From: a virus
DNA: 64,000 nucleotides
IMG/VR virus record: IMGVR_UViG_3300033153_008183
Coordinates: 1-64,000 of that record
Reading direction: 5' to 3' (one strand)
Shown: piece by piece, positions 1 to 64,000 of the stretch
Layout: each line of letters opens with the position of its first letter
Position numbering within the stretch: position 1 is the first letter of the stretch
Position numbers and translations under genes: made by a program
Notes under the pieces: model-generated
The model's database searches: none
What the model was told of the DNA's origin: nothing
What the model saw: the letters and a program-made list of their open reading frames with translations, nothing else

Positions 1-249
1 CAGAAGTATGGTATTGAAGGACTTGGGGGGTTCTATGATAAACTCTCACATGCAGGTAAGATCTTTGGTATAGTAGTAGGAGCTGAAGAAAGAGCCCATG
101 GTCTCTCACGTATCCAGTATTGGTATGAGAGAGATGGATTGGGCAGTTTCCGGGAAGTAACAGTTTTAACCGGTTTTAGTATTGGTAGAATGTACTTGGA
201 CAGTATCTTCACAGATGAGATTGAAGGTATTGAGGATGATGACGAATAA
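1..249 (+). CDS. 3' end of an unrecognised phage protein (partial)
   Basis: The first frame is open from base 1 to a TAA at 247-249 and encodes the last 82 residues of a protein whose start lies outside the window. The end is acidic (EGIEDDDE). The segment has no motif I can assign. It sits 46 bases upstream of the M23 peptidase gene on the same strand, so it probably belongs to the same early operon. Function unknown. Confidence 0.75.
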   Translation, partial: QKYGIEGLGGFYDKLSHAGKIFGIVVGAEERAHGLSRIQYWYERDGLGSFREVTVLTGFSIGRMYLDSIFTDEIEGIEDDDE

Positions 250-295
250 TGACCGTTTTAAGCTGTAATCCCTATAATCAAAGGAGAGAGGGTTT

Positions 296-973
296 ATGAT
301 TATTGAAAAATACAGGTTTTCATTATTTTTACTGGTGCTATTTGGGTTTATATATCTGGGCAGTTTTACTGAATGGTTGTGGGATACTAAGAAAGAAGAT
401 GCTTATTTTCAAGCTGCTTTGGAAGATACTTTGAGGAAAGATATTGAGAAGTATGAAGAGGTAGTCAGGATATACAAAGAATTTTTTAATAATGATATAA
501 AAATATGGCCTAATCCTATTCATCCAGATGATTATGACCGTTTAACAAGTCCTTTTGGTTATAGATTAGATCCTTTTAAAGAAAACACAGGTGGTGCTGC
601 TCTAAAATATCATCCAGCTTTAGATATGACTGGAGTTATTGGAGCTCGTGTATTGTCTCTTACTGAAGGTATTGTTGAAAATAAATGGTATGACAGAGGC
701 TGGCACAATGGACGATGGTACAGTGGACATCCTTATTTTAATGGTTATATACAGATCAGATTAGAAAATGGATGGTTGCTCTCTTATGGGCATGTAGATG
801 CTATTATTGTCAAAGAAGGTGATATCGTAGTAGCTGGTCAAATTATATGCCGAATAAGTGAGATTACCGACAAACATTCAACGGGACCTCATCTTCATTT
901 TTCAATACAAGATGAAGCAGGAGAATATTTACAACCTCAAAAATATATTGAAATGTTCAGGGAAATAAAATGA
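296..973 (+). CDS. Membrane-anchored M23 (LytM) family peptidase
   Basis: A 225-residue protein with an N-terminal hydrophobic helix at about residues 7-24 and a C-terminal M23 metallopeptidase domain (about 80-215). The zinc-binding signature is complete: HxxxD at H106-D110 and GPHLHF with H199 and H201; a further histidine lies in YGHVD at 166. M23 enzymes cut peptide cross-links in murein. The start is preceded by AAGGAGAGAGG. It overlaps the dUTPase gene by four bases. It lies in the replication arm, far from the lysis cassette at 49-50 kb, so a role in genome entry, envelope remodelling or lysis cannot be separated from sequence alone. Confidence 0.85.
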   Translation: MIIEKYRFSLFLLVLFGFIYLGSFTEWLWDTKKEDAYFQAALEDTLRKDIEKYEEVVRIYKEFFNNDIKIWPNPIHPDDYDRLTSPFGYRLDPFKENTGGAALKYHPALDMTGVIGARVLSLTEGIVENKWYDRGWHNGRWYSGHPYFNGYIQIRLENGWLLSYGHVDAIIVKEGDIVVAGQIICRISEITDKHSTGPHLHFSIQDEAGEYLQPQKYIEMFREIK

Positions 974-1461
974 AATATAATTTTAAACAAGAAACAGAGA
1001 CAGCTAAATTACCTACCAGACATACGAGGGTATCTGCAGGAGTAGATTTCTATGCTGATGAAGAAGTATATGTTCCCCCAGGAGGATCTGTAATTGTATC
1101 TACAGGGATTTCCTGGAAACCAGATTTATCAACATGGAATGATTTAACAGGAAGTATGGATTATTCTCCTTATAATGTTTGTCTCATCATTCAATCTCGT
1201 TCCGGTCTTGCTTTTAAAGAAGATATTGAAAGTAGTAATGCCGGAGTAATTGATGCTGATTATTTTTCTACTGAGGAAAACAAAGCCGTTATTAAAGTGA
1301 AACTCTATAATCATGGTAAGAAAAGAAAAGTTATTTATAAAGGAGATAAAATCTGTCAGGGAGTCCCACAATTTATTCCACTCTTTGATGATGTTGAAAC
1401 TTTAGATGATGATAGAAATGGACTGGGATTCGGTTCGTCCGATGGAAAGGAAAATAAATGA
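970..1461 (+). CDS. dut: Trimeric dUTPase
   Basis: A 163-residue protein carrying the five dUTPase motifs in order: AGVDFYA (23-29), SRSG (76-79), AGVIDADY (91-98), KGDKICQ (124-130) and RNGLGFGSS (149-157). The catalytic Asp of motif III is present at about D95. The enzyme hydrolyses dUTP to dUMP and pyrophosphate, supplying dTTP precursor and keeping uracil out of phage DNA. The length fits the homotrimeric family. It overlaps the upstream peptidase by ATGA and the next small gene by ATGA. Its presence fits the uracil-glycosylase-like domain fused to the phage polymerase at 3007. Confidence 0.92.
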   Translation: MKYNFKQETETAKLPTRHTRVSAGVDFYADEEVYVPPGGSVIVSTGISWKPDLSTWNDLTGSMDYSPYNVCLIIQSRSGLAFKEDIESSNAGVIDADYFSTEENKAVIKVKLYNHGKKRKVIYKGDKICQGVPQFIPLFDDVETLDDDRNGLGFGSSDGKENK

Positions 1462-1583
1462 GCACTGCAACTGTAATCATGAATGGTCTAATTAAAATAA
1501 CAATAATTTTATGTGTTGCTGGTGCTATGTTTCGTTTATTGGAAATAGCTGATACATACTTTAATAAAAAGGATAGTGAATAA
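1458..1583 (+). CDS. Small single-pass membrane protein
   Basis: A 41-residue protein with one hydrophobic helix at about residues 8-26 followed by a short charged tail ending KKDSE. The ATG overlaps the dUTPase stop (ATGA) and the TAA overlaps the clamp gene start (TAATG), so it looks like a real coupled gene. Function unknown. Confidence 0.6.
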   Translation: MSTATVIMNGLIKITIILCVAGAMFRLLEIADTYFNKKDSE

Positions 1584-2677
1584 TGAATTGTAAACGAAAA
1601 GATTTACTGGCTGCAGTGGAAAGAGTTATGCCTGGAGTCGGAAGTGAAAGAGCTTTACTTGAAGGAGTCCAGACAATTGTTTTTACTCCATCAGGACTTC
1701 ACACATATAACACCAGGATATGTGTTACCTGTCCTTTTTCAACAGAAGATATTGCAGGTAGTGTTTCCGGAGACAAGCTTCATAAATTATTAAAGAAAGG
1801 AAAATCAGAAGATTTAATTCTTTCAGTAACTGAAGATGCTCTGGAAATTAAAGCAGGGAAAACAACTGCTTCTCTCACATTTATGAAAGCTGAAATTGTT
1901 CAGAAAAAAATAGCTTCTATTCATAGTTTAATTCCTGCAGAGGAACTTCCCAGAGATTTCAGAAAAGCTTTATTGCGTTGCGGTATTAAAGGGAATGTAA
2001 CTAAATGGTCCGGAGTGTATTTCAAGAATGATATGGTTTATGGAACTAATCAGGTTGTCAGTAACTTTTTTAATATTTCCCGGTCCATGGGAGAATTCTG
2101 GATCAGTCAAAAAAATATAGAAACTATATTAAAAATTAAAACTGGATTAAAAGCTTATGATGTCACTGGAAAAGAAACAGCTGAATGGTTTCATCTCATT
2201 GATGAGGATGGTACTATTTTCAGTTTTATTCTTCAGGACATTACATTATTTAAAGGTGCTCTTGATTTTCTTATGGCTCAGGAAGGTGAAGAAGATGATG
2301 AAAAATATTTCAATACTAAAATACCTGATGATTTCCTTTCTGCAGTTGATGAATGTTCAGTCTTAAGTAGTAAATCTGATGATGCAAAAAAACAATTTGT
2401 AAGAGTTACTTTCAGTGAAGATGAATTGATGTTTGCTGCCGGTAGTAAAAATGGGAAAGTTACTTCATCAGTGGATTGGACTTCACCTTTAGTAGCTTTT
2501 AAAGAAGTTGAAGAAGGACGTTACTATGTTGATTATTTAAAAGATGCTTCTGAGAAATGCAAAAGAATAATGATCAAACCTATGACCCTGGCGAAGAACA
2601 AAGTTTATCCTCTCATCATTATGACTACTCCGGGATTTAAAACTATGATTTGTCCATTATTTGAAAGGGAGGTTTAA
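1583..2677 (+). CDS. DNA polymerase sliding clamp-like protein (DnaN/beta family)
   Basis: A 364-residue protein of the length of bacterial beta clamps. The N-terminus has a beta-clamp-like pattern (LLAAVERVMPGVG, then TIVFTPSGLHTYNT). The C-terminus ends in a strand and short tail (YPLIIMTTPG, MICPLF) comparable to the last strand of DnaN, which usually ends in MPM. Beta clamps are homodimeric rings that hold a polymerase on DNA. The call is supported by the neighbouring polymerase (3007) and DnaX-like loader (8502). Overall divergence from cellular DnaN is high; a structure prediction with three tandem clamp folds would settle it. Confidence 0.6.
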   Translation: MNCKRKDLLAAVERVMPGVGSERALLEGVQTIVFTPSGLHTYNTRICVTCPFSTEDIAGSVSGDKLHKLLKKGKSEDLILSVTEDALEIKAGKTTASLTFMKAEIVQKKIASIHSLIPAEELPRDFRKALLRCGIKGNVTKWSGVYFKNDMVYGTNQVVSNFFNISRSMGEFWISQKNIETILKIKTGLKAYDVTGKETAEWFHLIDEDGTIFSFILQDITLFKGALDFLMAQEGEEDDEKYFNTKIPDDFLSAVDECSVLSSKSDDAKKQFVRVTFSEDELMFAAGSKNGKVTSSVDWTSPLVAFKEVEEGRYYVDYLKDASEKCKRIMIKPMTLAKNKVYPLIIMTTPGFKTMICPLFEREV

Positions 2678-2678
2678 T

Positions 2679-2855
2679 ATGGGTTATGCTTGGGAAGAAT
2701 ATAGAGATATTTTAGATGATATGCTTTTGGATCCAGTTTATGAATATGCTGATGAAACACTATCTGGTATTCTGCAATGGGTTATAGAAAATGAACATAT
2801 AACTGAAGGACAGATAATGGCTATTACTAATATTCAAGCAGGAGCTAGAGAATAA
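2679..2855 (+). CDS. Small acidic hypothetical protein
   Basis: A 58-residue acidic protein beginning MGYAWEEYRDI. I chose the ATG at 2679 because GGGAGG lies seven bases upstream; an in-frame start further upstream sits inside the clamp gene without that spacing. The stop overlaps the next gene (TAATG). No motif recognised. Confidence 0.65.
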   Translation: MGYAWEEYRDILDDMLLDPVYEYADETLSGILQWVIENEHITEGQIMAITNIQAGARE

Positions 2856-3004
2856 TGAAAATGAATAAAATATCATTAGGTATTATTACTATAATTTATG
2901 GAATCATAATAATCATGTCTTTTAAAGTAAGAGATTGGACAGAAGGCATTGCCTGGATCACAGCATATTATTTTCTTTTAAAAAATAATTCATTAAAGGA
3001 ATAA
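2855..3004 (+). CDS. Small two-segment membrane protein
   Basis: A 49-residue protein with an N-terminal hydrophobic helix (about 7-22) and a second, weaker hydrophobic stretch (about 31-42). The start overlaps the previous stop (TAATG), and the gene ends two bases before the polymerase start, so it is part of the operon. Function unknown. Confidence 0.6.
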   Translation: MKMNKISLGIITIIYGIIIIMSFKVRDWTEGIAWITAYYFLLKNNSLKE

Positions 3005-3006
3005 TA

Positions 3007-5679
3007 ATGGAATCATCTTTTTTTGACTTTGGTGAAATAGTAGAAGAGAATCCTTTTTCCACTAAAGCAAATGCTTGTGATGTGTGTTCTAAAAGATTAA
3101 AAATAAATACTCCAATTATGAAGTTTGCCGGAAAAGGTGAAAGAAAGATTTTAATAATAAATGGAGCTCCCAGTAAAAAATCAGATAGAGAAGGAAAACC
3201 TTTTCAGGATAAAGCAGGGAAATTATTAAAAGAAACTTTAATGGAATTGGGACTTAGTTTAACCAGAGATACTATTTATGGTTATGCTGTTAGTTGTCAT
3301 ATTCCTTTAAAAAATAAAAAATCTAATGTGAATGATGCTGACATCAGAAGATGCCATAACATTCTCACAGCAAAAATAAATGAGTTTAAACCTCATGTGA
3401 TAATTACCCTAGGAATAGCTGCTGCCGCCAGTGTGATAAGAACCAGAGCAGCCGGTAGACTTACTGGTATTAAAATGACTGCTTATTATGGAGAACAAAT
3501 TCCGGATCAGGATTGGAAAGTTTTTATCTGCCCCACCTGGAGTCCTGAAGAAGTTCGTAAATCAGTTGACTTTAAAAATGTAATTGATCCTGTTGTTATG
3601 AAGCAGTGGAAAAGAGATTTAAGAAAAGCTATCAATCTTCTAATTACTCCGTTCTACACTCACAATTATAGCAATGATGTAATTGCTCTTCATAAATTAA
3701 AAGAATCTTTAAATATGCTGGACACTATTTATAAAACCTGGACTCATGTAACTTTTGATTATGAGACAACCGGAATTAAACCACATAGAGAAGGTCATTA
3801 TATTGATTGCGTGGGATTTTCTAATGGAATTATAGGTGTGGGGATGCCTTACTTTGATGATCCTGAATTTCATAAAAAAATGAAACTAATTCTCAGAAAT
3901 ACTAAAATTAAAAAGATAGCTCATAATGCTAAGTTTGAAGATACCTGGTCTCATATCCGGGGAATTAAACAGCATGTCCGAAACATGTATTGGTGTACAA
4001 TGATAGGTGCTCACTGTCTCCATAACAAAAAGAATGTTGGAGCTAAATATTTAATATTTTGTAAACTTGGAATTCTCAATTATGATTCTGAAGTAGACAA
4101 ATATTTGAAACCTACTGAAGAAGAGGAATTAAAATATGGAAGAAATGCGATTAATCAAATTCATTTAGCTGATACTCATCAAAAACTTTTATATGTAGCT
4201 CGTGATGCTCATTTAGAATATAAATTATTTGAGTACCAGGATTCCAGATTAAAAGGAAAATTAAGAGAAGGATTTTTATTTCTTCATAAAGGAACTATGG
4301 CTCATGGTATTATGGAAGCTGCCGGTTTCAAATTAAATATGGAAGAAGCTGAATTAAATACCGGTTTTGTAAAAGCTAAAATGGATGGTCTCTGGGATCG
4401 TATACTTGAATTACCTGAGAGCAAAGGCTGGGACCGGAAAATACAGGGAAAAGGATTTCAACATCATATTTATGATATGTTAAGATTTGAAGAACCCGTA
4501 GGAATGTCAGATGATTTGAAACCCGGAAACAGACCTGAGAATGAAGAAGCTCTTCTCAGTCTTAAATCAAGTTTTACTGACACTATTGTTAAAATAAGAA
4601 AGCAGAAAAAAATATATGATACTTTGAATAAATATACTACTGAGGCTTGTGATGGAATGATTCATCCTATTTTCTCTACTCATAACGTTCAGACATTCCG
4701 TTCAGGTTGTTCCAATCCTAATATTCAAAATCCATTTAAGAGGAATAAGAAAGCAAGAACTATGTTACGTTCAGCATTAAGACCTTCTCCAGGGAATGAA
4801 ATATGGGAATGGGATTATAAAATGCTGGAGGTTGTAATTGCCGGTTGTGTATTTAAAGACCCTGAATGGTTGGCTTATTGTTTTGATCAGGAACACGCTG
4901 ACATGCATAAGGATGTTTCTTTTGAAATGCTCTTTCTTGATGATGAAATATATAATAAATGGATGGGAATTACAGATCCTCTTACAGGTGGTAAAGTTGC
5001 AAAGAATGTAAGACAGGCCAGTAAAAATGGTTATGTATTCCCTTCTGTATATGGTGCTGGAGTTGAAAAAACAGCTAGTGGTGTATGGAAACAATTACCA
5101 GAGATAACTAAGAAGCATTTATCTAAAATTGGAATGCCTACTTACTTTGGTGGTCCTCAGAAAGGTTCTCCCATTAGTTCTTATGGTAGATTCAAAGAAT
5201 GGATGAAACTTTACATAGATTACTATTGGAATGAAAAGTACCCTACCTATAAAGACAACAGAGACATAATGCATAAGAAATATTTAAGAGATGGTTATGT
5301 AGACATGGTAACAGGCTTCAGATACTGGGGGCCTATGAGTTTTAATAATTTTTGTAATGGACCGGTACAGGGGCCAGCTAGTCATATTAAACTATGGACC
5401 ATGGAAAAGACCCAGAAAGAAGCTAAAAGATTAGGACTTAAATCCAAACAAATATATGAGATTCACGATAGTATTGGTTGGGATGGTGTCCCAGAAGAAA
5501 GAGAGATTGTAGATGAACTCATGTTTAAATATGGAACATTACTTGTCAGAGAACATTGGGATTGGATTATATCCCCTTTGACTTTAGAAAAAGAAGTCAG
5601 CGGAATTGATGGTACCTGGAATGATATGAAGGAGATTGAAGAGAAAGAATGGGTTAAAGATGAATGGAGGAACCTGTGA
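3007..5679 (+). CDS. Family A DNA polymerase with N-terminal UDG-like [4Fe-4S] domain
   Basis: An 890-residue fusion. Residues 1-210 resemble family 4/5 uracil-DNA glycosylases: cysteines C24, C27, C97 and C116 are spaced as the iron-sulphur ligands, with INGAPS/GKPFQDKAG (51-71), ITLGIAAAAS, and a PTWSP segment where the family has its HPS/T motif. A 3'-5' exonuclease domain follows, with DYETTG (Exo I), HNAKFE (Exo II) and DAHLEYKL (Exo III). The polymerase domain has motif A (WDYKMLE), motif B (RQASKNGYVFPSVYG) and motif C (IHDSIG; the usual Glu after HD is Ser). The product is the replicative polymerase; whether the glycosylase-like domain cuts or only senses uracil is not known from sequence. 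Confidence 0.93.
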   Translation: MESSFFDFGEIVEENPFSTKANACDVCSKRLKINTPIMKFAGKGERKILIINGAPSKKSDREGKPFQDKAGKLLKETLMELGLSLTRDTIYGYAVSCHIPLKNKKSNVNDADIRRCHNILTAKINEFKPHVIITLGIAAAASVIRTRAAGRLTGIKMTAYYGEQIPDQDWKVFICPTWSPEEVRKSVDFKNVIDPVVMKQWKRDLRKAINLLITPFYTHNYSNDVIALHKLKESLNMLDTIYKTWTHVTFDYETTGIKPHREGHYIDCVGFSNGIIGVGMPYFDDPEFHKKMKLILRNTKIKKIAHNAKFEDTWSHIRGIKQHVRNMYWCTMIGAHCLHNKKNVGAKYLIFCKLGILNYDSEVDKYLKPTEEEELKYGRNAINQIHLADTHQKLLYVARDAHLEYKLFEYQDSRLKGKLREGFLFLHKGTMAHGIMEAAGFKLNMEEAELNTGFVKAKMDGLWDRILELPESKGWDRKIQGKGFQHHIYDMLRFEEPVGMSDDLKPGNRPENEEALLSLKSSFTDTIVKIRKQKKIYDTLNKYTTEACDGMIHPIFSTHNVQTFRSGCSNPNIQNPFKRNKKARTMLRSALRPSPGNEIWEWDYKMLEVVIAGCVFKDPEWLAYCFDQEHADMHKDVSFEMLFLDDEIYNKWMGITDPLTGGKVAKNVRQASKNGYVFPSVYGAGVEKTASGVWKQLPEITKKHLSKIGMPTYFGGPQKGSPISSYGRFKEWMKLYIDYYWNEKYPTYKDNRDIMHKKYLRDGYVDMVTGFRYWGPMSFNNFCNGPVQGPASHIKLWTMEKTQKEAKRLGLKSKQIYEIHDSIGWDGVPEEREIVDELMFKYGTLLVREHWDWIISPLTLEKEVSGIDGTWNDMKEIEEKEWVKDEWRNL

Positions 5680-5870
5680 ATTATATGGATTGTCCCATGC
5701 TACGTGATCAAGCTAAAAGGATAAATGCAGTTTTGACAACATATGGGTGTCAGGGGTGCTACTTATCTCCTTCACAATGTATGTTCAGAGAAAATGAAGG
5801 CATTTCATCTATGAAATCTTTCAGATCAGATTGTCGTAATCCTAATATGTCAAGTAAACCAAAGGAGTAA
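5676..5870 (+). CDS. Small cysteine-rich protein
   Basis: A 64-residue protein starting at GTG 5676, five bases after GGAGG and overlapping the polymerase stop as GTGA; an ATG at 5685 is the alternative. Six cysteines (CPML, CQGC, SQC, SDC) suggest metal binding or a small structured domain. It follows the polymerase directly. Function unknown. Confidence 0.6.
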   Translation: MNYMDCPMLRDQAKRINAVLTTYGCQGCYLSPSQCMFRENEGISSMKSFRSDCRNPNMSSKPKE

Positions 5871-5873
5871 TAT

Positions 5874-6329
5874 ATGACTTTAGCCGGTTATGAATCCCTT
5901 CTTAATAAAGCCATTAAAAATAAAGATAATGAAACACTTAGAATGATAATAGTATTGCTGTTTGAGAGTGAGCAATCTAAACAAGAATTACGAAATAAAG
6001 GTTATGGCTGTACGGGATTGAGCTTATTAGAAACTGTAAAAACTGAAGTTCCTTATGTAAAGGAGATATTTAAAGAAACAGAGGAATATATGAAAGTAGA
6101 ATTAACACCACTTGAAATAAGTTTATTATTTAATTATCACCAGGAACAAGCTGATTTTTATTTGGGATGCAAGAAAACGAGTTTACGACATTCAATAAAA
6201 GTACCAGTACCTCAGTTAATCAACTGTAATACCAAGCAAGATTGGATTGATAGTGCTAAAGAATACAATCACAAATCTAAATATCATAAAAGACGTGCTC
6301 TATTTTATAAAAAATTCACGGAGGCTTAA
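5874..6329 (+). CDS. Hypothetical protein
   Basis: A 151-residue mixed-charge, probably helical protein (MTLAGYESLLNK...). No domain recognised. The start has AAAGGAG just upstream (5862-5868). It ends one base before a small zinc-ribbon gene whose SD (GGAGG, 6319-6323) lies inside its 3' end. Confidence 0.65.
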   Translation: MTLAGYESLLNKAIKNKDNETLRMIIVLLFESEQSKQELRNKGYGCTGLSLLETVKTEVPYVKEIFKETEEYMKVELTPLEISLLFNYHQEQADFYLGCKKTSLRHSIKVPVPQLINCNTKQDWIDSAKEYNHKSKYHKRRALFYKKFTEA

Positions 6330-6464
6330 ATGAGTTTTGAAGATATACCGGAAGATAAAGAAGAAAGTTATCCTTGTCCTAATTGTGAAAATGGAAATGT
6401 TACATTAGATAAATCCAGTGGAATATGGAAATGTGACATTTGTGATTTTGGAGAACTTAATTGA
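6330..6464 (+). CDS. Small zinc-ribbon protein
   Basis: A 44-residue protein with two CxxC knuckles (CPNC at 16-19, CDIC at 35-38), the classic two-knuckle zinc ribbon. The start follows an overlapping GGAGG. Its stop overlaps the next start (TGATG). Such mini-ribbons in phages often bind nucleic acids or transcription proteins, but no partner can be named. Confidence 0.65.
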   Translation: MSFEDIPEDKEESYPCPNCENGNVTLDKSSGIWKCDICDFGELN

Positions 6465-6667
6465 TGGCTGGCAAATTACCTCGTAAACAAGATAAAGGAC
6501 GTTGCAACAGATGCTATATGTCGACATTAACACAGCGAATTGGTGATTCAAATGAGTTTGAACAAATACCAAAGAAAACTAAACGTGTAAAAGGGATGCA
6601 TTTATATTGCACTAAATACGCTAACGACTGTAATAGAGTAGCTTGGAATTGTACGGAGGTTCATTGA
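6464..6667 (+). CDS. Small cysteine-rich (zinc-binding) protein
   Basis: A 67-residue basic protein with CNRCY at its N-terminal third and three more cysteines in the C-terminal half (LYCTKYANDC, WNC). The ATG at 6464 overlaps the previous stop; its own TGA overlaps the methyltransferase start. Probably zinc-binding; function unknown. Confidence 0.6.
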   Translation: MAGKLPRKQDKGRCNRCYMSTLTQRIGDSNEFEQIPKKTKRVKGMHLYCTKYANDCNRVAWNCTEVH

Positions 6668-7281
6668 TGATTAAATTCCCAGATAAAAAATATGATGTAA
6701 TAATGGTAGACCCTCCATGGCCTTATGATTTAGTAGGGAAAAACTTTGATTCTCAGTTCTCCGGAACCAAAAAGAATTATAAAGCTGTTGAATCTGCAGA
6801 AGATCATTATGATGTGATGACTTTAGATGACATTAAAGCTCTTCCGGTTGTGGATATCTCTGAGGATAACTCTGTGTGTTACTTGTGGATAACTGGTCCA
6901 CATCTTCCTTATGGTGCTGATGTTTTAAAGGCTTGGGGATTCACATACTCCACTATAGCCTTTGTGTGGTACAAAGAAGCAGTCAATCCCGGCTTTTATA
7001 CAATGAGCTCTTGTGAGTATGTACTTGTGGGTAAACGGGGAAGTATTCCTAAACCCAGAGGTTCCAGAAATGAACAGCAGTTTCTTGCAGAAGAAAGGAC
7101 TCATCATTCAGCTAAACCTGCAGAGATAAGAAATAGAATAACCAGAATGCATCCTGACCAGAAAAGAATAGAACTATTCGCCAGAGTACATGTTAAAAAT
7201 TGGGATTCCTGGGGTTCAGGTGTCAGTGAAGAAACTTTACCCGGAGTTCCTTATATTGAAGCTCCGGTACTTTTTAAATAA
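6667..7281 (+). CDS. MT-A70 family adenine N6-methyltransferase
   Basis: A 204-residue protein with the MT-A70 catalytic motif DPPW at 15-18 and a late LFARVHVKNWDSWG segment typical of the family (related to METTL3 and many phage enzymes). It transfers methyl from S-adenosylmethionine to adenine N6 in nucleic acid. The ATG at 6667 was chosen because GGAGG (6655-6659) is well placed and the start overlaps the preceding stop. A second methyltransferase lies 12 bases downstream. No restriction enzyme is visible nearby, so protection of phage DNA is likely but not shown. Confidence 0.88.
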   Translation: MIKFPDKKYDVIMVDPPWPYDLVGKNFDSQFSGTKKNYKAVESAEDHYDVMTLDDIKALPVVDISEDNSVCYLWITGPHLPYGADVLKAWGFTYSTIAFVWYKEAVNPGFYTMSSCEYVLVGKRGSIPKPRGSRNEQQFLAEERTHHSAKPAEIRNRITRMHPDQKRIELFARVHVKNWDSWGSGVSEETLPGVPYIEAPVLFK

Positions 7282-7293
7282 AATGAGGTGTAA

Positions 7294-8034
7294 ATGATAC
7301 GGCTTTATAATGCTGAAGGTCTTGCTATAATGGAGATGCTTATTGCTAAGAATATTGTAATTGATGCTATCATCACAGATTTACCTTATGGCACTACAGC
7401 TTGTAAATGGGATTCTATAATTCCTTTAGTTCCAATGTGGAAACTTAGCAGGCAACTTCTTAAAGAAAATGGAGTATTTATCACAACAGCAAGTCAACCA
7501 TTCACATCTATTTTAATTAGTAGTAACTTGCAAATGTTTAAATATGAATGGATATGGCATAAAAATAAAGCATCAGGGCATTTGAATGCTAAAAAAATGC
7601 CAATGAAAGCTCATGAGAATATTGTAGTGTTTGGAAAAGGTAAAATAAATTATTATCCACAAAAAACTGAAAATAATAAACCTATGAATTATGCTGTGAA
7701 TAATAATCATATAAGCAATGTGTATGGTAATCAAAAACGAGTAATTACAAAAGGAGGAAGTATTTTACGATACCCTCGAAGTGTTTTAGATTTTGCAGTA
7801 GTTAATAATGATTCTACTAATGAAAAACGTTACCATCCTACTCAGAAACCAATTAAACTTATCGAATACCTTATAAAAACATATACCCGTGAAAATGAAT
7901 TAGTATTAGATTTCACAATGGGGAGTGGAACTATGGGTGAAGCTTGTAAATCTTTAAATAGAAATTTTATAGGAGTTGAATTAGATACGGAAACTTTTAA
8001 AATCGCAAAAAATAGAATACTGAATAGTCCGTAA
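7294..8034 (+). CDS. Site-specific DNA methyltransferase (N6-A/N4-C, DPPY type)
   Basis: A 246-residue enzyme with the catalytic motif as DLPYG at 29-33 and the SAM-binding motif FTMGSG at 207-212. Motif IV precedes motif I, the order of beta-class amino-methyltransferases. The DLPYGTT...KWD form is common in phage adenine methylases. GAGGTG precedes the start. No cognate endonuclease is present. It could protect the genome against host restriction or mark phage DNA. Target sequence cannot be read from the protein. Confidence 0.9.
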   Translation: MIRLYNAEGLAIMEMLIAKNIVIDAIITDLPYGTTACKWDSIIPLVPMWKLSRQLLKENGVFITTASQPFTSILISSNLQMFKYEWIWHKNKASGHLNAKKMPMKAHENIVVFGKGKINYYPQKTENNKPMNYAVNNNHISNVYGNQKRVITKGGSILRYPRSVLDFAVVNNDSTNEKRYHPTQKPIKLIEYLIKTYTRENELVLDFTMGSGTMGEACKSLNRNFIGVELDTETFKIAKNRILNSP

Positions 8035-8070
8035 TAGAGCTTAAAAGCTATAATTATAAAGAGGAGAAAT

Positions 8071-8502
8071 ATGAATAAAGATATGAAAGATGAACTATTA
8101 AAAATCACTAAAGAAACTTTAGATTCTGAATTACCAAAGGATGAAAACACCATAGAAAAGATTAAGAATAAATCTATCATGGCTAATGTGTATCGGCATG
8201 GTCCTCCACCAGATAATCCAGAACACATGCATAGGCAACCTCATCCTTTAAATAAAAAGAAAGCAGTCCGGTTTATTAACCAGGATGGAAGAATGTATTT
8301 TAATATGGGAGATTGGCTTAAACCATATAAGAGTAAACTCTTTGAAAGAATGGTGAAAATGACTGTAAAACCTCCTGCAAATAAGAGGTTGGATCAATTA
8401 TGGATGTGGATTGATGCCTGGCAGATAATAGAAAAAGCTGTGAAAAAGAATATGGATCCTATTGAAGTAGTTAAAACCTGGCAGTCTGGGAGATTATTTT
8501 AA
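8071..8502 (+). CDS. Hypothetical protein upstream of the clamp loader
   Basis: A 143-residue protein with a strong SD (AGAGGAG) and a stop overlapping the next start (TAATG). The N-terminal third is charged and helical; residues 75-140 contain several tryptophans (DWLKPY, LWMWIDAWQII, TWQSGRLF). No known domain. Coupling to the DnaX-like gene hints at replication. Confidence 0.65.
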   Translation: MNKDMKDELLKITKETLDSELPKDENTIEKIKNKSIMANVYRHGPPPDNPEHMHRQPHPLNKKKAVRFINQDGRMYFNMGDWLKPYKSKLFERMVKMTVKPPANKRLDQLWMWIDAWQIIEKAVKKNMDPIEVVKTWQSGRLF

Positions 8503-9443
8503 TGGGATATACTAAAAAATACAGACCAGACACTTTTGAAAAAGTTATTGGTAATGAATCACAAGTAGCTGCTCTGGAAAAAAGTATCATAAGAGATAAT
8601 CCCGTACAAGCTTATATTATTGTAGGACCTCATGGAGTTGGTAAAACTACTCTGGCAAGGGTAGCTTGTAAAGCTTTAAACATAGATCCTTTCAATATTG
8701 TAGAAATGAATTTGGCTCAGGATGGTCTTAAAAAAGATTCTGAAGAGATTACAAATGCCTGTAACACAGTCAGTATGGGAAATAGAGGTTGGATTCTTGA
8801 TGAAATGCAAGCTTCCAGTAAAGCTTTTCAAAATGGTATTCTTAAACTTCTTGAAGAGCCCCCTGCTGCAGATTTCTTTTTTATCTGCACTACTGATCCT
8901 GCTAAAATATTAGATACTGTAATAAGCCGATGTACCCCTATTAAACTTACTCTGGTTAAAGATTCTCAGATTAAAAAATTATTGAAAGGAATCTGTAGAG
9001 AAGAGAATTATCTTCTTGATCCAGAGATATTAGAAATGATTGCAGACGCTGCTGATGGTCATGTGAGAGACGCTGTTAAACTATTGGATACTGTATCCGG
9101 AATGGAGGAAGAGTTCATTCAGGAGTATCTTGAAAGTAATGTGGCAGGACTTAATGAGGATATCCCAGAAGTAATAAACTTCTGTAGGACTTATTTCACC
9201 GGTAACTCTAATAAGTCTTTAAAGATTCTTGGAGAACTTAAAAAAGAAAGGGTAGAACCTGAAACAGTTAGAAGAACATTACTGAGTTATGGTGCCTCTA
9301 TTATACTTCGAGATAGATTAAGAGCTGGCGAAAGAATTAACGAAGTAGCTGAAATGTTGGAATGGTTTGAAGAGCCCCTGTTTGATACTGGAACAGCCTG
9401 GCCTTTACTTATAACAAGAACTGTAAGAAGTTTTACAAATTAA
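8502..9443 (+). CDS. DnaX/RFC-like clamp loader ATPase
   Basis: A 313-residue AAA+ protein: Walker A GPHGVGKTT (42-50), Walker B ILDE (98-101), a LLEEPP motif (116-121) and the SRC sensor (142-144). These are diagnostic of gamma/tau and RFC small subunits, which load the sliding clamp in an ATP-dependent way. The four-cysteine zinc module of cellular DnaX is missing and no tau-like extension is present. Only one loader subunit is seen, so a homomeric loader or use of host subunits is likely. Confidence 0.88.
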   Translation: MGYTKKYRPDTFEKVIGNESQVAALEKSIIRDNPVQAYIIVGPHGVGKTTLARVACKALNIDPFNIVEMNLAQDGLKKDSEEITNACNTVSMGNRGWILDEMQASSKAFQNGILKLLEEPPAADFFFICTTDPAKILDTVISRCTPIKLTLVKDSQIKKLLKGICREENYLLDPEILEMIADAADGHVRDAVKLLDTVSGMEEEFIQEYLESNVAGLNEDIPEVINFCRTYFTGNSNKSLKILGELKKERVEPETVRRTLLSYGASIILRDRLRAGERINEVAEMLEWFEEPLFDTGTAWPLLITRTVRSFTN

Positions 9444-9457
9444 AAAGGAGATAATCG

Positions 9458-10429
9458 ATGGTAGAGATTAATCGGGACCTTAGAGCCGATAAGCAGATCA
9501 ATAAGAATCTGTTGGATGAAGAAGCAGAGATGCAGCCTTATATCTATGGTGAATGGGCAGAACTTGTTGTTCAAGCTAAAGAAGATGCTGACAAAGCTAA
9601 ACTAACACTGGACAAAGTGAAATCTGAAAGATTCATGTTCCATAAAACACCGGATGAACCAGGAGAAAAACCTGCTACAGATAAAATGGCTGAACATCTT
9701 GTAAATTCTGATCCGGAAGTTATGAAAGCTCATAAAGCTTATATCGCTGCAAATAAAGTTTTAGGTTTCTGTAAAGTAGCGGAAGAAGCTATGCAGCAAA
9801 AAAGAAGTATGATCAAAATCCTTACAGAACTTCATACTACAAAATATTTTGTAAAAGAAGAAATGGGTGTTGATGTCCGGGAGAATAAGAGAAAAACCAA
9901 AGATGCTGCAAATACTTCTATGGATGAAAATGTTTCTGAAATGAATAAGAAGCGAAAGAAGAAAAAGAAACTTCCTAAACCTGAACCGATTGTCATTGAA
10001 GAAGATGAGGAAGATGATGATTTATACGGTGATACTTTGGATGAAGATGAAGAACTTTATGATGAGACAGAAGGTATTGGAACTGTTGATCCGGAACTTG
10101 AAGAAGATGAAGAAGATCTTGATGTAGATATGGAAGAAGAAGAGGAAGAAGTTGTTACTCCTCCCAAAAACAAAAGAGTTGTTAAAAAAGGTGTGGATAA
10201 AAAGCTTACAGCTAAGAAAGCACCTAAGAAAAGAACCGTCAAGGAACAGGCTGCTCTTAATCAGATTGAAGGTAAAAGACTTCAAAAAGAAATAGCTGAT
10301 AAAAAGAAAACTGAAAAACCTAAAGGTAAGTGTCCTCATGGTTATGAGTTTGGTACATCTTTCGGGTTAGAACCTGAATGTGATGAATGTGAAATAGATA
10401 ACGTCTGCTTTAAAGCAAGATCTAAATAA
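9458..10429 (+). CDS. Acidic protein with C-terminal zinc tail shared with the phage SSB
   Basis: A 323-residue protein. Residues 1-150 are predicted helical; about 150-290 is a low-complexity stretch alternating Lys-rich and Glu/Asp-rich runs. The last 34 residues hold C292, C308, C311 and C317 in a pattern CPxGYxFG...ECDEC...C that is repeated at the end of the next gene's product. It is 15 bases from that SSB gene and shares its SD style. A replication accessory role is inferred from the shared tail and position; no family recognised. Confidence 0.7.
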   Translation: MVEINRDLRADKQINKNLLDEEAEMQPYIYGEWAELVVQAKEDADKAKLTLDKVKSERFMFHKTPDEPGEKPATDKMAEHLVNSDPEVMKAHKAYIAANKVLGFCKVAEEAMQQKRSMIKILTELHTTKYFVKEEMGVDVRENKRKTKDAANTSMDENVSEMNKKRKKKKKLPKPEPIVIEEDEEDDDLYGDTLDEDEELYDETEGIGTVDPELEEDEEDLDVDMEEEEEEVVTPPKNKRVVKKGVDKKLTAKKAPKKRTVKEQAALNQIEGKRLQKEIADKKKTEKPKGKCPHGYEFGTSFGLEPECDECEIDNVCFKARSK

Positions 10430-10444
10430 TTAAGGAGAATAATT

Positions 10445-11593
10445 ATGGCTACAAAAAAGAAGAAACATAGAAGAGTCGGAACTGAAAGAGTAGAGTCTCA
10501 TGTTAGTACCAATAATGCCAGGGGGATGTCATCTTACACTGGAGTCTTTGATTTTAAAAAATTGAAGAAAAAACCTGAAGTATTCAAAGTTACCAGAGGT
10601 AAATCCAACAGATTTAATATCATTCCCTTTGAAATCAAAACTAATCTCTTTCCAAAAGTAGCTTCCGGGGATTTATCAATCGGAGACCTGCACTATGCCA
10701 TGGAATATTATGTCCATAAGAGTGTGAATAAATCGAAAGATATTCTTTGTCTGCAGAAGAATTATGGAAAACCCTGTGCTCTCTGTGATGAATCTCGTAA
10801 TCTCTGGGATGAACATAATGAAACCGGCAGTGAAAAAACAAAGAAATTAGCTATTGCTCTGGGAGCTAAAAGAAGAGCTGTCTATAATGTTAAACCTGTA
10901 AACGGTGAAGATAAAGGTAAGATCATGTTTTATGAAGCTTCCACATATATCTTCGGTGATGAACTTGCAGAAGCTGCAAAAGAATGTGCGGATGGTGAAG
11001 GTGTAGTTGCTTTTTACGAAACAGAAGATGAAGGAAAAATTGTAAAATTTCTGGTCCCTGAAGATAAGAAAAAACCTTTCAAACAATTTTCTTTTATTGA
11101 CAGAAAGAAACCTGTTCCGGATTCTGATATCGATAAAGCTTTTTCCTGGGATGAAGCTCTTGTCATCATGACAAACAAACAGATCAAAGAATTCTACTTT
11201 GGTGAAGATGATGAAGTCACTGATGATGAGGAAGAAGAAGAATTGGAAGAAGAGGAGGAGGAAGAAGGTGACGAGCCTGAATCTGATGATGATGACGATG
11301 ACGAAGATGATGACGAGGAAGAAGACGAAGAAGATGATGCTGACGATGATGATCGCGATAGAGAGGATGACTCTGACGATGATGAAGATGATGACGAGGA
11401 AGAAACCAAACCTGTAAAAAAGAAAAAGAAATCTACTTCCAGTAAATCCAAAACATCTTCCAAAAAGAAATCTTCTGGGGATAAATGTCCTGTTGGTTAC
11501 AAGTTTGGATCTGATTATGGAAAACATACTGAGTGTGATGAATGTGATCTGGAAATAACCTGTTACAAAGCAAAGAAAGCTAAAAAGAAATAA
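10445..11593 (+). CDS. gp32-like single-stranded DNA-binding protein
   Basis: A 382-residue protein. The N-terminal two-thirds resembles T4 gp32: a basic start, then H91, C102, C111 and C114 spaced much like the gp32 zinc site, followed by an aromatic/basic segment. Residues about 253-325 are an extreme Asp/Glu run, as in SSB acidic tails that recruit partners. Unusually, a Lys/Ser linker and a four-cysteine tail (C348, C364, C367, C373) follow the acidic run. A terminator lies right after the gene, which suggests this operon segment is expressed strongly on its own. Confidence 0.75.
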   Translation: MATKKKKHRRVGTERVESHVSTNNARGMSSYTGVFDFKKLKKKPEVFKVTRGKSNRFNIIPFEIKTNLFPKVASGDLSIGDLHYAMEYYVHKSVNKSKDILCLQKNYGKPCALCDESRNLWDEHNETGSEKTKKLAIALGAKRRAVYNVKPVNGEDKGKIMFYEASTYIFGDELAEAAKECADGEGVVAFYETEDEGKIVKFLVPEDKKKPFKQFSFIDRKKPVPDSDIDKAFSWDEALVIMTNKQIKEFYFGEDDEVTDDEEEEELEEEEEEEGDEPESDDDDDDEDDDEEEDEEDDADDDDRDREDDSDDDEDDDEEETKPVKKKKKSTSSKSKTSSKKKSSGDKCPVGYKFGSDYGKHTECDECDLEITCYKAKKAKKK

Positions 11594-11612
11594 TCAAATA
11601 ATCATAAAAATC

Positions 11613-11640
11613 AAAGCCCTCTGAAAAGGGGGTTCTTTTT
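11613..11640 (+). terminator. Rho-independent terminator after the SSB gene
   Basis: A G+C-rich hairpin (AGCCCTC / GGGGGTT arms, short A-rich loop) is followed by TTCTTTTT. It lies 20 bases after the SSB stop, before a fresh SD and start at 11655. Confidence 0.75.
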
Positions 11641-11654
11641 GAAAGGAGAGAATC

Positions 11655-12035
11655 ATGTCATCAGAAGTTTATCTTAAGACAGGTGAAGCAATGGCTATGG
11701 TTAGACGTTTTAAAGTGGAATACACCATTCAAGCTTTACGTCTGCAGCCATTTGCCTGGAAGAATAAAAAAGACAAACACTGGTATTTCAAACGTGATGA
11801 ACTGATTAGTTTCTTGAAAATAAGAAAAGGAACTTCTAAATGGAAATTACTTCCTTATCCTAAAGACAATAACAGAGTCCGTATGTGGAGAATTATTGCC
11901 TTGAATCGTTTAAGAGTAGCTATTTATCAGAATAAGGATGTAATCCATCATGAAGACTACGAAACCCTCCTTGAACTCCTGGATAGAAAACCAGGTAGAA
12001 TCGGTGATAAAGAAGGAAATAAAAATGAAAACTGA
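11655..12035 (+). CDS. Small DNA-binding (helix-turn-helix-like) protein
   Basis: A 126-residue basic protein. The N-terminal part (TGEAMAMVRRFKVEYTIQAL, then KHWYFKRDELISFL) follows the layout of excisionase/MerR-type winged helices, where a recognition helix is followed by a W-x-F-x-R-x-E-L strand and helix. AGGAGAG precedes the start. It overlaps the RecA-like gene by 11 bases. Possible regulator or recombination accessory; moderate confidence in fold only. Confidence 0.6.
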   Translation: MSSEVYLKTGEAMAMVRRFKVEYTIQALRLQPFAWKNKKDKHWYFKRDELISFLKIRKGTSKWKLLPYPKDNNRVRMWRIIALNRLRVAIYQNKDVIHHEDYETLLELLDRKPGRIGDKEGNKNEN

Positions 12036-13260
12036 GTTTGCTAAAACAGGATGCCATCTCCTTGACCTCTATTTTGGAGGAGGAAGAGGTTTAGGGATCC
12101 CTTATGGAATAGCAATTAACCTCTGTGGTGATTCTGGTAGTGGAAAATCTATGCTTGGAAATGAAATGATTGCTGCTGAATATCATCATAGAAAAGATAA
12201 TTTTGATTGGCAGTATGAAGATGGTGAAAACGGTAATAACTTTGATACTACTGATTTGTATGGTGTTGATATCATGGGTGGTAATTTTTTATTGGATCAC
12301 CCCAAAAAGTTACCTATTAGGCCTACAACAGTAGAAGATATGGATGCCAGACTTTCTATTTTTTTAGAACAATTACCCAAGAAACACTTTGGGATTTATT
12401 TTGTAGATAGTTTAGATTCTCTTACAGATAATGATAAAGTGAAACGTTCAGAAGATAGAAAAGAAGAATATGAAAAAGGTAAGACTTTTGATGAAGGTAC
12501 TTTTGGAATGGCTTCTGCTAAGTTTTTAAGTCAGGAGTTCTTCCGGACCCAAACAGCTAAACTTCAAGGTCGTAAAGTTATACTGGGAATAGTTAGTCAG
12601 GTCCGGGAAGTTATTGGAGCTGGTAAATACCAGAAAAAATTAAAGACCTCTGGTGGAAAAGCTAAAAAACACTGGATGGACATAGAGGTATGGTTTACTC
12701 CTATTAGAGATCTTAAAAATGAAGGTAGTGATTTAGTTAATGGTATTTTTGTAGAAGTAGAAGGTCTCAAATCACGTGATGGTCGAATGAAAAGAAAAGC
12801 CCGGTTTCTTTACTACACTGATTTTGGTATTGATGATGTTGGAACCAGTCTTACTTTTCTTTATGGAATCAGAAGTCCCAGTGGAGAATACCGAAAAAAT
12901 GTAGCTAAAAATATTTCCTGGAATCCTAAAGACACTGATAAACCTGCACCGGATCTTGATGGTGTCACTAAGTGGTTGGAAGCTGATGAAGAACGTTTAA
13001 ATAATTACAGAAATTTCCGAAAAAAAATAGATAAGAAAAGAGCTATTAAAGCCAGCACTGTTATGGAGTTTAAAGAAACTCTTCCAATATTGATTAAATC
13101 ATTTGAAGATTTCTTTGGTGCCCCTTCTGATTTTGATACTCTCAGACTACAGATAATGAAGAATCCAGAAATGAAAAAAGAACTTGATAAAAGAGTCACT
13201 GAGAAATGGGAAGCTATTGAAGCTGCAGCTAAAAGCGGTCTTGGGAGGAAATATAAATGA
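12025..13260 (+). CDS. RecA/UvsX-like recombinase
   Basis: A 411-residue RecA-fold ATPase. I use the ATG at 12025, seven bases after AAGGA, rather than an upstream in-frame start inside the previous gene. Walker A is GDSGSGKS (35-42), Walker B is IYFVDSLDSL, and a later VILGIVSQVRE segment matches the RecA core strand before L2. RecA-family proteins coat ssDNA and promote strand exchange. The context (SSB, RuvC, SbcCD) supports recombination. It is longer than RecA and could equally be a RadA/UvsX-type variant. Confidence 0.82.
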   Translation: MKTEFAKTGCHLLDLYFGGGRGLGIPYGIAINLCGDSGSGKSMLGNEMIAAEYHHRKDNFDWQYEDGENGNNFDTTDLYGVDIMGGNFLLDHPKKLPIRPTTVEDMDARLSIFLEQLPKKHFGIYFVDSLDSLTDNDKVKRSEDRKEEYEKGKTFDEGTFGMASAKFLSQEFFRTQTAKLQGRKVILGIVSQVREVIGAGKYQKKLKTSGGKAKKHWMDIEVWFTPIRDLKNEGSDLVNGIFVEVEGLKSRDGRMKRKARFLYYTDFGIDDVGTSLTFLYGIRSPSGEYRKNVAKNISWNPKDTDKPAPDLDGVTKWLEADEERLNNYRNFRKKIDKKRAIKASTVMEFKETLPILIKSFEDFFGAPSDFDTLRLQIMKNPEMKKELDKRVTEKWEAIEAAAKSGLGRKYK

Positions 13261-13490
13261 GAAATCTTACTCAAATAATGCGTGAAAATAATGTAACTGA
13301 TAAACAAATGTACGAAAAATATCAGGCTTTTAGAATTCATATGTCTAAAAATCGTAGTTTCGGTATGTCTATGAGAATGGCTTTCAGTGGTAGTGAACAA
13401 TTTGTTTTAGCTGCTTTGGGATTAAATTATTTAGAAGATGCTTTAATTCATAGAACAGAAGATCCAAAGCAAGGACGGTTATTCTCGTGA
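13257..13490 (+). CDS. Small hypothetical protein
   Basis: A 77-residue protein between the recombinase and RuvC genes; start overlaps the previous stop (ATGA) and its stop overlaps the next start (GTGA). Methionine-rich central part (MSKNRSFGMSMRMAF). No family recognised; translation coupling argues it is real. Confidence 0.65.
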   Translation: MRNLTQIMRENNVTDKQMYEKYQAFRIHMSKNRSFGMSMRMAFSGSEQFVLAALGLNYLEDALIHRTEDPKQGRLFS

Positions 13491-14011
13491 GTGCAATAAT
13501 CGTTGCTATAGACCCAGGCATTTCTGGAGCAATTGCAGTTGTCCGGAGTAGAGAAGTTTTGGAAGTTCATGATCTTCCTATTCTCACTACTCTTAAAACA
13601 ACTAAAACTAAAAGTGGAAAGCAGAAAAAAAATAATGAATTGGATATTGAAGAATTCTTTATAATGTATAAAGACATCTTAAGAACCTGGAGACCCCAAT
13701 TAGTCGTAATAGAAAAGGTGCATAGTATGCCGGGAGAAGGAAATGTTAGTTCATTTTCATTTGGCCAGGGGTTCGGAAGATTGGAAGCTATTATCCGTAC
13801 CGTAGGAGGCACTCCTGTCAGATATATAAGTCCCCAGGAATGGAAGCGACATCATAAACTTATTAAAAAAGGAAAAGATGCCTCTGTGAGTTTATGCCGT
13901 TTACTTTATCCTGGAATGCTAGATATTTTTATGAAGTCAAAAGATGGTAGGGCTGACGCTGTACTTATGGCTGAATACACCAGAGTAATGACTTTCAAGG
14001 AGGGATGGTAA
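13487..14011 (+). CDS. RuvC-like Holliday junction resolvase
   Basis: A 174-residue RNase H-fold nuclease starting at GTG 13487. The acidic residues expected for RuvC are visible: D9 in AIDPGISG, E76 in VVIEKVHSMPG, and D153/D157 in KDGRADAVLMA. RuvC enzymes cut four-way junctions using two metal ions; phage forms resolve recombination intermediates before packaging. Flanked by RecA-like and SbcCD genes. Confidence 0.88.
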   Translation: MSAIIVAIDPGISGAIAVVRSREVLEVHDLPILTTLKTTKTKSGKQKKNNELDIEEFFIMYKDILRTWRPQLVVIEKVHSMPGEGNVSSFSFGQGFGRLEAIIRTVGGTPVRYISPQEWKRHHKLIKKGKDASVSLCRLLYPGMLDIFMKSKDGRADAVLMAEYTRVMTFKEGW

Positions 14012-15258
14012 TGCTTAAATCACTTAGATTAGTTAATTTCCAGGCTCATATAGATTCCTTTATTGAACTTGATGAAGGAATCACAAGTTTAACCGGAGAA
14101 TCACATGAAGGTAAAACAGCCATTATGAGAGGATTAAACTGGGCTGTAAATAATGAACCTTCCGGGACCGGTTTCATATCCTACTGGGCTAAACATACAA
14201 CTAAAAAGAAAATGGTTGTTATTGATCAACCTTGCAAAGTTGAATGTGTCCGAAAAGATGGTTCTGTTCTTATCCGGGAACGATCTGCAGACTTTAATGG
14301 TTATAGAATTGATGGAAAGGATCTGGCAAGAGCTGGAGTAGGAGTTCCAAGTGAAGTTAAAAATTGGTTTAATATGGGTGAAGTCAATATTCAAAGCCAG
14401 CATGACAGCCTTTTCTTACTACATTCAGGCGGTAAGGGAGGACAGGAAGTGGCAAGGTTTCTTAACTCAGTTGTCAAACTGGATGAAATCCCAAGGGCCT
14501 TATCAGCAATAGAAAGTAAAAAACGATCTACAAAGAAACTGAGAGAGCTTGAGACTGAGAAAATTACTTCCTATGAAAAGAGTATTAAATCTCTTGATTG
14601 GGTTTTGACTACTGAACCTATCTTTAAACGTCTGGAAAAAGTAGAAAAAGATATTGAAAATCTGGAGAATAAAGAAACTGATATTATTGAAGAGATTGAA
14701 AATTATGATGGTTTACAGGGAATTCTTGAGATTCATTCCTGGAGTAAAGAAGTTTCTCTTTTAGTTGAGAGATGGTTACTACTGTATAACAAAAAATATC
14801 ATTTAACTGAAGATGAATATTCTATGGATCTTTCTCTTACTACTTTTAAAGGCAATCAACAGTATCTTAAAGAACATAATTGGCTTCCTGAAGCTAAAAA
14901 GACTATTTCTGAAATTAAAGAAATTGAAAATGAAATAGGGTTCTCTACTCTTCATATTCAAAACATTGAGCAGCGAATAACTAAATATGATACAGATGCT
15001 CTTTTTCTTGAAAAGAATAAACCCTGGTTGGAAGATGCTCATGATAAAATTATGCAATTAGAGATGCTAGATCACACTATTGTAGAATTAAGGAATAAAA
15101 AAACTCTAATCAATAATACTTTATTTGATGTAAAAGAATATGAGGTAGAATTAAAAGACAATTACAAAAACATTAAAATAAATAAAAAATTACTACCAGA
15201 TGTCTGTTTGCTTTGTGGTGCTCCTGTAAAAGAAGGTAAATATGAAAATAGCCGTTAG
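14011..15258 (+). CDS. N-terminal half of SbcC/Rad50 (Walker A, coiled coil, zinc hook)
   Basis: A 415-residue protein; start ATG 14011 follows AAGGAGGG and overlaps the RuvC stop. It begins like SbcC/Rad50 (LKSLRLVNFQAH), has Walker A GESHEGKT (29-36), a Q-loop-like region, a long helical coiled coil (about 170-390) and ends 13 residues after a zinc-hook CLLC (C399, C402). Walker B and the signature motif are absent. These are found in the separate protein at 16562. So this is one half of a split Rad50 whose product stops at the hook apex. Confidence 0.85.
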   Translation: MLKSLRLVNFQAHIDSFIELDEGITSLTGESHEGKTAIMRGLNWAVNNEPSGTGFISYWAKHTTKKKMVVIDQPCKVECVRKDGSVLIRERSADFNGYRIDGKDLARAGVGVPSEVKNWFNMGEVNIQSQHDSLFLLHSGGKGGQEVARFLNSVVKLDEIPRALSAIESKKRSTKKLRELETEKITSYEKSIKSLDWVLTTEPIFKRLEKVEKDIENLENKETDIIEEIENYDGLQGILEIHSWSKEVSLLVERWLLLYNKKYHLTEDEYSMDLSLTTFKGNQQYLKEHNWLPEAKKTISEIKEIENEIGFSTLHIQNIEQRITKYDTDALFLEKNKPWLEDAHDKIMQLEMLDHTIVELRNKKTLINNTLFDVKEYEVELKDNYKNIKINKKLLPDVCLLCGAPVKEGKYENSR

Positions 15259-16117
15259 TGCAGATCTACATCTCCGGAGAGATCGTCCCAGAGTTAGAAT
15301 AGATGAAGATTGGATTCAATCACAAAGAGATAACGTAATAGAACTTTTGTTAAAATGTGTTGAACTTGATATCGATATGCTTATATTAGCCGGAGATATC
15401 CTTGATTCTTCTAATCAACCTCCTTGGGTAGTAGATATTCTTCCTCAAGCTATGCAGGAAGTATTTGATGCTAAACAATCTCTCCCAGAGGTCCATATTA
15501 TCCCCGGAAACCATGATTTACAGCATCACCAGTATGCTAACTTGTCAAACAGCAGTATAGGGAACTTAATGAGAATGAAAGGCGTGACGGCCCATGGTGT
15601 AAATGAACGATTTGAGAATACTGATTTCTTAGAAGAATTTGGTATTGTAGTTGTACATAGATTGATAATGCCGGATGCTAATGAATCATTAGCTAGATTA
15701 GCGAATGCAGAAATAGCTGCTGATGTAATAGAATCCTTTCCTACTGCCAAATATATTCTCACAGGAGATTATCATAAACATTATATAGAAATATATGAAG
15801 ATACCATTCTTTTTAATCCAGGATGCCTCAATAGGCAAAGTGCAGATGAAAAAGATTACGAAGTAGGTTTCTATGTTTTCGATACTAAAGATAGTAGTTA
15901 TGGTTTTATTCCATTAGAAAGTGATGATGTCACTATGATTGATGATTCCTATTTAGTAGAACAACATGCAAGGGAAGATTCATTAACAGCTTATGCAGAA
16001 CAATTAGCTAGTTCCCATGGGATGTCTTTTGATCTCTGGGAAGTAGTAAAAGAACTGTCAGTAGATAGTTCACAACTTGAAAAAAATATATTAGAAGAGG
16101 TGCGGATTAATGTCTAA
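15242..16117 (+). CDS. sbcD: SbcD/Mre11-like nuclease
   Basis: A 291-residue calcineurin-fold nuclease with the full Mre11 metal motifs: SADLHL (6-11), LILAGDILD, IPGNHD, a later VVVHR and GDYHKH. It pairs with SbcC/Rad50 to trim and open DNA ends. Start overlaps the end of the N-half SbcC gene by 17 bases. The C-terminal tail is short compared with bacterial SbcD. Nearest known arrangement is the T4 gp47/gp46 pair. Confidence 0.9.
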   Translation: MKIAVSADLHLRRDRPRVRIDEDWIQSQRDNVIELLLKCVELDIDMLILAGDILDSSNQPPWVVDILPQAMQEVFDAKQSLPEVHIIPGNHDLQHHQYANLSNSSIGNLMRMKGVTAHGVNERFENTDFLEEFGIVVVHRLIMPDANESLARLANAEIAADVIESFPTAKYILTGDYHKHYIEIYEDTILFNPGCLNRQSADEKDYEVGFYVFDTKDSSYGFIPLESDDVTMIDDSYLVEQHAREDSLTAYAEQLASSHGMSFDLWEVVKELSVDSSQLEKNILEEVRINV

Positions 16118-16397
16118 AGAAATGAGTATCGAAGAAGTTGAACAATTACAGAGTAAAATAACTGAATTAACCACAGAATGTGCAGAAACTGAAGGAGCTA
16201 TCAAACAGATTAAAGCTCAATGGAAATCGGAGTATGGTTGTGACACTAAAGAAGAAATGGAAACTCTCCAGAAAGAGACTGCAGAACGTATCAGTATGCT
16301 TCAAGTAAAACGTGAGGGACTCACAGCTAAAATTCAGGAGATTGTTCCGGAAGATATCTTAGATGAAATAATGGATGAAGAAGATGAAGAAGATTAA
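16110..16397 (+). CDS. Small coiled-coil protein between SbcD and the SbcC C-half
   Basis: A 95-residue highly helical protein with heptad-like leucine/isoleucine spacing through residues 5-75 and an acidic end (DEEDEED). It overlaps both neighbours. Position suggests it belongs to the split SbcCD complex, perhaps adding coiled coil, but this is inference. Confidence 0.6.
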   Translation: MSKEMSIEEVEQLQSKITELTTECAETEGAIKQIKAQWKSEYGCDTKEEMETLQKETAERISMLQVKREGLTAKIQEIVPEDILDEIMDEEDEED

Positions 16398-16569
16398 AAT
16401 TATAGAAGCTTTAACAACAATTAGACCCATTGCTGAAGCTCTTAATGTTTCACAAGAAGAAATAACAACTTTAATAGGTAGACTCACTGAAATGTCAAAT
16501 AGAGGAATTTCAGGAGCCGAAGCTGGAAAACAACTTAGAAAAGAATTAAAGGAATTACAAAGTGAATAA
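16375..16569 (+). CDS. Small hypothetical helical protein
   Basis: A 64-residue basic-to-acidic helical protein; ATG at 16375 or 16384. It overlaps the previous gene by 23 bases in another frame and the SbcC C-half start by eight. No SD as clear as its neighbours. Function unknown. Confidence 0.5.
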   Translation: MKKMKKIKIIEALTTIRPIAEALNVSQEEITTLIGRLTEMSNRGISGAEAGKQLRKELKELQSE

Positions 16570-17185
16570 TCTTAAATTAAGAACTGTATTAGATAAGAAA
16601 AAATATCTCCTGGAAGAAACAGAAAATTATCTGGAACAATCTTCATTGAAGAAAGCTAAACTAAGTAAGAAATTAGAAGCTATTGAAAAAGCTCAATTGA
16701 TCATTCAAACTGCTGCTCATCAAATTGAGAGCAGTATTGCTTATCATCTCTCAGATCTTGTTAATACCCCCCTACAGGCTTTATTCCCAGGGAATGTATT
16801 TGATATTGAATTTACCACAAAGAACAATACCAGCCACGCTGCTATCACTGTGGAGAAAGGTGGAAGCAAACAAGCTCCTTTGGATTCTGCAGGAGGTGGA
16901 CTTGCTGATGTAGTAGCTTTAGGTTTGAGATTAGCTGTATGGAGCATGGGTAAAACAGCTAATCTATTATGCTTGGATGAGCCAGCAAAGAATCTTGATG
17001 TAATTCGCAGTCCTGTAATGACTACACTATTAAAGGATATCAGTGATCAATTGAAGGTGCAGGTCCTTATGAGCACACATAAAGAAGATCAAATTGATAG
17101 TGCTGATAAGGTGTATAAAGTTGTTCAGAAATTTAATAAGAAACTGGGATATAGAATTTCCAGAGTGCATTTGGTGAGAGCTTAA
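16562..17185 (+). CDS. C-terminal half of SbcC/Rad50 (signature, Walker B)
   Basis: A 207-residue protein starting at GTG 16562. A short coiled coil (about 10-60) leads into an ABC ATPase C-lobe: signature-like DSAGGGLADVVAL (108-120), Walker B LLCLDE (135-140), D-loop NLD (144-146) and switch His in STHKED (H173). It has no Walker A, so it must pair with the N-half at 14011 to form an ATPase site. The coiled coil is much shorter than the N-half's. Last gene of the + strand arm before the convergent junction. Confidence 0.85.
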   Translation: MNNLKLRTVLDKKKYLLEETENYLEQSSLKKAKLSKKLEAIEKAQLIIQTAAHQIESSIAYHLSDLVNTPLQALFPGNVFDIEFTTKNNTSHAAITVEKGGSKQAPLDSAGGGLADVVALGLRLAVWSMGKTANLLCLDEPAKNLDVIRSPVMTTLLKDISDQLKVQVLMSTHKEDQIDSADKVYKVVQKFNKKLGYRISRVHLVRA

Positions 17186-17234
17186 AGCAATAAATCCTTA
17201 TGTTTAATTATAAAGATTTATTTAAAATTGCTTT
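17184..17234. terminator. Bidirectional terminator between convergent arms
   Basis: An interrupted inverted repeat: AAAGCAAT (17184-17191) pairs with ATTGCTTT (17227-17234), with AAATC/GATTT and TTAT/ATAA inner arms. A/T runs flank both sides. It overlaps the 3' ends of the + strand SbcC C-half and the - strand membrane protein gene, the expected place for stopping both transcripts. Confidence 0.6.
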
Positions 17235-17756
17235 CCCTTTTACTAACCATACTATTCCAAATACACTCATCATAATTGTTTCGATTATTATTGTCGAATA
17301 TCTTATATGTAAAATATATGCTCCCGCCCATAGTACCAAACAAAACATAATAATTATTCCGCTTATCTTATATATTTTATTGTTCTTTTTCCCTTGTGTG
17401 AATTGGAAATATGACATATAAGCGATGGATAAAAAGAATATTACTGCTGCTAATCCATGAATTAAAATGGAATAAGATGAAGGAATTATTGCTACCAGGA
17501 TAATTGAGCTCCCAGAAATAGAAGATACAATATTGTCTTTCAGGTCGTATCCTTTGTAAGTTAAAAGAAAGGCTCCGGTAATTGTAAGTATCGCAACCAT
17601 AATGTCCCTCATTATAGTACGATAATAAGCAGACATCGTTTGTTCTACTTGTCCTGTAACTATAAGAATTACAATTATACATAATGGAGCAAGAAGTATT
17701 CCAAGAATACCAATTGCCTTTCTTAATGTTAAGTAGGAGATTATTTTATTATCCAT
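17208..17756 (-). CDS. Polytopic membrane protein at the end of the late arm
   Basis: A 182-residue protein with about six hydrophobic helices (12-33, 48-66, 75-93, 95-115, 127-145, 155-175). The segment SAYYRTIMRDIMVAILTITG followed by a YKGYD motif recalls a family of bacterial DUF998/Frag1-like integral membrane proteins; exact family not certain. It follows fibre and fibre-assembly genes, a common place for phage cargo (moron) genes. It could change the host envelope (for example superinfection exclusion); this is inference. Start overlaps the upstream stop. Confidence 0.7.
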   Translation of the reverse strand: MDNKIISYLTLRKAIGILGILLAPLCIIVILIVTGQVEQTMSAYYRTIMRDIMVAILTITGAFLLTYKGYDLKDNIVSSISGSSIILVAIIPSSYSILIHGLAAVIFFLSIAYMSYFQFTQGKKNNKIYKISGIIIMFCLVLWAGAYILHIRYSTIIIETIMMSVFGIVWLVKGKAILNKSL

Positions 17757-18306
17757 TTATATACCCTTCATAAGCTGTTTCTACTTCCTCAATTGTTGTA
17801 GCTGACTCTATAGCATCTTTTACTGTCCAACTATCCTCATAAGTTGTTTTAAGAAATGTATTAAATGCAGATATTAACGTTCTAAAAGTAGTAATATCCA
17901 ATATTGTATAATACACATTCTCTTTAGTTCTCCAATCAAGAGGAAATATATCTACTCCATCCATGTGTCTTACATAGTACATCTGCAATCTTACTTGAGA
18001 ATAACTATCAGCTCTTATTGTATGCTGTCCCAATGTAAATCCTGCATCCAACCTTTGAAGTCTTATGTCACTTACCCTTATTTGATAATTTGTTTTTGTA
18101 GCCTCAAGAGTTAATATCCATTCTTCATTGATAGAATCCCATTCAAAATCATCACCGGGGGAAAGCGGTACTTCTTGTTCTATTTCTTCACCATCTAAAA
18201 TCCTTTGTTGAACTTCAGACCAATATTCTTCATCTGTATCAATTACATGATAAGGCATATTATTTACTTCAATTACATATGTTCCGTCTTTTCTTGTATA
18301 TATCAT
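17749..18306 (-). CDS. Putative tail fibre assembly / fibre-associated protein
   Basis: A 185-residue acidic protein directly downstream of the fibre gene. The C-terminal part (TFRTLISAFNTFL...IESATTIEEVETAYEGY) has the look of C-terminal segments in tail fibre chaperone or attachment proteins, and the N-terminal half is beta-rich. Position is the main evidence. Could instead be a short structural adaptor. Confidence 0.55.
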   Translation of the reverse strand: MIYTRKDGTYVIEVNNMPYHVIDTDEEYWSEVQQRILDGEEIEQEVPLSPGDDFEWDSINEEWILTLEATKTNYQIRVSDIRLQRLDAGFTLGQHTIRADSYSQVRLQMYYVRHMDGVDIFPLDWRTKENVYYTILDITTFRTLISAFNTFLKTTYEDSWTVKDAIESATTIEEVETAYEGYING

Positions 18307-18316
18307 TTATTCCTCC

Positions 18317-19375
18317 TTATCCTGATATTTTAGTTACAGCAGCTATAAAATTTGTGCTTACTGTTGAATCACCGGAAACCATTATTGTTTCCCCTGCAGT
18401 CGCTGTCCCTCCTGTTCCATAAATAGAACTAGATGTTACAGTAGGATCCTTATCAATAGATAAAATTATCCACTCATACGTCCCTCCTGATGGAAGTTTT
18501 ATATTATAAGAAGTATTTGAAGAAATAGACACTCCTACTATAACTGTTTGCCCCACCGTCATTGCAGGCATAGTATATGCTGAGGCTATAAGTACATGAA
18601 TCACTTTAGTTTGATCATAAGCCTCAAAATCACCTAATCCAGTATTTATAGAAGGGCAATTCACTATTCCAAATGTTACTTCATCATTAGTATCCAATCC
18701 AAGCATTGTCCTGACTTGTGAATTAGTAAGTTCTTCTACAACACCATTCGCACCAGATACTCTTCCAAGAAGCCTTTCATCAAGAACTACATTCTGCATT
18801 TTTGTATATGTCACAGCATCATTCTGTACCATTCCTGTAGCCACTTTTAATGCTCCTATTGTTAATTCGGCACTTCCTGTAACATCTCCAGTGTGATTTG
18901 CATTGGTTACTTTTCCATTATTAGTAACTACATCTGAATGTTCACTACCATCACGAGTCTTATGTGCAGTATTATCTGCAACTGCTGAAGTAAAATCAGT
19001 ATTAGGTACCGCACTTAATCCTACTTGTGTTTTAGTTACATCATGAGGATCATCAGTTAATCCTCTATGATCAGTATTATTAGATACAGGTGTAGTGAAA
19101 TCAGTATTAGGTACAGCACTTAATCCTACTTCTGATTTTGTTACATCATGAGGATTTCCTTCAACTACACCTCTATGAGTAGTATTTGCTTCTACATCAC
19201 TATGGCTCGTAATCCAACTTGTCAACCAACTCTTAAAATTAGCCCATGTCCATTTTCTATCTATCAAAACTGGAGTAGCTTCGGAAGGGAGTGCAACATA
19301 AACTATAGCATCATCCGGAAGATCAGCCGGAAGCACTACATCATAATCTGTTATTCTTTTAAATCCACCAGCCAT
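18317..19375 (-). CDS. Tail fibre protein
   Basis: A 352-residue protein with at least two repeats of the fibre motif PHDVTKxxVGLxAVPNTDF (about residues 70-130), the hallmark of many phage tail fibres, followed by HTGDVTGS and a beta-rich distal part. SD AGGAGAT precedes the start. It follows two baseplate genes and is the probable receptor-binding fibre of the short tail tip. Confidence 0.85.
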   Translation of the reverse strand: MAGGFKRITDYDVVLPADLPDDAIVYVALPSEATPVLIDRKWTWANFKSWLTSWITSHSDVEANTTHRGVVEGNPHDVTKSEVGLSAVPNTDFTTPVSNNTDHRGLTDDPHDVTKTQVGLSAVPNTDFTSAVADNTAHKTRDGSEHSDVVTNNGKVTNANHTGDVTGSAELTIGALKVATGMVQNDAVTYTKMQNVVLDERLLGRVSGANGVVEELTNSQVRTMLGLDTNDEVTFGIVNCPSINTGLGDFEAYDQTKVIHVLIASAYTMPAMTVGQTVIVGVSISSNTSYNIKLPSGGTYEWIILSIDKDPTVTSSSIYGTGGTATAGETIMVSGDSTVSTNFIAAVTKISG

Positions 19376-19385
19376 AATTTATCTC

Positions 19386-19925
19386 CTATACATCACTATC
19401 GATAAGTGGATAGCTATTAGCATCCACAATAAAATCTGTATTTGCATCTACTATATAATTTCCTGAAGGAACTTGCATCAATAATACTCCAAAAACGCCT
19501 GCAGGAATAAGTTTTTCTAATATTTCTTGATTAATATCCCCATCAGTGTCAATTGTAAATCCTGCTGGATATCCATTTGTGTATGTTACATATGTAGCTT
19601 CATATAAATTAAATAATACTTTTTTAATCTCAGTAAAAGTTCCTGAAATACTTAAAGAAATTTTTATATTGATACGGTATCTGTAATCATCATCTGTATC
19701 ACCCTCTCTAGCTTCATCCCAAACAGCTCCTATTATGGTCAATTCAGCCCCTGACGCTGTTGATAATACGAATCTGTCCCTTATTTCCAATACAGCAGTC
19801 TGAAGAGGTATAGCAGCTGCTGTCATAGCCTGGAGAAGCTTTTGAAGCTCAGTGCTGTCCTTAAAGTGTTGTACAAGAAGAGAAACAGCTACTGTGGGAT
19901 AGTCACTGGAAACTATTTCTGCCAT
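19386..19925 (-). CDS. Baseplate protein, DUF2612-like (copy 1)
   Basis: A 179-residue protein related to DUF2612 baseplate proteins that link baseplate J wedge to fibres. It shares about 150 residues of clear similarity with the next gene's product: both start MAE..(S)xDY(P/S)T(V/I)A(V/L)SLL and share LQTA..EIRDRF, ELTIIG..WD and YVTY...YPAG. This copy extends 27 residues further, ending in IVDANTDFIVDANSYPL. Confidence 0.75.
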   Translation of the reverse strand: MAEIVSSDYPTVAVSLLVQHFKDSTELQKLLQAMTAAAIPLQTAVLEIRDRFVLSTASGAELTIIGAVWDEAREGDTDDDYRYRINIKISLSISGTFTEIKKVLFNLYEATYVTYTNGYPAGFTIDTDGDINQEILEKLIPAGVFGVLLMQVPSGNYIVDANTDFIVDANSYPLIDSDV

Positions 19926-19938
19926 TTATAAATTCCTC

Positions 19939-20397
19939 TCATAAAATTGTTCCTTGTACCCCAGCAGCTGTTAAACTATCTAAAGCAATTTGTGTAATCA
20001 CTGCATCTGTTGTTAAATCATAACCTGCAGGATAATCTGCAGCATATGTAACATATGTAGCTCCATAAAAATAAAGTAATATTTGTTTTATTTCTGGAAT
20101 AGTACCTGAGACAGATAATCCAACTTTAACTTCTATTTTATCTCTATACTCATCATCAGTTTCGGTTATATCCAATCTCCGGGAAACATCCCAGATTCTG
20201 CCTATAATGGTTAATTCTATTCCTTCAGCAGTAGTTATAATAAACTTATCTCTTATCTCAAAAAAAGTAGTCTGCAGTTCCATATTGGTTGTTGCTATAA
20301 TATTAAAAATCTTTTTAAAGTCTTCACTATCTTTAAATCTTTCAATTAAAAGAGAAAGAGCAATTGTAGAATAATCAATACTTTCAAGCTCTGCCAT
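19939..20397 (-). CDS. Baseplate protein, DUF2612-like (copy 2)
   Basis: A 152-residue paralogue of the product at 19386-19925, same order of motifs. It starts overlapping the baseplate J stop. Two tandem copies suggest duplication and possibly a hetero-oligomeric wedge tip. Confidence 0.75.
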   Translation of the reverse strand: MAELESIDYSTIALSLLIERFKDSEDFKKIFNIIATTNMELQTTFFEIRDKFIITTAEGIELTIIGRIWDVSRRLDITETDDEYRDKIEVKVGLSVSGTIPEIKQILLYFYGATYVTYAADYPAGYDLTTDAVITQIALDSLTAAGVQGTIL

Positions 20398-21842
20398 TAA
20401 GGTCCCTCAATAACTATGACACGAGTTAATATTATTTCTGCATTCTCTCTGTTTAAAATGACAATATCATCTTCAGCGTATGAAGGAGTTCCTTCCGGAG
20501 TTGCTGTCTTTGCTATTTCTATAGTAAGTTCTCCAGAACCAGGAACTGTGTAAACTGGGATAGAAATTCTTTGTCTGATAACATCAGTTCCTTGTTTCAA
20601 ATAAGTTTCAGCCCAATCAACAACTGCAGCTTGTATCTGTTCATCTCCATCAGAGGGGTAAATTTCTTCAGAATTAGGAATTCTTGTGATACGTGCCCAC
20701 ACATAAATAGGAGTAGGCCGGGTGAAATCAATAGTTACATCAGTGCTGTCAATAGGATCTACAGCTGTTCCTGAATCATTATCACCATATATCTCTATAC
20801 CTGCAGGAGCATTTTCATAAATTGCCTGGGCTATCTCATCCTCATCACCACCTAAAACTACTGTTTCAAATGCTTTTGCAGGAATTCCAGAAGCATCTGT
20901 TACTAATGTTCGATTGCTGAAAACAGAAACTGAACTTACATTTTCTACTTTTTCAACTGCTATCTGTATAGCATTATCTGTACTTTTTCCAGAAATCAAT
21001 TCTTTTCTGCGTCTGATTCTCAAAGCGACATCTGTTTCTATTTCAGATCCGGTTTCTCCTGCAGATGGATTATTCACAGAATCCCATCCTGAAACAGGTG
21101 TTACAATCTCAATAAGAGAATTTGCCGGTGCTGTGATTACTCCTGACGTATTAGATCTAAAATCTCCAGCAGAAGCTAAAATATCCAACGTCCAAAGCAC
21201 ATTATAATCAAATGAAAAATCAACAATAGCAAAAATCTCTAAAGTACCATTTACCAGAGTTCCTGTGACTCCACTTGGAAGTTCTGCAATCATAGCCGTT
21301 ATTATCTCATCAACTGTAGGATCAGCATCTGCAATTACAGAATATACCACACTGTTAATTGTAATAGTGTATTCATCAGATTCGCTGGGTTCATCCGGTG
21401 TTAAAATAGCTTTACGAGCAACTGCTTTTGTAATAATAATCCCATCTACCAAAGCAAAATAAAGATCATCAGCTGGTGAAAAAGAAGCTGATAAAGTAAT
21501 TCTATTCTCATCAGCAGCTATAACTGTTCCTTCATCACCATAACAGAGAACATTTTGTGCAAATGTATAACTGGCAGCTTTACGCACCGTACCTGTTTCT
21601 GCACTGATCCGGTCAAGACTTACTCCTGTAGCTGAATCAGGATCCCTGGATAAATATATCTCTTCTATAATTTCATCCTGGTCCGTCATTATTTTAGAAG
21701 TAATGGCTACTAACTGTCCGAAAGGACCACTCGGATCCAAATCAGCATCATCTCCAAATTGTTCTTTAAAAAGATCTTCAACCTTTATTTTCCATTCTGC
21801 TAATGATTCTTTCTGATAACCAGAATCAGTAAATGTACCCAT
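20397..21842 (-). CDS. Baseplate J-like protein (Mu gp47 / P2 J family)
   Basis: A 481-residue protein starting with the conserved J-like region (DLDPSGPFGQLVAITSKI, SRDPDSATGVSLDRISAETG) followed by a beta-rich insert and the conserved GETGSEIETDVALRIRRRKEL segment. Baseplate J proteins form the wedge ring of contractile tails. Residues about 150-230 carry an inserted beta domain (ITINSVVYS...PTVDEIITAMIAEL) similar to repeats in the sheath protein. Confidence 0.88.
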   Translation of the reverse strand: MGTFTDSGYQKESLAEWKIKVEDLFKEQFGDDADLDPSGPFGQLVAITSKIMTDQDEIIEEIYLSRDPDSATGVSLDRISAETGTVRKAASYTFAQNVLCYGDEGTVIAADENRITLSASFSPADDLYFALVDGIIITKAVARKAILTPDEPSESDEYTITINSVVYSVIADADPTVDEIITAMIAELPSGVTGTLVNGTLEIFAIVDFSFDYNVLWTLDILASAGDFRSNTSGVITAPANSLIEIVTPVSGWDSVNNPSAGETGSEIETDVALRIRRRKELISGKSTDNAIQIAVEKVENVSSVSVFSNRTLVTDASGIPAKAFETVVLGGDEDEIAQAIYENAPAGIEIYGDNDSGTAVDPIDSTDVTIDFTRPTPIYVWARITRIPNSEEIYPSDGDEQIQAAVVDWAETYLKQGTDVIRQRISIPVYTVPGSGELTIEIAKTATPEGTPSYAEDDIVILNRENAEIILTRVIVIEGP

Positions 21843-22207
21843 TAGGAAACCTCCAAAGCAGTATCTCCGGATACTTCACCCAGTACCGTATCAACTGTAA
21901 ATTTAATTGCATATGTTCTGGTAGCTCCTATATACTCTCCTGTATAGGAAATAATAGAATTTACACCTTCTGTTTCTAATAAAGTATTCTTAAAAAAAGA
22001 ATCTACTAATGATCTGTCACTTGTTTTTACAAACACTTGAGAAACATAAGGAATTCCTAATGTCTTATCTAAAAAATAGTCACCTTTAATCATAAGAAGA
22101 TTACTTTCACATAATTGAGCAAGAGCTCCTATATCTGAAGTCATAGTTAGATTTCTTTTAGTTATTACTATATCATTTGTAATTGGATCAATATATAAAT
22201 TTGTCAT
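21842..22207 (-). CDS. Baseplate wedge protein, gp25/W-like
   Basis: A 121-residue protein with the small gp25-like layout (...GALAQLCESNLLMIKGDYFLDKTLGIPY...), the right size and place just before baseplate J. gp25 initiates sheath assembly at the baseplate. Confidence 0.75.
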   Translation of the reverse strand: MTNLYIDPITNDIVITKRNLTMTSDIGALAQLCESNLLMIKGDYFLDKTLGIPYVSQVFVKTSDRSLVDSFFKNTLLETEGVNSIISYTGEYIGATRTYAIKFTVDTVLGEVSGDTALEVS

Positions 22208-22581
22208 TCTGCCCTCACTTTAATTTGGCCCGCATCGTTCACTTCTAAACTGCAGGCACATGGCATGGGGGTATAAGGTGAAGCAGTCAAAGTGAAACTT
22301 CCAGCACAAACTCCAATATCACCTTTACGCATTACAGCTTTACTATCTGACTTAACTTTTAAAGCAGTAGCTATGACTCCATCACTCGCTCCAGAGACAA
22401 AAGTATGTGAAGCTAATGTACAACCTGAAGGTGACCACCCTATACTATTCACTGCCACATTAGACCCATTCATCTTAAATTTACCGGGAGTATCTGAGGT
22501 ACTTCCATCAGGAGTAGCAGCTCCTGGTATTGTATTGGTAACTTGCAGATTATAATCCACATTAGCTATTTCTGCTCCCAT
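22204..22581 (-). CDS. Putative spike-tip (PAAR-like) or small baseplate protein
   Basis: A 125-residue Gly/Ser/Thr-rich protein next to the spike gene. VMRKGDIGVCAGSF and the paired cysteines CAC near the end recall PAAR-type tip proteins (metal-binding Cys/His cone), but the match is weak. Overlaps both neighbours. Confidence 0.5.
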   Translation of the reverse strand: MGAEIANVDYNLQVTNTIPGAATPDGSTSDTPGKFKMNGSNVAVNSIGWSPSGCTLASHTFVSGASDGVIATALKVKSDSKAVMRKGDIGVCAGSFTLTASPYTPMPCACSLEVNDAGQIKVRAE

Positions 22582-23120
22582 TATTGTAATACCTCTAAAT
22601 TAGTCCCATTAATTGACACCTTACTGGAATCCGTTACAATGCTATTACCATTAGTGTCTTCAATTATAACCTCTTTAGCACCATCCAACCTTAAATTTCC
22701 ATCTTTATCTATGTATAAGTTTACAGTAGATTCTACTACTTTCGGAGTTAAACCTAAAATAGCAATAGCATCTGTTTCAGAAAATCTATGTTTCCCTTCC
22801 GGAGTGACTTGATTACAACCATCAGAATCAACCCAGGCTCCTAAAGCAGCCTCAGAGAAAACTAATAAAACACCATCTCCTTTTTGAACTTCCCAGGACA
22901 TTTTAAAAGCTTGTCCAGAAGGAAACATAACAGGTACTCCAGGTATAACCGGGAGAGCTACTTCTGTATTTTTTATAGTTATTTTACTTAAAAGAGGAAG
23001 AACATCAGCAGTTTGAGTAGCTTCATCATATTTTTCTATTTTACCAGGGATAGCAGTATGAACATCTTCAAACTTAGAACTTAACCAGATGGTCATAGCT
23101 TCTACTAAATCTGTTCTCAT
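22581..23120 (-). CDS. Baseplate spike protein (Gp138/Mu gp45-like)
   Basis: A 179-residue protein with an N-terminal OB-like domain of the gp138/gp45 type (HTAIPGKIEKYDEATQTADVLPL..., PVMFPSG) and a C-terminal beta-helix-like region (NLYIDKDGNLRLDGAKEVIIED). It forms the membrane-piercing needle at the tail tip. Start overlaps the upstream stop (ATGA). Confidence 0.82.
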   Translation of the reverse strand: MRTDLVEAMTIWLSSKFEDVHTAIPGKIEKYDEATQTADVLPLLSKITIKNTEVALPVIPGVPVMFPSGQAFKMSWEVQKGDGVLLVFSEAALGAWVDSDGCNQVTPEGKHRFSETDAIAILGLTPKVVESTVNLYIDKDGNLRLDGAKEVIIEDTNGNSIVTDSSKVSINGTNLEVLQ

Positions 23121-23965
23121 GTTACTCCCTCCCCAGTTGCTATAAATGCTCCTCCATAATTATTACCTGAAAACGATACTTTTTCAAGAATAAAAGTACC
23201 TTCAACTGTACTCTCATCTAATACTACAACACCATTAGGATTTAATTGAGGATTTAAAAGAGATTTAAAAGATACTCTTAAGGGAAACTCTTCTTCCGGA
23301 TTACCTGCTTTACTAGAATCAGTCAATTTAGCAGTTCCTATTAATCCTGTCTCCGGAGTAAGGTAAACTACTTTAAATCTTGTATCTGCAGTATTCCGTT
23401 CAAAAACTACAACAGTAGTATTGTCAATAAAAAGATCCATGCCATTAACTGCTAAAATATCTTTACATTTGGCAAAAGCTGCTTTAGCAGATCCTGCAAA
23501 AGAAAAACCATTAGATAACTTTATATTTTTAGCTATTTCAAAACCATAAGTAGTAAGACCTAAAGCTGTAGCTATATCCTTTAAAGGAGTTGTGATTGCT
23601 ATGTTTCGTTTGTATGAAAGACTGACCGTGACATATTCTAAATCTCTATTTGCATTCTGAATACTTCCAGCCACAATATCTACTATACGATTAGGACCTT
23701 CTTTATAGGTAACACTTTCAATAATCTGTCCTACATAAATAACTCCAGAACCTTCATCGTCATAACCAGCAGTAACAATAATACTAGCTCCTTTTTTTAA
23801 AAACTTTTCCTGAGTGTCAGAAGCAGGGTTATATATTTTTAATTTTGCAGAATTTGCAGAAAAATCAATAGATCTTTCTATTTGAAAATCAATATTAAGA
23901 TCTGAAATAAGAATACCTGTGTGTTCAAATCCTATTTTCACATTTAAAATTCTATTGAAAGCCAT
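23117..23965 (-). CDS. Baseplate hub protein
   Basis: A 282-residue protein, probably the hub between tape measure and spike (gp27-like fold class: Mu gp44/P2 D group). Start ATG at 23965 (MAFNRILNV) was chosen because GGAAGGA is correctly placed; a longer in-frame version begins inside the plug gene. Features include INPASDTQEKFLKKGASIIVTAGY-like phrasing typical of hub domains (short excerpt NPASDTQEKF, GYDDEGSG). Confidence 0.75.
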   Translation of the reverse strand: MAFNRILNVKIGFEHTGILISDLNIDFQIERSIDFSANSAKLKIYNPASDTQEKFLKKGASIIVTAGYDDEGSGVIYVGQIIESVTYKEGPNRIVDIVAGSIQNANRDLEYVTVSLSYKRNIAITTPLKDIATALGLTTYGFEIAKNIKLSNGFSFAGSAKAAFAKCKDILAVNGMDLFIDNTTVVVFERNTADTRFKVVYLTPETGLIGTAKLTDSSKAGNPEEEFPLRVSFKSLLNPQLNPNGVVVLDESTVEGTFILEKVSFSGNNYGGAFIATGEGVT

Positions 23966-24305
23966 TAAAATCCTTCCAATTATTGAACTCTTCATTTGAA
24001 AGATAAAAAAGACCGTGACCTTCCCCCAAACTAGAATAAGTTATTTCAGTAGTTAAGGCTGAATTTTGTAAAAAAATTAAAAACTGACCTGATAAATTAG
24101 TTACAAATTGATATAGTAATGGAAAATTTACAACCATTTTAATACCATTTAAAGTTAATCCTGAAGCTACTTCTTTATATTCATTTAACATCCAATATTG
24201 ACTCTTAGTATTCCATGCGAATCTAAGACTGATTTCAACATTATCTAATGTAATTCTTTCTGTGAAATCAGAAGATTGATCTTGAAAAACAGGTATTTCC
24301 AACAT
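23952..24305 (-). CDS. Baseplate plug-like protein
   Basis: A 117-residue protein matching the size and style of phage baseplate plug proteins (ITLDNVEISLRFAWNTKSQYWMLN near the start). Located between the Dit-like and hub genes, as in related myophages. Overlaps the hub gene start by 14 bases. Confidence 0.65.
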   Translation of the reverse strand: MLEIPVFQDQSSDFTERITLDNVEISLRFAWNTKSQYWMLNEYKEVASGLTLNGIKMVVNFPLLYQFVTNLSGQFLIFLQNSALTTEITYSSLGEGHGLFYLSNEEFNNWKDFNGFQ

Positions 24306-24958
24306 TATCTACCTCCATAATGAATAGTAGGAGCTGATTTTTCTGCATAAGTTCTATCTTCATAATAAGAAGGTGTCTCATGTACTGATTGACTTCCAAC
24401 ATCTACTGGAGGAGAAGCCTGTTGACTTTCCTCAGTTTCTAATTCAGTTATCACAATACTGGCATCTACAGATATTTTTTTAAGTCTTATAATTCTAAAT
24501 TCAGTAAAAGATACTTCAAAAGTACCAGCTTCACCTACTCCTACATTTCGAGAAGTACTTATTTTAGTGATAGCAACATCTTCATAAACTTCAAGGTCAG
24601 TTACTAAAGTTACAAGTTCTTTTGATTTCCATAATTGTTTAAAAAGATCATATACATCCTGTACTCTATTTGTTTCTAATTCTCCTATCTTCAAACTATA
24701 ATTAGAAACAAAAAATGAAGCTGATCCAGAACGTAACTCTTTTTCTATATGATCTGTGATAGGAGAACCATCTTCTACTGGATGATTAGTAACTTTACTA
24801 TTAAATGAATGTGATTCAGATATTTGAAGATCAAATACCAAACTAAATGAATCACTTTTAATAGATTTACTTCGTTTACGGCCCCCAAAAAGCATAGCAG
24901 GAATTTTTAAACTTCTTGTTTGTGATTTTGAATGACGATAAACATTTTCACTTACCAT
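24305..24958 (-). CDS. Dit-like tail protein
   Basis: A 217-residue protein with the Dit-like N-terminal domain motif VTNHPVEDGSPITDHI (about 60-75), a phrase seen in many myophage Dit-like/LysM-adjacent proteins that join the tail tube end to the hub. The C-terminal 45 residues are polar and probably disordered. Confidence 0.75.
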   Translation of the reverse strand: MVSENVYRHSKSQTRSLKIPAMLFGGRKRSKSIKSDSFSLVFDLQISESHSFNSKVTNHPVEDGSPITDHIEKELRSGSASFFVSNYSLKIGELETNRVQDVYDLFKQLWKSKELVTLVTDLEVYEDVAITKISTSRNVGVGEAGTFEVSFTEFRIIRLKKISVDASIVITELETEESQQASPPVDVGSQSVHETPSYYEDRTYAEKSAPTIHYGGR

Positions 24959-24959
24959 A

Positions 24960-27203
24960 CTAAATTCCTGCTTCTATAAGTATTTTTCTAACTTCAATTG
25001 CTACTGCTGATCTGGCGGCAGCTGCAACAGCCCCAGCATTATTAGGATCTACACCTTCAATAGTGACATTGGTATCACCAAATGTAGCATTTGTAGTTGT
25101 GGAAGAAGTTGCTCCTCCTGGAGCCCCCAACATTTCCTCTTTCATACCTTTCTCATAAGCTCCTTCTGCTTTTCCCCAGCTCGAAGGATCTTTTATAGAT
25201 TCAATTAAATCTATAATAAATCTTAAATCTTCTAACCAATTAGCAAAAGGCATTTCTACATTTGTAAGCCATGTGACAAACTCTTGAAATTTTCTTGTTG
25301 CAGCATTCATGTCATCTAAAGATTGATTCATAGGATTTAAAAATACGTCCATCAAAGATTTTCCAACTTGATTTATAATATCTAGTAATCCTTTAAAAAC
25401 AACTCCTAAAGGAGTTAAAATTGCCATCACTAATCTTAAAATAAAAGAAAGCGGACTAATTATAATACCTAATGAATTAATGATAGGAGGAAGTATGTCA
25501 GCCGCAAATCTCATGAAATCTTCAAATACACTTTCGAGACCTGAATTTTTCATGAATCTAACAGTTGCAGCCCCCATTTTAGATTTATATTGTTTTACTG
25601 CTCCTGGTAATCCTAAAAATCCCATACCTGCCATTTCTGCTGCAATATTTCCAGCCTTAGCAATTTCACCTCCAAACTCAGTTACAGCTTCAGCATTACC
25701 CGTAATAATAGGAGCCAAAGCTCTCCAGGGACGTATTCCTAATCCAGCTAAAAATTGTCCTTTAGAGACTTCATCCATATTTTGAAGAGCCATAAAAAGC
25801 TCATTTATATTATCTATTTTACCAGTTTCATCTACAAAATTACCTATAGCAATCCCACCAGCTTGCATCAATTTAGTAAGTTTTTTAGAAGGATTAGTTA
25901 ATTCCATTATAGCATTACGAACCATAGTACCTGATTCTTCTCCAGCTAAACCATTCTTAGCAAGAACACCCAACCATGAACTTAACTGCTCCACACTTAA
26001 ACCAGCTAATCTACCTGCAGGACCAATGTTTGCTAAAGCAGAACCTAACTGTTCTATATTTGTATTTGAATTAGAAGCTGTATATGCTAATGTATTATTA
26101 ATACGAGCAAGATCTTCAACTTGTAAAGCATTCGATGACATAATGTTTGTAGATATATCAGCAGCTCTTGCTAAATCCATTTCTCCAGCTGCAGCTAATT
26201 GAAGTACTCCAGGAAGAGCTCCCATAACTTCTTTAACAGTAAGACCAGCCATTCCCAGAAACTTCTGAGCTTTAGCTGCTTCTGTAACAGTAAAAATACT
26301 TGCCTCACCTGATTTAATAGCTGAGACTGCTAATTGCTCCATCTCTTTATTAGTAGCCATTGTAACACGTTTAACACCCATCATAGATGTTTCAAATGCA
26401 ATAAATTGTCTGGTTGCAGATGCAATAGCTTTAATAGATTTGACAACTGCAAAAATAGCTCCTACTACTAAACCTAAAGCAGCAACAGCTCCTATAGCGG
26501 TGGCAGGTAGAGCACCCAAAGCTTTTCCTAAAAATGGAATTTTAGATGTTGCTCCTTGTATGCTTGTTCCGAAACCTTTAAAAAATGAACTAAGCTTGCC
26601 CCCTACTTTTTGAAACCCCCCAACCATAGCTTTTAAAAATTTATTATTTCCAGTCATTACAGTAGTTACTATTTTATTCCAGGTTTTTGTGATCCATAAC
26701 TTTAATTTCAAAAGACCAGCTTTTGTTTTGATCCATAATTTAGACAGACCTATCTTCATAGCTGCCCATATTCCAGACATTTGCGTTTTAAAAGAAAGCC
26801 ACATAGCCTTCCAGCCTTTTTGCATAACATGCATCCAGGAACGAACGGCACTTCTTAATCTTGTTAAAGTTAATCCCAATTTATTCATTGGGAGCATTAC
26901 TTTTTGAACTCCTAAAAATAATTTATGAAACATTTTTCCCGGAGTAAACTGATCTAAAAGTTTAAATGTGTTTTTAAATCCATTGAGAAACATTCTGGTT
27001 CTATTGAAGGTAGTAAGAAAACCGGACATACTCTGGAACCATTGGTTAGGAATTCCCTTTCTTAATTGATCCTGAAATCTAGTCCAGACATTATCTGTTC
27101 CTGTGACTTTTTCCTTTGCTTCATTTACCTTCTTAGCAAAATCTTTAACTTTAGAAGTATCAGCTTTAAAAGAAAACTTTGATATAAATTCTTCAATGAC
27201 CAC
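24960..27203 (-). CDS. Tail tape measure protein
   Basis: A 747-residue protein: a basic, tryptophan-rich helical N-terminus, a hydrophobic segment near 230-265, and a TP901-type tape measure core (about 270-520; for example AKAQKFLGMAGLTVKEV, DISTNIMSS, GLSVEQLSSWLGVLAKNG). A second hydrophobic stretch lies at about 565-625. Tape measure proteins set tail length; at roughly 0.15 nm per residue this would be a tail of about 110 nm (inference). Comes after the frameshifted chaperone gene. Confidence 0.92.
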   Translation of the reverse strand: MVIEEFISKFSFKADTSKVKDFAKKVNEAKEKVTGTDNVWTRFQDQLRKGIPNQWFQSMSGFLTTFNRTRMFLNGFKNTFKLLDQFTPGKMFHKLFLGVQKVMLPMNKLGLTLTRLRSAVRSWMHVMQKGWKAMWLSFKTQMSGIWAAMKIGLSKLWIKTKAGLLKLKLWITKTWNKIVTTVMTGNNKFLKAMVGGFQKVGGKLSSFFKGFGTSIQGATSKIPFLGKALGALPATAIGAVAALGLVVGAIFAVVKSIKAIASATRQFIAFETSMMGVKRVTMATNKEMEQLAVSAIKSGEASIFTVTEAAKAQKFLGMAGLTVKEVMGALPGVLQLAAAGEMDLARAADISTNIMSSNALQVEDLARINNTLAYTASNSNTNIEQLGSALANIGPAGRLAGLSVEQLSSWLGVLAKNGLAGEESGTMVRNAIMELTNPSKKLTKLMQAGGIAIGNFVDETGKIDNINELFMALQNMDEVSKGQFLAGLGIRPWRALAPIITGNAEAVTEFGGEIAKAGNIAAEMAGMGFLGLPGAVKQYKSKMGAATVRFMKNSGLESVFEDFMRFAADILPPIINSLGIIISPLSFILRLVMAILTPLGVVFKGLLDIINQVGKSLMDVFLNPMNQSLDDMNAATRKFQEFVTWLTNVEMPFANWLEDLRFIIDLIESIKDPSSWGKAEGAYEKGMKEEMLGAPGGATSSTTTNATFGDTNVTIEGVDPNNAGAVAAAARSAVAIEVRKILIEAGI

Positions 27204-27215
27204 TATACTTCCCCT

Positions 27216-27455
27216 TTACTTACCTGTTTTACTTTGTATTATAGACTGTAATCCATCTTCTGCAGTCTTATAATCCTGCTCCATATCCAATAAAGCATTT
27301 GCCTTAAGAACATCATCTAAAGACCATTCTGTCTCTATTTGATACCTGCTGATTTGAAAACCAGATTCCTTTATAATTCTCCAAACCAGCCATTCAGATT
27401 CAAATTCTTCATCAAGTGTCCCTACATCACCTAATGTTTTTATTCTTCGTTTTCG
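27216..27455 (-). CDS. Tail assembly chaperone, frameshift-accessed second ORF
   Basis: Between the chaperone stop at 27440 and the tape measure lies a frame open down to TAA at 27216-27218, encoding a protein-like stretch (TLDEEFESEWLVWRII, WSLDDVLKANALLDMEQDYK). It has no ATG, GTG or TTG before its middle, and it is in the -1 frame of the upstream gene, where the frame stays open well back into that gene. This is the usual GT/E' arrangement of tail chaperones, so the segment is probably made as a C-terminal extension by -1 frameshifting. The upstream limit given is the nearest candidate slip site. Confidence 0.7.
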   Translation of the reverse strand, partial: RKRRIKTLGDVGTLDEEFESEWLVWRIIKESGFQISRYQIETEWSLDDVLKANALLDMEQDYKTAEDGLQSIIQSKTGK

Positions 27456-27886
27456 CTTTCTATTTCCTCGGCTGTAGTAAGGATTCCGCTCATTAGTTCT
27501 CCAATATCGCCCTCCATGTCCCTTACTAAAGGGAAGCGGTTGTGTCTCATCACATCAAATGCAACTACAAAAATAGCATCCGGATCTAAACCCATGAATG
27601 CTGTGTTGAAAGAAGCTTCTGAATCTATTTGAAATGGAGGTTTTCCTGATGGAATAATTTGTACACATGAAAATAATTGAAGCCAAAGCGTATTCAAATC
27701 TTTATCATCTAAGGTATTAAGAGCTGGTCCCAAAGCAGCAAATACTTCTGTTTGAGAATCACCACTGAAAGCTGTTCCAATAATTCCAGTCAATTTTTTT
27801 AGAACAGCCATTGCTGTGAGAGGAGAAAGAGTTCCAATATGAAACTCTATTCCCTCTACAGTTATTATTTTTGTTTTTTTAATCAT
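27440..27886 (-). CDS. Tail assembly chaperone (G/E-like)
   Basis: A 148-residue mostly helical protein between the tube and tape measure genes, the fixed place of tail assembly chaperones. C-terminus is acidic (TTAEEIESENEE). SD is GGAAGGAAGGAAGGAA-like, directly before ATG. It is expected to produce a longer -1 frameshift product with the ORF at 27216. Confidence 0.75.
   Translation of the reverse strand: MIKKTKIITVEGIEFHIGTLSPLTAMAVLKKLTGIIGTAFSGDSQTEVFAALGPALNTLDDKDLNTLWLQLFSCVQIIPSGKPPFQIDSEASFNTAFMGLDPDAIFVVAFDVMRHNRFPLVRDMEGDIGELMSGILTTAEEIESENEE
27527..27533 (-). promoter_or_regulatory. Candidate -1 frameshift slippery heptamer
   Basis: On the coding strand the gene reads TTC CCT TTA, giving C CCT TTA, a perfect X XXY YYZ heptamer in the correct phase. 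The -1 frame is open from here to 27216. A second, poorer candidate (C GAA AAC) lies at 27449-27455, nearer the stop and at the point where the -1 frame begins to look protein-like. Confidence 0.45.
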
Positions 27887-27915
27887 TTCCTTCCTTCCTT
27901 CCTTTAATGATTATT

Positions 27916-28362
27916 TTAGAGAACTGCTAATCCAAAATCTATAACTCCTGGACCAGTATCTATTACCCATTCTATTGTAGAAGCACTATCTGAACCCTCC
28001 CAATCTGGGGTTTTTCGGATCCAGGCACTCACATAAAAAGCAGCAATTGTACCATTTATATCAGTTATAGTCAGAGGTCCTTTACCTGCACCTGATGCTT
28101 TGTCAAGTTGATGCAGTGCATCTAACGCTCTGTTAGCTAAACTTGTTGCGATTAGTGTTATAGTAACTTCAGAATCATATACATTTTTACTGTATCTTTC
28201 TACAGTACCATCAGCCCCTCTTACTTTTTCATAAAAATCATCGGGAGCTACAACTGTAACAAAACTACCTGGAGCATACCCTGTTATTAGTACTCCGTTA
28301 AACGTTATGATAACTTTTGTTGGATCTATAGTCCTTACATTAGGATCAATCATATCACTCAT
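27916..28362 (-). CDS. Tail tube protein (DUF3277-like)
   Basis: A 148-residue protein with the DUF3277 tube layout (VIITFNGVLITGYAPGSFV, then EVTITLIATSLANRALDAL, ending in TGPGVIDFGL). Follows the sheath gene as expected. Tube subunits stack as hexameric rings inside the sheath. Confidence 0.85.
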   Translation of the reverse strand: MSDMIDPNVRTIDPTKVIITFNGVLITGYAPGSFVTVVAPDDFYEKVRGADGTVERYSKNVYDSEVTITLIATSLANRALDALHQLDKASGAGKGPLTITDINGTIAAFYVSAWIRKTPDWEGSDSASTIEWVIDTGPGVIDFGLAVL

Positions 28363-28377
28363 TTCTTTCCTCCCTTA

Positions 28378-30210
28378 TTAAATTGATAATGTACCGGTAA
28401 TAGCAACTTTCTGAATTGCTCCCTGGTAAGTACTATTAAACGAAACACCATCAAGAAAACGAGCTGCTCTATCAGCAGGATCCGTTTCAACTCTTGTAGG
28501 TATCACTATTGTGGTATCCTCAGCATTCAATAAATCTACTTCAGCTCTTGTTAAAACACCTTTAAGAGCATTTGTAATTAATTGTATACCTCCATCTGAA
28601 AAAGGAACTTTTCTGTTATTCAATAAAGTTGTAAATACAGCATTTTGTATTTCAGATTCCAACCAATGTGTTCCTCTGATGATATCAATATACTCTCCCC
28701 CAATTACTTTACCATCCAAAGTAACGGCAACACCTCCAGTACTTACATAAACATTTGCATTATTGTTTTTAGCAAATATTTCCTGTCCAGAACCTATGGA
28801 AGAAGCACTGACTGCTGACAAAGTTTTAAAAGCCCAAGTCTGACTTGCCGGATCAAAAGGAAGAGCTTCCCCTATCCATGCCATAAATGAAAATTGTACT
28901 GAAGAAGCACTTATGCCGTTTTGATTCTGAGCCACTTCATTATAAACCAGAATTGTATGGTCATAAGACAGTGCTTTTAATACTGTAGCTAAATCAGCTA
29001 CCCCAGGTTCATTCCCAAGATCAGTACCCAAAGTAGAAATGCCACCATTAAGATAAGAAGCTCCAGTGATATCAGTTCCGGGTCCTGCAGTTACAGCGGA
29101 TATTTCAATGCTTGAAGAATTTCCTGTTGTAGCGCTGGTAAAAACCATTCTACTATCACTGTATTCTACAGTAACATCACTTACACCAGCAGCTGTTATT
29201 GCCGCGGTTAAAGCAGTTGCCACTGCATCCATGTCGGCAGGTAAACTTGCAGCTGTTCCGGGAGTCTCATCTCCTCCGTCAAAATAAGCTTCTCCTGTTA
29301 AATCAGTTCCAGTACCAGCTGTTCCTACTTCAATTAGAATAGCTGAAGTAGCTCCTGTTGAATCACTTGTAAAAATGAATCTTCCAGAATTTGAATCATA
29401 TTCTACAGTTACAGCTTCCAAACCAATTTCAGCCTGTACAGCTGTTTGAAGAATAGCAGCTAATCCTGCAAAAGTACTTGCTCCGGAAAAATCTACAAGA
29501 AGAACATTAATAGGTGATCCTGCATCTAATGTGATATCAAACTCTCCATCAGATACAGCTTCAAAAGCTGCCATCTTACCAGTTACAATACCTGTAACCC
29601 AAAGACCAGCAGTTGCACCAGCAGACATATTGATACCATCTACTTCAACAGCTGCAGCTCCATCCTTTGAAATCATGAATTCACCATCAGTAAGAGCTTG
29701 CCATACTGCCAGAGCTCCTAATGCACCACTGGTAAAATACCCTTCTTCAAGAGCAACCTGTATTCCAATAATTGCTTTTTCTGCAGAAGTATACCCAAAT
29801 AATTTCACTACTGTTTCAGCCCAGGATGCAGCTTCCAAAATATCTGCTTCTGTAGATGATTTAATTGTGAAAGCATACCAATCAGTATAAGCACTCTGAA
29901 TAGCAGCTAAAGCAGCTGTCCAATCAGCATCTCCAGCATCTTTCCTTCCTACCATAAAAGTTCCTGGATTTGGATTCTGACTGAAATAAGCTAAAGCAGC
30001 TCTATATTCCAAATCAGTACTAGCCCATCCATCTTCTATCATAGCAGTTACACTTGTATACAACTGGTATCTATCTCCCCCTAGCATAGGGTTATTTAAA
30101 CTACCAGGGGTAAACGCAGAAATAATTGCCCCACTTCCAAATCCTACTTGTGTAGGATACCGTGTTTCACGAGTAATATTTACCGCTACAATGTCTCTAA
30201 CTTCAGACAT
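28378..30210 (-). CDS. Tail sheath protein (DUF3383-like)
   Basis: A 610-residue sheath subunit. The N-terminus (VAVNITRETRYPTQVGFG) and C-terminal region (SVSFNSTYQGAIQKVAITGTL-type end) match DUF3383 sheath proteins of myophages. The middle, about residues 165-395, is made of tandem beta-rich repeats: EFDITLDAG.../VTVEYDSNSGRFIFTSDSTG and VTVEYSDSRMVFTSATTG units each followed by an acidic Gly-rich phrase, plus a shorter related unit before them. The repeats probably decorate the outside of the sheath. AACGTTTAGGAGG precedes the start. Confidence 0.9.
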   Translation of the reverse strand: MSEVRDIVAVNITRETRYPTQVGFGSGAIISAFTPGSLNNPMLGGDRYQLYTSVTAMIEDGWASTDLEYRAALAYFSQNPNPGTFMVGRKDAGDADWTAALAAIQSAYTDWYAFTIKSSTEADILEAASWAETVVKLFGYTSAEKAIIGIQVALEEGYFTSGALGALAVWQALTDGEFMISKDGAAAVEVDGINMSAGATAGLWVTGIVTGKMAAFEAVSDGEFDITLDAGSPINVLLVDFSGASTFAGLAAILQTAVQAEIGLEAVTVEYDSNSGRFIFTSDSTGATSAILIEVGTAGTGTDLTGEAYFDGGDETPGTAASLPADMDAVATALTAAITAAGVSDVTVEYSDSRMVFTSATTGNSSSIEISAVTAGPGTDITGASYLNGGISTLGTDLGNEPGVADLATVLKALSYDHTILVYNEVAQNQNGISASSVQFSFMAWIGEALPFDPASQTWAFKTLSAVSASSIGSGQEIFAKNNNANVYVSTGGVAVTLDGKVIGGEYIDIIRGTHWLESEIQNAVFTTLLNNRKVPFSDGGIQLITNALKGVLTRAEVDLLNAEDTTIVIPTRVETDPADRAARFLDGVSFNSTYQGAIQKVAITGTLSI

Positions 30211-30232
30211 AATAACCTCCTAAACGTTATTT

Positions 30233-30820
30233 TTATGGAGCCACACTATCATTAGTGATCTCCAAAATTCTAGTTTCACTGCCATCAATATTTTCTATTT
30301 CTCCACCTATATTCACATCTTCTATCCAATTTAAATTCTCTCTTCTACTATCATAAAAGGAAAAGGTCGGAGATACAATACTTTCTTTATGAACTTTATT
30401 ATCAATTCGAAAGGGAATTGAAGTTATTGCAAGTTCGATATTTGGAAGACTCAAATTTACTTCAGTTAAAAATTCTGAAACGTATATCATTCTTAAAGAT
30501 GATAATATCGTCATAAGAAGATTTCCATCCCCATTAACTTGTCTAATTTCAACTTCACCTGCATAAGGAGTATAATACACTAAATAAGAAGGATCTTCTG
30601 AAGGAGGTTCTTCTGTACTTGGATCGTGTACATCTCCAAATGTAGTAGCCCCTATTTTGCGTAGTATTGTAGGTGTGTATCCTACTACAATATAGGGATC
30701 ATCAGTCACGGGTAACGCTGCACTCATATCAGATTGAAAAACTTCAGCTGTGATTCCTTCTGTAGTTAAAATTAAAGAGACTAAATCATAAACATGAACA
30801 TATAATTCATTTAGTGTCAT
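30233..30820 (-). CDS. Neck/tail terminator protein (gp12-like)
   Basis: A 195-residue protein, start ATG 30820 overlapping the upstream stop (ATGA); a longer in-frame start is inside the previous gene. Similar in size and layout to phage neck terminator proteins (LIC_12616/gp12 group) that cap the tail tube before sheath genes. Evidence: position and general features, not a firm motif. Confidence 0.65.
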   Translation of the reverse strand: MTLNELYVHVYDLVSLILTTEGITAEVFQSDMSAALPVTDDPYIVVGYTPTILRKIGATTFGDVHDPSTEEPPSEDPSYLVYYTPYAGEVEIRQVNGDGNLLMTILSSLRMIYVSEFLTEVNLSLPNIELAITSIPFRIDNKVHKESIVSPTFSFYDSRRENLNWIEDVNIGGEIENIDGSETRILEITNDSVAP

Positions 30821-31176
30821 ACATCTGCCTCTCGCCAAACCATAACATATCTGTAGTAACTCAGATCAGCAAAAACGCCCTTCTGATCGCTCCAATCAAG
30901 TTCTTTGACACATTCATACCAATCACCGTGATAAAGTACGTAGGTGCCCTTGGTAGCCGTATTTGAGGTCGGAATATTAAGTTTCTCTTCTGAAAAAACA
31001 AGCATAACTCCAGAAGATATAACCCCTTCAGTCTGATCCTGTGTAATCTTACCTTTGTAAGGTTGAACATTTCCCTGGAAAGTTGTGATAGGAGTTGATG
31101 TGATTGTTGCTACTCCTTTTACATATTCCTGAATTATCTCTTTTCTTTTTATTTCAGTTTTATAAAATAGAGCCAT
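30817..31176 (-). CDS. Head closure / neck protein
   Basis: A 119-residue beta-rich protein (GNVQPYKGKI, GTYVLYHGDWYECVKELDW), typical of head closure or stopper proteins in size and in position between connector and terminator genes. No exact family name. Confidence 0.6.
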   Translation of the reverse strand: MALFYKTEIKRKEIIQEYVKGVATITSTPITTFQGNVQPYKGKITQDQTEGVISSGVMLVFSEEKLNIPTSNTATKGTYVLYHGDWYECVKELDWSDQKGVFADLSYYRYVMVWREADV

Positions 31177-31652
31177 TACATAACCACCTTGTGAGTGATA
31201 CTGCTTCTCATTTTGTTTGTATCAAGCAATGGTGTACTATTTGGAGTCACAGCTCTACCACTGGGACGTACTTTATAACTGGGTTTAAGAGCTGCAAATG
31301 TACGTCTAAGAAACTGATCTTTTAAATATTGTGTGTATCGTTTTCCTAATAGATTATAAATTTCTTTTCGAGACATATTTCCTTTTAACATTTCACCATA
31401 AAGAAATTTCATATACTGCTTTACTTCAACTTTTCGATCAGCCATAGTAGTTTGAAATACTGGACGAGGTAACATATTACCATTTATAGAACCTGCTTCA
31501 AAAACAGCCATTCGCAAGGCAAGATTTTTATCATAATCATTGCCAGCTCCTTTTGAAAAGAGTCCTATTGCTACATATTCTTTTGACATAGTGTCCATAC
31601 TTTTGATTATATCTTCTAATGAAGGTCCTTTCCGAGTAACTTTAATACTCAT
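31176..31652 (-). CDS. Head-tail joining / tail completion protein
   Basis: A 158-residue protein resembling HK97 gp10-type or Mu G-type completion proteins: VAIGLFSKGAG, RPVFQTTM, then a C-terminal SGRAVTPNSTPLLDTNKMRSSI segment commonly found in this class. Overlaps both neighbours by one base. Confidence 0.65.
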   Translation of the reverse strand: MSIKVTRKGPSLEDIIKSMDTMSKEYVAIGLFSKGAGNDYDKNLALRMAVFEAGSINGNMLPRPVFQTTMADRKVEVKQYMKFLYGEMLKGNMSRKEIYNLLGKRYTQYLKDQFLRRTFAALKPSYKVRPSGRAVTPNSTPLLDTNKMRSSITHKVVM

Positions 31653-32062
31653 CAGTTACTCCCAAGAGCCATTATAGCTGAGGTTCCTACTGCTCTCATT
31701 GAAGTATTAGACATAGACATCAACTGTAACAATTGCTGTCCATAAACAGTAGTTGTAAGTAATTTATTACCGGGAGTAGTAGCTCCTCCTGCTAACTGAG
31801 GCACACTCTCATAAAAAGTCTCAGATAAATCCTGCTGCCTTCTACTTGCTGGAGAACCAGATTTCATTGAAGTTCTACCATAAATAGCAGGTTTGGAAAG
31901 TGTAAGATTATGGGCTGCTCTCAGAGCCACAGCTAATTCATATTTAGTACCATAAAAAGAAGAAGATGTTTGTAATCTTGCTAACTCAATATAAGTATCT
32001 ATATCAACATCATCTCTGATTCCAGGATATGTTTGAATTATTTGTGAAGCTGAGAGTGCCAT
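31652..32062 (-). CDS. Head-tail connector (DUF4054-like)
   Basis: A 136-residue protein with the DUF4054 layout: an N-terminal helix pair (FYGTKYELAVALRAAHNLTLS) and an end typical of the family (STFYGQQLLQL-type phrase). DUF4054 proteins bind the portal as an adaptor ring. One base overlap with the next gene. Confidence 0.75.
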   Translation of the reverse strand: MALSASQIIQTYPGIRDDVDIDTYIELARLQTSSSFYGTKYELAVALRAAHNLTLSKPAIYGRTSMKSGSPASRRQQDLSETFYESVPQLAGGATTPGNKLLTTTVYGQQLLQLMSMSNTSMRAVGTSAIMALGSN

Positions 32063-32072
32063 TATTTACCTC

Positions 32073-32528
32073 TTATTCCTCTTCTTCATCTTTTCCAGGA
32101 TTTTTAATCTTTTCAACCTGGTCATCAATTACACCCTTGAGGAAGTCATTTCCTTTTTTACGCCATTTACCTAAAAGCTGAAGATTAAAAGTTTCTTTTA
32201 CAAGAGCTTCCTGTTCCTCACTTTCAAGTTCTGCAAAAGGGGTTTTAGTTTCTACACTGATAACTTTCTCTTTAGCATCTTTCTTTTCTGTGACATGTTT
32301 TTCAACAATGTGACCTTCTTCAAGATAAAACTTAATTTTCTTGAGTTCTCTCACTTTGTTCCATACTTCATCCGGTATATCATTTATACCAGGAATAAGA
32401 GTTACAGTTTTCATTTTTCGATGAGATGCATTCCTGCCTTTGTTAGGACCCTTCTGTCCTTTAACAGGTTTAGAAGGTAAAGGTAAAGTTAATACTCCGG
32501 CATTTGGTTTTCTAAAATCAATTATCAT
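32073..32528 (-). CDS. Small basic/acidic structural or assembly protein
   Basis: A 151-residue protein, start ATG 32528 after AAGGAGAAT. Basic N-terminal half (PSKPVKGQKGPNKGRNASHRK) and acidic C-terminus (KNPGKDEEEE). Lies between the major capsid gene and the connector. Function unknown. Confidence 0.65.
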   Translation of the reverse strand: MIIDFRKPNAGVLTLPLPSKPVKGQKGPNKGRNASHRKMKTVTLIPGINDIPDEVWNKVRELKKIKFYLEEGHIVEKHVTEKKDAKEKVISVETKTPFAELESEEQEALVKETFNLQLLGKWRKKGNDFLKGVIDDQVEKIKNPGKDEEEE

Positions 32529-32545
32529 AATTATTCTCCTTATTG

Positions 32546-32577
32546 AAATAAGCACTCCCTACAAAGTAAGGAGTGCC
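32546..32577 (-). terminator. Terminator after the major capsid gene
   Basis: On the - strand an 11-bp stem (GCACTCCTTAC / GTAGGGAGTGC, one G-T pair) with a TTT loop is followed by TTATTT. Located just past the major capsid stop and before the next SD. It would cut downstream expression relative to capsid; partial read-through is needed for the tail genes. Confidence 0.7.
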
Positions 32578-32584
32578 AAACCTC

Positions 32585-33505
32585 TTATATATTATCTGCA
32601 AAAATTACTGATTGCGGATAATAAATTATAACTCCACCATGTTCAGCCCATACAGGGATGACATAAGAAAAAGGAGATTCCTGAAATTCTTTTTCCTGTT
32701 TGGTAGGAACCGGGAACAACTGTGTGAGGTGATCTACATCACGCACATAAGCAATCATTCTGTCAGAACCACCATCACCTACTCCCTCAAGATCAGGAAT
32801 AGATAAAACAGTTACATCAGGATTATTTCTTTTGAAATACTCCATAATGGTTAAATCAGAAGCAGTTGAAAACTGAATATCTTTAATCAGTTCATACTGC
32901 TCTGTGGGAAGAAGAAGTGTATCAGGTTTCTCAATCTGTTTGGTGTTGATATAAGGAGTCTTAACCATAGCTCGCATATCTGCATAAATTTCAGCAGGAT
33001 CTTTTGTTGCCCATTCAGGATCAGCTGGATCAGCTCCATTTGGTGTTACATATTCCTGAATACCAGGATAATCAAGAAATCCCTGAAGATTTCTTTTAGA
33101 GTCACCATTCCAAAGAATATGATCCACTTTTTCAGCTACTGCTCTAAAAGCAGCATCTGCTCTTCCAGATTTAAGATTAACACCTGCTCTAATGGCTTTT
33201 TTGATCTCAAAGATCGTATAACCATAAGAAGAAGCAAGTCTCTTAATATGAGCAGAAGTCTCTGTACCAAACATGTCAGCACGAGGAATACTTCCACCGT
33301 AGTCTCCGATAAAAGAGGCTACACCGATTCGTGAGTAACTTCGGTATGTTACTGTTTCAATTCCTTCACCCTTTACATCGGGATCTACAGGAATTAGAGA
33401 AGCCCCAAAAAGGAGTTTATTCTTCTCATTGTATTGGGTCCGTTTTATGACCTCAAGCTGCCGTGTAAAAAAAAGCAGCTGGCTACTATCTAATCTATCA
33501 GGCAT
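32585..33505 (-). CDS. Major capsid protein (DUF2184-like, HK97 fold expected)
   Basis: A 306-residue protein with DUF2184 features: LFTR-type start (LLFFTRQLEVIKRTQY), NGDSKRNLQGFLDYPG in the middle, IAYVRDVDHLTQLFP and the C-terminal PVWAEHGGVIIYYPQSV. DUF2184 proteins are capsid subunits with the HK97 fold. No N-terminal scaffold extension, consistent with separate scaffold from 34277. Followed by a terminator. Confidence 0.9.
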   Translation of the reverse strand: MPDRLDSSQLLFFTRQLEVIKRTQYNEKNKLLFGASLIPVDPDVKGEGIETVTYRSYSRIGVASFIGDYGGSIPRADMFGTETSAHIKRLASSYGYTIFEIKKAIRAGVNLKSGRADAAFRAVAEKVDHILWNGDSKRNLQGFLDYPGIQEYVTPNGADPADPEWATKDPAEIYADMRAMVKTPYINTKQIEKPDTLLLPTEQYELIKDIQFSTASDLTIMEYFKRNNPDVTVLSIPDLEGVGDGGSDRMIAYVRDVDHLTQLFPVPTKQEKEFQESPFSYVIPVWAEHGGVIIYYPQSVIFADNI

Positions 33506-33515
33506 GTTTAGCTCC

Positions 33516-34277
33516 TTAGCTCACTGCTTTCTTCATATTATCGACACGAATAACCGCAAGATCCTGCACACCATCTGCTATAAAAGCAAAGGCGGCATTG
33601 ATCAATAAGTTACTTCCAACTGTTCCGGTAAACTTACCAGCATCTGCACCAGATTTAATTACATAAACAGGAGCATTTACTGTTACGTTTGCAATGTCAT
33701 CTACAATGACAGCACAATATCCATCTACCAAAGTCTCAAGGGCCTGACCCTCTTCATAACCTTCGTCACTAAGAAGAGTTGCTGTAGGCGCTTTCTGAGC
33801 CTTAAGAACAGGACCGAGAACAACCATTTCAGCAGACTGGGAAAGAACAGGAGTACCTACAGGAGGTGTTGCACCTGTTACAACAGTCGAAGCTGAAGTT
33901 GTTTCTCCAGGAGTGATAATGGTAAATACTCTACCAGTTACCGAAACCTGCCATTCAGAATTAAGAGCCTGAAGAGCTACAACCATAGCGGCCATTGTGG
34001 TGTCATGATCAGTAACCCAAGCTAATTCTTCCATAGCAAGGCCATTAACAGTAAAGTTAATAGTCACAGCATTAGCCTCTGTGAAATCAATGTCATAAGT
34101 CATTACAACTTTGTCAACATGGATATTCATGGCACTGTCAACATCACCCTTGTACCCAAAAGCACACATACCGAACTTAATCAGTTCACGTGCTATGAAC
34201 GATTCTGTAAGAGCTCCTACCTGAGCACCGAACAGATTACCAGCTGAAAGCTGGCTAATATTTCCATACTGAGACAT
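33516..34277 (-). CDS. Capsid decoration/stabilising protein
   Basis: A 253-residue protein (start ATG 34277 after GAGGGGGG). Between protease/scaffold and capsid genes, the place of decoration proteins. The middle carries a beta insert (ALNSEWQVSVTGRVFTIITPGETTSA) related in style to sheath repeats, and the C-terminal region (GQALETLVDGYCAVIVDD...GSNLLINAAFAFIADGVQD) is similar to structural cement proteins. Confidence 0.7.
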   Translation of the reverse strand: MSQYGNISQLSAGNLFGAQVGALTESFIARELIKFGMCAFGYKGDVDSAMNIHVDKVVMTYDIDFTEANAVTINFTVNGLAMEELAWVTDHDTTMAAMVVALQALNSEWQVSVTGRVFTIITPGETTSASTVVTGATPPVGTPVLSQSAEMVVLGPVLKAQKAPTATLLSDEGYEEGQALETLVDGYCAVIVDDIANVTVNAPVYVIKSGADAGKFTGTVGSNLLINAAFAFIADGVQDLAVIRVDNMKKAVS

Positions 34278-34864
34278 TATGCCCCCCTCTTTTTCTGACC
34301 GGCTTTGACAAGCTGCAACCAATTTTCATCATCGGTTTTAACTTCACCTTCGACCAGAGTAAGCTCATCCTCTTTATGATGAGCTCCAGATGTGAGGTTA
34401 TCTTCCAGAGTGGTATCTGCTTCATCAAGAGTTGTAACAGCTCCATCAAACATTGCGTTTATGTAAGTGTCGTCCTTCCCTTCCAGATCCATCTTTGGAA
34501 AAGCTTTTGCGATAACAGCTTTTTTCTTAGCCATTACATCCATTTTGTCAGTATCTTCGATACCGGCTTTTGCCACAGCAGTATCCAACTTATTACGATC
34601 TTCGAAAAGACCATCAAGCTGATCTACCTGAATAGCATTTTTCAGCTTTTCTTCTGCAGCATCAAGTTTTGCCTGAAGTGCATCTCTTTCTCCCTCACGG
34701 GTACTTAGATCTGCAGTTGCTGTGTCTAATTTCTTAGTCACATCTTCAAGCTCTACATTACTCTTTTTAAGAGCTTCGTCAATTTTTGAGTAATGAGCGA
34801 TTACCGGGGCTTCTGCTTGGTATTCGACATTATCAATCCTGACGATTTTGAAATTTTCGGGCAT
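34277..34864 (-). CDS. Nested scaffold protein from an internal in-frame start
   Basis: Within the protease gene, ATG at 34864 (residue 251, MPENFKIVR) is preceded by the near-ideal SD AAGGGGGAG four bases upstream. Translation from it would give a 195-residue free scaffold made only of the coiled-coil domain, as with lambda Nu3 inside gene C. The SD and domain border coincide, which is the evidence; expression is not shown. Confidence 0.7.
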   Translation of the reverse strand: MPENFKIVRIDNVEYQAEAPVIAHYSKIDEALKKSNVELEDVTKKLDTATADLSTREGERDALQAKLDAAEEKLKNAIQVDQLDGLFEDRNKLDTAVAKAGIEDTDKMDVMAKKKAVIAKAFPKMDLEGKDDTYINAMFDGAVTTLDEADTTLEDNLTSGAHHKEDELTLVEGEVKTDDENWLQLVKAGQKKRGA

Positions 34865-35614
34865 ATTCTCCCCCTTGTTTATATTTACAGGAGGATTAAC
34901 CCCTGCAGTATCCTTAACAACCGGCTTAATAGTATCTGGAGGAGCCTGGTAGCCGTCTACTCTCATAACAGCAGCATCTCCTGCTCTTCCTCTATCAACT
35001 ATAGCCACATGGTTATATCTTATTTTAACTTGTTTTGCATCATAAGGAACCCCATTGTAATTTCCAGATTCCATCATAACATCACAACTGTATCCAGCAG
35101 AAAGAGCTCTCTTTCCATCCTGCACATCATCTATAGCATCTTTGACTGACACTGTAAGATTACTTGCTACCCGGCCTTTAAACTGATCTACAATGATTTC
35201 TTCACCTAAAGAACCTACCATAACAACTTTTGCATTATCCGGAGTCACCAATGTCCCAGGATGATCATTTGTTACAACAGCCATTCGTAATGTATTTAAA
35301 GAATCAGGATGAAAAACCTCTTCAGGACTTCTAAGTTCCCACTGAATAGCTCCATCTTCCATTACATAAGGAAAAACACCAGTAGTAGTGATTACAGCTC
35401 TACCTTTAAGAAAACCATTGGAATCTTCTTTCATGGTCTGGTATACATTATTTTCTCTGTAACGGTTCATTTCTTCAAAATATTCAGCTTCAGAATTATT
35501 AGCCTGTCCAAAATAGCCAAAATAATCAATTCTACTTTCGGCTTTATCAAATCGTACTACTTTTTTTAACATCTCAAAAATGGGAAGTTCAACCCATCTG
35601 AGTTCATTTCTCAT
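34277..35614 (-). CDS. Capsid maturation protease with C-terminal scaffold (DUF2213-like)
   Basis: A 445-residue protein. Start ATG 35614 after GGAGG. Residues 60-215 form a DUF2213 domain with candidate protease residues H118 (TNDHPG), S172/S176 (LSAGYSCD) and H202 (RYNHVAIVDRGRAG). Residues 251-445 are a charged coiled-coil segment typical of scaffolding domains. In this family the protease processes scaffold and then itself during head maturation. Overlaps the decoration gene (TAATG). Confidence 0.85.
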   Translation of the reverse strand: MRNELRWVELPIFEMLKKVVRFDKAESRIDYFGYFGQANNSEAEYFEEMNRYRENNVYQTMKEDSNGFLKGRAVITTTGVFPYVMEDGAIQWELRSPEEVFHPDSLNTLRMAVVTNDHPGTLVTPDNAKVVMVGSLGEEIIVDQFKGRVASNLTVSVKDAIDDVQDGKRALSAGYSCDVMMESGNYNGVPYDAKQVKIRYNHVAIVDRGRAGDAAVMRVDGYQAPPDTIKPVVKDTAGVNPPVNINKGENMPENFKIVRIDNVEYQAEAPVIAHYSKIDEALKKSNVELEDVTKKLDTATADLSTREGERDALQAKLDAAEEKLKNAIQVDQLDGLFEDRNKLDTAVAKAGIEDTDKMDVMAKKKAVIAKAFPKMDLEGKDDTYINAMFDGAVTTLDEADTTLEDNLTSGAHHKEDELTLVEGEVKTDDENWLQLVKAGQKKRGA

Positions 35615-35792
35615 CAGTTCCTCCCTTCCATCGTTTACCACGTTTAACAAGTCCAGCTCTGGTTAATTCCGCATCCTGGTGTTCTACTTTTATAAGAACT
35701 CCATTCTGAAAATCCAAAATAATTTTTCCATAATTAACATTAGCTGTGTGTTTTTTAATGATTATAATATCTTCTTCTTTTAAAATTGCCAT
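35604..35792 (-). CDS. Small hypothetical protein, possibly leaderless
   Basis: A 62-residue basic protein (MAILKEEDIIIIKK...). No SD precedes the ATG at 35792, although nearly every neighbour has one. A promoter-like sequence ends about seven bases upstream, so the mRNA may begin at the ATG. Overlaps the protease start by 11 bases. Function unknown. Confidence 0.6.
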   Translation of the reverse strand: MAILKEEDIIIIKKHTANVNYGKIILDFQNGVLIKVEHQDAELTRAGLVKRGKRWKGGTDEK

Positions 35793-35798
35793 TGCTTA

Positions 35799-35827
35799 AC
35801 AATACACCCCCGTAGAGCATCTGTCAA
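35799..35827 (-). promoter_or_regulatory. Sigma70-like promoter for the capsid genes
   Basis: On the - strand TTGACA (35822-35827) and TATTGT (35799-35804) are separated by exactly 17 bases. This sits in one of the few gaps in the late arm, upstream of the protease, decoration and major capsid genes. The predicted start point falls on or next to the ATG at 35792. Confidence 0.55.
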
Positions 35828-35862
35828 CTATTGATAAATTCATACAATTGCACCTCCTCACT

Positions 35863-36204
35863 TTATACTGGTAAACAATCATCACAAATCTTAAGACCTC
35901 TTCTTTTAACTTCAAAACACATAGTCATCCAGGCTATTTCAGTTTCCTTATCAATTATTTGAAATCTCCAAAATCTTTCTGGACTACTTACTTCACTCAA
36001 TAAATTTTTAGGAACTGTGATAACAACAGTAGGTGACAAAGCAACTGTAGCCCATTGAGATGGGCTCATTGTGCCTGTAGGAGCATCTTTTTGATTTGAA
36101 GGAGCCCAATAATCCACACGAAAATCTACTGCATTCATATCAATATCTTCTGTGTCCGTGTAATTTAAAATCAATTTTTGATTTAAAAATATTGTATTTG
36201 CCAT
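35863..36204 (-). CDS. Hypothetical virion-region protein
   Basis: A 113-residue protein, predicted beta-rich N-terminal two-thirds (NQKLILNYTD, TPTVVITVPKNLL) and a CDDC near the C-terminus (KICDDCLPV). Position between the 697-residue repeat protein and the capsid genes suggests a small structural role. Unknown. Confidence 0.6.
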   Translation of the reverse strand: MANTIFLNQKLILNYTDTEDIDMNAVDFRVDYWAPSNQKDAPTGTMSPSQWATVALSPTVVITVPKNLLSEVSSPERFWRFQIIDKETEIAWMTMCFEVKRRGLKICDDCLPV

Positions 36205-36214
36205 TTATTTTCTC

Positions 36215-36451
36215 CTATTGCATCGTTCCAGCAAAATTTATTTCTGAATATGCAAGTCCACTAAAATCTAATTCTCTAATACTTTTACTTGTAAATAATA
36301 ACTCTCTAACAGCCAAACCTTCAAAATTTAAATCAGTTACTCTCTTACCTGTAAAGTATAAAGGTTCCACCAATGAAAGAAAAATAGGTCCTTCCACTAA
36401 ACCACGTGTAACTAAATATGCTGTTTTTAAACCGTGTAAAACTAAATTCAA
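36215..36451 (-). CDS. Small hypothetical protein with pentad-like repeats
   Basis: A 78-residue protein starting at TTG 36451 overlapping the previous stop (TTGA), with SD GAGGGTAGG. The second half repeats a loose pattern (LNFEGLAVRELLF, LDFSGLAYSEINFAG). Probably a small accessory to its structural neighbours; unknown. Confidence 0.5.
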   Translation of the reverse strand: MNLVLHGLKTAYLVTRGLVEGPIFLSLVEPLYFTGKRVTDLNFEGLAVRELLFTSKSIRELDFSGLAYSEINFAGTMQ

Positions 36452-38541
36452 GTACCTACCCTCTGATCAGGTTCAACGTCACTTGGTACCCCTGCCTTAA
36501 ATAGATCAAAAGTTTGTAACGGTGTAGTATGATCTGAACTATCTACCTTAATCAATTGATTAGAAATAACCTGTTCATCAGCCTTTAGTATTTTATTATT
36601 ATTTTCTACAATTAACTCCATAGCTGCCTGGTCTGCTAAAGTTGCAAGTAAAGCTAAAGCAGCATCCATTTCAGCTTTTGTAGTGATATTAGCTGTAATT
36701 CTTGCTAATAACGTAGTGATATCTACCTGAGTGGCATCAATCTTCCCATCAGTTGTACCATGAAGTGTTGCTGCTGTCCCTGCTATGTCCGGAATCACGA
36801 TATTCGCATCATCTGTTCCCCTCATAACCGTTGGAATTGCATCTACTTTGGTTTCTACACCATCCAATGTTGTTTCTTTTGCTACAGTAGAATCCAAAGC
36901 CATTCCTGAAACGTCAGCCTTAGATGCATTCCTTGAAGCAGTATCCGTAATTACCTCATCTGTCGTATGATCAAATAGGGACGCTTCCAGAGCCAAGGCA
37001 GATACATTTGCCTGACTTGCTGTACGGGAAGCACTATCCGTTGTAACCGTTCCTGTAATAGTTCTGGCTACATTACTCCAAATATCCGCAATAAGAGTAC
37101 CGAAGCTGGAAAGTGTTCTGGTTGTTGCTGCCCACACATCGGCTGCAGAATGACTCGAACGGGTTGAAACCGCTACATCTAAATTACTTACATCTGCAAT
37201 AGGAGCTTGTTCTAAACCATTCTGAGTAAATCTTCTAACTCCGGCATCATCCTCTGTAGTCTCCCAAAGATGATCTAATTTACCACCATTAGTTTCCATT
37301 TCAGTTCTTATTTCCTCTACAGTTGGAGAACTCCCTCCTGCTCCAGTCAGCCAAGCATCATCACCACGATCCCTAATAGCTTCATTACTGTCTGTAGATT
37401 CTAAAAATCCAGAACCTTTTAATTCATCAATTGAAGCCTCTAAAGCAAGTGCTGAAACATTAGCTTGACTTGCAGTTCTTGAAGCCGTATCGGTTTCAAC
37501 AGCCGCAGTCAATATTCTGGTTGCATATTCCCATACCTGCTGTGCAGTTAATCCGGATCCGGCTACTCCTACATCATTAACGGTTTTGGTTGTAACTGGT
37601 TCTACATCGTAAAAGAATGAAAAGCTCTCTGCTACATCACCGGCATTGGTCTCTGTGATCAAAGTTCCCAGTAGTTTACCTACATCTACAGAATCACTAT
37701 CTGGATCAAAATACCCTGCCGCTAATAATGTTCTTGCAATTACGGTAGCTTCCAAAGCTAAACCACTGACATCAGCTTTGGACGCATTCCTTGAAGCTGT
37801 ATCTGTGATAACTTCATCTGTCGTGTGGTCAAAGAGACTGGCTTCGAGTGCAAGTGCTGAAACATCTGCTTTACTGGCTGTTCTTGAGGCGGTGTCCGTT
37901 TCTACTGTACCTGTAAGGACTCTTGTAGCATATGACCAGATATCAGCTAATAGTGTTCCAAATGACGATAATGTTCTTGTTGTCGCTGTCCATACATCAG
38001 CGGCAGAATGAGTACTGAAACCCGTGGCCTGTGACGCTGTTCTTGATGCAGAATCGGTTGTAACTTCATCACTTGTATGATCGAATAAACTTGCTTCAAG
38101 AGCTAATGCTGATACATTTGCTTGTGAAGCTGTTCTGGATGCACTATCGGTTTCTACTGCTGCTGTAACACTTGCAACAGCTCCAGATACGCTTGCCACA
38201 ATCTGATCTGCTGTATCTAAATCAAAAGCGTGTTGTGCCGAAGCATCTCCATATGTTTCAAACTCTATTGTTATGTCCAACCATGCCTTTGTTGCTGTCT
38301 GGTCTATAATTATAATAACGCCTCTGGCACATTCCATCTCTGTTGCTGTTAAAGCAATTGAATATGAATTCCCTTCATCAACAAAACCACTACCGGTATT
38401 TGCAGGAGTGCCTTCATCTTTCATAACAGTAGAATCACCGGATTCATGTGAGGCATCTACTCTAAGATCTACTCCATCCACTTCGTAAAGAGAGAAAACA
38501 AAAGTAGTTGCTTCTCCATATTTTCTTAGTCTATCAAACAT
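36448..38541 (-). CDS. Repetitive structural protein (fibre- or appendage-like)
   Basis: A 697-residue protein dominated by repeats: TDTASRTAS(Q/K)A(N/D)VSALALEAS, often followed by LFDHTTDEV, and HSAADVW(T/A)ATTRTLSSFGTL units; at least six copies of the first and two of the second. A coiled-coil-like end (AKETTLDGVETKVDAIPTV...) follows. The N-terminal 110 residues are a non-repeated beta domain. Such repeats occur in phage fibres and appendages. SD GGAGGGAA precedes the start. Lies next to the giant secreted protein. Confidence 0.65.
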   Translation of the reverse strand: MFDRLRKYGEATTFVFSLYEVDGVDLRVDASHESGDSTVMKDEGTPANTGSGFVDEGNSYSIALTATEMECARGVIIIIDQTATKAWLDITIEFETYGDASAQHAFDLDTADQIVASVSGAVASVTAAVETDSASRTASQANVSALALEASLFDHTSDEVTTDSASRTASQATGFSTHSAADVWTATTRTLSSFGTLLADIWSYATRVLTGTVETDTASRTASKADVSALALEASLFDHTTDEVITDTASRNASKADVSGLALEATVIARTLLAAGYFDPDSDSVDVGKLLGTLITETNAGDVAESFSFFYDVEPVTTKTVNDVGVAGSGLTAQQVWEYATRILTAAVETDTASRTASQANVSALALEASIDELKGSGFLESTDSNEAIRDRGDDAWLTGAGGSSPTVEEIRTEMETNGGKLDHLWETTEDDAGVRRFTQNGLEQAPIADVSNLDVAVSTRSSHSAADVWAATTRTLSSFGTLIADIWSNVARTITGTVTTDSASRTASQANVSALALEASLFDHTTDEVITDTASRNASKADVSGMALDSTVAKETTLDGVETKVDAIPTVMRGTDDANIVIPDIAGTAATLHGTTDGKIDATQVDITTLLARITANITTKAEMDAALALLATLADQAAMELIVENNNKILKADEQVISNQLIKVDSSDHTTPLQTFDLFKAGVPSDVEPDQRVGT

Positions 38542-41500
38542 GAGTTCCCTCCAAACAATGTTCTACTTCTGCCAACGCTTTTATATGTTCAGGATCACTA
38601 TACCATAATAGCTGTTTTTGTGCCTGCTTTAATTTCATCACTGTATACGATAATAAGAAACCGGAAATTGTATTGAATAATATCAATAGATTTTCAAAAT
38701 TAAATACTGCCGAATATCCCATGATCCTACGTCTAAGGACTGCTATTGAAGCAGGGGGTTCTCCACCACCACTCCATGCCCATGTACCCCAAAATGTTGC
38801 GTTGTCGTTTGTTTGGGAGTATTCTTCTGAAATCCAATCGTCTGACTTAACATCAGAACACCATTTAAAATCATCTAATATACCATCAAAAGTTTGCACA
38901 GCACCATTGGCCGATCCTGCAACTTGAAATTCTGCATTACCTACTGTAGGAGTAGTTCTTGTTCCTCCTGAATCTTTATTACTGTTTATCCATAAATCAA
39001 AATCTGTTCCATTTTTGCGTAAACATATAAAAGTATTTGTCATAGCTGATACATAATTAGAATAAAAAGACATTGTTCCGTTATTATCTTGGACTCCCAT
39101 ACGTCCATTTCCTTGTAGAACAAAATTGACATAATTAGAGCCGTTATACTTGGCTATAAGTGTTTGATTACCTAATAGATCATCTGTATTTATCCAACCC
39201 ATAAAAGTAAAATCATCATCAATATCTGGATCAGTCACAACCGAATCTGTTATCAAGTAATCATCTATATCATCGAAGTGTAATCCATTGGCCACTTGAG
39301 ATGATACTAAATCTCCAAAAGTCATTGTTCCGGCTGAATCTAAATCTACACTATTTAATGTCCTATCTAACATTTGTGGGGCTGATCCACTAGGATCTTC
39401 CTCAAGAGGCCAATATCCTTCCCAACTAGAATCATAAGCATTATCCGATCCATAAACATGAGTACTTGCATAAGCCTCATTATCAGTAACCGGAGGAAAT
39501 ACCCAAACTATTTGTGTACCTGTATCCTGTAAATCAGGCCATAGAAGTCTAAGCCAACCTGTTTCTGCTCCATCATCAAAGTCAATCCAATCTGCCGCAA
39601 GTTCTATTCCATCAGAAGTTGATACCCTGCCCATTGTACCGTCAAAAGTATTAACTGCATCCCACCACGCTTGAGGTAGATTACCTAAATTGATCATACC
39701 TGAGAAGTCAACTAAAACACTTGCAGGATTAGTCCATGTTGCATATGCTTTTTCACCGTAAGTATCTATGAGGTTTTCATCTACACCAACAGAATACGCT
39801 CCTACATTATATGGTTGACCGTCCATATCTGTAGTGTAAAGTCCTGAAGATGGGTTATCTGCTCCACCTTCAAAGCAGTTGCCTGTATTTAAAAGTGTGA
39901 AGTCTCCGTTTGAAGGATCTGTGTATTCGTTATCCCAATCTGAGCCGGATGGGGTAACTGCATTAGTTCCTGTCCCAGCAGCTGAGGCACAACAATCTAC
40001 ATCGTAGCCAGAACCTTCTACTACACTATATCCATAATCTATAAAAGCTGTGTTTACAACAGGTAATGATGAAGCGGTTCCATGTATGCCATACCTAAAT
40101 TTATGTGCTATAGAGTTGTATACTGTAAAATAGTTACCAGACATAGCTGCTGAGCCTATAACTGATGTTGAACCACCGGTTATTACTGTATTTATTACAG
40201 TAACCGTATTATCTGATAGAATCCCTATTTCTCTATAACTTTCATTACCTGCTTGCTCAAGATAACAACTATCAAACTCCATTCCTGGATGATCAGTTAT
40301 TGTTATAACTGATTGAGCAGCGCCATTTGTAGAAGATTTTTGAAATTGTATACCTTTAAACCTAATATAGTCATCAAATATTCTGATTAGATATGCTGTA
40401 TCCCCTGCTACCAGTCTATATCTGCTTGTATCTATGCCTGTTTTAAGAGCCTCATCCCCTGAAGCTGCTTCAATTAAAACATAGTGCGTAATATCAGTAG
40501 TCCATCCATCTATAGTAAATGTTGTCGTATCAGCTGTCCCACTAGATGCCCTGCAATAAACATGATGCCAGTCTCCATCGGTAACAAGATTAGTTTGCTC
40601 GGCTGCTTCCCAATCGTAAAGTGACAACCAAGCTGTTTCCCACGTTAAACCGTCTGGAGTTCCACCTGAATCAGGATCGACATAGCGAAGTAGTTCAAAT
40701 ATTGCTTCATCAACACCGATTGAATATGCACCACTGAAATAAGGATCTCCTTCCATATCAGTAGTGTAAAGCCCACCACTAGGATCATCTACACCACCAT
40801 GATATAGATTACCTTTTATTGCTCCTGAATTAACTAAAGTGAAATCACCATTATCAGGATCAACGAATTCATTGTCCCAGTTTGAATCTCTTGGAGCTAC
40901 TGGATTTGTTCCTATTGCATCATCACTGGCATTATAGTCTGCTGAGTTACCTGTCCCAATATCACTATAATCATCTCCTACATTATTAAATACAGCACAA
41001 TTAGTGACGGTTACATTATTAGAACCAGCTTCAAGTTCTATAGCTTCACTTGTTGCATAACCTTGACCTGTAAAAATACAGTTTGAAACATCTACAGAAG
41101 TAGATTCAGTAACAAGCAAACCATGCCTATGACACTTATTTAATATGGTATTAAATACTGAAACCGTTACATCGGAATCATATATATAAATTCCACGCAA
41201 GTAGCCAGCTCCATCTCCTTCAACTCTACACTCTTCAATTCTTATATCAGAACCTCCAGAAGGAATCCCCGATATATAAATAACATTTAAAAAATTAGTT
41301 GCAACATAATTTTCTTTTATCTGTAATTTTTTAATCCTTACATAGTTATCATTTATTATAATAGTAGTTTCATCCGTAGTTTCTAATCGGTACCTATCAG
41401 CTTGCCATCCAACCTTTAAAGCCTCATCTCCTACAGCTGCTTCTACAACAATGTTATTCGATGGTCCTGTCGTCCACCCATTTATAACAACCGCTGTCGT

Positions 41501-43366
41501 ATCCGCTGTTCCACTCGGCGCAGAACACAGGACAGTGTGCCTATCCCCCGAAGCCGTTAAATCTGTTTCCTCTGCCCCTTCCCATGTATTAAGTAAAGGA
41601 TAAGCTCGATTGACTCCGGTACTTTCATTAGTTGTTCCAGTTCCACCAGTAGTAGAATCTGTGTTTACATAGCGGATTACATTGTATGCTCCAATAGGTT
41701 CAGTGCTTGCTTTTATGTCATCGAAGTAGAGGTAGTCACCGTTTGCAGGAACTGCTTCCCAATATGTGCCTATTGTTATATCATCTGCTGAGTAAACTGT
41801 TAGGTTATTATCCATTTCAGAAAAAGCAGAATTTCCATCAACCCATAATTCTACCCCTCCATCGGCTCCTGTTCCTGCTTTCCAATGTGCTTCTATACAA
41901 TGCCATGCTCCTAGACTAAAATTAGTAGTTGAAGTAGTGCTAGTTATATCTTGTCCTCTTATTTGCCATTGAGTAGGAACACCACTACCTGAAGCACCTC
42001 TTCTAATTCGTATATCAGCTAAAAGGGTTGAACCATCTCTAATTGTTAATAATTGTGTGGTTTGATATTCAGGAAGTGTAAAACCTGAATCTATATAAAC
42101 ATAACCACGAACATAAACTTCATCTTGAGATACATCAAAAGCCTTTACTGCATAACAGTCGTTATTAGTTCCATCAAAAGTAACAGAGTATCCATTAGTT
42201 CCTCTATGGGTTGCATCACTATCTAAGGTGAATACATTGCTTCCTTCATTGGTTATTGAATCAAACTCCCAAGGAGTAGTACCTGCATCTTCACCATTTA
42301 TAAGGAATAGTTCATCGTCTAACTCTTCACCTTCTTCAAATGTCCATTCTCCCCAAAAGGTGGCGTTGTCGTTTGTTTGGGAGTATTCTGAAGATATCCA
42401 GTCATCTGATAAATGTGCATTAAATATTTGCACTCCCTGTTCTAATCCTGCAAATAATTTTGTTCCTGCTTCTGATGCTCCTATAAACCAATCCGCTGTT
42501 AATATATCATCTAAAGCCCCATCCCCTGTAAGCTCTCCTGATTTATCCAAATTTATTGATACATTTGTGGCTAATCCATCCCCATATCTAAATGTTACCA
42601 TTTGCCATGACGAAGCGTTTATAGTACTTTTACTTAATGAATGGAACCCCCCTTCATCATTATAAGCTACAAATAGATTTGATCCGTTTTGTTCGAACAA
42701 TACGTGATTTTCATCATCCCAACACGATACATATGAGTGTTCTCCTACTACACTATCAGGATTAACCCACATAATTAGTGATAATTCTGTATATCCAGAA
42801 GTCCATGCATCCCCTAAACTGATATATTGAGTACTACCATTCAGGTCTGTTGCATTTCCTACCTTTCCCACAGTACCCCCAATCGTAGGGCTTCCTGTTG
42901 CTGTTCCATCTCGTCCATTCGATGTTCTATCTGTACCACCACCAAGAGGATAATAAGCATCCCATGAACTGTCATAAGCATTATCCGATCCATAAGTATC
43001 ACTTGCACCATACAAAGCCATATCTGTATTAGGTAGCCAAACCCTTACTAATTGATCACCTGTACTTTCAAGATCACCACTCCATTTAACACGTAACCAA
43101 CCTGTTTTATTTGTGGTATTAAGATCAATGAAGTCAGTTGCTAATTCTGTTCCATCTAATTTTGAAGCCCTTCCATAGCCTCCAGTTGTAGTATCACATA
43201 AAGCCCATGCACGAGGTGATAATCTTGAGAGATCAACCATCAATGTAAAATCAGTTAATGCAGAATCGGGATTAGTTGCAGTTGCTTTACTGCCGGGGAT
43301 TGTTGGAAGAGTTGCAAATAAAGAGATGCTTAATAATAGTAGTAGTCCAACAAATAGTTTTTTCAT
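38534..43366 (-). CDS. Giant putative secreted adhesin with LamG-like and beta-helix domains
   Basis: A 1,610-residue protein, the longest in the window. It begins with a textbook signal peptide (KKLFVGLLLLLSISLFA). Order: DUF2341-like domain (about 30-125), LamG/concanavalin-like domain (about 130-345), second LamG-like region (about 350-560), two parallel beta-helix regions with a shared pattern (about 560-880, 890-1190), then another DUF2341-like and LamG pair (about 1195-1530) and a hydrophobic helix near the C-terminus (LLILFNTISGFLLSYTV). Duplicated phrases include YGSDNAYDSSW and SQTNDNATFWG. Such domains bind carbohydrate. A signal peptide is odd for a virion protein. Confidence 0.75.
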   Translation of the reverse strand: MKKLFVGLLLLLSISLFATLPTIPGSKATATNPDSALTDFTLMVDLSRLSPRAWALCDTTTGGYGRASKLDGTELATDFIDLNTTNKTGWLRVKWSGDLESTGDQLVRVWLPNTDMALYGASDTYGSDNAYDSSWDAYYPLGGGTDRTSNGRDGTATGSPTIGGTVGKVGNATDLNGSTQYISLGDAWTSGYTELSLIMWVNPDSVVGEHSYVSCWDDENHVLFEQNGSNLFVAYNDEGGFHSLSKSTINASSWQMVTFRYGDGLATNVSINLDKSGELTGDGALDDILTADWFIGASEAGTKLFAGLEQGVQIFNAHLSDDWISSEYSQTNDNATFWGEWTFEEGEELDDELFLINGEDAGTTPWEFDSITNEGSNVFTLDSDATHRGTNGYSVTFDGTNNDCYAVKAFDVSQDEVYVRGYVYIDSGFTLPEYQTTQLLTIRDGSTLLADIRIRRGASGSGVPTQWQIRGQDITSTTSTTNFSLGAWHCIEAHWKAGTGADGGVELWVDGNSAFSEMDNNLTVYSADDITIGTYWEAVPANGDYLYFDDIKASTEPIGAYNVIRYVNTDSTTGGTGTTNESTGVNRAYPLLNTWEGAEETDLTASGDRHTVLCSAPSGTADTTAVVINGWTTGPSNNIVVEAAVGDEALKVGWQADRYRLETTDETTIIINDNYVRIKKLQIKENYVATNFLNVIYISGIPSGGSDIRIEECRVEGDGAGYLRGIYIYDSDVTVSVFNTILNKCHRHGLLVTESTSVDVSNCIFTGQGYATSEAIELEAGSNNVTVTNCAVFNNVGDDYSDIGTGNSADYNASDDAIGTNPVAPRDSNWDNEFVDPDNGDFTLVNSGAIKGNLYHGGVDDPSGGLYTTDMEGDPYFSGAYSIGVDEAIFELLRYVDPDSGGTPDGLTWETAWLSLYDWEAAEQTNLVTDGDWHHVYCRASSGTADTTTFTIDGWTTDITHYVLIEAASGDEALKTGIDTSRYRLVAGDTAYLIRIFDDYIRFKGIQFQKSSTNGAAQSVITITDHPGMEFDSCYLEQAGNESYREIGILSDNTVTVINTVITGGSTSVIGSAAMSGNYFTVYNSIAHKFRYGIHGTASSLPVVNTAFIDYGYSVVEGSGYDVDCCASAAGTGTNAVTPSGSDWDNEYTDPSNGDFTLLNTGNCFEGGADNPSSGLYTTDMDGQPYNVGAYSVGVDENLIDTYGEKAYATWTNPASVLVDFSGMINLGNLPQAWWDAVNTFDGTMGRVSTSDGIELAADWIDFDDGAETGWLRLLWPDLQDTGTQIVWVFPPVTDNEAYASTHVYGSDNAYDSSWEGYWPLEEDPSGSAPQMLDRTLNSVDLDSAGTMTFGDLVSSQVANGLHFDDIDDYLITDSVVTDPDIDDDFTFMGWINTDDLLGNQTLIAKYNGSNYVNFVLQGNGRMGVQDNNGTMSFYSNYVSAMTNTFICLRKNGTDFDLWINSNKDSGGTRTTPTVGNAEFQVAGSANGAVQTFDGILDDFKWCSDVKSDDWISEEYSQTNDNATFWGTWAWSGGGEPPASIAVLRRRIMGYSAVFNFENLLILFNTISGFLLSYTVMKLKQAQKQLLWYSDPEHIKALAEVEHCLEGTHV

Positions 43367-43371
43367 TTATA

Positions 43372-43476
43372 TTACATAACTCCTAATTTTAAAGTATTTA
43401 CAACCACATATGTTACTGCAATTCCAACAACTATATAGGCAATAATTAAAATAAGAAAAAGTATATCATGTTTCAT
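43372..43476 (-). CDS. Tiny single-pass membrane peptide
   Basis: A 34-residue ORF (MKHDILFLILIIAY...), almost wholly one hydrophobic helix, with a good SD (AAGGAG) nine bases upstream. It follows another tiny membrane ORF and precedes the signal-peptide adhesin. Could be a holin-like or targeting peptide; unknown. Confidence 0.5.
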   Translation of the reverse strand: MKHDILFLILIIAYIVVGIAVTYVVVNTLKLGVM

Positions 43477-43478
43477 AT

Positions 43479-43547
43479 TCACTCCTTACCTATTGCTACA
43501 AAGGACAATACTATTAAAAACAATATTGCCCAAATTATAAAAATCAT
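43479..43547 (-). CDS. Tiny membrane peptide ORF
   Basis: A 22-residue ORF (MIFIIWAILFLIVL...), one hydrophobic helix ending GKE; the start overlaps the preceding stop (ATGA) and its 3' end contains the SD of the next peptide gene. Short enough to be chance, but the overlap chain argues for coupling. Confidence 0.4.
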   Translation of the reverse strand: MIFIIWAILFLIVLSFVAIGKE

Positions 43548-43699
43548 TTATATGTCCCTCTATAAAATAATGTTACAATTGCTTTCCCGGTGAAATACAA
43601 ATTCTCCATTATCCTTTGAATAACACTAGATCTACCATACCCTTCTGTGATAAGTAGTTTCCCAACTCCCATTCCTTTTAAAATAATAGGACTTATCAT
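43544..43699 (-). CDS. Small structural-type protein
   Basis: A 51-residue ORF (MISPIILKGMGVGKLLITEGYG...). Start overlaps the stop of the 444-residue gene (ATGA) and the stop overlaps the tiny membrane ORF. The phrase LITEGYG is common in short proteins among phage structural genes, but no function is known. Confidence 0.55.
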   Translation of the reverse strand: MISPIILKGMGVGKLLITEGYGRSSVIQRIMENLYFTGKAIVTLFYRGTYK

Positions 43700-45030
43700 A
43701 CACGTACTCTTTTATAAACGTTTTCAATAGAAGGATTATCATCCGCATCAAATAAATTAAAACGCATAACCTCAATCCCTCCAGCTTTATAAAATATTTC
43801 CTGGAAAGTAGTTCCATCTATTATACGATCCCCTCCAGCCTCATCCCATAACAAACCAATTGCTTCACCGAAACTACCAGATAATATGTTATTTGCCAGT
43901 AAGCTACTCCATACTGCTGTACCCATAGTCTCTGATCCTGGGAATACACCCAATTTGATAACACTACAACCTACTTCAGTATTATCTGTGATCGCTGTAT
44001 CTAATATTCCTGCTAATCCTATAGTTCCTAATGTATTAGTAGTATCTAGCAGTGCAAACCCGCCGCCCCCACTATATGCAAAAGTAGCAAGCTTATCTGC
44101 ATGATTCATTCCTATGGTTCCATATGCACCAGTGGCTTCTCTTACATTTAATTTTGTAGCTGTACCAGCACTCATATCAAATATACGAGATTCAATCCCA
44201 TTCATAAATATTCCAGCTATTCCAACAATATTAACAGTAGCATCTGCTAATAGAGCTACATCACCACCCATTTTTACATCATCATAGTCACCATTTAATC
44301 CTGATAAACCATCCAAAAATGTCACATTCTTACAAACTACTTTACCAACTTGTAGTCCTGTTAATTTTACATTATTAAAATGTGATTTATCACAATTCTC
44401 ACCAGCAAAATCAATAGTTTTTAAACCAATACTTGAAAAAGTAAAGTTCTTTAAAGTTCGTTCAAGAGTAATATCAGATAATGCCATTATATCAAATATG
44501 TCGTTTGCTTCTGCAAAATCTACTCCATCTGCTGTAACATTGAATGGACTACCAGCTGAACCATCTCCACCAGGACCTGCTTTTTCATCAATGAAGACAT
44601 ACTGCTTCATATATCTGAGTTTATCTAATGTTGCGGATTCTTTACTGGTTAATCCTGATACACCAGTCTCTACACGTTGCAAACCTGCAGAATTACTAGG
44701 AACAACGCTTACTCCATTTACAACCATAATATCTACAATATTATTATTACTTCCTATAAGATTAACTCTTGTAGCAGAAGTGGAAAACGCTACTGTGTAA
44801 CCATCAACCACTTTGTCAAAACCTGCATAGTCCGCACCAGCAAAATCTAATTCTGGATTCTTATGATTTAATATTTGAGGAGCCCATAATCCGTCAATAA
44901 AACTTGCTTCAAGTCTACGGATTTCGATTAAAAAATTCTGCATGAACAAGTTATATGTAGTTCCCGACACCAGAGTCATATCTGATGTCGGAATAAATAC
45001 TACTTTCGTAAACCAATTAACGGTGTACAT
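43696..45030 (-). CDS. Structural (appendage/fibre-like) protein
   Basis: A 444-residue protein: N-terminal adaptor-like region (YTVNWFTKVVFIPTSDM...), a short basic stretch, then a repetitive beta-helix-like region (about 190-380) of hydrophobic-Gly-Asp turns (VKLTGLQVGKVVCKNVTFLDGLSG). C-terminal 60 residues form a separate domain. Belongs to a set of three consecutive beta-rich genes. Unknown exact role. Confidence 0.6.
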   Translation of the reverse strand: MYTVNWFTKVVFIPTSDMTLVSGTTYNLFMQNFLIEIRRLEASFIDGLWAPQILNHKNPELDFAGADYAGFDKVVDGYTVAFSTSATRVNLIGSNNNIVDIMVVNGVSVVPSNSAGLQRVETGVSGLTSKESATLDKLRYMKQYVFIDEKAGPGGDGSAGSPFNVTADGVDFAEANDIFDIMALSDITLERTLKNFTFSSIGLKTIDFAGENCDKSHFNNVKLTGLQVGKVVCKNVTFLDGLSGLNGDYDDVKMGGDVALLADATVNIVGIAGIFMNGIESRIFDMSAGTATKLNVREATGAYGTIGMNHADKLATFAYSGGGGFALLDTTNTLGTIGLAGILDTAITDNTEVGCSVIKLGVFPGSETMGTAVWSSLLANNILSGSFGEAIGLLWDEAGGDRIIDGTTFQEIFYKAGGIEVMRFNLFDADDNPSIENVYKRVRV

Positions 45031-45039
45031 GCTGCCACC

Positions 45040-46800
45040 TTATGATTCATCATCTAATACTACTGTAAGTGATAGACCATTTGATCCTATTGTACCAGAA
45101 ATAGGAACTGGCTTGTCTGGATTTGCTGGATCACCATGTCTAACCCACCCTATTACATCCATATCTGCAAGGTAAACATAACTGTTGCTTACTGTTTTGG
45201 TTGTACCGCCACCTGTTGCAGAGGCATAAAGTACAGTAACAAATACTGGATCACCTGCTGTATAAGTAGTTGTTAGTCCTCCTGGATGATCAGTCACATC
45301 AAGTGTAAATGTAGCTCCTGTCCAAGAGCTATAATGATACATTTCATAAGTCGTACCACCACCAGTTGTATCCTTAACCAAAAACCAACCATCTTGAGGT
45401 CTATCAGAACGTATTGCTGTTCCCACAACAAAGTCTGGATCACCTACACCATTACCAGCACCAACTGTATTTGTAGTATAATCTGGAGCGTTTAAAGCTC
45501 CATCTTTTTCTGTGAGGAAAACATGAGGATCATCACCAGCTAAGCCTGTTTCAACAGTAACAAGCATAGTTACATTCTGTGGTACAACTGGAGTTTCACC
45601 ATCAAGAGAAGTTACTGAATCGCCAAAAGTAAGTTCATTGGCAATAATACCAATACCAAATGCTGCAATCCAATTTGACCCTGTGAATAAACCAAGGTGA
45701 TTTGGATTAGTTGTTATACTATCTGGTGTTCCAGATACCGTTCCAGTCGCTGCACCATCACCAGTAATTTCAATAGTGTCGTCTGGAAATACACCAGTGT
45801 TCAAGTGTAGAATAAGTCGTGCAGTAGAACCTCCAGCTGTATCGTCAACACCAACTAAATTACCTGTGCCTTCTGTAACTCCTGTTCCCCAAGAAAGAGT
45901 TTCATTCTGAACCCATGTCCCAGCCCCGGAACCAATAACACAATCATAAAGTCTACCAGTCCAAAGATTACCATCAACTCCGTAAAGAGTTTCGGAAGTT
46001 CCATCTACAAGTAAAGATTTCACAAACTCAGAAAGAGCTTTTTTACCTAAAGCATTATGACTCCACTCACCTAAGAAGACCTTATCTCCATTACCATCAA
46101 CATCAATAAGCTTATACCCTTCCGATGGAGTAATGGCGTAACCTTCAACGGTTGCCTGTAAAGTTGTATTCTGTGGATCGTTCGCTGTAATAATAGCCGC
46201 TGAAGCTTCACCTACACCAAGAGTTACTTCCCAAACTGCATAAGTATCATACCAGGTACTTGCCTTTATGTTGATTACTTTATTATCAGTATCAACACCC
46301 CCCACACGACCTTTTACGAGAATTCTCATAAGGGTTTTTGCAGGATTCGTAACATTCTTACCAGTTCCCCAGTGAGAAGTTAGCTCTATGTGATTCTGAA
46401 TAACCTTCAAAGGTGTTGCAAGGTTTACTGCACCTTCGACATTTACACCGTAGTATCCATCATCACCATTGTTTTGCTCTACAGAACCACCAAACAAGTA
46501 CGTAGCAACCTCATCAGTAATAGTATAATTTACAGTGTAATCTGTAGTGTGATCCAATAGAGTAATAATCGTACCAAGTGCTTCTGAAGTTGAAGGATTA
46601 GGTTTTGAAAAGTTTATTTCATCGTCACCCGAAATAGCAAAATCCCATGCTATTTTCTGTAATGACCTATGTAACCACCAGACATGGAATGTATCTGTTC
46701 CCGATATGTATGTTATTGCTCCTGTTGCTGCTATTTTAAATTGTGCTAAAAAAGCTGTTACTGCTCCTGCTGCTGCTGCATCTCTGTCATAAACTGCCAT
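45040..46800 (-). CDS. Large beta-rich structural protein with shared C-terminal domain
   Basis: A 586-residue protein with an Ala-rich start (MAVYDRDAAAAGAVTAFL) and long beta-rich regions. Its last 100 residues (SYVYLADMDVIGWVRHGD...PVPISGTIGSNGLSLTVVL) match the end of the next upstream gene (46811), indicating a shared C-terminal domain. Position points to virion structure, perhaps an appendage. Not a recognised family. Confidence 0.6.
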   Translation of the reverse strand: MAVYDRDAAAAGAVTAFLAQFKIAATGAITYISGTDTFHVWWLHRSLQKIAWDFAISGDDEINFSKPNPSTSEALGTIITLLDHTTDYTVNYTITDEVATYLFGGSVEQNNGDDGYYGVNVEGAVNLATPLKVIQNHIELTSHWGTGKNVTNPAKTLMRILVKGRVGGVDTDNKVINIKASTWYDTYAVWEVTLGVGEASAAIITANDPQNTTLQATVEGYAITPSEGYKLIDVDGNGDKVFLGEWSHNALGKKALSEFVKSLLVDGTSETLYGVDGNLWTGRLYDCVIGSGAGTWVQNETLSWGTGVTEGTGNLVGVDDTAGGSTARLILHLNTGVFPDDTIEITGDGAATGTVSGTPDSITTNPNHLGLFTGSNWIAAFGIGIIANELTFGDSVTSLDGETPVVPQNVTMLVTVETGLAGDDPHVFLTEKDGALNAPDYTTNTVGAGNGVGDPDFVVGTAIRSDRPQDGWFLVKDTTGGGTTYEMYHYSSWTGATFTLDVTDHPGGLTTTYTAGDPVFVTVLYASATGGGTTKTVSNSYVYLADMDVIGWVRHGDPANPDKPVPISGTIGSNGLSLTVVLDDES

Positions 46801-46810
46801 ATAATCCTCC

Positions 46811-48373
46811 CTATATTGGCTCTAACTTAACTGTTAGATTAAATCCATTTGATGTAATTGTACCTGATATATCTTTAGGTGTATAATCTTCACCATTTAT
46901 ATCCCATTGTCTAACCCATCCCACAACATCCAAATCCCCTAAAAAATTATAAGCTACACTTAATTCACCATTAGCATCTGTTTCATCATTAACAATTTGT
47001 GTTGAATGGTCACTCTTTTTTAACAGCATTATGTGTGAATACTGAATAGGTAAATCCGTAACAGCATCCAAAATCAAAAAATCTATAGAAACATCATTGC
47101 TTATAGTAATAATTCCTGCCCCTGCTTCATTTTTATGTCCTGCATCCGAACCATTAACCATTGAAGCAATAAGATCGTAAGAAGTATTTGAATATAGATC
47201 ATAAGTAGATATTCCATCTGCACCGGAAAATTTTATATTATCAAATATGAAAGTCTGATCTGCTACGGTTGGTACAATCTCTACACCAGACGTACCCGGA
47301 GCAATGATTTTTCCATTTTTAATTCCATGCCCAGGAATCATTCTAATACCGAAACCATCAGAACTAATTATATTAAAATTCTCAAACTTAATAGTGTCTG
47401 GAATAACTTCTGCACAAGAATCAAAAGTCGGATTTAATACCTCTTTATCTGTAGCTGCTGGTTGAAAAATAACTACCCCACAATCCTGAAAAATACATCC
47501 ATAAATACCGAACTTATCTATATTGGTATTAGACATATCAAACTGTACTTTAACTATACCTCCAGATTTAAAAGCACACCCCTTTATTCCATCTAAACCT
47601 GACTTCTCTCCAAAGTATATTTCTGTTGTTCCCGTTCCTCCAACACCTTGTATCTTATGATAGCCATCTGCAACAAGATCATTTTCAAACTCTATCCATT
47701 TTGTTTTATCCGTGAACCATAAATCACCTGTAGCACTGCTAAATAGAAAAGTTCCTTGTAAAAAATAAGTACTTCCAACCTTTCGTATCTGTCCAATTGA
47801 TCCAGCAATGTCCTGTACGAGAAGTTCTTCAAAATCATCTGGAGTACCAGAAGAACCACCGGTAATAACTATACCTCTTGAAGAAGCTGTATCATACCTG
47901 AGATCATCCCAAAAAGTATTTGCAGCAAGTTTAGATTTCGCAATCCCTTTAAACCCAATACCTACTTTTACAATCGCTGTGATTGTTGGATCAGTACCAT
48001 TATTTGCTGTGGGAGTAGAATCGGCATCAATGATAAATCTTTTCCATGCTCCTGAATTATTATCACTCCCTGCTACATACCAATAACCTTGATTACCAGA
48101 AGAATCTTCAAGACATAATTGATAACCACCATTTGCCTGAATATCCATTGTCGGGCCAGTCAAACACATCAGGGCTGCCAGATAATGCCTACCTGTAAAA
48201 TCAGCCTGAGTAATTGTCTTCCATATTAAATTAGTTTCTATATCAGTATCAACACCTATACACCCAGTACCTTCATACTTAAAATCTTCATCAAGGGTAC
48301 CTACCAAACCGTCCATAGCATCGGTATCACAATCAAATATTTGTATAGAATTATTGACAACTGCTAAACTCAT
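46811..48373 (-). CDS. Beta-rich structural protein (beta-helix type)
   Basis: A 520-residue protein, mostly beta strands. Residues about 170-400 look like a parallel beta-helix (alternating small hydrophobic residues with many Gly/Asn, e.g. IQGVGGTGTTEIYFGEKSG). The C-terminal DVVGWVRQWD...ISGTITSNGFNLTVKL segment matches the end of the 586-residue neighbour. Start overlaps the SPOUT-like gene stop (ATGA). Confidence 0.6.
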   Translation of the reverse strand: MSLAVVNNSIQIFDCDTDAMDGLVGTLDEDFKYEGTGCIGVDTDIETNLIWKTITQADFTGRHYLAALMCLTGPTMDIQANGGYQLCLEDSSGNQGYWYVAGSDNNSGAWKRFIIDADSTPTANNGTDPTITAIVKVGIGFKGIAKSKLAANTFWDDLRYDTASSRGIVITGGSSGTPDDFEELLVQDIAGSIGQIRKVGSTYFLQGTFLFSSATGDLWFTDKTKWIEFENDLVADGYHKIQGVGGTGTTEIYFGEKSGLDGIKGCAFKSGGIVKVQFDMSNTNIDKFGIYGCIFQDCGVVIFQPAATDKEVLNPTFDSCAEVIPDTIKFENFNIISSDGFGIRMIPGHGIKNGKIIAPGTSGVEIVPTVADQTFIFDNIKFSGADGISTYDLYSNTSYDLIASMVNGSDAGHKNEAGAGIITISNDVSIDFLILDAVTDLPIQYSHIMLLKKSDHSTQIVNDETDANGELSVAYNFLGDLDVVGWVRQWDINGEDYTPKDISGTITSNGFNLTVKLEPI

Positions 48374-48819
48374 GTATTATACCTCGCAGCAAGCATAATT
48401 CCTAAAACTACATGCGACCATAAAGGAATCGAAACTGGAGTATCTATTGTAATTAAATCTGGATCAGTAAATAAACTCATATTTACCTGTGAATAATCAG
48501 AACCGATTACATATGTGACATTATCTTCGTGATGAATATAATCCCTGATATTTGTAAACTCTTCCTCTGGATAATTATCTGCTTTTTCAAGCACTACAAA
48601 TGTTTGTCCTGAATGTTCTGCAAGACACGCCTCAAGAGTAGGATATGTATTAAACTCTATTTCAGCATCAGCCCATCCTATGTCCTCGTTTGTAATTACA
48701 TCCAAAATATTTAAACCAAAGGCTTTCATTGTAAGTGTGTAAAATTTCATTACAGTACGAATTCTATCCGGATCATTTATCCATGCTGCGTTATCCCAAT
48801 GAACTATTACCCCAATCAT
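48370..48819 (-). CDS. SPOUT-fold methyltransferase-like protein
   Basis: A 149-residue protein. Its layout recalls SPOUT/Trm56-type RNA methyltransferases: DPDRIRTVMKFYTLTMKAFG near the start (compare DKRxTTHVALTARAFG in Trm56), a middle VIGSDYSQV (glycine loop of the knot) and a C-terminal VSIPLWSHVVLGIMLAARY (compare the IPM...SLNVSVA motif that binds SAM). No hydrophobic signal. It is in the late operon between spanins and structural genes. If active it would methylate RNA; no known homologue in this location comes to mind. The match is by eye only. Confidence 0.45.
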   Translation of the reverse strand: MIGVIVHWDNAAWINDPDRIRTVMKFYTLTMKAFGLNILDVITNEDIGWADAEIEFNTYPTLEACLAEHSGQTFVVLEKADNYPEEEFTNIRDYIHHEDNVTYVIGSDYSQVNMSLFTDPDLITIDTPVSIPLWSHVVLGIMLAARYNT

Positions 48820-49244
48820 TTTTCACCTCCAAAATAATAGTCTATTACAATATAAGTTGTTTCAGCAACTATAACTGCAGTTAAACCCATTATAGCATAC
48901 TTCATAATTTTAATCTGTAACTGTTGCTTGTCGTAAAAACTCTGCAAAGTCGTCAGAGATACTCCCATATCCTTTGATATATTCTTCTGTTTTCTCACTT
49001 CCTGCTGTGATACTGTCAATGATGTGTTCAAGTTCGAAATTGTCCTCTTCGAGTTCCTTACTGTATCCTTTGCTTTTACTAAGTTCACTCTCAACAGTTG
49101 CATTTGATCTAATAAGCTGGATTCGTTGCCCCTGTAACGTTGCAATAATAGCGTCAGACTTACTTTCTCCTGCGAAGATAAGCCAAACAAGACCGACGAT
49201 AATGATAATAAGAACACCAATAATACCAATTTCTTTGCCCACAT
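48816..49244 (-). CDS. Spanin-like protein, larger frame (signal/TM, coiled coil, C-terminal TM)
   Basis: A 142-residue protein: N-terminal signal or anchor (KLVLLVFLLSLSSVLFG), a long coiled coil (about 25-105), and a C-terminal helix (IMKYAIMGLTAVIVAETTYIVI, 112-133). No lipobox Cys, so not a classic outer-membrane lipoprotein spanin. It shares 335 bases in another frame with the 48910 gene. It continues 94 bases past that gene's stop into its own transmembrane segment, and its stop overlaps the next start (ATGA), so it is unlikely to be a by-product. Confidence 0.6.
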   Translation of the reverse strand: MWAKKLVLLVFLLSLSSVLFGLSSQEKVSLTLLLQRYRGNESSLLDQMQLLRVNLVKAKDTVRNSKRTISNLNTSLTVSQQEVRKQKNISKDMGVSLTTLQSFYDKQQLQIKIMKYAIMGLTAVIVAETTYIVIDYYFGGEK

Positions 49245-49251
49245 TATTCAC
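48910..49251 (-). CDS. Inner-membrane spanin-like protein (Rz-type), overlapping frame
   Basis: A 113-residue protein with an N-terminal transmembrane anchor (IGIIGVLIIIIVGLVWLIF, 8-26) and a charged coiled coil (about 40-90), the topology of inner-membrane spanins that fuse envelope membranes after murein is cut. Start ATG 49251 follows a GAGGTGA SD and is seven bases before the ATG of the larger frame. Which of the two frames is the main product, or whether both are made, cannot be decided by eye. Confidence 0.65.
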   Translation of the reverse strand: MNNVGKEIGIIGVLIIIIVGLVWLIFAGESKSDAIIATLQGQRIQLIRSNATVESELSKSKGYSKELEEDNFELEHIIDSITAGSEKTEEYIKGYGSISDDFAEFLRQATVTD

Positions 49252-49252
49252 C

Positions 49253-49486
49253 TCACTTCTTCAAATCCTTTATAAATGTCAAAGCTTCTCTACCAAATAC
49301 CACAATCAATACAATAAAAATCCACACATACACTATCCCACTTTCAGGAATATGATCATTCGTGATCATACTGTAAGTGATATACAGTACAATTCCCTTA
49401 ATTCCCAAAAGTTTAGAAATTGCATTGACTACCCTTGTCGGGAGATACTTTATAGCATCCCAAAATGTCATATCTTTATAATCCAT
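49253..49486 (-). CDS. Holin-like membrane protein
   Basis: A 77-residue protein with two hydrophobic segments (about 28-42 and 51-66), a positively charged tail (FIKDLKK) and a short charged N-terminus. Size, topology and position in a cassette with a murein-active enzyme and spanins suggest a holin. No close family can be named. Confidence 0.65.
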   Translation of the reverse strand: MDYKDMTFWDAIKYLPTRVVNAISKLLGIKGIVLYITYSMITNDHIPESGIVYVWIFIVLIVVFGREALTFIKDLKK

Positions 49487-49980
49487 TATAATACCTCCAA
49501 ATACACAGGATCACCATGCCGTAACTCTGGTTCTATGATTCGAGCTATAGAAGCCATTTGCTCATCAGTATCCCCACCTCTAATACAACCTAACGTGTGT
49601 TTATATTTATGAGTATGATGAATATGATATTGTGTGTCTGTTTGAATTTCTCCTGTAGGATGCCAATAATTCCCTTCTCTATCTAAATCCCATATGAATA
49701 CTTTTCTTTTCATTGTCGTTTTTATTTTTACATAACCGAACTCTTCTATTTCTTCCGGATCTTTTAACCATTCAATAGCTGTTATTTCAAAAATTCCCGA
49801 AGGTGCTTGCCTGGGATAATATGGTTTACGATGTCCTTTTTCCGGATATGTATAAACAATCTCATTTTTTTTACGTTTTCCATTTAATTCTTGACGTACT
49901 TTACAAGTTGCAGGGTATCGTTCTATTTCAACAGTACCATTCATGATTATGATTTCTGACCATGTAAATATGACTCTCAT
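49486..49980 (-). CDS. L,D-transpeptidase-like murein enzyme, candidate endolysin
   Basis: A 164-residue protein; ATG 49980 overlaps the upstream stop (TGATG). SGIFEITAIEW resembles the substrate-side segment of YkuD domains, and the active-site phrase HIHHTHKYKHTLGCIRGGD carries the invariant His followed by S/T-x-G-C-(I/V)-R with the nucleophile Cys at about 132. No signal peptide, so export would rely on a holin. It is the only murein-active gene in the lysis cassette and is the best endolysin candidate; a transpeptidase domain as lysin is unusual. Confidence 0.65.
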   Translation of the reverse strand: MRVIFTWSEIIIMNGTVEIERYPATCKVRQELNGKRKKNEIVYTYPEKGHRKPYYPRQAPSGIFEITAIEWLKDPEEIEEFGYVKIKTTMKRKVFIWDLDREGNYWHPTGEIQTDTQYHIHHTHKYKHTLGCIRGGDTDEQMASIARIIEPELRHGDPVYLEVL

Positions 49981-50363
49981 CACATACCCCCTACCTTACC
50001 CCAGATAAGAACCATTTGAACTATCCCATAAATCATAGCAGGTGTCAAAAAACCAATAGCTATAAATAAAACATTTATTTTTGTATTTATAGTTTCTTGT
50101 TTACTATCATTTTTATACAATTCGGCAATAGAACCTTTATTCCTTTGTACCTCACCATTGATGAGCTCAATTTGAGCCTCTAATTTTTCATCACGTAATA
50201 ACTGCTCACGTTTCATGTGTTCAATCTCCAATTTTAAAAGCTCAGTATTACCTTTCATTTGCCCGGTAGTTTCCTGTGACATAAGTTTTAAATCAGAAAT
50301 TTCTTTTTCTATTTCATTAAGTTTATCAAGTATTAGTTTTTCAGTAGTGCTGTCTATTGCCAT
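49980..50363 (-). CDS. Coiled-coil membrane protein (XhlA-like)
   Basis: A 127-residue protein: about 85 residues of strong coiled coil (for example KLNEIEKEISDLKLMSQET) followed by one C-terminal helix (INVLFIAIGFLTPAMIYGIVQMVLI). This is the XhlA topology known from phage lysis regions. First gene of the lysis cassette; probably helps holin or endolysin action. Confidence 0.65.
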   Translation of the reverse strand: MAIDSTTEKLILDKLNEIEKEISDLKLMSQETTGQMKGNTELLKLEIEHMKREQLLRDEKLEAQIELINGEVQRNKGSIAELYKNDSKQETINTKINVLFIAIGFLTPAMIYGIVQMVLIWGKVGGM

Positions 50364-50422
50364 TTGTAACCCCTTTTAAGTCAGTTAAAAAAGAGTATAA
50401 CTCAGAAATTCACAGGCGTCAA

Positions 50423-51379
50423 TTATCTACTTAATAACTCTTTATCAGCTGCTTGTACTAAAGACAGGAATATTGGAGAACCTGTGCATCTACAATTATT
50501 TGCACGTCCAACGTGTTCTGGCTCCTCTCTACCCTGAATTTTCCTCCAACTTTTACCACCATTTGTAGAAATTTTGCCATCTGACCATCTTCGCCAAACT
50601 CCATTCATCTTATAATGAGAATACTTAGATTTTGGATAAAGCCCCCTGGGATTACCACGAACTTTCTTATCCCCTTTGGTATACCACTCATAAGCTTCAA
50701 TACCAGCTTCCTCAGCCATAGTTTGTTGTAATCTGGAACTTAAATCTCCTGTAGAATCTCTGGCAATATAATCAGCCTGAGTCGAAGTCAATCTGTCATT
50801 TTGAATCTCTATTTTATCACTGATAACATCCCAACTATCATCATTAGAAACACCATCTGTGATAATTTTATTTATTTTCTTAGCATGAAGAGTAGAATAA
50901 TCTCTCAATCGATCAAGATTATCAGCAGCCCATTCTGCAACCACTTCCCTTTCAGCTTCTGTTTCAAAAATAGTAACATCTACACCAGTAGCCTGTCTGA
51001 CAAACTTACTCCATTGGCTTTTACTTTGTTTTGAAATGGAATCAGCTATATTATTCAAAAAAGTAGAATCAGGAAAAGCAGCTAATCCAATCCGGGTAAT
51101 TGCTCCTTTGATTTCAATTATACCATCCTGGTGTAAGACTGCCTCTGAATCTTGTCTCAGACGCTGTAAATACCACTTCTTAGCCTCTTCCAACATAGGA
51201 ATGGTCACATATAAGGCTAAAGCAGATCGGAGAAGCCTGCGGTATCGTATTTCCTGAATGTATGGATACTGCCAATTTAATTTTCTGCCTAATTGAGAAG
51301 AACGTTCCCTGGCCTTAACACTTAATCTCCCTCTCCGGGAAAAAATATAAGGGTAGAGGTACGATTCTCTAACTTTCAT
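50423..51379 (-). CDS. Head morphogenesis (minor capsid) protein
   Basis: A 318-residue protein, start ATG 51379 overlapping the HNH stop (ATGA). Central helices and a C-terminal phage_Mu_F/SPP1 gp7-like zinc module: EAYEWYTKGDKKVR...KYSHYKMNG...EPEHVGRANNCRCTGSPI. These proteins bind the portal and help start procapsid assembly. Follows the portal, with the HNH gene in between. Confidence 0.82.
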   Translation of the reverse strand: MKVRESYLYPYIFSRRGRLSVKARERSSQLGRKLNWQYPYIQEIRYRRLLRSALALYVTIPMLEEAKKWYLQRLRQDSEAVLHQDGIIEIKGAITRIGLAAFPDSTFLNNIADSISKQSKSQWSKFVRQATGVDVTIFETEAEREVVAEWAADNLDRLRDYSTLHAKKINKIITDGVSNDDSWDVISDKIEIQNDRLTSTQADYIARDSTGDLSSRLQQTMAEEAGIEAYEWYTKGDKKVRGNPRGLYPKSKYSHYKMNGVWRRWSDGKISTNGGKSWRKIQGREEPEHVGRANNCRCTGSPIFLSLVQAADKELLSR

Positions 51380-52035
51380 GCTTCTTTCCAAGATTTATTA
51401 TAAACTACATCCTCTAATGTTGATAATTTTAAATTATAAATTTTACATAGATCTTTAATTGAATATTTTTTCATAGCGAACAATCTCCTAAGAGATCTCA
51501 CAGTAAACCAATTTAATACATTATTCCTTCTATTCTGTTGATTCACAGCATTTGTTACCCATCTACAATTATCCGGAGTATAATCTTCATTATTTTTTTC
51601 ACGATCAATTTGTGCTTTCTTAAATGGTTTTGGTCCCATGTCTTCATAGAAGTTCTTAAATGAATGTAACCAACGCTCACAAACTTTAATTCCTCTGCCC
51701 CCATAATTATGATATTCTTTGTTATTAGGATTATAGCAACGAGCTTTCATACCAGCCCACACTTTATGTTCTAAAGTATCTGACATACCATGTCTTTCTG
51801 CTTTTATAACCATAGGATCACCATGTCTTAAAAATCTCAAATAATGAGATTTGCAGAATCCTTTTATCTTAGTTTTGTTTAAACACCCTACTACAGAACA
51901 CATTACATCAGGTGCTTTAGCAATATGTTTCACTATTAAAGGATCCCCATTGTTTCTGAACCTATTATAATGTTTACTACAATACCCCAATCCATAATGT
52001 TTGATTGTACAACCGTCTACTTTACACACTCTCAT
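51376..52035 (-). CDS. HNH homing-type endonuclease
   Basis: A 219-residue protein with two N-terminal Cys/His clusters (CKVDGC, CSKHY; CSVVGC, CKSHYLRF) like tandem zinc knuckles, then the HNH-family phrase NYGGRGIKVCERW...FYEDMG...IDREKNNEDYTPDNCRWVT (DNCRWV marks this subclass), and a C-terminal basic HTH-like segment (YSIKDLCKIYNLKLSTLEDVV). Free-standing genes of this kind invade phage genomes. Here both ends overlap essential genes (portal by 14 bases, morphogenesis by 4), unlike a recent clean insertion. Confidence 0.85.
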   Translation of the reverse strand: MRVCKVDGCTIKHYGLGYCSKHYNRFRNNGDPLIVKHIAKAPDVMCSVVGCLNKTKIKGFCKSHYLRFLRHGDPMVIKAERHGMSDTLEHKVWAGMKARCYNPNNKEYHNYGGRGIKVCERWLHSFKNFYEDMGPKPFKKAQIDREKNNEDYTPDNCRWVTNAVNQQNRRNNVLNWFTVRSLRRLFAMKKYSIKDLCKIYNLKLSTLEDVVYNKSWKEA

Positions 52036-53392
52036 CTGATTCCTCTTTTTGCTTAATTATCTCTTCCTCTTCTTCAATAGGATATGGTCCTATTGCATTT
52101 GGATCAAACACACCATCTAAAAGTTCAGTTTCAAAACTATACTCACCTGTAAATCTTGAATTTCTAACCTCTTCTGGTAATAGCACCCCTAACTCTAAAT
52201 ATATTTTATCAGTTTTAGCTTGCTCCCCTCGCATTGAATTTGCTTCCTGCACACTTGGTTCCCAGGGATTATTAAAATCAAAAGACACTTCTTTACCTGT
52301 CATATGTTTTAAAAGAGTAGTAAGAACTCCTTCCATCTGCAGTTCCTGCTGTCCGGTGAGATAGGCATTATAGTTACGTTCATCCATTTCGCCTTTGTTA
52401 TTTAGGCCGCTTGCTTGACGGCCGAACAAACGACTTGCCGGAATATTAGTGACTCCAGAAAGAACCATCATGAACTTATCCCAAAGTTCCGGAACACCAG
52501 CTAACTGTGGAGTATTCCGGAAAAAATCCTCATCACCTTCAGAATCCAGGAATACAGCATTTAGTATTGATTTAGCCTGATTCATAGTCTCCATACGATT
52601 TGCCATTATCTCAGCACCATTTTCTGACTGAAGAATCTCTCGTAAACCGGCAATTTTATAAATAGCAACAATTATTTCGGTTCCCAGATTACCCATTCCC
52701 TGTTCAAATGTGCCGTATCTGGATAATTGATTATAAATACTCTGAACTACACCTGTACCCCAATACATATATTCTTCTTCATCTACAGTACCAGTAGAAA
52801 ACATACTGGTGAATCCCGGATCAGTTACAACTGGAATAGGATCTCCTTTGATTATCAGACACTGAGTTGCATGTACTTTAAAAGAATTATTCTGATTACC
52901 ACCTGGTGTCACTTCAAACAGGACCGGTTCACCATATCTACTTGGATCCGATTTTCCATCTTCCCATTTTATTACTTTAATTTGACTGGCAGAAAATACC
53001 TTCAACTGCCTGATATCCAGCTTCTCACCATCTTTGTAAGGTTTCTCACGAGGTTTACTTGATACCATCCAGATAACACCACCGCGGAACAGCCTTGCCC
53101 AGCTAATAGCAGTATTAAAAGCAGCCTTTGCTTTTAATTTTTTTAACTGCTTAAGAATATCAGAATCCCCATCATCAGATAATGATATCCAGGCCCTTGT
53201 CATATCGTCAGCAGGTGCTTTTATTAGTTTTTTAACCCATCCATCTCCAGCAAACATACTGGCAAGTTCAAGATCAGAAACAACTTTAAAATCTCCAAAT
53301 GAAGTATCTTTAGTGACATCCTGCCTTCCACCAAATCCCTTATAGATATTATCCCAACCATCCTGTCGAATTATTTTACTATTTTCAGTCAT
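52022..53392 (-). CDS. Portal protein (DUF1073-like)
   Basis: A 456-residue protein with the DUF1073 portal layout: KLIKAPADDMTRAWI near the start, ARLFRGGVIW, then VLSGVTNIPASRLFGRQASGLN and a polyglutamate-rich C-terminus (PIEEEEEIIKQKEE). Portal dodecamers form the DNA entry ring and bind terminase. Placed just after the large terminase. Confidence 0.9.
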   Translation of the reverse strand: MTENSKIIRQDGWDNIYKGFGGRQDVTKDTSFGDFKVVSDLELASMFAGDGWVKKLIKAPADDMTRAWISLSDDGDSDILKQLKKLKAKAAFNTAISWARLFRGGVIWMVSSKPREKPYKDGEKLDIRQLKVFSASQIKVIKWEDGKSDPSRYGEPVLFEVTPGGNQNNSFKVHATQCLIIKGDPIPVVTDPGFTSMFSTGTVDEEEYMYWGTGVVQSIYNQLSRYGTFEQGMGNLGTEIIVAIYKIAGLREILQSENGAEIMANRMETMNQAKSILNAVFLDSEGDEDFFRNTPQLAGVPELWDKFMMVLSGVTNIPASRLFGRQASGLNNKGEMDERNYNAYLTGQQELQMEGVLTTLLKHMTGKEVSFDFNNPWEPSVQEANSMRGEQAKTDKIYLELGVLLPEEVRNSRFTGEYSFETELLDGVFDPNAIGPYPIEEEEEIIKQKEESDESV

Positions 53393-53407
53393 ATCAAACT
53401 CCCTTTA

Positions 53408-54856
53408 TCACGAGTACAGATATCCATATCTGCTTCCCCCGTCTTCCGGATGTAACCATTGTCTTTGTAAACTACTCATAGAGTCTGGTGCATCATTCGG
53501 TTCCTGTCCATCCATGTAATCAATAACCTGTTCCAGATATTCCGGATCAGTAAGAGGAGTCCAATCTATCCTCTCCCAGTATCGTTTACCATAAGTCTGA
53601 ATCTTCATATCTTTGTTAGTGACTTCAAAATATTCAGAAACCTGTGGTCTATGGTTTATAATACCATCTTTTGCCAATCTGTCTATAGCTCGTTGCAATT
53701 CTTTTTCTCCAAAACCCTTATCAGCATTACTTTCAATAAAAATTTTTCTAACAAATCTGGCAGAACAATCTTTTACAATTCTAATTGCCACATCTGAAAT
53801 AGCTGTCGCATCTCCGGAGGATGCTTTAGAAAAATCGTCATAAAATAATTGACCAAAACCTTGAATCCGTTTATTACTATGCAGTTGCATCACTGTGTAA
53901 GCGCCAGTATGCTGTCCAGCGTATTTTGCATCTACATGAGCATAACTGTTTCGCCAGGGCTCTGCAGGAGCAAAACAAGGATCTTGAAAGATCATATCAC
54001 TGGCAGCAACGTGCTGGAGCATATAATTACAATTAAAAAGCACATCTGTAGTATATTTTTTCTTATAAGCAATATCTTCCGGAGTTAAAATACCAACTCT
54101 ATCAACATCAAACTTCATATGAGGAGCTGGAGGTGTAATTGTCCATCCATCTTTTTTATGCCAGGGAGTTCCTTCGTGTATCAATCTGGCACCGGGATCT
54201 AATACATTTGTAATTACTTCTCTCATGTACTCAATAGTTTCATCACGTTTTGCTTCTGAAACTCGATCATCTAATGTGATAATATCACACAGAACAATTA
54301 CATCATAATGAGCTCCGGTTATATTAGTTCCAATTCCATAAGCATCCAGATTTCCTTCTTTAGAATTTGTTGTTTTAAAATTCCAGGTAATACTTGCTTC
54401 TTTCTTTCTAATTTCCCTGGGAGCAATTCCATAAATGGCCTGAAACAAATCTTTCATGACAGCAGACCGCATAAAGGCCCTGACAACCCCAGAAATAGAT
54501 GCAGCCTCTGTGTAACTTTTTCTAATGATTGCAATACGTGCATTGGGAAAAGTCAAAAGATGTCTGACAATTCCAATTACAGTAACTGCAGAAGTTTTAT
54601 AACTTCCTCTGTGTGCCTGAAGAGCATTTATATTTTGGTGAGTGTCCCACATGGAAGTGATCCATCCACTGTGAAGGGGAAGTAACTTTTCAAACCCTAA
54701 ACTATGACCTAGTAAATGGGGTTGTGAAAAAACAGTTTTCCGGATAAGTCTTTCAACATCAAGACTTATGGTTTTCTTTTTTAAAAATTGTCTGGATTTA
54801 CCTCCGGGAATTCCCGGAGGTCTGCCTACTTTTCTTTTTGTCTTTTCTATGATCAC
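53408..54856 (-). CDS. terL: Terminase large subunit
   Basis: A 482-residue packaging ATPase/nuclease. Walker A is AHRGSYKT (81-88), Walker B is VIVLCDII (186-193; the Asp at 191 is kept but the usual second acidic residue is replaced by Ile). Nuclease acids are visible at D309 (YAHVDAKYAG), E375 (IFIESNADKG) and in DAPDSMSSL near the end. It follows a basic N-terminal tail. Terminase cuts and pumps phage DNA into the procapsid. Overlaps the small subunit stop by one base. Confidence 0.9.
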   Translation of the reverse strand: MIIEKTKRKVGRPPGIPGGKSRQFLKKKTISLDVERLIRKTVFSQPHLLGHSLGFEKLLPLHSGWITSMWDTHQNINALQAHRGSYKTSAVTVIGIVRHLLTFPNARIAIIRKSYTEAASISGVVRAFMRSAVMKDLFQAIYGIAPREIRKKEASITWNFKTTNSKEGNLDAYGIGTNITGAHYDVIVLCDIITLDDRVSEAKRDETIEYMREVITNVLDPGARLIHEGTPWHKKDGWTITPPAPHMKFDVDRVGILTPEDIAYKKKYTTDVLFNCNYMLQHVAASDMIFQDPCFAPAEPWRNSYAHVDAKYAGQHTGAYTVMQLHSNKRIQGFGQLFYDDFSKASSGDATAISDVAIRIVKDCSARFVRKIFIESNADKGFGEKELQRAIDRLAKDGIINHRPQVSEYFEVTNKDMKIQTYGKRYWERIDWTPLTDPEYLEQVIDYMDGQEPNDAPDSMSSLQRQWLHPEDGGSRYGYLYS

Positions 54857-55827
54857 TAAGAGGATCCATTACTTTCTTCAACAGTCTGCATTTGAGCTCT
54901 ACGTCCTGCAGCTTCTGCCATCTGTGCCATCTTTGCAATACCTTCACCCATCTTTGCAAGTCCGGTATCGGAATCTTCATAGAGTTTAATATACTTGGAA
55001 AGTTCCCTTCTGGCCTCACCACGATTAGCAAGTTTAATTTCATAAGTCACAACATTAGTATTTTTAGGATGCATATTTGTTTTGATACTTTCAACACAAC
55101 ATCTCCACTCCAGAGGAATATCATCAAGACTTGTAAATCTTGGACTTCCATTTCCATTGATAAACATTGCCGGATCATAAAAAGCCTGTTTGTAAAGTTG
55201 TCCGATAATATCATTTTTCAAAGTCATACTCATGGAATCAATTTCCCATTCCAGAATACGTTGGATACCCTGCCTGATATTATCTCTCCTCATCCACTGC
55301 TGGGCCTGGTATCGTGCTGCAACTCTATTTGCATCTGTAGCAAACTCTCCACTCTTAAGTCGCACCATAGCCTCTGTTGCATTTCTGTGAAGCATATATA
55401 AATAAATAAAAATAATTTCATTATCTTCAAGTTTCAAATCAACCAGACTTTCTTTTATGAGTTCTGCAGAATGAGCTTCCCCTTCACGTTTACGAACAAG
55501 GTCCATTTCAAAATTCATATTTAATTTTTCCGGGAGCCGATACCGGTCAAGATATTTATCCGGATCTTTTATCCACCGATAAAAAGTATCACTGGAGATT
55601 CCATATTTTTTTATTATATGAATCCGGGGAACTCGCTTTGCATCCTCTTGCAGGATTTTTCGGATCTTATCATATTTTGGAAGTTGCCTTGCCCGGAAAG
55701 TTGCAAGAGGCAACCCGGCTTCTTCAGCATCCTTTGCTTCTTTTAAAATTAAAGCCGCTGTTTCTGCTGCTTCCCCAACAGTCTCTTCAATTATACTTCC
55801 ATATTCATCTGTTTCAAATGCTCTCAT
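54856..55827 (-). CDS. Terminase small subunit / DNA-recognition protein
   Basis: A 323-residue helical protein whose residues about 60-95 form a HTH (IHIIKKYGISSDTFYRWIKDPD), followed by a long helical region. It is immediately upstream of terL. Longer than typical TerS. First gene of the packaging operon; identification rests on position plus HTH. Confidence 0.7.
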   Translation of the reverse strand: MRAFETDEYGSIIEETVGEAAETAALILKEAKDAEEAGLPLATFRARQLPKYDKIRKILQEDAKRVPRIHIIKKYGISSDTFYRWIKDPDKYLDRYRLPEKLNMNFEMDLVRKREGEAHSAELIKESLVDLKLEDNEIIFIYLYMLHRNATEAMVRLKSGEFATDANRVAARYQAQQWMRRDNIRQGIQRILEWEIDSMSMTLKNDIIGQLYKQAFYDPAMFINGNGSPRFTSLDDIPLEWRCCVESIKTNMHPKNTNVVTYEIKLANRGEARRELSKYIKLYEDSDTGLAKMGEGIAKMAQMAEAAGRRAQMQTVEESNGSS

Positions 55828-55859
55828 GAAAACAAGTATAACTCACAAAACTGGTAATG

Positions 55860-56270
55860 TCAAACAGAATCAAAAGCATCATAAATAATTTTCTTTTTAT
55901 GCAGCTTCGCTTCTTTTCTCATATTCGCAGTTCCACTTCCTCCTGGAAACAGAAAAACGTAATCAGTATAAGCAGCCATTTCCCGATTTCGATTATGGCC
56001 TGCAATACAGTTATATCTGCTTCCGTCCCATCTCTCTTTCACAATGCATGGATCCACAGTTAAATCATCCCATAAAGCCGGAAATGGTTTTACTTTTAAA
56101 TCCAGAATATCTGCACAGAATTCTCCAAACTCATCAGCCCCAGAAGCTTTCCCGGAAACGATTATTTTTATATTATATTTCCGAACCATTTTCCGCACTA
56201 ATTTAAAATCGGAAAGGGAACCATCAAAGTCTCTTCTTCCTGCTATCACGCAACGCTTATTATTTTTCAC
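55860..56270 (-). CDS. SLOG-domain (YspA/DUF2493-like) nucleotide-binding protein
   Basis: A 136-residue protein with the SLOG features: VIAGRRDF at the start, IVSGKASGADEFGEFCAD, RNREMAAYTDYVFLFPGGSGTANM. SLOG proteins bind nucleotides or nucleotide-derived signals; phage-borne single-domain forms have been linked to signalling and DNA processing, but the substrate here is unknown. First gene (in transcription order) after 56552. Confidence 0.8.
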   Translation of the reverse strand: MKNNKRCVIAGRRDFDGSLSDFKLVRKMVRKYNIKIIVSGKASGADEFGEFCADILDLKVKPFPALWDDLTVDPCIVKERWDGSRYNCIAGHNRNREMAAYTDYVFLFPGGSGTANMRKEAKLHKKKIIYDAFDSV

Positions 56271-56380
56271 GAAGTGAACTCCTTACATATTTATTATAGA
56301 TTAAATAAATAAAAACGGTATTACTATTTTTACCGGAAAGAAATTATCTTTTTAATTTTTTACGTTTTTCGAAGAAAACG

Positions 56381-56415
56381 GTAAAGTATCTATAAGTTTA
56401 CTTATAGTACTTTAC
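56381..56415. repeat. Strong inverted repeat between two - strand genes
   Basis: Left arm GTAAAGTATCTATAAG and right arm CTTATAGTACTTTAC pair perfectly apart from one bulged base, with loop TTTA. On the - strand it is followed by a T-rich tract, so it could be the terminator of the 56552 gene or a transcript-start attenuator for the SLOG gene. Immediately to the right, two direct copies of GACAAT(T/A)GTTGATTT (56449-56482) follow. Confidence 0.6.
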
Positions 56416-56551
56416 TCTAAGACTATGTTCTTATAGCTCGGCCTTTTCGACAATTGTTGATTTATGACAATAGTTGATTTTAATAAGTACAAAATAGTGA
56501 TAAATTTTAAAACCAACTATCTGCATATGGGTGCAAAAGTTGAATTACAAT

Positions 56552-56887
56552 TTATTCTGGAATTTCATATGCAGATATGGTAAATCCAGTATCATTCATA
56601 AGGAATCCCGGACCTGTAAACAGTACAGTTCTAAACTCTTTCCGGTTATCTACAACACTCCGGATTACCAGATTAAAAACCTGCAGAACATCTGGTTTTT
56701 CCGGCATGTTGTAATGGGATAAAATATCACATAGAACTTCTTCTTTTTTCCGCAATACAGGTATTTTATTTTTCCCTATTATCTCAACAGTCTCCCCCAG
56801 ATCCCTGGTTATCCCAACTCTGGTAATCTGCTCAATATTATCAATTAAAACATTACCATTTTCCGTATTCATCATCTTTAAAATCAT
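56552..56887 (-). CDS. Hypothetical protein at the start of the late arm
   Basis: A 111-residue acidic protein starting at ATG 56887 after GGAGGATTTT. No motif recognised. It is the leftward-reading gene nearest the divergent control region, so it might be regulatory, but nothing in the sequence shows it. Confidence 0.65.
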   Translation of the reverse strand: MILKMMNTENGNVLIDNIEQITRVGITRDLGETVEIIGKNKIPVLRKKEEVLCDILSHYNMPEKPDVLQVFNLVIRSVVDNRKEFRTVLFTGPGFLMNDTGFTISAYEIPE

Positions 56888-57007
56888 AAAATCCTCCATA
56901 TATCTTAAATACTATTATACACGAATTCCGGGGAAATAAAACTAAAGATTCATATTGCTTGTTAAAAGTCATTTAAACGACAGTACAGGATTATGTTTTA
57001 TTATTTT

Positions 57008-57132
57008 TAGCACAATATCGTCAAAATTATAAAAGTATCAAATCGAATACAATAACAGTACAAGGCAAAAATCCAGTTTACACACATACAATGAAGAATA
57101 AACGTAATATTTTAATTAGCACAATATTGTCA
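57008..57132. repeat. Two copies of TAGCACAATATYGTCA
   Basis: TAGCACAATATCGTCA (57008-57023) and TAGCACAATATTGTCA (57117-57132) differ at one base. The core ACAATATTGT of copy 2 is a perfect 10-bp palindrome, the style of a dimeric repressor operator. Spacing is 109 bases start to start. Confidence 0.5.
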
Positions 57133-57455
57133 TACTCTCAAAAACCATATAAATACCCACATTTCTTATAAATTTTTTATAGAAAATAAGGATCAACTTA
57201 AATACAGCTCAGATTTACATATAAACACTGCAGAAACACTCTAAACTACTCCGTAGAAGTGCTACAGACAACAATAACAGCTGCAGGAGCAATACAGACA
57301 GCAGGACCGGAGAAAAGGTACCAGAAACACAGTAAGGAGTGTATAGAGAGGCAGGAGAAGCATATTAGGACAATAACTATAATAAAAATTTTTATAGTAT
57401 ACATAAGTAACATACTCTATAGAGAGGTATTATCATATAAAATTTAGAGTTAAAA

Positions 57456-57489
57456 CCCCCACACCCCTATACCAGGTGCCCCTGCCCCC
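57456..57489 (-). other. Potential G-quadruplex (four G-runs on the - strand)
   Basis: On the + strand C-runs occupy 57456-57460, 57464-57467, 57479-57482 and 57485-57489. The - strand therefore has four runs of 4-5 G with loops of 2, 11 and 3 bases, able to form a quadruplex (and an i-motif on the + strand). This is a striking G+C-rich block within an AT-rich region. Confidence 0.5.
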
Positions 57490-57605
57490 TGCTGCCTTTC
57501 TGCCCATACTACAATAGCAGATATCAACAATAGCCATATTATAACAATTGCTATATTGCTTGTGGGGTTGTCCTTTAATTCAATAGAGAATTTCATTTTG
57601 ATTTA

Positions 57606-57731
57606 ACTCTATGCTATATATAGACTTGTTAGTAACTTGTTGATAATAAACTGTTGATAACTTACATGCAATTGTCACTTAGTTACAATTGTTGAATGAT
57701 TGCAATTGCATAATCTGTCTATAGCATAGTT
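57606..57731. repeat. Cluster of DnaA-like and palindromic repeats
   Basis: Two TGTTGATAA copies (57638-57646, 57652-57660; each one mismatch from an inverted DnaA box), then CAATTGT/ACAATTG elements, and an outer inverted pair CTATGCTATA (57608 on) / TATAGCATAG (57720 on). CAATTGTTGA at 57686 also occurs at 56451. The density resembles an iteron region or regulator-binding array; an auxiliary origin is possible. Confidence 0.4.
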
Positions 57732-58356
57732 TAAATGGGAAGATGTAAAGAGTATAGTTACCACTTCTTACTACTTAATTACATAGGTTTTATTATTTAT
57801 ATATTACTACTATTTCTATTGTTATACTTATTAAGAACTATCTTCAATATTACTATGCTTGTATTCTATTGTACTTATCCTGTTATAGTTTATTCTATTC
57901 ATTGCTATTATTCACTCTATTCATTGCTATTATATCTATGATCATTATACCTATGCATATCGGATTAAATTATATCTATATCTCCTTTTGTATCCTATGC
58001 AATAACTCTTGTATTCATCCGGTTATATTCTTACTTACTATCCTTGCAATTGTATCTATTCTATTATTCACTTATCTATCATTATTTCACTGTTCAAACT
58101 GGACAAAATTTCCCTAAAAACTACTTAATATTTGTACAGTAAAAAAATAATTTATTTTACTATTTATATGTCAAATGACCAATAAATCGTTTGACATATG
58201 AATCTATTAATATTATACTCATATTAGATAGTAAGTAAACAGATAAGTTTTTATTATCTTAAAAAGGCAGTTCTGACAACCTGCAAATATTGACATAAAA
58301 AACAGTGAATATCTTAGTATATATACTGTACCATTCAAATGAAAATGCTTGTGTTT

Positions 58357-58433
58357 ATACCCTTTATTTACAAAGGGTATTTGCATGATTATTTTACAAT
58401 CAAAATAAATAGAGTTTAAAAGGATGTTTAATT
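58357..58433 (+). promoter_or_regulatory. Hairpin leader element 1
   Basis: A 9-bp perfect stem (ATACCCTTT / AAAGGGTAT) with a 6-base loop follows the block AAAATGCTTGTGTTTA (58342-58357) and is followed after five bases by TGATTATTTTA (58386-58396) and then AAGGATGTTTA as SD. The same arrangement with a different stem sequence occurs before 59186. Candidate RNA regulator or terminator-leader. Confidence 0.55.
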
Positions 58434-58604
58434 ATGACCGCAACAGAAAAAATGATAAGTAGATTAGACAATGCAAATAGATATCAGGCTGAAGTAACAA
58501 GAAACACAATTACACCAAAACCCGTAAATTACAGCTTTAATTCAGCAAGTGATTTTAATGTATTTGTTAATAGCAAAAAGTCTTTTTATGGGATAAACAA
58601 ATAG
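58434..58604 (+). CDS. Small hypothetical protein
   Basis: A 56-residue polar protein (MTATEKMISRLDNANRYQAE...). SD AAGGATG precedes the start. First rightward gene after the divergent region; unknown function, possibly an early host-takeover protein. Confidence 0.6.
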   Translation: MTATEKMISRLDNANRYQAEVTRNTITPKPVNYSFNSASDFNVFVNSKKSFYGINK

Positions 58605-58663
58605 TCAATAAATAATGGTGTATGCCGTTATTAAAAATAAATAAGGGAAATAGGTAAAACAAA

Positions 58664-59089
58664 ATGGAGACAACTAAAAAAGCAACATTTACAGTAAATG
58701 AATTGAAAGACAGTGTAAAAAGCAAAATGGAATTTGCCGGATTATATGCAAAGCTAGCAAGTGTAAAAACTGTTGAATACGGTATTAAGTCTATTATCAA
58801 AGCTGAAGAATTAGCAAAACAGACTGTTGAATTTTCAAGAGATAAACTTATTGAATTAAACAAGTTTTTTGAAAGTAGAAATATTAGTAAAATGGATCTT
58901 TTGACAATCATAATTGAAATTATCATCTATGCTGTTAGTATTATGTTGCTTACTAATACCGGATCTATCCTATTCTTAATAATTGCCTTAATAGATGTTT
59001 ATTGCCTTTCTTACAATTTGACCGGTTTATTCATGAATATAGCCTTAAACCGATCAAATAGAAAAACAGTAAAAGTACAAGCTTTATAA
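58664..59089 (+). CDS. Membrane protein with N-terminal helical region
   Basis: A 141-residue protein: about 85 residues of charged helix (KESKMEFAGLYAKLASV-type composition) then two transmembrane helices (about 85-105 and 107-128). SD is weak (AGGGAAATAGG). Might be a superinfection or membrane-associated replication factor; nothing decisive. Confidence 0.6.
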   Translation: METTKKATFTVNELKDSVKSKMEFAGLYAKLASVKTVEYGIKSIIKAEELAKQTVEFSRDKLIELNKFFESRNISKMDLLTIIIEIIIYAVSIMLLTNTGSILFLIIALIDVYCLSYNLTGLFMNIALNRSNRKTVKVQAL

Positions 59090-59108
59090 TCTTAAAATAC
59101 TTGTATTT

Positions 59109-59185
59109 ACAGTCTACCGTCAAAAGTAGACTGTCTTTATGATTATTTTACTATAATCAAATAAATATTATAAGGATGTTTAAAA
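59109..59185 (+). promoter_or_regulatory. Hairpin leader element 2
   Basis: A perfect 9-bp stem ACAGTCTAC (59109-59117) / GTAGACTGT (59126-59134), preceded by AAAATACTTGTATTTA (59095-59110; 14 of 16 bases match element 1) and followed five bases later by TGATTATTTTA (59140-59150) and AAGGATGTTTA. Stem sequence differs from element 1 but length and flanks match, so structure rather than sequence is kept. Confidence 0.6.
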
Positions 59186-59992
59186 ATGGAACAAAAAACG
59201 ATTATGAGTAAAGAACAAGTAAAGGAGAGCAGGGAAGAAAGAGAATTCCGGCTTGCAAGGGAAGGGAAGAATTCAGCCCGTAATTATGCTGATAGTATGA
59301 TTATGAGTAAAGAACAGACCGGTTTCTGTCCATGTCAATTATGGGTGAATAACCATGAATTCAAGTCTATAAAGTTTACTGATAACATTGTACAGGCTTT
59401 TATAGGCAAGAAAAGAAAGACTATTCTCTATGAAATATGGGGTAAAGGTGGATTTGATAAAGATGAAGTAAACGAAGTATCAACGTCAAGGTTCCCAATG
59501 AGCTATGATGATTTTAGCGAATTCATTTATAGCGAATCTTCCCTTATATTTGTTGAAGCTTTACAATCTTATAATGCCTTGAAAGGTAGAAGTTTTTTAT
59601 CATGGTACTGGTATAAACTATCTGATTTAATGGTACGATTTTGGAGACAAGCCCATAAATTAGGTATGTCTAAAAACAGTCTTCAGGACTATACTGATAT
59701 TGGACGACAAAATAATGTTGACAATTCCATGGTTATTTTCAGGGAAAGTCTATCTACTTATGGCCGGAATTTACTTCTTGAACTAGAAACCGGTATTGGT
59801 TTCAAGCTTAAAAAATCGGACGTCAATAAAAACGTTTCTTGTCATATGGGTAAACGAAATTTTTGGGATACCTTTATTAAAGATAAGAAAATTACTTTTA
59901 ATCAATTTTCTATTGCGTGGGAAGAAATAAGGGAAGAATTCCAAAATTTGGAATTGAATAATACAGTCTTTACCATAGGCAAAACAGCATAA
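59186..59992 (+). CDS. Possible divergent sigma-factor-like early protein
   Basis: A 268-residue basic protein. LIFVEALQSYNALKGRSFLSWYWYKL (about 115-140) looks like sigma70 region 2 (AIxKFDPxKGxxFxxYAxxWI), and residues 215-260 could be a second helical DNA-binding part. No region 4 HTH is obvious. It lies beside paired leader elements and is followed by a clean terminator. If it is a sigma-like factor it might direct phage promoters such as the repeated 34-bp element to its right. Could also be an unrelated helical protein. Confidence 0.45.
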   Translation: MEQKTIMSKEQVKESREEREFRLAREGKNSARNYADSMIMSKEQTGFCPCQLWVNNHEFKSIKFTDNIVQAFIGKKRKTILYEIWGKGGFDKDEVNEVSTSRFPMSYDDFSEFIYSESSLIFVEALQSYNALKGRSFLSWYWYKLSDLMVRFWRQAHKLGMSKNSLQDYTDIGRQNNVDNSMVIFRESLSTYGRNLLLELETGIGFKLKKSDVNKNVSCHMGKRNFWDTFIKDKKITFNQFSIAWEEIREEFQNLELNNTVFTIGKTA

Positions 59993-60015
59993 AACAAGCT
60001 GCACAAGCTTACTTT

Positions 60016-60052
60016 AGCCGGTTGATACTAATCTATCAATCGGCTTTTTTTG
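60016..60052 (+). terminator. Strong terminator after the 268-residue gene
   Basis: AGCCGGTTGATA pairs with TATCAATCGGCT (one G-T pair, 12 bp; loop CTAATC) and is followed by TTTTTTT. A textbook intrinsic terminator 24 bases after the stop codon. Confidence 0.85.
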
Positions 60053-60176
60053 TGTCTATAGGGAAGTGATAAAGCAATGAAAAAATTCAAAATTTGACTT
60101 TCCCTGGTGAATAAAAATTTTTGAAAAATTCTGTCCAGTCTATACCTGATAATCTATAACAAAAAAACTAATATTC

Positions 60177-60210
60177 TTATGCAAATAATTCATTTTAAAC
60201 TGATAGTATA
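60177..60210 (+). repeat. 34-bp element, copy 1
   Basis: Shares the core ACTGATAGTATA (60199-60210) and an upstream AATAATTCATTTTA block with the copies at 60781 and 60861. Bases after it (AAAAAACAATGTTTAATTTATA-like) resemble those after copy 2. A terminator lies 60-100 bases downstream. Confidence 0.6.
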
Positions 60211-60268
60211 GTAACTAAAAAACAATGTTTAATTTATACATTGTTTTATAACATCCTTTATTTATTTT

Positions 60269-60316
60269 GTGTTACAATCCGGTCAAATTATATCATCGGA
60301 TTGTAACACGGTTTTT
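60269..60316 (+). terminator. Perfect 13-bp intrinsic terminator with no gene upstream
   Basis: GTGTTACAATCCG (60269-60281) pairs perfectly with CGGATTGTAACAC (60297-60309), followed by GGTTTTTTG. It ends no visible ORF. Together with element copy 1 at 60177-60210 it could bound a transcript of about 100 bases. Confidence 0.75.
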
Positions 60317-60517
60317 TGTACAATAAAGGTGATAATCAGTCAATTGTCGATTTGTTTTATTTGTTTATAATCAAATATTGACAAATAAAAAAAACAGTAA
60401 AATAATAGATTATTTTTAATAAATCAAATAGTAAAAAATTCTGATAGAAAATAACCGTAAAAAACAGTAGAAAATAGCAATGTTTTTATCGTGATTGTTT
60501 CACAAGCAAATTTGAAG

Positions 60518-60558
60518 TTATCCACAATGTCAACAGGTTATTAACAAAGTTATCCACA
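60518..60558 (+). other. Two perfect DnaA boxes (candidate replication origin)
   Basis: TTATCCACA occurs at 60518-60526 and 60550-60558, same orientation, 32 bases apart (about three helical turns). Between them is AACAGGTTATTAACAAAG. Flanks are very A+T-rich, suitable as an unwinding element. Perfect boxes suggest recruitment of host DnaA; the phage's own replisome genes then extend. No phage origin protein is visible here. Confidence 0.6.
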
Positions 60559-60780
60559 AGTGATTACGTACTTTTCAAATTTTCGAATTTTTACATTTTT
60601 AAAAAAGTAAGCTCGGATTCGCAGGGAAAATTTGAATTTTTTTTGAAAAACAATAGAGAGTTATAACAGTAAAGAATAAAACGGTATTCTCTCATATAAT
60701 ACAACAGTGTATTTTTTCCAGGATGATGACTGGACTAAAATTTTCACGTACTTTTCCTGGTATGAATAAAATTAAAAAAT

Positions 60781-60814
60781 TTATGCATTTTTTTCATATT
60801 ACACTGATAGTATA
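60781..60814 (+). repeat. 34-bp element, copy 2
   Basis: Ends in ACTGATAGTATA followed by AT, so the core here reads as TATAAT (60811-60816), a consensus -10. Less conserved upstream half than copies 1 and 3. Confidence 0.6.
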
Positions 60815-60860
60815 ATGTACAAAAAAACAATTTAAACTTATAAAAAATAATTAAAAAATA

Positions 60861-60894
60861 TCATGTAAATAATTCATTTTACACTGATAGTATA
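60861..60894 (+). repeat. 34-bp element, copy 3
   Basis: Contains the AATAATTCATTTTA block and the core ACTGATAGTATA. 80 bases after copy 2. Upstream of the small-gene operon at 61,055. Confidence 0.6.
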
Positions 60895-60967
60895 CATGTA
60901 ATTAAACAAGTAAAAAATATATTAAATATTGTAAATCATGCACTTATTGTAAACAATTTGATCCTGA

Positions 60968-61003
60968 CCCCTTCCCCTATATAGGAACATATTAGGGGAG
61001 GGG
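60968..61003 (+). other. G+C-rich hairpin upstream of the early small-gene operon
   Basis: CCCCTTCCCCTA pairs with TAGGGGAGGGG (one bulge), 13-base loop, followed by a weak T-tract. It is 50 bases before the ATG at 61,055. It could act as an attenuator or terminator of transcripts from the 34-bp elements, or stabilise the leader. Confidence 0.5.
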
Positions 61004-61054
61004 TGGTGGTTGTTTTACCCGAGAATTTCGATTTGATTTATCCTGGAGGATATT

Positions 61055-61174
61055 ATGAAAAGAAAAGACAGATCAAAAGCCCAGTCTGTAAAAAGACTTC
61101 AGAGATCCATACGAAAGTTTGGTATGACTGATAATAAAGTATCAGCTCTGAAAGATCTCAAACATTCTGTATAA
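61055..61174 (+). CDS. Small basic protein
   Basis: A 39-residue basic protein (MKRKDRSKAQSVKRLQRSIR...), with CTGGAGGA four bases upstream of ATG. The composition suggests nucleic-acid binding or ribosome association. Unknown. Confidence 0.6.
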   Translation: MKRKDRSKAQSVKRLQRSIRKFGMTDNKVSALKDLKHSV

Positions 61175-61182
61175 ATGTTTGG

Positions 61183-61228
61183 ACGGACAGTTTACGACTG
61201 TCTGTTTGATTATTTATTGGAGGATCGT
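61183..61228 (+). promoter_or_regulatory. Hairpin leader element 3 (partial match)
   Basis: ACGGACAG / CTGTCTGT (61183-61205) with a 7-base loop is followed by TGATTATTTA (61207-61216) and GGAGGA, echoing leader elements 1 and 2 but lacking their upstream block. It supports starting the next gene at 61229. Confidence 0.45.
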
Positions 61229-61507
61229 ATGGAATACGGTGATTTGAACAGCATTTTACTTGAGGGTAAGGTGGTTGAAACCCATGAAAAAGATTTTGTA
61301 ATCCAGTCTTTCAGGAATGCAGAAGATGAGGCTGGTGAAACTATTAAAATTGAAAATCGATTTCAGATTATGACTCCATTCGGTAGAAAGTACACCCTTG
61401 AAAAAGGTATGAATGTACGTATTGTCGGACGGCTGCAAGGTGAAGAATATGCTGAAAGAATCACTATTATGCCTGATGCAATAGAGATTATGAGGAGTGA
61501 ACCATGA
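61229..61507 (+). CDS. OB-fold/SSB-like protein
   Basis: A 92-residue protein; ATG 61229 follows GGAGGA with four bases, and the earlier in-frame ATG at 61175 would overlap the hairpin. Pattern LNSILLEGKVVET...FQIMTPFG...LEKGMNVRIVGRLQGEEYAERITI matches a short SSB-type OB fold (ssDNA or RNA binding). Distinct from the gp32-like SSB at 10445. Overlaps the next start (ATGA). Confidence 0.55.
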   Translation: MEYGDLNSILLEGKVVETHEKDFVIQSFRNAEDEAGETIKIENRFQIMTPFGRKYTLEKGMNVRIVGRLQGEEYAERITIMPDAIEIMRSEP

Positions 61508-61896
61508 AAGGTATAAGAATCTCCGAATATGAAAAGAGAGAATTTGAAGGATCGGATGCGGATCTTGAAACTTCCCTCTTTGAATATGGATTGATATGGA
61601 AGAAATTCAAGAGAGCTGTGAAAAAGTATCCATGCGTGAAAGGTGAGTATTTTTTTGTTGCTTATGATGGCCCGGAAGATGGTAAGAATGGACGATGGAC
61701 TACAGGGTGGATTGATCCTAATAGATATCCCATAGAAGAGGAATTTGACTGGGTTGACTGGACAGAATTTTTAGACTGTCAAGGTCAGACCATGGAAGAA
61801 TTTAAATCAATGGATTTTGGTATGCAAGTTTACATGCTGACTAATTATTATGGTGCTGATAATACCATAGGTTCAACAGGATGGTGGGAGACATGA
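61504..61896 (+). CDS. Hypothetical protein
   Basis: A 130-residue acidic protein rich in aromatic residues; a few phrases (YFFVAYDGPEDGKNGRWTTGWID, WVDWTEFL) recall small DUF551-like phage proteins, but I cannot assign it. Overlaps the OB-fold gene by ATGA and the next by ATGA. Confidence 0.65.
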   Translation: MKGIRISEYEKREFEGSDADLETSLFEYGLIWKKFKRAVKKYPCVKGEYFFVAYDGPEDGKNGRWTTGWIDPNRYPIEEEFDWVDWTEFLDCQGQTMEEFKSMDFGMQVYMLTNYYGADNTIGSTGWWET

Positions 61897-62399
61897 TGAT
61901 TAAATGTGATATAAAGGAAGATCGCATGGGCAATATTACTGTCTATCCGGTTGCAAAACGACACAATTATCCTTCCTTGTTTTTCCAGGAAGGATCGCAT
62001 TATGAATTTTTGGAATCTCTTTCAAAATATGTTCAAGAAGCTATAAATGAAGGGTACACTGTTAAAATATTATTATCTGATGAATACTTCATGGATAGAG
62101 ATTTTGAAGATTATCTTACAGAAATTCTCCCTCATGGATCTGGTATAGACTGTGACTGGGAATTTTCTGAACAGAAAGATGGTAAATTAGTCTGTAAGAA
62201 TTCATATCATGCAATGGATGAATGGGGTGGTTATATTGGATTCATAGATTTTTCCATACGATTTCACCGGAAAAATCCTACAGATTTTATATTGCAGTTT
62301 CATACAAATAAGGCCGGTTATCGGCAAATTGAAAGAACTGATCTCCGTAGTTATTTGGATGATATATTTTATTATGCATTGGAGAAATTTGAAGCATAG
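61893..62399 (+). CDS. Hypothetical protein
   Basis: A 168-residue acidic mixed alpha/beta protein. ATG 61893 overlaps the preceding stop; an ATG at 61881 is the alternative. No motif recognised. Part of the small-gene operon. Confidence 0.65.
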   Translation: MMIKCDIKEDRMGNITVYPVAKRHNYPSLFFQEGSHYEFLESLSKYVQEAINEGYTVKILLSDEYFMDRDFEDYLTEILPHGSGIDCDWEFSEQKDGKLVCKNSYHAMDEWGGYIGFIDFSIRFHRKNPTDFILQFHTNKAGYRQIERTDLRSYLDDIFYYALEKFEA

Positions 62400-62407
62400 G
62401 TGGTGTT

Positions 62408-62842
62408 ATGAACAGAAAACAAGAATTACTTCATGAACTAATGGTCATGGAGAAAGAGAACCCCACAAAGAAGATAACAGCTCCTGGGGACGCTTTCCCC
62501 TTGTATGCTGAGTATTGTGACAAGAAGCAGGAACACTTCATGGTGACTACCCTTAATGGTGCACACGAACTGATTAAGACCCATGTTGTAAGTATTGGAC
62601 TGGTAAATCGGACTTTGGTACATCCACGGGAGATTTTCCGTCCAGCGATAGAAGATAATGCAGCAGCCATAATGATTTGTCATAATCATCCAAGCTCTAA
62701 TTTGGAACCATCTATTGAAGATAAAGAAATCACAACTCGATTAATAAAAGCTGGTATCATTATAGGAATAGAGATTTTAGATCATCTGATAGTTTCTACA
62801 AAAGGATATTACTCATTTCTTGAAGAAAATTTGTTGCATTAA
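62408..62842 (+). CDS. radC: RadC-family (JAB/MPN) protein
   Basis: A 144-residue protein consisting of the RadC JAB domain: E42-H43 region, then HNHPSSNLEPSIED with H92, H94 and D105, and AGIIIGIEILDHLIVS. It lacks the helix-hairpin-helix of full bacterial RadC. RadC proteins are common in phages and mobile elements; biochemical role is uncertain (the historic DNA repair role is disputed). Confidence 0.88.
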   Translation: MNRKQELLHELMVMEKENPTKKITAPGDAFPLYAEYCDKKQEHFMVTTLNGAHELIKTHVVSIGLVNRTLVHPREIFRPAIEDNAAAIMICHNHPSSNLEPSIEDKEITTRLIKAGIIIGIEILDHLIVSTKGYYSFLEENLLH

Positions 62843-62869
62843 TCATAAAATATGGAAAGGAATGAAATT

Positions 62870-63202
62870 ATGAGTGAAGAAGAATCTGTATGCATTATAG
62901 ACTTTGCAGGAAATTATAATCAATGTGGTGTCTGGTGTGATTATTTTCCAAAGCACAAAACTGTAAAATTTGGTGGTGCATGGTCTGACATACCTAATAT
63001 GCCGATAGATCATGAACCGGAACAAGATGAATGTTATGACTGGATTAAAAAACATAAAGAATTTGATTACAGTCAATTAGATAAACTGACTATAGCAATC
63101 ATTGTGGAAGATAATCCGAATGACCGAGATAAAGTCAGTAGATTACTTAAACAAGCATTGAAGGAGAAAATGGATGAGGCAGCAGAAAAAATCCAGGATT
63201 AA
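62870..63202 (+). CDS. Hypothetical acidic protein
   Basis: A 110-residue protein; ATG 62870 was chosen because AAAGGA lies upstream, rather than the in-frame ATG at 62852. Contains several cysteines (CIIDFAGNYNQCGVWC, DECYDW). No family recognised. Its 3' end overlaps the next gene by 29 bases. Confidence 0.6.
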   Translation: MSEEESVCIIDFAGNYNQCGVWCDYFPKHKTVKFGGAWSDIPNMPIDHEPEQDECYDWIKKHKEFDYSQLDKLTIAIIVEDNPNDRDKVSRLLKQALKEKMDEAAEKIQD

Positions 63203-63332
63203 AGTACTCAGAAAGAAACTTGCAGAAATTGAATCGGGGAAGTGGAGAGCTACCGATGAAGATAAAAAGAAATTGAAACAGGCTTTAATTGATGCTGAAT
63301 TGATTGAACCTGAAAAGGAGGAGAATTGTTGA
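63174..63332 (+). CDS. Small charged protein
   Basis: A 52-residue basic-to-acidic helical ORF (MRQQKKSRIKVLRKKLAEIE...), with SD AAGGAG seven bases upstream of the ATG. Overlaps the previous gene's end. Unknown. Confidence 0.55.
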   Translation: MRQQKKSRIKVLRKKLAEIESGKWRATDEDKKKLKQALIDAELIEPEKEENC

Positions 63333-63451
63333 AATAGAGAATAGTTATATTACCGGTTTTGAATAGTGATTGGGGGATGGTGGGTTATTCATCATGGAAT
63401 TTCAATCATCAAGACCGGCTGTGTAAATATTACTCTTGAAAGGAGTGAATT

Positions 63452-63655
63452 ATGACTGTAGAAGAAATCAAAAAAGCTGTAGATGAGGGAAAAACAGTTT
63501 ATTGGAGTAGTGAAATATATCCAGTAATTAAAGATAGAATAGGACAGTATCTTATCAATTGTACAATATCTACTATGTGCATTGGATTAACATGGTTGGA
63601 TGGTGTTACTTTAAATGGTACTGAAGATGAATTCTTTATTGCTTTGGAAAATTAA
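63452..63655 (+). CDS. Small conserved phage protein
   Basis: A 67-residue protein (VEEIKKAVDEGKTVYW...YPVIKD...CIGLTWLDGVTLNGTEDEFF). This phrase pattern recurs in small early proteins of unrelated phages; function unknown. SD GAAAGGAG upstream. Confidence 0.7.
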   Translation: MTVEEIKKAVDEGKTVYWSSEIYPVIKDRIGQYLINCTISTMCIGLTWLDGVTLNGTEDEFFIALEN

Positions 63656-63665
63656 AGGAGTTCAT

Positions 63666-64000
63666 ATGAGTGATATAAGTTTAGATGATTGTAGTCTGGA
63701 AAATTTAAAAGAGATATTGAGTTCAAAAATGAGAGAACTTAAAGCATCTCAGGATTATATTAATGGGATCACAGGTTTTGCTAATGAGGCTCATATCACT
63801 GTTATTCTTGAACGTGTTAAAAGACAGACAAAAGAATGTGAAGAAATTGTGCGTCACATAGAAAATAGAATGACTATTGAAAAACAGATACTAATTGGAA
63901 GTATTCAGAAAATAACAAAATCTATGGGTAAAAGATTGTCTCATGAAATATTGAAAACAAAATCCATAGAATCGTTGCGGTTATTTCAAATGGATCTTCT
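63666..64000 (+). CDS. Helical protein, 3' end outside the window
   Basis: Starts at ATG 63666 after AAAGGAG and stays open to the window end (at least 111 residues). Predicted long helices with coiled-coil character (EILSSKMRELKAS, RVKRQTKECEEIVRHIE). No family recognised. Confidence 0.65.
   Translation, partial: MSDISLDDCSLENLKEILSSKMRELKASQDYINGITGFANEAHITVILERVKRQTKECEEIVRHIENRMTIEKQILIGSIQKITKSMGKRLSHEILKTKSIESLRLFQMDL

Follow-up and report, generated by a model that had tools for sequence, protein, structure and literature searches.

Gene content of the locus

The window, as we call the whole 64,000-bp stretch of DNA analyzed here, corresponds to positions 1-64000 of a virus record of 80,917 bp. 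Two neighboring genes, encoding a UvsY-type recombination mediator and a gp32-type single-stranded DNA-binding protein (SSB), are placed between the gene of a clamp-loader subunit and genes for a UvsX/RecA-type recombinase, a Holliday junction resolvase, and an SbcC-like protein. Both frames are open, and the coordinates of all features are given in Table 1.

Table 1. Genes and protein features around the UvsY-SSB pair of the window.
Feature	Position	Strand	Evidence
Clamp-loader subunit gene, just upstream of the pair	8502..9443	+	phrog_5846, E=7.3e-49
UvsY-type recombination mediator with C-terminal arm, 323 aa	9458..10429	+	PHROG, PDB profile, AF2/Foldseek
UvsY arm, acidic part (residues 177-236; net charge -33)	9986..10165	+	charge count; low pLDDT
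UvsY arm, basic part (residues 237-291; net charge +16; predicted helix 261-285)	10166..10330	+	
Four-cysteine tail of UvsY, 26 residues	10331..10408	+	strict pattern, profile
gp32-type ssDNA-binding protein, 382 aa	10445..11593	+	Pfam gp32, phrog_1192
His/Cys set inside the SSB core (H91, C102, C111, C114)	10715..10786	+	
SSB arm, acidic then lysine-rich	11198..11485	+	sequence; family-wide charge pattern
Four-cysteine tail of SSB, 26 residues	11486..11563	+	strict pattern, profile, AF2
Small gene after SSB, grouped with one in locus L016 (the ORF is itself a profile seed)	11655..12035	+	
UvsX/RecA-type recombinase gene	11950..13260	+	phrog_97, E=5.2e-19
Holliday junction resolvase gene	13487..14011	+	phrog_1770, E=1.9e-28

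The second protein of the pair is a gp32-type SSB. It matches Pfam gp32 at 34.9 bits, above the curated cut-off of 26.8, and the SSB profile phrog_1192 with E=2.1e-7. The columns of its core that hold one histidine and three cysteines are invariant in 15 aligned cores, and this set presumably sits where T4 gp32 has its structural zinc site. The window SSB shares with T4 gp32 the acidic C-terminal region, probably the His/Cys set of the core, and the presence of UvsY and UvsX/RecA genes nearby. It differs in that a basic stretch and a four-cysteine module come after the acidic arm.

The first protein belongs to the UvsY-type recombination mediators and matches the PHROG UvsY profile with E=2.5e-6. 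The Pfam UvsY score (20.4 bits) is under the curated cut-off of 22.8, and 5 of the 22 members of the alignment of its family match Pfam UvsY at E<=0.001. The 22-row profile of this family retrieved UvsY (4zws) from the PDB with E=1.5e-5. An AF2 model of the protein superimposes on 4zwq/4zwt with TM-scores by target of 0.72-0.84 among the 11 best rows, and the 20 best rows of the Foldseek search are all T4 UvsY (4zwq, E=2e-4). The likeness to T4 UvsY, in profile and in fold, spans about 125 residues, whereas the window protein has an added arm of ~150 residues made of acidic, basic, and cysteine parts. The other UvsY frames among the loci that we fetched, L001 excepted, have at most 202 residues.

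A four-cysteine module ends both proteins

The two proteins have in common a C-terminal module of 26 residues, C-x15-C-x2-C-x5-C, whose consensus in the pair is C-P-x-G-Y-x-F-G-x7-E-C-D-E-C-x5-C and in which 13 of the 26 residues are identical between UvsY and SSB. That both end in the same, equally spaced cysteine module had been claimed in a preliminary description of the locus and is confirmed here. A strict pattern searched in the six frames of the window has two matches only, the tails of Table 1. A profile of 30 tails, all from other phages (the two of the window having been taken out of 32 rows), compared with the 521 ORFs of at least 40 aa in the window, gave E=5.6e-9 and 2.3e-7 for the two tails and E=2.6 for the next ORF. 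The pattern occurred in none of 200 mononucleotide shuffles of the window, and a profile including the window's own tails detected no third copy in the remainder of the 80,917-bp record. That the tail comes after the acidic part was also described correctly. In both proteins an acidic stretch is followed by a lysine-rich stretch and then by the tail, beyond which there are 6 and 9 residues. The net charge of the tail is -4 in SSB and -7 in UvsY. AF2 modeled the SSB tail (61 rows) as a short bridge and a helix with a mean pLDDT of 71, and in the full-length model of UvsY the tail is mostly at pLDDT <50. We conclude that the four-cysteine tail is a real, conserved module, present on a gp32-type SSB and on a second protein of the UvsY type.

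Distribution of the tail in uncultured phages

A DNA search with the pattern C-x2-G-x2-F-G-x7-[ED]-C-[ED]-x-C found, in contigs of uncultivated viruses, at least 120 stretches; three codon-restricted scans returned 35, 68, and 48 stretches, some of which were already in the first set. Most of the distinct frames of the first scan (102 of 118) make up one family that includes the window SSB. Over the 342 loci, the distinct tail-bearing frames amount to 234 SSBs, 3 UvsYs, and 21 others. In a tally of 114 distinct tails, the invariant C, G, and F are imposed by the search pattern, but several other features are not: the fourth cysteine is at the same place in 104 tails, a proline follows the first cysteine in 110, and D and W are found in 109 and 89, respectively. 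The W is replaced in both tails of the window lineage. A chance match in a 46-aa frame (L023) was left out of this tally and is counted among the 115 tail-to-stop ends mentioned below. Two sets of whole contigs, 50 and 45 in number, were searched with the profile, and the tail was present in 48 and 42 of them, with exactly one match in 43 and 37, respectively (two of the 37 being weak partial matches). As these contigs were mostly chosen by their tail, such shares tell only that the module is usually present once per contig.

A pattern of the SSB that is blind to the tail also returned at least 120 stretches, of which we examined 80. Nine of these are cut by the end of the locus and one is no SSB, leaving 70 that were scored. 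The tail is in frame in 41 of them, out of frame in two (L022 and L290), and missing in 27, one of which (L269) is just a 24-aa fragment. Hence, 43 of the 70 SSBs in this tail-blind set are tailed. Among the relatives without a tail, the last element is an acidic tip, an IPF-like tip, or a lysine-rich stretch. A tree built from 126 SSB cores, 102 with the tail and 24 without, requires at least 16 changes between the two states. When we searched one genome per species, over 84,980 species, there were 11 pattern matches, all in contigs of MAGs: nine SSBs, one piece of an SSB cut by the end of the locus (L160), and one initiator-like protein (L159). Far from being special to the pair of the window, the tail is commonly found at the end of these SSBs in uncultured phages, and the unusual event in the window is its presence on UvsY.

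The gene content around the SSB suggested one candidate for a partner of the tail. A small gene lies directly downstream of 104 of 181 tailed SSBs and of 1 of 44 tail-less ones, and this lone case is L092, whose tail is out of frame. In a kinship-aware test of low power, based on 8 independent pairs with branch support, about 1 pair differed in the gene (0.9 in the same direction, 0.0 in the opposite one, and 7.1 without difference; median p of 1). The link is thus unsupported, and we do not count this gene as evidence.

Proteins other than SSB that carry the module

Among the 115 distinct UvsY frames of the loci, two have the tailed extension, those of the window and of L001. A later scan added tailed UvsYs in L202/L237 (91% identical) and in L239, whose UvsY matches at 71%, the same as the UvsY of L001. 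The three distinct tailed UvsYs keep all four cysteines. Among the loci examined, the tail on UvsY is limited to the lineage of the window.

The preliminary description had proposed a search for other phage proteins with the tail, which turned up, besides the many SSBs, a polymerase, an initiator-like protein, and three others. More precisely, five of the 21 frames that are neither SSB nor UvsY were taken as real. Locus L006 encodes a tailed 187-aa protein of unknown function upstream of UvsY, with one small ORF in between. In L230, a tailed protein of 226 aa lies between the clamp loader and UvsY; its tail is N-terminal, as in a 214-aa protein of L109, and the SSB of L230 is tailed too. In L179, the tail is at the C-terminus of a DnaE-UDG polymerase (Pfam PHP, DNA_pol3_alpha, and UDG), and the SSB of this locus (profile E=6.6e-22) has a degenerate, inner version of it. 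The fifth protein is the one of L159, which has no Pfam match and was named initiator-like by eye. In L180, the SSB bears two tandem modules. The carriers of the module in the window, L006, and L230 lie within the same small gene cluster. The remaining 16 of the 21 frames were rejected upon reading, 12 as fragments whose frame runs into the 5' end of the locus and four as out-of-frame SSB ends (L022, L092, L104, and L290).

Judging from its occurrence on SSB, UvsY, a polymerase, an initiator-like protein, and others, the module is passed around between proteins of replication and recombination. Tail identities do not support the idea that UvsY recently acquired a copy of the SSB arm, since the UvsY tail has no clear preference for the SSB tail of its own genome: in the window, 6 of 154 SSB tails are closer to the UvsY tail than the one of the same genome. 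The same comparison for other carriers gave 30 (L001), 3 (L006), and 130 (L230) closer tails out of 154.

Cultured phages and named families

A BLAST search for the tail in 50,697 phage records, a collection from which close relatives may be missing, with a sensitivity of 170 out of 207 known tailed SSBs, revealed no credible tail. Two other such searches recovered only 8 and 10 of the 207 at 29 bits and are uninformative, because the low-complexity filter masks the queries. The four matches of the first search were discarded: the matched protein of Brevundimonas phage H23, once translated, has no cysteines (its sister H24 was judged from its annotation), and two matches to Gordonia tape-measure proteins covered 16 residues. 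Matches to plasmids at E 3-6 were taken as chance. The SSB of the window, used as a query against the phage records, had no match, and the SSB of a relative had two weak matches in the core, in Edwardsiella phage ZHS and Pseudomonas phage Nican01, both to tail-less SSBs. The SSB of ZHS then led to 57 records with related SSBs, eight of which were read (ZHS and seven others). Together with Nican01, this made nine cultured SSBs: those of Vibrio phages ValLY_3, KF4, and BH21-A1, Edwardsiella phage ZHS, SPO1 (gp32.4), Pseudomonas phage Nican01, Microcystis phage Mel-JY01, Exiguobacterium phage 132, and Lysinibacillus phage LysYB2. All nine match the SSB profile (E of 1.8e-10 or better) and seven of the nine phages have a match to the UvsY profile beside the SSB. 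None of the nine SSBs that were read has a cysteine tail. In ValLY_3, KF4, and ZHS, genes for a clamp loader and RecA are near the SSB, as they are in the window, but the SSB is tail-less.

We found no named family to which the tail belongs. Neither Pfam, searched with the tails, nor NCBIfam, searched with one tail and the two whole proteins of the window, gave a convincing family. The PDB gave no convincing relative by sequence (an antibody match with E=7 was rejected), and Foldseek returned no match at all for a tail model of middling confidence. The 60-aa phrog_6332, a family of unknown function, weakly matched 13 of 61 tails (best E=0.0012), and the two tails of the window had no match to it. 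Our search of the literature, in which subscription journals are thinly covered, found no paper on such a tail. The tail is new as a variant of the C-terminal arms of gp32 and UvsY.

Anatomy and conservation of the arm

Across 168 tails, the mean net charge is -6.1. The linker before them averages -18 over 75 residues and then +1.5 over 25 residues (above zero in 56% of the cases). The fourth cysteine is followed by a median of 7 residues, and by at most 15 in 148 of the 168 tails.

In bacterial SSBs, the acidic end is normally the last element and the C-terminal tip is DDDIPF. This short tip, a docking element, forms the very end of the protein, a position shared by the cysteine module. The window SSB lacks a bacterial tip of the form [DE][DE]IP[FY] and has the cysteine module and a lysine-rich end instead. 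The view of the preliminary description that the acidic end of an SSB normally comes last is right for T4 gp32, the very C-terminus of which holds acidic residues according to the accessible portion of a study of gp32 and Dda (PMC11551737). Among the 115 distinct tail-to-stop ends, 7 have the bacterial SSB-like tip as last element, after the module. In addition, a DnaJ-like CxxCxGxG pair is found in the linker of 11 frames. Such tips and pairs suggest that the arm collects docking elements. Considering also the other charged tips of the tail-less relatives, the end of the SSB appears to be a site where docking elements are swapped.

The two kinds of tails differ in how they compare with the rest of their proteins. 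Between the window SSB and those of L237 and L239, amino-acid identity is, respectively, 0.77 and 0.69 in the tail, 0.91 and 0.82 in the linker, and 0.98 and 0.90 in the core, and the dN/dS of the tail (0.14 and 0.25) is above that of the core. Judged by these values, the SSB tail of the window lineage is less conserved than linker and core, and its cysteine frame alone is firmly kept. The UvsY tail, with identities of 0.92 and 0.81 at dS of 0.66 and 0.35, is about as conserved as the UvsY domain (0.96 and 0.78). Both tails of this lineage keep all cysteines, with dN/dS of 0.08-0.37 in four comparisons based on small counts.

Zinc or iron-sulfur

Zinc was a guess of the preliminary description. 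We consider zinc and iron-sulfur about equally likely occupants of the module, the spacing of whose cysteines suits [4Fe-4S] sites about as well. A zinc ribbon has two CxxC knuckles. The module has a single CxxC, with C-x15 before it and x5-C after it, and is thus no zinc ribbon. A [4Fe-4S] cluster in place of zinc, which would render SSB and UvsY responsive to redox state or iron or else be purely structural, is a possibility that we regard as tentative although plausible. The CX13CX2CX5C motif of NUBP1/Nbp35 binds a stable [4Fe-4S] cluster, as stated in the available part of the source (PMC8007109). This N-terminal motif has the CX2CX5C core and a similar first gap in common with the tail, but that gap has 15 residues in the tail rather than 13 and the protein context differs. 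The same core is an oxygen-sensitive Fe-S site in RseC, in what is accessible of that paper (PMC11729352). Going by titles, several papers on CX2CX5C concern iron-sulfur or radical-SAM proteins, although another is on a Zn2Cys6 factor. Weak matches point in the same direction: three WhiB-like PHROGs with one of 61 tails each (best E=0.028), EndIII_4Fe-2S with three of 61 (best E=0.53), and RseC with one of 61 (E=0.82). However, unrelated cysteine-rich families score equally well or better (Furin-like with four of 61 tails, E=0.008; phrog_38300 with two of 61, E=7e-4), so that all matches to Fe-S-type families may be due to chance. The spacing between the first two cysteines differs from that of NUBP1, and the search of the PDB gave no relative bearing a cluster.

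Function of the module

We read the module as a transferable, metal-stabilized docking tag of the replication and recombination machinery of phages, to which we give a probability of about 0.5. An acidic and conserved module that stands at the end of several co-acting proteins would fit such a role, and its acidity, together with its position at the end of a charged linker, argues for docking on a protein and against contact with DNA. In T4, the gp32 C-terminal domain is an interaction site for both UvsX and UvsY, according to the part of the article that is open to us (PMC3016280). The module would be a small knob, folded around a metal, that ends the disordered arm of the gp32-type SSBs of a large group of uncultivated phages, and DNA coated with SSB would show many copies of this recruiting knob to one partner in replication or recombination. 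The UvsY of the window lineage has the same kind of arm (acidic, basic, module) and, in this proposal, would dock on the receptor of the SSB, thereby being brought to, or exchanged at, SSB-coated DNA during the loading of the recombinase. In favor of a docking tag are the conservation of the tail far beyond the window, also in features that the search pattern did not impose, its recurrence on other replication and recombination proteins, the swapping of elements at the SSB end, the repeated changes of its state on the SSB tree, and the four cysteines kept in the tailed UvsYs. Other observations argue against it: the nine tail-less cultured relatives show that the system as such can do without the tail, tail identities do not support a simple copying of the SSB arm onto UvsY, no partner gene is tied to it by gene content (with the low power of the kinship-aware test), only five carriers besides UvsY were judged real and two of them (L109 and L230) have the module at the N-terminus, the tail of the SSB is less conserved than its linker and core, and the tail is mostly of low confidence in the model of UvsY.

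The tails could instead bind each other, as the preliminary description had also considered, and contacts of SSB with SSB or with UvsY would tie the mediator directly to the SSB filament. Both members of a pair known to interact are tailed in the window, and the tandem modules of L180 would suit such contacts, but we find this improbable, since most contigs hold exactly one module, which implies that it works without a second carrier, and since modules as acidic as those of the window should repel each other. It is similarly doubtful that the module requires no outside partner and either caps a long disordered arm or folds back, together with the acidic arm, onto the DNA cleft of the SSB. In most carriers the module does terminate an arm of low complexity, and studies cited in the accessible text on gp32 and Dda suggest that the C-terminal region of gp32 binds the empty ssDNA site (PMC11551737). 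Yet, residues other than cysteines are kept beyond what the search pattern imposes (the P, D, and W tallied above, with the W replaced in the window lineage), and the module is also found on unrelated proteins, including at their N-termini. As for UvsY, its tail might be a neutral graft of an SSB-type arm with no function of its own, in line with its restriction to one lineage (two of 115 frames, three distinct ones in 342 loci). We give this little credit, because the four cysteines and their spacing are kept despite the divergence of the DNA.

Returning to the docking tag, a more specific version of it would have the module carry a [4Fe-4S] cluster and mark the proteins of one machine (SSB, UvsY, DnaE polymerase, and initiator) for a gathering on one receptor that depends on iron or redox state. 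This version is unlikely, if somewhat less so than the rivals just discussed.

The ends of SSBs decide who comes to single-stranded DNA. Considering that this tail is widespread, matched no named family, and is absent from the cultured relatives examined, the acidic tips of textbooks represent only a part of phage biology. With the same end on UvsY and on a polymerase, whatever binds all of these proteins is a candidate hub of the machine. Its small size puts the tail within reach of peptide synthesis, and the cultured relatives that lack it, such as those of the Vibrio phages and SPO1, provide natural controls.

Genes next to the SSB and in cultured phages

The gp32-type SSB gene is often directly followed by a small gene, which belongs to either of two families. 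It was found after 104 of the 181 tailed SSB genes vs 1 of the 44 tail-less ones, a difference that a kinship-aware test was too weak to distinguish from an effect of descent. In four cultured Edwardsiella and Vibrio phages of 71-79 kb (loci L366, L368, L369, and L370), UvsY, a tail-less SSB of the same family as that of the window, and RecA are encoded near one another, and both UvsY and the SSB are annotated as hypothetical.

Features and the loci carrying them (L-numbers are loci of other phages or contigs)
Feature	Locus	Position
Small gene; same place occupied in many loci	window	11655-12035, 3' of SSB
890-aa ORF	window	3007-5679
DnaE polymerase then UDG	L179	7969 onward
[DE][DE]IP[FY] tip	L026, L033, L061, L073, L098, L106, L114	after cysteine module
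CxxCxGxG..CxxCxGxG pair	L033, L049, L051, L073, L081, L086, L096, L103, L120, L126, L022 piece	SSB linker, ahead of tail

Variation in the SSB linker and tail

In four tailed SSB genes (L022, L092, L290, and L104), the core and the tail lie in different frames. In the first three, the frame changes where exactly nine A are followed by G; among the 234 tailed SSB genes that are in frame, only 5 have a nine-A run in the linker. The out-of-frame tails could be the product of an assembly error or of a mutation, and it is also possible that they reflect programmed slippage, by which one gene would give both tailed and tail-less SSB.

Seven gp32-type phage SSBs end in a tip similar to that of bacterial SSBs, which may recruit partners of the host SSB. 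The linkers of 11 frames contain a pair of CxxCxGxG motifs that resembles half of a DnaJ cysteine-rich region. The 457-aa SSB of L180 has two cysteine modules, of which the inner is the weaker.

Apparent UDG-polymerase fusions

By eye, with no family call, the 890-aa ORF of the window resembles a fusion in which a uracil-DNA glycosylase precedes a PolA-type polymerase. In L179, where the polymerase C-terminus bears the cysteine module, Pfam places the DnaE and UDG domains in a single frame.
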